Assembly (NCBI GenBank): GCA_021161465.1
Contig: JAGHAM010000013.1
Span: 1 to 10,201 of the forward strand
Length of the DNA: 10,201 bases
Reading direction: 5' to 3'
From: Candidatus Iainarchaeum sp.
GTDB lineage: Archaea > B1Sed10-29 > WALL01 > JAGHAM01
Positions within the stretch are counted from its first letter, which is position 1, and each line of letters begins with the position of its first letter. Below are positions 1-10,201 of the stretch, one piece after another. A program made the translations under genes and the position numbers. The notes beneath the pieces were generated by a model. That model saw nothing but the letters and a program-made list of their open reading frames with translations. It was not told where the DNA came from and did no database searches.

Positions 1-145
1 CTCTAAAATTTAAATAGCTTGCTACAGTTTTGCAGGATGGGCTTGCAGGGTTTTCTGCTCAACCACTGCTACTGTCCCGAAACATTGAACCAGTCATAGC
101 TCATAGTGGTGTGTATGATTCTATGGAAATTATGGGTTAGCGAGT

Positions 146-234
146 CAAGCAGGGGTATAAAACAGGCAGGTCAAACAACCCAAACTAGCCAAGCAGGGGT
201 ATAAACAACCCAAACAAGCCAAGCAGGGGTTATA
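146..234. repeat. Three degenerate direct-repeat copies, ~30-bp period
   Basis: The motif CAAGCAGGGGTATA occurs at 146-159 and 190-203, and with one inserted T at 220-234. The companion motif AAACAACCCAAAC occurs at 173-185 and 203-215. The last two copies are exactly 30 bp apart. The first interval is 44 bp, as if 14 bp were inserted in one unit. There is no spacer diversity of the CRISPR kind; it looks like a short tandem duplication in the downstream flank of the tRNA gene. Confidence 0.7.
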
Positions 235-249
235 GGGGGTGCATCCCCC
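235..249 (-). terminator. G5/C5 hairpin just 3' of tRNA-Ala
   Basis: Five G at 235-239 and five C at 245-249 form a short stable stem with a 5-nt loop, beginning four bases beyond the discriminator base of the tRNA (minus-strand direction). It could be a terminator or a 3'-processing landmark for the pre-tRNA. There is no long U-tract behind it, so the terminator role is tentative. Confidence 0.3.
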
Positions 250-267
250 ATAGTGGACTCGCCGGGA

Positions 268-334
268 GTCTCCACCCATTCCAAAGGAGAAGGGTTTATA
301 AGAGAGGAGGGAATGCGTCCCTCCTCCTTCTTAT
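268..334 (-). other. Non-canonical tRNA intron in the T-loop (59/60)
   Basis: A 67-nt insertion separates UUCAAA of the T-loop from U60 and the 3' T-stem CCCGG. Exact ends are ambiguous by a base or two, because four A straddle the 5' site. A relaxed bulge-helix-bulge can be drawn: helix UUCA/UGGA, 5' bulge AAA, and a 4-nt 3' bulge GACU next to the T-stem. Most of the 5' half of the intron folds on itself in a long purine/pyrimidine hairpin (about 299-334; GAGGAGGGA against UCCCUCCUC). Introns at non-canonical tRNA positions are known in archaea whose EndA has relaxed specificity. That this archaeon has such an enzyme is inference. Confidence 0.82.
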
Positions 335-356
335 TTTGAACCCGGGACCTCTGCCG

Positions 357-417
357 TTCTCGAGCCGTGCGCTTGAGCGAAGTGAAACGCACAAAGCGCC
401 AGCCGATTTTGCGGCTG
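357..417 (-). other. Canonical tRNA intron, position 37/38
   Basis: The intron is 61 nt and its ends fit a full bulge-helix-bulge. The outer helix is CUGCC/GGCAG and the central 4-bp helix is UUCG/CGAG. The two 3-nt bulges are CAC and AAC, and the inner helix is AGCCG/CGGCU. Cleavage after the second base of each bulge gives exactly the intron stated and restores a 7-nt anticodon loop. This is the standard substrate of archaeal splicing endonuclease EndA. Confidence 0.9.
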
Positions 418-477
418 TGCGAAGGCAGCACTCTTCCAGCTGAGCTACGAGCCCACCGATTATTATTGCGTTTTTTG

Positions 478-486
478 TATTAATAT
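478..486 (-). promoter_or_regulatory. TATA box for tRNA-Ala
   Basis: TATTAATAT on the minus-strand side of the intergenic gap is centred about 28 bp upstream of the tRNA 5' end, the normal archaeal spacing. A TGTTAACA palindrome (486-493) abuts its upstream edge. Confidence 0.5.
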
Positions 487-562
487 GTTAACACACACAT
501 TATGCGACTCTTGAATTAGTAACTTTTTTATTCTAGCAGCTCGTAGTTGCAGTGGTGATTTG

Positions 563-1000
563 ATGCGCGTAGGAATAGTGGAGGTCCTTGGGGCCGAGGA
601 GGTTAACAATATCCTTGAGTCAGAGTTTGAAAAGGAAGTTTCCACGATTGAGATAAAAAGGCAGGTTGTGCCTACCATAGATGATACTGCCCTTGGGGCG
701 CGCATATTGTTTGAGGACTCTGACTGCGATATTGTGGTGGTTGGTTACGCTCTGGAGGGTGATGAGAAGTTGTCTAGGGCTTTCCAGGAAAGTGTGCTCT
801 ACGCGCAGTATGAGATGAAGAAGCATATTTTCAGGGTTATAGTTCCTTACGATAGGGATGTAGGTGAATACACGAAGGCTGCTGCAAAGGAGATAATAAG
901 GTATTTTTACAAACCACATGAGTTGCAGAGTGAGCGCTCATCTATGAGTGAACCAGAAAAGGAAGGGACAAGCTTTAACCCGTTTGCATTGTTTGACTAG
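563..1000 (+). CDS. ribC: Archaeal riboflavin synthase family protein
   Basis: This 145-aa protein has the fold and order of the archaeal riboflavin synthase family (Methanocaldococcus MJ1184 type, related to lumazine synthase). Features are the N-terminal strand VGIV (residues 3-6), a VP turn near residue 33, CDIVVVG in the middle, a helical segment, a KKHIFRVIVPYD strand and a C-terminal YKPHEL motif. That enzyme dismutates two 6,7-dimethyl-8-ribityllumazine molecules to riboflavin. From memory of the family, the early TTFAR segment and a conserved His before the long helix are not evident (QES where HEAS is usual), so it may be divergent or a paralogue. ATG 563 is preferred over the adjacent TTG 560, with GGTGAT 5 nt upstream. 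cutA follows after 8 nt. Confidence 0.62.
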   Translation: MRVGIVEVLGAEEVNNILESEFEKEVSTIEIKRQVVPTIDDTALGARILFEDSDCDIVVVGYALEGDEKLSRAFQESVLYAQYEMKKHIFRVIVPYDRDVGEYTKAAAKEIIRYFYKPHELQSERSSMSEPEKEGTSFNPFALFD

Positions 1001-1008
1001 GTGGTATC

Positions 1009-1314
1009 ATGACAGGTATGATAATTGTTTTCGTAACAGTACCGAACACAACCTTTGCAAGGTTTCTTGGAAAGAAGCTCCTGCACGAAGGTTTAGCTAA
1101 GTGCGTTAATACCATTCCAGTGGTTTCCTCGTTTATTGAGAATGGGAGTCAGGAGGAACGTAGCGAACAACTACTGATTATCAAGACTGTTGAATCCAAT
1201 TTCACGTCAATTGAGAAAAGAGTTAAGCAGCTTCATCCATACAAGGTGCCGGAGATAATTGCCATCTCCGTAGTCAAGGGTTCGAAGGATTATCTAAACT
1301 GGGTTAAGTCCTAG
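1009..1314 (+). CDS. cutA: CutA family divalent-cation tolerance protein
   Basis: This 101-aa protein of typical CutA length would form the PII-like ferredoxin-fold trimer of the cytoplasm. Family marks are the N-terminal strand IIVFVTVPN (5-13), CVN at 32-34, an EE pair at 49-50, IIKT at 57-60, HPYKVPEII at 76-84 and YLNW at 95-98. CutA is linked to copper and other divalent-cation tolerance, but its biochemical role is not settled. The aromatic/Trp-containing segment usual after the CVN strand is replaced here by SSFIENG. It lies 8 nt behind the riboflavin-synthase-family gene and is probably cotranscribed. Its 3' end overlaps a possible 27-aa minus-strand ORF. Confidence 0.88.
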   Translation: MTGMIIVFVTVPNTTFARFLGKKLLHEGLAKCVNTIPVVSSFIENGSQEERSEQLLIIKTVESNFTSIEKRVKQLHPYKVPEIIAISVVKGSKDYLNWVKS

Positions 1315-1377
1315 CAACAGGACGCGCATTAGCACCCCCGCTACTATAGCAATAACCAAACCATACTCTGTATCCAT
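1294..1377 (-). CDS. Possible 27-aa single-span membrane peptide
   Basis: A short frame encodes a peptide with an acidic N-terminus (MDTEYG), then about 17 hydrophobic residues (LVIAIVAGVLMRVLLLGL) interrupted by one Arg. ATG 1377 lies 11 nt after the stop of the 98-aa gene, and TGAGG overlapping that stop could serve as its ribosome-binding site. It overlaps the 3' end of cutA by 21 bp in convergent orientation. I do not recognise a family. A hydrophobic frame this short can arise by chance, so the call rests on operon position, RBS-like sequence and composition. Confidence 0.35.
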   Translation of the reverse strand: MDTEYGLVIAIVAGVLMRVLLLGLNPV

Positions 1378-1388
1378 TTCTTTAATCC

Positions 1389-1685
1389 TCACTTTTCGTT
1401 GATTGGTTCTCTGTTTATTACCTTTGTCTCGCTCACATCTTCGTCCATTGTCCAATATTTGAATCCATCAACAATAAAGTAGTGGAAGTCTTTTTTGAAA
1501 AATTTCTTCTTGAAGCCTTTCTCTCGTATAAATTCTGCAAATTCTTTAAACATATACCTATCCTTTGGCTCAACGTCTTTGAAGACTAGGTATTCGTGAG
1601 GAAATGTCTTTGCATAAGTCTTGGCAAATCTAAAATTCTTGTCATACCTTTTTAAGAAATCCTGTATTTCCACCAACGTTGCCAT
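1389..1685 (-). CDS. Uncharacterised conserved 98-aa protein
   Basis: This basic, aromatic-rich protein of 98 aa matches a pattern I associate with small uncharacterised proteins. It has RFAKTYAKTFPHEY at 19-32, then a helix (MFKEFAEFIREKGF, 45-58), a Lys/Phe stretch, and GFKYWTM (74-80) followed by TKVINRE. No catalytic function can be assigned, and there is no signal peptide or membrane span. ATG 1685 was chosen because it falls 5 nt after the RNase HII stop. A longer frame reaches back to 1796, but only by running inside rnhB. There is no clear Shine-Dalgarno sequence, so translation is probably coupled to rnhB. Confidence 0.75.
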   Translation of the reverse strand: MATLVEIQDFLKRYDKNFRFAKTYAKTFPHEYLVFKDVEPKDRYMFKEFAEFIREKGFKKKFFKKDFHYFIVDGFKYWTMDEDVSETKVINREPINEK

Positions 1686-1690
1686 ATATA

Positions 1691-2347
1691 TCAATAATCT
1701 AAGATTGATTTCTGATACTCCTTGTTGAAGAATTCCTGGGCAGTTATCCATGTTTTTCTCACGCAGGATGGGAATTTTCTGTCCTCGGAGAAGCACTTTT
1801 CAAGAAACGCTTTAGTTAGCGGGTCGTGTGGGTAGCCGGTTCCTAGTGGGCCATACATATTTTCAAGCTTCCTTACGGATGAGTCCCTCTGGACCTTTGC
1901 AATTATCGAGGCCGCGCTCACTATGGGATAATTCACATCGGCTTTGTGCTCCAGAACAGCCTTTACCTCTGGCCCAAGGTATTTCTGGAGCCTGCGCAGG
2001 AATCTGGCTGGTTCGACATCAGGACAGTCAATGATTAGTTTGTCTGGCTTCTCGTCGAACGATAAAACCAGCTCAGCAACCTTTTTTGCCTCAATTTCAT
2101 TAAGGCTCATAGTTGCTCTCAGAAAGTCTATCTCACTTGCTGGAATCTCAACAGTCCTTACCTCTTTGGCTTTCTTCATAACTTTTTCCGCAAGTTTCTC
2201 TCTAGAGTTTGGGGACAGCATCTTTGAATCCTTGCATCCCATTTGAGAATAGGTTATGCTTGAGTGCTCAGTGTCTAAGACGCCAGCTATCACCATTGGC
2301 CCTATAACAGGGCCCCTACCTGCTTCATCAATTCCAAGGATTAGCAC
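1691..2347 (-). CDS. rnhB: Ribonuclease HII
   Basis: The enzyme cleaves RNA in RNA-DNA hybrids and at single ribonucleotides embedded in DNA. With the GTG start the protein is 218 aa, normal for archaeal RNase HII. The metal-binding residues are in place: D7 and E8 in GIDEAGRG, D107 in IIDCPD, and D137 in HKADVNYPIVSAASIIAK. GTGYPHDPLT (169-178) is the conserved substrate-contacting loop. GTG 2347 was chosen because GGAGTGA sits just upstream across the preceding stop and because archaeal homologues begin close to GIDEAGRG. The frame upstream of this point lies inside the neighbouring gene. It is the second gene of a tight minus-strand cluster. Confidence 0.95.
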   Translation of the reverse strand: MLILGIDEAGRGPVIGPMVIAGVLDTEHSSITYSQMGCKDSKMLSPNSREKLAEKVMKKAKEVRTVEIPASEIDFLRATMSLNEIEAKKVAELVLSFDEKPDKLIIDCPDVEPARFLRRLQKYLGPEVKAVLEHKADVNYPIVSAASIIAKVQRDSSVRKLENMYGPLGTGYPHDPLTKAFLEKCFSEDRKFPSCVRKTWITAQEFFNKEYQKSILDY

Positions 2348-2351
2348 AATT

Positions 2352-2660
2352 TCACTCCAGTACCCTTTCCAGCTTTTCAACGAATTCCTTTGTCAGCTTC
2401 CCTTTCTCAAGGCCGAATGTAACCTCTGTTGGATTGACAGCTATGTGAAATACCTCTTCATGCCCCCGGAATAGTTTTAAGATATTCTCATCCCCTATTT
2501 CTTTGAACCTATCCCTTGGTATGACAACTGCAAACCTATTCCGAGTGGGTTTGAGTAACCCCTTACGGCCAAGCTCAAATTTGACAGCTGTGCCTATCTC
2601 ACCATGCTTTATGATAGTAGCGCCCTTAATCTTCCTAAGTCTTTCAAGTGGTTTTTCCAT
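2352..2660 (-). CDS. Unrecognised 102-aa protein upstream of rnhB
   Basis: I do not recognise this family. The protein is small, charged and soluble-looking. It has a basic N-terminal helix (PLERLRKIKG), an alternating hydrophobic segment (TAVKFELGRKGLL), FAVVIPRDRF near residues 43-52, and a C-terminal helix (KEFVEKLERVLE). There are no cysteines or signal peptide. It is the first gene of the minus-strand cluster and stops 4 nt before the GTG of rnhB, so the two are almost certainly cotranscribed. The TATA-like box at 2681-2690 is centred 25 bp from the ATG, which suggests leaderless translation. The context hints at a nucleic-acid-related role, but nothing in the sequence proves it. Confidence 0.75.
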   Translation of the reverse strand: MEKPLERLRKIKGATIIKHGEIGTAVKFELGRKGLLKPTRNRFAVVIPRDRFKEIGDENILKLFRGHEEVFHIAVNPTEVTFGLEKGKLTKEFVEKLERVLE

Positions 2661-2680
2661 AAATGGCTTTAGGGACTAGC

Positions 2681-2690
2681 TAAATTTAAG
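2681..2690 (-). promoter_or_regulatory. TATA box of the 102-aa gene / rnhB cluster
   Basis: CTTAAATTTA on the minus strand is centred 25 bp upstream of ATG 2660, predicting a leaderless transcript for the whole 2660-1294 cluster. Confidence 0.5.
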
Positions 2691-2710
2691 GTTTTAGGTA
2701 AGCGTATTGC

Positions 2711-2719
2711 TTTTAAATA
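2711..2719 (+). promoter_or_regulatory. TATA box of the eL33 gene
   Basis: TTTTAAATA on the plus strand predicts a start of transcription near 2738-2740 and a short leader. A GTGAT ribosome-binding sequence (2749-2753) lies 4 nt before ATG 2758. This box and the divergent one at 2681-2690 share the gap between the two genes. Confidence 0.5.
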
Positions 2720-2757
2720 GTAAATCCCATAATACACCTTCACTGAGAGTGATTTAC

Positions 2758-3201
2758 ATGGAAGGCGTTGTGATAAATTATAGGAGAGGAAGACAAACTG
2801 TACACCCAAACCAAGCAATATTGGAATTTCCTGATGAATCCCATCCAGGCTCATTAGTTGGAAAGAGAGTTTTCTGGAAGAGCCCTGCTGGGAAGAAGAT
2901 TTATGGTGTTATAACCGCACTTCATGGAAGGAGGGGTGCTGTAAGGGCGAGGTTTGTTAAGGGTCTACCTGGTCAGGCAATAGGTGACAGAATCTTCCTG
3001 GTTGGAACTAAAGAGGGTAAGCCAAAGAACAAGCCAAAGCTGCTCAAGAAAAAGCCAGCCAAGAAAGAAGCCAAACCAGTTAAGAAGGCTGAGCCGGTTA
3101 GTAAGAAAGTCAAGAAACCAGCTAAAAAGACCTCCACTGCCAAGCCAAAGAAGGCTGCCAAAGCGAAACCTAAAAAACCTAAAGGAAAGCCTTCCAAATA
3201 G
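2758..3201 (+). CDS. rpl35ae: Ribosomal protein eL33 (L35Ae) with basic tail
   Basis: This is a large-subunit ribosomal protein. Residues 1 to about 83 match archaeal L35Ae: EGVVINYRRG, HPNQAILEF, LVGKRVFWKSPAGKKIYG, and HGRRGAVRARFVKGLPGQAIG before the last strand. The family usually stops there, at about 85-90 aa. This copy continues to 147 aa with a low-complexity tail (about 84-147) made almost only of Lys, Pro and Ala with repeated KKPAKK/PKKA-type units. It resembles histone H1-like or other nucleic-acid-binding tails. ATG 2758 fits the family start, whereas the frame upstream crosses the promoter. The last 23 bp overlap the surface-protein gene on the other strand. Confidence 0.93.
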   Translation: MEGVVINYRRGRQTVHPNQAILEFPDESHPGSLVGKRVFWKSPAGKKIYGVITALHGRRGAVRARFVKGLPGQAIGDRIFLVGTKEGKPKNKPKLLKKKPAKKEAKPVKKAEPVSKKVKKPAKKTSTAKPKKAAKAKPKKPKGKPSK

Positions 3202-4888
3202 CAAGAAGGACCAGGACAATACCAACTATAATGACTATCAGCAAGAGCTCATCCTGCCCTGTTGATAACAGTTGTTCTTCTTTTTCACAGTGGCTGAAGC
3301 TGAAATCCTTAGTCGCGCTGACATAGCCGGGCTCCATGGCTGTCAATTTTACAGAGTGGTTTCCTGTATCTGCAAACGTGAATTTTGCCTCATAGTGCCC
3401 TGTTTCTGCGTTGCGCTTCAGCTTAAGGTCATGAGAAAACCCAGAGGGCGTTGTGATGATGGCTCTTACATTAACACCAGCAACTACATCATCTGCCTGA
3501 TCCAGGACATCAACTTGGACAGTTATACTCTTTTCAGTTATGTTTTCATCTTGGACTGGGAAAACAGGGACAATGTGTAGCTGGTTTGGGCTTACTGTGA
3601 ATGAGCTCGTGTTGGTTACACCTACATTCTTCCAATCCGCAGCTATGGTAAGGTCATAGTTGCCTTCCTCCAGTGGCCCTATCTCAGCATAGTATTCGCC
3701 GTTTTTCTGGTAATCTAGCACAACATTTTCGGACCCTGCACTGGCTGTTACCTTAGCGTCTGATATGGGTGTGTGTTCTTCGTCGTCTTCAAGTAGCTGA
3801 ACACTTAGTCCAATTGTTTCATTGATGGGAAAGATTTCATTCGCCTTTGGTGATTTTATCTTCATGCATATGCCCTGCGCGCATCCCATATCTGCTGGCA
3901 ACACCACAGCTTCCTTACCTACTTTTATTGGTGGAAAGTGGAGGGATGCATTCTCATAACCCTTCAGGTGAGTTTCTAAAAATATCTCATACCAGCCCCT
4001 TTCATTAAGCAGCAATGGGGCTGAGTAGCTAGGATTGGATATATCATCGTCGAATGCTAGTTTTATGTTCTTGGTCTCTGATGGGGTTATGACTTTGGCT
4101 TCAACATCAGCATCTGAGCGTCTCAGCTTGCCACCAGTTGAGATGTCAATTAGCTGCACTTCTATCTTAGTTTTTGAGCCAAGCTCGAATTTGCTTGATG
4201 CTGGCGAGATTCTAACTATGTTAAGGAGTTTATTACCGGGTATGAAGGTGCCGTTCACCTCACCAGTGATTGTAAATTCCACATCAGTAGATACTGTCTG
4301 GCTACCCTTGCTTGCTGTTAGCTCCATCCTGTAAAAGCCTGCAGTCAGGTTGGTGCTTTGCCTGTAATAATTCCTGCCTTCTGGCACGTTCAGTTCGGAC
4401 AGCTTTGAGCCGTTGCTGTAGATGGTTGCAGTTACCTTGACATCATGAATGAACACACCACCAGCATCTACACTGAGCTTTATCTCCGGTGAATAAGCAT
4501 AGGTGATATTCCTTGGTGATGTCAGGATGATAGACATTTTTGACGAGTTGACTTCGAACGTGGTCGTGTTTGACTGCTGGGTTATACCACCATCGTTGTC
4601 GAACTTAACAGTTGCTTTGACTTCATACTCACCTGCAGTCTCGATTGTGAATGAGGAAGCATATACCTCACCTTCCTCTGTGGCATCCTTAGTTTGGAGT
4701 ACGACATTACCTCTCTTTAGCTCAAAGCTGACAGAGGAGATGTTCCCCAAATCAGTGTGATTTGAAACCTCTATTTTGATGGGTATCTCGCCGTAAGAGT
4801 ATGTTGTGTTTGAGGGTTCTATGAACGTTATATTCAGGGCCATTGATGTGGCGGTTAACAAAATCAAGAAGGCAATTATTTTTCTCAT
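3179..4888 (-). CDS. Membrane-anchored surface protein, Ig-like repeats
   Basis: This 569-aa protein looks exported. It has a signal peptide at 1-17 (MRKIIAFLILLTATSMA), a long beta-rich ectodomain with many N-x-S/T sequons, then a C-terminal span (about 548-566) and a short Lys-containing tail. The ectodomain reads as about five tandem units of roughly 100 aa. They open at about 22, 124, 228, 346 and 440, each with a proline and then a spaced strand such as SYGEIPIKIEV or ELGSKTKIEVQL. Units tend to end with G-x-Y/H-x-(V/L) edge strands (AGEYEVKAT, TGNHSVKLT). This is typical of Ig/FN3-like bacterial and archaeal surface domains. Cys pairs C336/C341 are close in sequence and C534 lies just before the anchor. 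Ligand and role are unknown. The TATA box 27 bp from ATG 4888 suggests a leaderless mRNA. Confidence 0.85.
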   Translation of the reverse strand: MRKIIAFLILLTATSMALNITFIEPSNTTYSYGEIPIKIEVSNHTDLGNISSVSFELKRGNVVLQTKDATEEGEVYASSFTIETAGEYEVKATVKFDNDGGITQQSNTTTFEVNSSKMSIILTSPRNITYAYSPEIKLSVDAGGVFIHDVKVTATIYSNGSKLSELNVPEGRNYYRQSTNLTAGFYRMELTASKGSQTVSTDVEFTITGEVNGTFIPGNKLLNIVRISPASSKFELGSKTKIEVQLIDISTGGKLRRSDADVEAKVITPSETKNIKLAFDDDISNPSYSAPLLLNERGWYEIFLETHLKGYENASLHFPPIKVGKEAVVLPADMGCAQGICMKIKSPKANEIFPINETIGLSVQLLEDDEEHTPISDAKVTASAGSENVVLDYQKNGEYYAEIGPLEEGNYDLTIAADWKNVGVTNTSSFTVSPNQLHIVPVFPVQDENITEKSITVQVDVLDQADDVVAGVNVRAIITTPSGFSHDLKLKRNAETGHYEAKFTFADTGNHSVKLTAMEPGYVSATKDFSFSHCEKEEQLLSTGQDELLLIVIIVGIVLVLLAIWKAFL

Positions 4889-4910
4889 ACTTTTAATTAA
4901 CAATGCACGA

Positions 4911-4920
4911 CTATTTAAAT
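4911..4920 (-). promoter_or_regulatory. TATA box of the surface-protein gene
   Basis: ATTTAAATAG on the minus strand is centred 27 bp before ATG 4888. It predicts transcription starting at or next to the start codon. Confidence 0.55.
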
Positions 4921-4937
4921 TTTTGCAGCTTTGTCTG

Positions 4938-4955
4938 GGTTAACACATGTTAACC
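4938..4955. promoter_or_regulatory. Inverted repeat, candidate operator
   Basis: GGTTAAC and GTTAACC form a perfect 7-bp inverted repeat around ACAT. It lies about 18 bp upstream of the TATA box of the surface-protein gene. A dimeric regulator could bind there. Its position, upstream of where TBP/TFB would sit, would suit activation rather than blocking. No cognate regulator is visible in the window. Confidence 0.4.
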
Positions 4956-5080
4956 TACAATGTGCCATATCTTATTGGCTATTTACTAGGGTGGTGATTT
5001 GAATGTTCTAAAACAAACTATGAAAATTATCTGATATATGCTCTAGTCTCTGGTTATGTATGGCTCTTAGTTGCAGAAGA

Positions 5081-5122
5081 CAACTAAAAAATAAAAGAAG
5101 GGCTGGCTGAATTTCAGCCAGC
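5081..5122 (-). terminator. Terminator overlapping the tfb stop codon
   Basis: GCTGGCTGA at 5102-5110 and TCAGCCAGC at 5114-5122 form a perfect 9-bp stem with a 3-nt loop. In minus-strand RNA the stem is followed by a T-rich run (5099-5081, CTTCTTTTATTTTTTAG). The tfb stop codon (5116-5114) lies in the 5' arm of the stem as transcribed. The stem plus U-tract fits a terminator or mRNA 3'-end stabiliser. Confidence 0.7.
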
Positions 5123-6013
5123 TATTTTTATGCCGAGTTCGCGCTTCAGTTCCCTGTATCTGTTTCTTATGGTTACCTCTGTTACACCTGCAACGTCTGC
5201 AACTTCTTTCTGGGTTCTCCTTTCGCCTAGAATTACGCCCGCTATGTATACTGCTGCAGCAGCAACTCCTGTTGGACCTCTTCCAGAGATTAGACCTTTG
5301 GTTATGGCCTCACCCAGAAGTTCCTTCGCTTTTTCCTGGACCTCACCGGAGAGTTCAAGTTCTGATGCAAACCTTGCAACATAGTGGATTGGGTTTGTCA
5401 GGGGAACATCCACACCAAGTTCCTTTTTTAGGAATCTGTAAGTCCTTCCTATCTCCTTCTTTGGAATTCCAGAAACTTCACTTATCTCATCTAATGTTCT
5501 TGGAATCCCATATTGCCTGCATTTAGTGTAGATAACAGCTGCCACGACTGACTCTATAAGCCTGCCTCTGATTAAGCCTTTTTCGACAGCCTTTCTGTAA
5601 AGCAGTGCAGCTGCTTCTCTTATGTTGTTTGGAAGGCCAAGCGTTGAGGAAATCCTACTCAATTCACTAAGGGCAATTGTCAGGTTTCTCTCCATGGAAC
5701 TTGATATAGAGGACCTTTTATGCCACTTCCTAAGCCTGTACATCTGTGACTGGCTTTTGGATGGAAGTTTTGACCCACGTATATCTCTGTTATATTTGTC
5801 TATTTCAGTGACTAGGCCTTTGTTTGGCTTTGTATATTTTATTGGGGCCCCGGTTCTCTGTCTTTTGTTGCGTTGGTCAGCATCAAATGCTCTCCACTCA
5901 GGACCGAAGTCAACCATATTTTCATCTATTACATAACCGCAGTTACTGCAAACTAATTCTCCTCTCTTATAATCCCTGATTATCGCAGTACTGCCACATT
6001 CAGGACATCTCAT
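5114..6013 (-). CDS. tfb: Transcription initiation factor TFB
   Basis: TFB is the archaeal counterpart of TFIIB. It binds TBP on the TATA/BRE and recruits RNA polymerase. The 299-aa protein, of standard length, has the N-terminal zinc ribbon (C3, C6, C22, C25) and the B-finger/reader region ([19 protein letters not shown], 37-55). Two cyclin-like repeats follow, at about 108-195 and 205-297, including [22 protein letters not shown] and [13 protein letters not shown] (a recognition helix expected to contact the BRE). All ribbon cysteines are present, so it should be functional. ATG 6013 starts directly at the ribbon. A leader of about 100-125 nt separates it from the likely TATA box, unlike the nearly leaderless genes around it. 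Confidence 0.97.
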
Positions 6014-6055
6014 TTTTTAACCCCCTTGTGGTTTGGCAAAAAGGAAGCGAGGAAT

Positions 6056-6071
6056 GAGAGAATTGTCTCTC
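6056..6071 (-). promoter_or_regulatory. Hairpin in the tfb leader
   Basis: GAGAGA and TCTCTC arms around a 4-nt loop lie about 45 nt upstream of the tfb start codon, inside the predicted 5' untranslated region. The stem is short (6 bp) and could be incidental. Confidence 0.3.
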
Positions 6072-6133
6072 AAGCCCAAGAAACCTAAGAAACAGCCTCC
6101 TTTCTCATGGTTTTAATCCACTAAAAAACAATA

Positions 6134-6169
6134 CCTTTTTAAGCTTTGTGTATGAACTTATTTAAATAC
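6134..6169 (-). promoter_or_regulatory. tfb promoter (two candidate TATA boxes)
   Basis: The better box is GTATTTAAATA (6169-6159), predicting a start near 6138 and a leader of about 125 nt. CTTAAAAAGG (6143-6134) is an alternative giving a leader of about 100 nt. Both point at tfb, since no plus-strand gene follows. Confidence 0.5.
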
Positions 6170-6195
6170 TTTTCGGTCTGACTTTGCTTAGGGTG

Positions 6196-6399
6196 CTATA
6201 AATCACTAGCTTTCAGGTTTGCTTGATGTAATATGTGTTTTAGCGTTCCTTTTTTGATGATTTTGTGGTTAGGTATTGTCAATGGTTGTTTAGTTGGGTG
6301 CCTTAAGTGAACATGACTGCCTTTTTGGCTTCTGATGTAATAACCATGTTTCTTTAAGATTTTTATCAGTTCTTTACCTGAGAGAACCGGTAGTTTCAT
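6196..6399 (-). CDS. hicA: HicA family toxin (mRNA interferase)
   Basis: HicA toxins cut mRNA when not bound by HicB. This 67-aa protein has the compact dsRBD-like HicA fold: LSGKELIKILKKHGY at 6-20, the catalytic GSH box (G27, S28, H29) in GSHVHLRHP, and the C-terminal PNHKIIKKGTLKHIL segment (43-57). The length is normal and the catalytic His is intact, so an active toxin is expected. Its ATG overlaps the hicB stop by 4 bp, so the two are translationally coupled with antitoxin first. Confidence 0.93.
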   Translation of the reverse strand: MKLPVLSGKELIKILKKHGYYIRSQKGSHVHLRHPTKQPLTIPNHKIIKKGTLKHILHQANLKASDL

Positions 6400-6617
6400 A
6401 GCGCCACTGCCACTGTCCTGACTTTCTTCTTTCTAGAAATAGGTATGCCATCTTCAGCCAATGTTGACAAGTGCAGTTCTATTGCTTCTTTAATATTCTT
6501 CAAAGCTTCTTCTTGCGTGTCTCCTTGGCTGATACAACCCGGTAATGCTGGGACTGTGACAACAAAGCCACCAGCTTCATCTTCTTCTAACACAACTTTA
6601 AATTTCAAGTTTTCCAC
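6396..6617 (-). CDS. hicB: HicB family antitoxin, short form
   Basis: HicB neutralises HicA by direct binding. The 73-aa protein holds the degraded-RNaseH-like HicB fold: FKVVLEEDEAGGFVV, the PALPGCISQGDT motif (23-34), then the EEALKNIKEAIELHL helix. There is no C-terminal ribbon-helix-helix or HTH DNA-binding domain, so autorepression by this protein alone is doubtful. Start choice: GTG 6617 gives the longest form. TTG 6608 (beginning LKFKVV) is at least as likely, because AGGTGG lies 5 nt before it and most relatives begin near KFKV. Confidence 0.92.
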   Translation of the reverse strand: MENLKFKVVLEEDEAGGFVVTVPALPGCISQGDTQEEALKNIKEAIELHLSTLAEDGIPISRKKKVRTVAVAL

Positions 6618-6641
6618 CTGTTCATGATTACCCCTCTAGGA

Positions 6642-6651
6642 GTATATATTC
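6642..6651 (-). promoter_or_regulatory. TATA box of hicBA
   Basis: GAATATATAC on the minus strand predicts a start near 6619-6622. That gives an almost leaderless GTG 6617, or a leader of about 12 nt carrying AGGTGG for TTG 6608. Confidence 0.5.
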
Positions 6652-6804
6652 TTTTCCTAAACAGTTTTCCAAGGAATCTTGTTTCATATTCTTCAATCAA
6701 ATGGTGCTTTGAATAGAACAATAGTTTCATTCTACATACATAGCAATATCTGTCAGTACATTCGGTGCTCTTTTGCTTCTCTGTTTAATCGCAATTGGGA
6801 TGTA

Positions 6805-7488
6805 CTAATCCATCTTATCGATTGCCTGGCATGCCAGATAGCAGAAAGGTGTGTCGAGTATGGCAATCGCTACCTTCACAATCCACTGCCCAGCTATGAC
6901 TGTTAGCAGGATATCATTGGACATAAGTCCATAGAAGGCTATTGATATAAATAAGAAACTGTCTATGCCCTGTGAAACTATGGTTGATGCATTGTTCCTC
7001 AACCACAGGTATTTACCCCTTGTTTTTTTCTTCCACCAGTTGAACGCCCATACATCGTGATTCTGGGATACAAGGTAAGCTATCATCGAAGCTAACACCA
7101 CTCTTGGCGTCAGATTAAAGACAGCATTGAAAGTTTCCTGGCTTACAATTGAACCCTTTGCAACTGGCCAGCTGACAGCGATAGCGATGGCTACAACAAG
7201 TATTATATTCGCCAAGAATCCAGCCCACACCGCTTTTCTGGCTTCCTTCTCACTCCACTTCTCTGATAGTATGTCAGTTATGAGAAATGTTGTGGAATAA
7301 ACAAGCACAGCAGCTGGAACCATGAATGGCCCAATCATAATCATCTTCCCGGCGATTATGTTTGCTATCACAACAAGTCCTGCAAAGGCTCCTATGGTCA
7401 GCTCAACGCCAAACTTTTTCCCAACTATCACGCTGAGTGAGCCTAAGAATAAACTAACTATTGCCCAAGCTAGAAACAGTTCAAGCAT
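6805..7488 (-). CDS. yhhQ: YhhQ/VUT family queuosine precursor transporter
   Basis: This 227-aa integral membrane protein has about six spans (roughly 2-22, 31-52, 55-73, 88-107, 130-141 and 172-212, the last region probably two). Family signatures are the TDILSEKWSEKEARKAVW motif at 71-88 and the AYLVSQNHDVWAFNWWKKKT/KYLWLRNNASTIVSQGID block at 137-176. Members import 7-deazaguanine precursors such as preQ0/preQ1, which an archaeon would feed into archaeosine (G+ at tRNA position 15). Substrate in this organism is inferred from family. It starts 10 nt after the minD stop with a GGTG ribosome-binding sequence, so the two are cotranscribed. Confidence 0.9.
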   Translation of the reverse strand: MLELFLAWAIVSLFLGSLSVIVGKKFGVELTIGAFAGLVVIANIIAGKMIMIGPFMVPAAVLVYSTTFLITDILSEKWSEKEARKAVWAGFLANIILVVAIAIAVSWPVAKGSIVSQETFNAVFNLTPRVVLASMIAYLVSQNHDVWAFNWWKKKTRGKYLWLRNNASTIVSQGIDSFLFISIAFYGLMSNDILLTVIAGQWIVKVAIAILDTPFCYLACQAIDKMD

Positions 7489-7498
7489 TCAGGCACCA

Positions 7499-8269
7499 TC
7501 AGTAGCCTCTTATCGCGCACTTCAGCCTGTCCCACAATGTCCTGTCGTCTATGAACCTTCTGCCGGTTATCTTTGAGGCTAATGCCTTGTAGCCTATTGA
7601 CGCAGGTGTGTATGGATATTTCATGACCACTGGCTCTGAGGAGGCTATTGCTCTTGGCACGTTTCTGTCCTCTGGAATTCTCGTTAGCACTCCGGGAGTC
7701 TTGCCTACTACAGCCATTATCTCGTCGTTGCTTAACTCTTCACCAAACCTGCCAGTCCTGTTGACAACTATCCCTATTGGCTCAGTGTTTGATTCTTCAG
7801 CAAGCTGTATGGCTTTGAACGAGTTCGCTACAGATGGCAGCTCAGGGTTTGTAACGACTAACATTTTGTCTGCAACCTCTATGGACTTTACAACTTCATT
7901 CCCAAGCCCTGCAGCGCAGTCTATCAGTACCCAATCATATGAGTCTTTGACTTCATCTATGACCTCGGCTAGGTCAGATGGGTCAAATTCTGTGAAAGTT
8001 CCGATGTGTATACTTGCCGGGAGGACTTCAAGTCCAGACTCGTGTATGAAAATAGCCTCAGTTACGTCGCTCTCACCGCTCAAGACGTGGTTTAAGGTTC
8101 TCAGCTTGAACGGAAGCCCAAGGTGGAGCCCAACATCGGGTGTCGGCAAAGCAGCATCAACGAGCAGGGTTTCAATCCCCATTTGGGCCATTGAGACACC
8201 CAGGTTAACAGCAGTAGTTGTTTTGCCTGTTCCTCCTTTTCCAGAACTTATTATAAGAGCGTTTGTCAT
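7499..8269 (-). CDS. minD: MinD/ParA family P-loop ATPase
   Basis: This cytoplasmic ATPase of the MinD/Mrp/ParA class has 256 aa. The deviant Walker A is KGGTGKTT (11-18) with the signature Lys K11. Further marks are VDAALPTPDVGLHLG (37-51, switch I), VLIDCAAGLG (114-123, switch II), TNPE (140-143) and VVNRTG (168-173). The last 15 residues (DRTLWDRLKCAIRGY) could be the amphipathic membrane-targeting helix of MinD, followed by nothing else. No MinC or MinE homologue is nearby. Archaea carry several MinD paralogues with roles in positioning and polarity, so a division role is not proven. GGGGAT precedes ATG 8269, and the transporter gene follows in the same transcript. Confidence 0.9.
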   Translation of the reverse strand: MTNALIISSGKGGTGKTTTAVNLGVSMAQMGIETLLVDAALPTPDVGLHLGLPFKLRTLNHVLSGESDVTEAIFIHESGLEVLPASIHIGTFTEFDPSDLAEVIDEVKDSYDWVLIDCAAGLGNEVVKSIEVADKMLVVTNPELPSVANSFKAIQLAEESNTEPIGIVVNRTGRFGEELSNDEIMAVVGKTPGVLTRIPEDRNVPRAIASSEPVVMKYPYTPASIGYKALASKITGRRFIDDRTLWDRLKCAIRGY

Positions 8270-8311
8270 GGGATCCCCTTTAAAAATTTCTACACAAAAT
8301 TAAGTAAAAGG

Positions 8312-8322
8312 ATTATTTAATT
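8312..8322 (-). promoter_or_regulatory. TATA box of the minD-transporter operon
   Basis: AATTAAATAAT on the minus strand predicts a start near 8291 and a leader of about 22 nt that contains the GGGGAT ribosome-binding sequence. Confidence 0.45.
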
Positions 8323-8383
8323 CTATCGTCTCCTGCTTAACTACTTTTGAGTCCTCACTATGCTGTACTGCGGTAATAGATAA

Positions 8384-8394
8384 CTTATTAAAAC
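8384..8394 (+). promoter_or_regulatory. TATA box of the 84-aa gene
   Basis: CTTATTAAAAC on the plus strand is centred 27 bp before ATG 8416, the spacing of a leaderless or nearly leaderless transcript. Confidence 0.45.
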
Positions 8395-8415
8395 TGGAAG
8401 GAGAAATTAGGGACT

Positions 8416-8670
8416 ATGAGTTTGAGTAAGGATGAAAAGAAAGCTTTACAGTCCGCTGCACAGTGGATAAAGAAGCTTAAGGAAGAAACCCTCATGCCAT
8501 CGGCGAGGCATGCTTATGAAGCTAAGCGCGCTAAGATAATGAGAGAGTCAAAGGAGAGCACTTTTGGCTTATCATCTGGACAGGCTGACCAGCAGTGGGT
8601 GGATAAATCCAAGGCACTACAGCAAAAGATATCCGTAACTAAAACACACCAGCATAAAACTCCGCCATAG
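8416..8670 (+). CDS. Unrecognised small basic protein, 84 aa
   Basis: I do not recognise a family. The protein is rich in Lys, Ala and Gln with no cysteine, signal peptide or membrane span. Residues 5-47 look helical and amphipathic (KDEKKALQSAAQWIKKLKEE and ARHAYEAKRAKIMRE). Residues 48-70 hold FGLSSGQADQQW, and the tail is His/Lys/Pro-rich and probably disordered. It has its own TATA box at the right spacing and a purine-rich GGAAGGAG just before the ATG. It ends 3 nt from the convergent eS8 gene. These signals argue for a real gene. A nucleic-acid or ribosome-associated role is possible from composition only. Confidence 0.62.
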   Translation: MSLSKDEKKALQSAAQWIKKLKEETLMPSARHAYEAKRAKIMRESKESTFGLSSGQADQQWVDKSKALQQKISVTKTHQHKTPP

Positions 8671-8673
8671 TTG

Positions 8674-9057
8674 CTAGTCTTTTACTAAAATTGCGTTTAC
8701 AAGCCCATCCTGGGTTGGTCTGCTGGTTACCCTGGCTTTGCCGAGCTTGGTTTCTATGACTGCGCCTTTTGTTATTATGTTCCTTCTGACATAATGCCTG
8801 TTTGCTGTGTTCTCCAGGACAGAAACTATCTCAGTCTTTTGTATCTTCCCTGTGCCAGGGTCAAGAACATTTGCTTCTTTTGCCTTCCGCAGTGATGTTT
8901 TCGGATTGCCGCCACGAGTTCTGATGTGCTTCTTGTCAGTTTCACCAACAGTTGTAAGGACGGGTTCCCTACCTAACTCTGCCTTTATCTTGTCTCTCTT
9001 CTTCTTCCTTTTTGCACCTGTTTTAGTTCTTTTTGACCTGCCATGTGATTGTGCCAT
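8674..9057 (-). CDS. rps8e: Ribosomal protein eS8
   Basis: This 127-aa small-subunit ribosomal protein is of normal archaeal length. The basic N-terminus ([20 protein letters not shown]) is followed by [20 protein letters not shown] and [18 protein letters not shown]. The C-terminal half has [40 protein letters not shown] and the closing [10 protein letters not shown], all in family order. GGTGAAC precedes ATG 9057 by 3 nt. It is transcribed divergently from the Cgi121 gene and converges on the 84-aa gene. Confidence 0.97.
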
Positions 9058-9083
9058 TTAGTTCACCACTTCACAATGAGAAA

Positions 9084-9111
9084 GTATTTTTATTCCTTCT
9101 TGTTTTAATAC
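9084..9111. promoter_or_regulatory. Interlocked divergent promoters, rps8e and cgi121
   Basis: GTATTTTTATT (9084-9094) fits as the plus-strand TATA box, centred 27 bp before GTG 9116. GTATTAAAAC (minus strand, 9111-9102) fits the eS8 gene, with a start near 9080 and a leader of about 23 nt holding GGTGAAC. Both boxes lie between the two predicted starts, only about 36 bp apart, so two initiation complexes could hardly assemble at once. Confidence 0.45.
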
Positions 9112-9115
9112 TTTT

Positions 9116-9541
9116 GTGTTGTTTGGCAAGATAAACAGCGTTGATTATGTCATTGCTATGGTTAAGCTTCCTAAAAAATGGGATTTTCCAGAGTCAAAGA
9201 AGTGTGTTATCCAGCTGGTAAATCCAAAAAAAGTCTTCGGGAAGAGGCACGTGCTTCACTGTATCCTTCTGACGGAGAGTGCTTTCAAGGGCAATACCAA
9301 TGTAGCAAGCTCTCCCGGGTTGGAGTTTCTAATAAGGCTTTCTGGAACAAGGCAGATAAACAAGGCGATAAACCGTATGTCTCCAAAAGGCAAGGCCCTT
9401 GTTATAGTATTTGGGAAAGGCGCGATGAAGTGCTACGAGGAAGCCAGGGATGCAATAGGGTGGACAGAAGACAGGGGGTTCAAGCTGGAAAGCTCACAAG
9501 ATGAGAAGGACGCGATGGAGAGGGCAGTTCTGCTTGATTGA
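9116..9541 (+). CDS. cgi121: KEOPS complex subunit Cgi121
   Basis: Cgi121 (TPRKB in humans) is the KEOPS subunit that binds Bud32 and holds the tRNA 3' end during t6A37 synthesis by Kae1. The 141-aa protein shows the family core: a helix beginning RHVLHCILLTESAF (44-57), LEFLIRLSGTRQINKAI (69-85) with the hallmark GTRQI segment, then KALVIVFG (93-100) and a C-terminal acidic stretch. The GTG start at 9116 is supported by a TATA-like box centred 27 bp upstream, which implies a leaderless mRNA. An ATG at residue 15 would remove the first beta strand. The other KEOPS genes are not in the window. Confidence 0.85.
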   Translation: MLFGKINSVDYVIAMVKLPKKWDFPESKKCVIQLVNPKKVFGKRHVLHCILLTESAFKGNTNVASSPGLEFLIRLSGTRQINKAINRMSPKGKALVIVFGKGAMKCYEEARDAIGWTEDRGFKLESSQDEKDAMERAVLLD

Positions 9542-9557
9542 CAGGTGTTTAGCAAAA

Positions 9558-9569
9558 CTTTTAAATAAC
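9558..9569 (+). promoter_or_regulatory. TATA box of the secreted-protein gene
   Basis: CTTTTAAATAAC preceded by an A-rich BRE-like stretch is centred 25 bp before ATG 9589. There is no Shine-Dalgarno sequence before that ATG, so a leaderless transcript is likely. Confidence 0.6.
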
Positions 9570-9588
9570 TTACGCTTTTATTGAACCA

Positions 9589-10201
9589 ATGAATAAACCC
9601 GTGAAACTTATAGTTGTGTTGTTTGTCCTCCTTGCCATCGCAGAGTATGCTTTTGCTGGACACCCTAATGGGAATAGTGGTAATTTCTCTACTGATAAGG
9701 AGTGCCCAGTTTACAGTGATGATAGGGACAATTCAACGGGAGGGATGACTCTTGATAATTCTGTTTACATAACTGTCTTTTGGGATAGTTCTTCTTTATT
9801 GGGCTGTGGGTATCTTAAATACTCTAATCTTAGCATAGACATTACATACGAGAATGGTACTACACAATATACTAAATCTATCCTTCACACATGTGTCTTT
9901 AGTGAGACACAGTTAAGTTACAGCACTTCAGGTTGGTGTGATTATACCCTTAATCTATCCGTGATTAAAAAGTATGCCGATGAGAATGGTATCAGTTTGA
10001 GTAGTGGTAATATTTCAATTTGCTGGAAGGAAACTGCGGAGGATACGATAGGGCATTCAAACAGAAGAATGACTCCACATTGTTTTGTGATTGAGCTAGC
10101 TGGAGGAGGCACAAGCGGTGTTGAACAACCCCCAACTAACGATGAGACGAACTTCACAACTGGAACACCTTCAGATACTAATACGGCCAATAACACAGTT
10201 C
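9589..10201 (+). CDS. Secreted Cys-containing protein, 3' end cut by window
   Basis: The frame stays open from ATG 9589 to the window edge (204 residues seen), so only the N-terminal part is present. A clear signal peptide (MNKPVKLIVVLFVLLAIAEY to AFA, about residues 1-23) precedes an exported beta-rich domain. That domain has six cysteines (39, 73, 102, 117, 145, 165), an even number that suggests disulfides, and several N-x-S/T sequons. From about 171 it becomes a GGG, then Pro/Thr/Asn/Asp-rich linker, like a glycosylated stalk or the hinge to a further domain or anchor. I do not recognise the domain. The gene has its own TATA box and is separate from cgi121. Confidence 0.8.
   Translation, partial: MNKPVKLIVVLFVLLAIAEYAFAGHPNGNSGNFSTDKECPVYSDDRDNSTGGMTLDNSVYITVFWDSSSLLGCGYLKYSNLSIDITYENGTTQYTKSILHTCVFSETQLSYSTSGWCDYTLNLSVIKKYADENGISLSSGNISICWKETAEDTIGHSNRRMTPHCFVIELAGGGTSGVEQPPTNDETNFTTGTPSDTNTANNTV

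Follow-up and report, generated by a model that had tools for sequence, protein, structure and literature searches.

A doubly interrupted alanine tRNA gene and its T-loop intron family in a Diapherotrites-like archaeon with an alpha4-type EndA

Transfer RNA introns at unusual positions, including the T-loop, with several per tRNA and large-scale transposition between genes, are best known from the Thermoproteales (PMC4090602, PMC4033280, PMC6379350), and both intron transposition and introns at tRNA site 59/60 are phenomena of an already known kind. In this article, I describe a tRNA-Ala(CGC) gene in a 10,201-nucleotide stretch of DNA from Candidatus Iainarchaeum sp. (the window) and the tRNA genes of the genome to which it belongs (G000), which resemble the Thermoproteales in carrying introns at canonical and non-canonical positions with several per gene (PMC4090602, PMC4033280) and near-identical introns in tRNAs for different amino acids (Fujishima 2010, cited in PMC4090602 and PMC4033280). 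That system has a crenarchaeal host with an (alpha-beta)2 EndA and introns in about 70% of tRNAs, whereas the host here is a DPANN archaeon with an alpha4-type EndA and introns in every tRNA gene detected; also unlike the Thermoproteales, 32 of 38 genes are interrupted at a single site, 59/60, and a gene may hold up to four introns against a reported maximum of three (PMC4033280). The Asgard Atabeyarchaeia and Freyarchaeia are similar in that 92-95% of their tRNA genes have introns, often non-canonical and in over half of cases several, but they belong to a different phylum, and the portion of the report available gives neither intron families, T-loop dominance nor EndA type (PMC11291895). ARMAN-2, like the present organism, is ultrasmall and has introns at unusual places in its tRNAs (PMC6379350, PMC12397907), although its epsilon2 EndA is a three-unit protein of 390-395 amino acids possessing a loop with a key Lys, compared to the 170 amino acids, collinear with the Methanocaldococcus jannaschii alpha4 enzyme, found here. 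A literature search, mostly outside subscription journals, returned no report of such tRNA introns for Diapherotrites, and the host with its enzyme context, an apparently saturated tRNA set, the T-loop bias, the four introns per gene and the fit of the intron end to the near-universal T-loop sequence appear to be new.

The window locus is indeed an alanine tRNA gene, and two introns interrupt it, as a first-pass annotation made from the letters alone had proposed when it noted that the cloverleaf closes if two segments are removed. The whole gene spans window positions 454..254 on the minus strand, where exon 1 (tRNA positions 1-37; 418..454) is followed by a 61-nt intron at site 37/38 (357..417), exon 2 (positions 38-59; 335..356) ending in the T-loop UUCAAA, a 67-nt intron at site 59/60 that belongs to a T-loop family that I call A (268..334), and exon 3 (positions 60-73; 254..267). 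Splicing these pieces leaves a 73-nt product that ARAGORN accepts as tRNA-Ala(CGC), with a 7-bp acceptor including the alanine identity pair G3-U70, a 5-bp anticodon stem and an intact 5-bp T-stem, the acceptor and T-stem being as the annotation had anticipated. Its warning that a standard scan may miss the gene also proved justified, with neither ARAGORN nor Rfam finding a tRNA in the unspliced window DNA. An AT-rich stretch, TTAACATATTAATA (window 478-491, minus strand), lies about 25-37 nt upstream and is a plausible archaeal TATA box. On the 3' side there is a 30-nt tandem repeat of 1.9 copies (window 173-230) and, directly adjoining the gene, an intron-like hairpin (223-251, minus strand).

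Both introns can be folded into the bulge-helix-bulge (BHB) structure. Intron 1 forms the canonical 3-4-3 BHB that had been predicted for it: all 13 of its outer, central and inner pairs are standard, and the central helix joins exon bases UUCG (positions 32-35; 420..423) to intron bases CGAG (359..362). This strict BHB is the MFE fold in the related genome G001 and lies 4.8 kcal/mol above the MFE, a competing fold, in the window. Intron 1 also shares 58 nt at 90% identity with part of the Ala(TGC) intron, and the exon-pairing bases are among the differences (CGAG here, CAAG there), each matching its own anticodon loop. Intron 2 departs from the strict BHB, in which a 4-bp helix is flanked by a 3-nt bulge on either side, but it does have an exon-intron central helix beside the splice site and can be counted as the relaxed version previously suggested for it. 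Here exon bases UUCA (positions 54-57; 337..340) pair over 4 bp with intron bases UGGA (271..274), followed by a 4-nt 3' bulge, GAC^U, and the structure lies 2.3 kcal/mol above the MFE; one hairpin (298..334) starts at the 5' splice site and recurs in other T-loop introns, while a second (ACCC...GGGU; 274..295) is inserted as a further arm, turning the BHB into a three-way junction.

The spliced gene was compared by BLAST against 20 relatives, only one of which, the MAG G001, is from the same family. There Ala(CGC) lies on one contig in three pieces (positions 1-37, 38-59 and the 3' end), with exons 95-100% identical to those of the window (exon 1 at 100%) and with an orthologous intron at each of the two sites, 24 and 46 nt long and different in sequence; both introns are therefore older than the split of the two genera. 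Uninterrupted Ala(CGC) genes occur in G002, G006, G011, G013 and others of the order and class, where the T-loop reads TTCAAAT or TTCGAAT, and these intact loops fix the second junction at 59/60. The boundaries first drawn for both introns are upheld; since the gene is conserved in relatives, chance can be excluded as the source of the cloverleaf. In the sister genus, about 29-30 tRNAs are recognized by the Rfam model and at least four T-loop introns are present, compared to 32 of 38 genes here, and the T-loop intron expansion therefore looks recent, as judged from these genomes. Close EndA relatives are labelled Candidatus Diapherotrites.

The first-pass annotation treated the interrupted gene as a single locus, and this part of its reading needs to change, because all tRNA genes found are interrupted and intron 2 is one member of a repeated family. 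The window genome measures 976 kb in 40 contigs at 93% completeness and 0.17% contamination, and the Rfam tRNA model matches it only 8 times (6 with stricter filters) compared to 13-45 times in 40 other archaeal genomes, with all 8 matches carrying introns. Aligning the clade's tRNAs with introns allowed, over 345 kb of sampled stretches plus the loci returned by whole-genome intron-family searches, gave 38 curated genes whose spliced forms ARAGORN accepts as tRNA; Trp and some isoacceptors were not found and the set is incomplete. Every one of the 38 is interrupted, by 76 introns in total, which occupy site 37/38 in 26 cases and 59/60 in 31 genes (32 with His, where the numbering is one base off), the D-arm in 13, the variable loop in 2 and other places in the anticodon arm in 2, while Cys has one short T-arm insert that can be placed only approximately. 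Of the 38 genes, nine carry a single intron, 22 carry two, five carry three and two carry four; no uninterrupted tRNA gene was detected among the Rfam matches to the whole genome or the 38 curated genes, and a further candidate (X15, L213 at about 6757-7044) was rejected as no tRNA. The four-intron genes are Pro(GGG) (L267, about 1470-1690, minus strand) and Lys(CTT) (L238, 1378-1630, plus strand), and their introns at 30/31, 32/33 and the variable loop look by eye like strict BHBs. Standard annotation of such a genome would call almost no tRNAs. The assembly is also broken by these intron repeats, three contigs (L214 and L257 at the start, L255 at the end) stopping within T-loop introns of Ser tRNAs that are almost identical to one another.

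Most of the T-loop introns fit the tRNA in which they sit. Their closing bases, UGRA, pair with UUCA, the near-universal sequence of the T-loop; in 31 of 35, a helix can form between exon UUCR (positions 54-57) and four intron bases situated 2-3 nt ahead of the 3' splice site, whereas shuffled introns give this exon-intron helix in a mean of 1.1 and a maximum of 5; the 31 include members of the same family and do not count as independent events. The short intron of Gln is separate from the rest and forms a strict 3-4-3 BHB in which G57 meets a matching intron C (UUCG/CGAA), a compensatory pair. Most T-loop introns also possess a second hairpin, which faces the 5' bulge and creates a three-way junction. 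About half of the T-loop introns have a 3' bulge of 3 nt, and the remainder, with that of the window among them, have one of 4 nt. The MFE fold itself contains the central helix in five of the folded introns (Gln, Val(CAC), both Glu and Asp). The T-stem pairs covary across the introns in 18 genes, and RNAalifold on 18 T-loop introns recovered this stem alone because MAFFT misaligned the two intron families; the T-loop folds given here come from constraining each intron separately.

The second of these families, B, is found in Gly, Phe, Ile and other tRNAs and takes in introns like those of G001 Ala(CGC), Leu(GAG), Gly(CCC) and Arg(TCT). Intron 2 of the window shares 92% identity over 62 nt with the T-loop intron of Ala(GGC) and is closely related to those of Lys(TTT), Asp, Glu and Val(CAC). 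In whole-genome searches with both families, the strong copies sit in tRNA genes except for the hairpin 3' of the window tRNA, whose 29 nt are 93% identical to the Pro(CGG) T-loop intron and represent the one copy detected elsewhere than in a tRNA gene. Among T-loop introns from tRNAs for different amino acids, 23 pairs are at least 85% identical over 45 nt, and the exon flanks of those pairs have an identity of 0.38, the same as the background; near-identical introns with flanks at background level are what intron-precise movement predicts, and near-identical introns in unrelated tRNAs without shared flanks are also the pattern of transposition in the Thermoproteales. These comparisons of sequence show that T-loop introns have evidently moved between unrelated tRNAs without their exon flanks. 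The T-loop introns of Gly(CCC) (L209, 2633-3074) and Leu(CAG) (L239, 1395-1676) are 318 and 165 nt long, and shorter units recur within them, as though introns had landed inside other introns.

According to PMC6379350, only (alpha-beta)2 and epsilon2 EndA enzymes remove relaxed introns efficiently, and alpha4 is narrow. The window genome has one EndA gene, encoding 170 amino acids with the Tyr, His and Lys, and the protein aligns end to end and without insertions with the M. jannaschii alpha4 enzyme (1A79; E 6e-40), making it a single short catalytic subunit collinear with that enzyme, or alpha4-type; relative to M. jannaschii EndA, its sequence has no CSL or ASL insertion with the key Lys. 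No second EndA subunit or three-unit fusion was found in G000 at E values up to 10, and the only other match that the two genomes G000 and G001 give at this level lies on TruD in G001. The C-terminus, KIERFRP, has Arg where the aligned Aeropyrum pernix enzyme has Trp (IDWFRP), and if the positions can be equated this residue resembles the Arg/Arg pair given for alpha4 and alpha-prime-2 EndA (PMC12397907). An AlphaFold model of the protein (pLDDT 72) was not used as evidence. A full RtcB ligase is present. The claim that the second intron implies an EndA of relaxed specificity finds no straightforward confirmation in the genome: the BHB of intron 2 is relaxed, but the sole EndA found is alpha4-type without a CSL- or ASL-like insertion. 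The published rule and this enzyme together make the window genome a possible exception, bearing in mind that the T-loop BHBs are near canonical and that 7% of the genome is missing; either this alpha4 EndA has a wider range than supposed, or a strict enzyme can still handle a T-loop BHB so close to the canonical form.

Taking these observations together, the locus is very probably functional and the only tRNA-Ala(CGC) gene that this Diapherotrites-like DPANN archaeon has, with two BHB introns predicted to be processed by an alpha4-type EndA and RtcB and a T-loop family spread by intron-precise transposition, expression and splicing being deduced from the DNA. In the transcript, the archaeal BHB introns at sites 37/38 and 59/60 would both be cut out by the single EndA, and RtcB would join the exons into a normal tRNA-Ala(CGC). 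One could instead propose a decaying pseudogene that has collected inserts while another tRNA reads GCG codons, and 128 nt of inserts in a 73-nt gene unseen by standard finders would suit this; however, all stems are intact, the intron positions are kept in G001 and all other tRNA genes found are in a like state. Furthermore, the intact second tRNA-Ala(CGC) that the first-pass annotation had named as grounds for abandoning its reading is absent from whole-genome searches of the 93% complete assembly, which return only this locus and interrupted Ala(TGC) and Ala(GGC) genes, and decay is thus highly improbable. It is harder still to credit that repeats wrongly joined fragments in a contaminated or misassembled MAG, since G001, which is an independent MAG, shows the arrangement again but with introns of different sequence, T-stems covary across the introns in 18 genes and contamination is 0.17%, even if the assembly is in 40 contigs and some end inside T-loop introns.

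Given a real and functional gene, the manner of spread and the nature of the enzyme are still to be weighed. The GGTTCAAA stretch common to most tRNAs could seed recombination at the 5' side, and Gly(TCC) and Gly(GCC) have introns in common together with identical T-stems, so that gene conversion or duplication of whole tRNA segments, rather than of the intron alone, can be imagined; such a route is unlikely given that the flanks of near-identical introns are at background likeness between tRNAs of different amino acids. I favor intron-precise transposition of the intron 2 family into nearly all tRNA genes of this genome, in which the UGRA end, by pairing with UUCR at 54-57, would allow the same intron to form the BHB central helix in any host tRNA, and it is because this UUCR is common to nearly every tRNA that such an intron may have been able to spread. 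As to the enzyme, the known genomes rich in introns of this sort have broad types (PMC6379350, PMC4033280), and a diverged second subunit of an (alpha-beta)2 or other broad EndA might have been missed or lie in a gap of a genome that is 93% complete; with one EndA in G000, one in most class relatives and the other match landing on TruD, I regard this as a rather improbable account compared to a lone alpha4-type EndA. The boldest form of the proposal, which I would hold with evenly divided belief, is that a T-loop intron family saturates the tRNA genes, that 3' end pairing with the near-universal UUCR makes almost any tRNA a legal landing site, and that an alpha4-type EndA without CSL or ASL processes relaxed three-way-junction BHBs. 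If true, this would overturn the rule by which an EndA has to have either a second subunit or a special loop to be broad in specificity.

This genome challenges the connection usually accepted between the type of EndA and the diversity of introns, and it also offers a natural test of how tRNA introns spread and suggests a simple reason for a hot spot, namely that the T-loop sequence is the same in nearly all tRNAs and one intron fits most. Movement between sites is also suggested by the Asp(GTC) gene of G001 (L249), whose 37/38 intron has a hairpin in common with T-loop family B. Finally, Rfam tRNA counts are also low in three other genomes, G012, G009 and G040 (15, 17 and 18, with 85-92% completeness), which may likewise be rich in introns.
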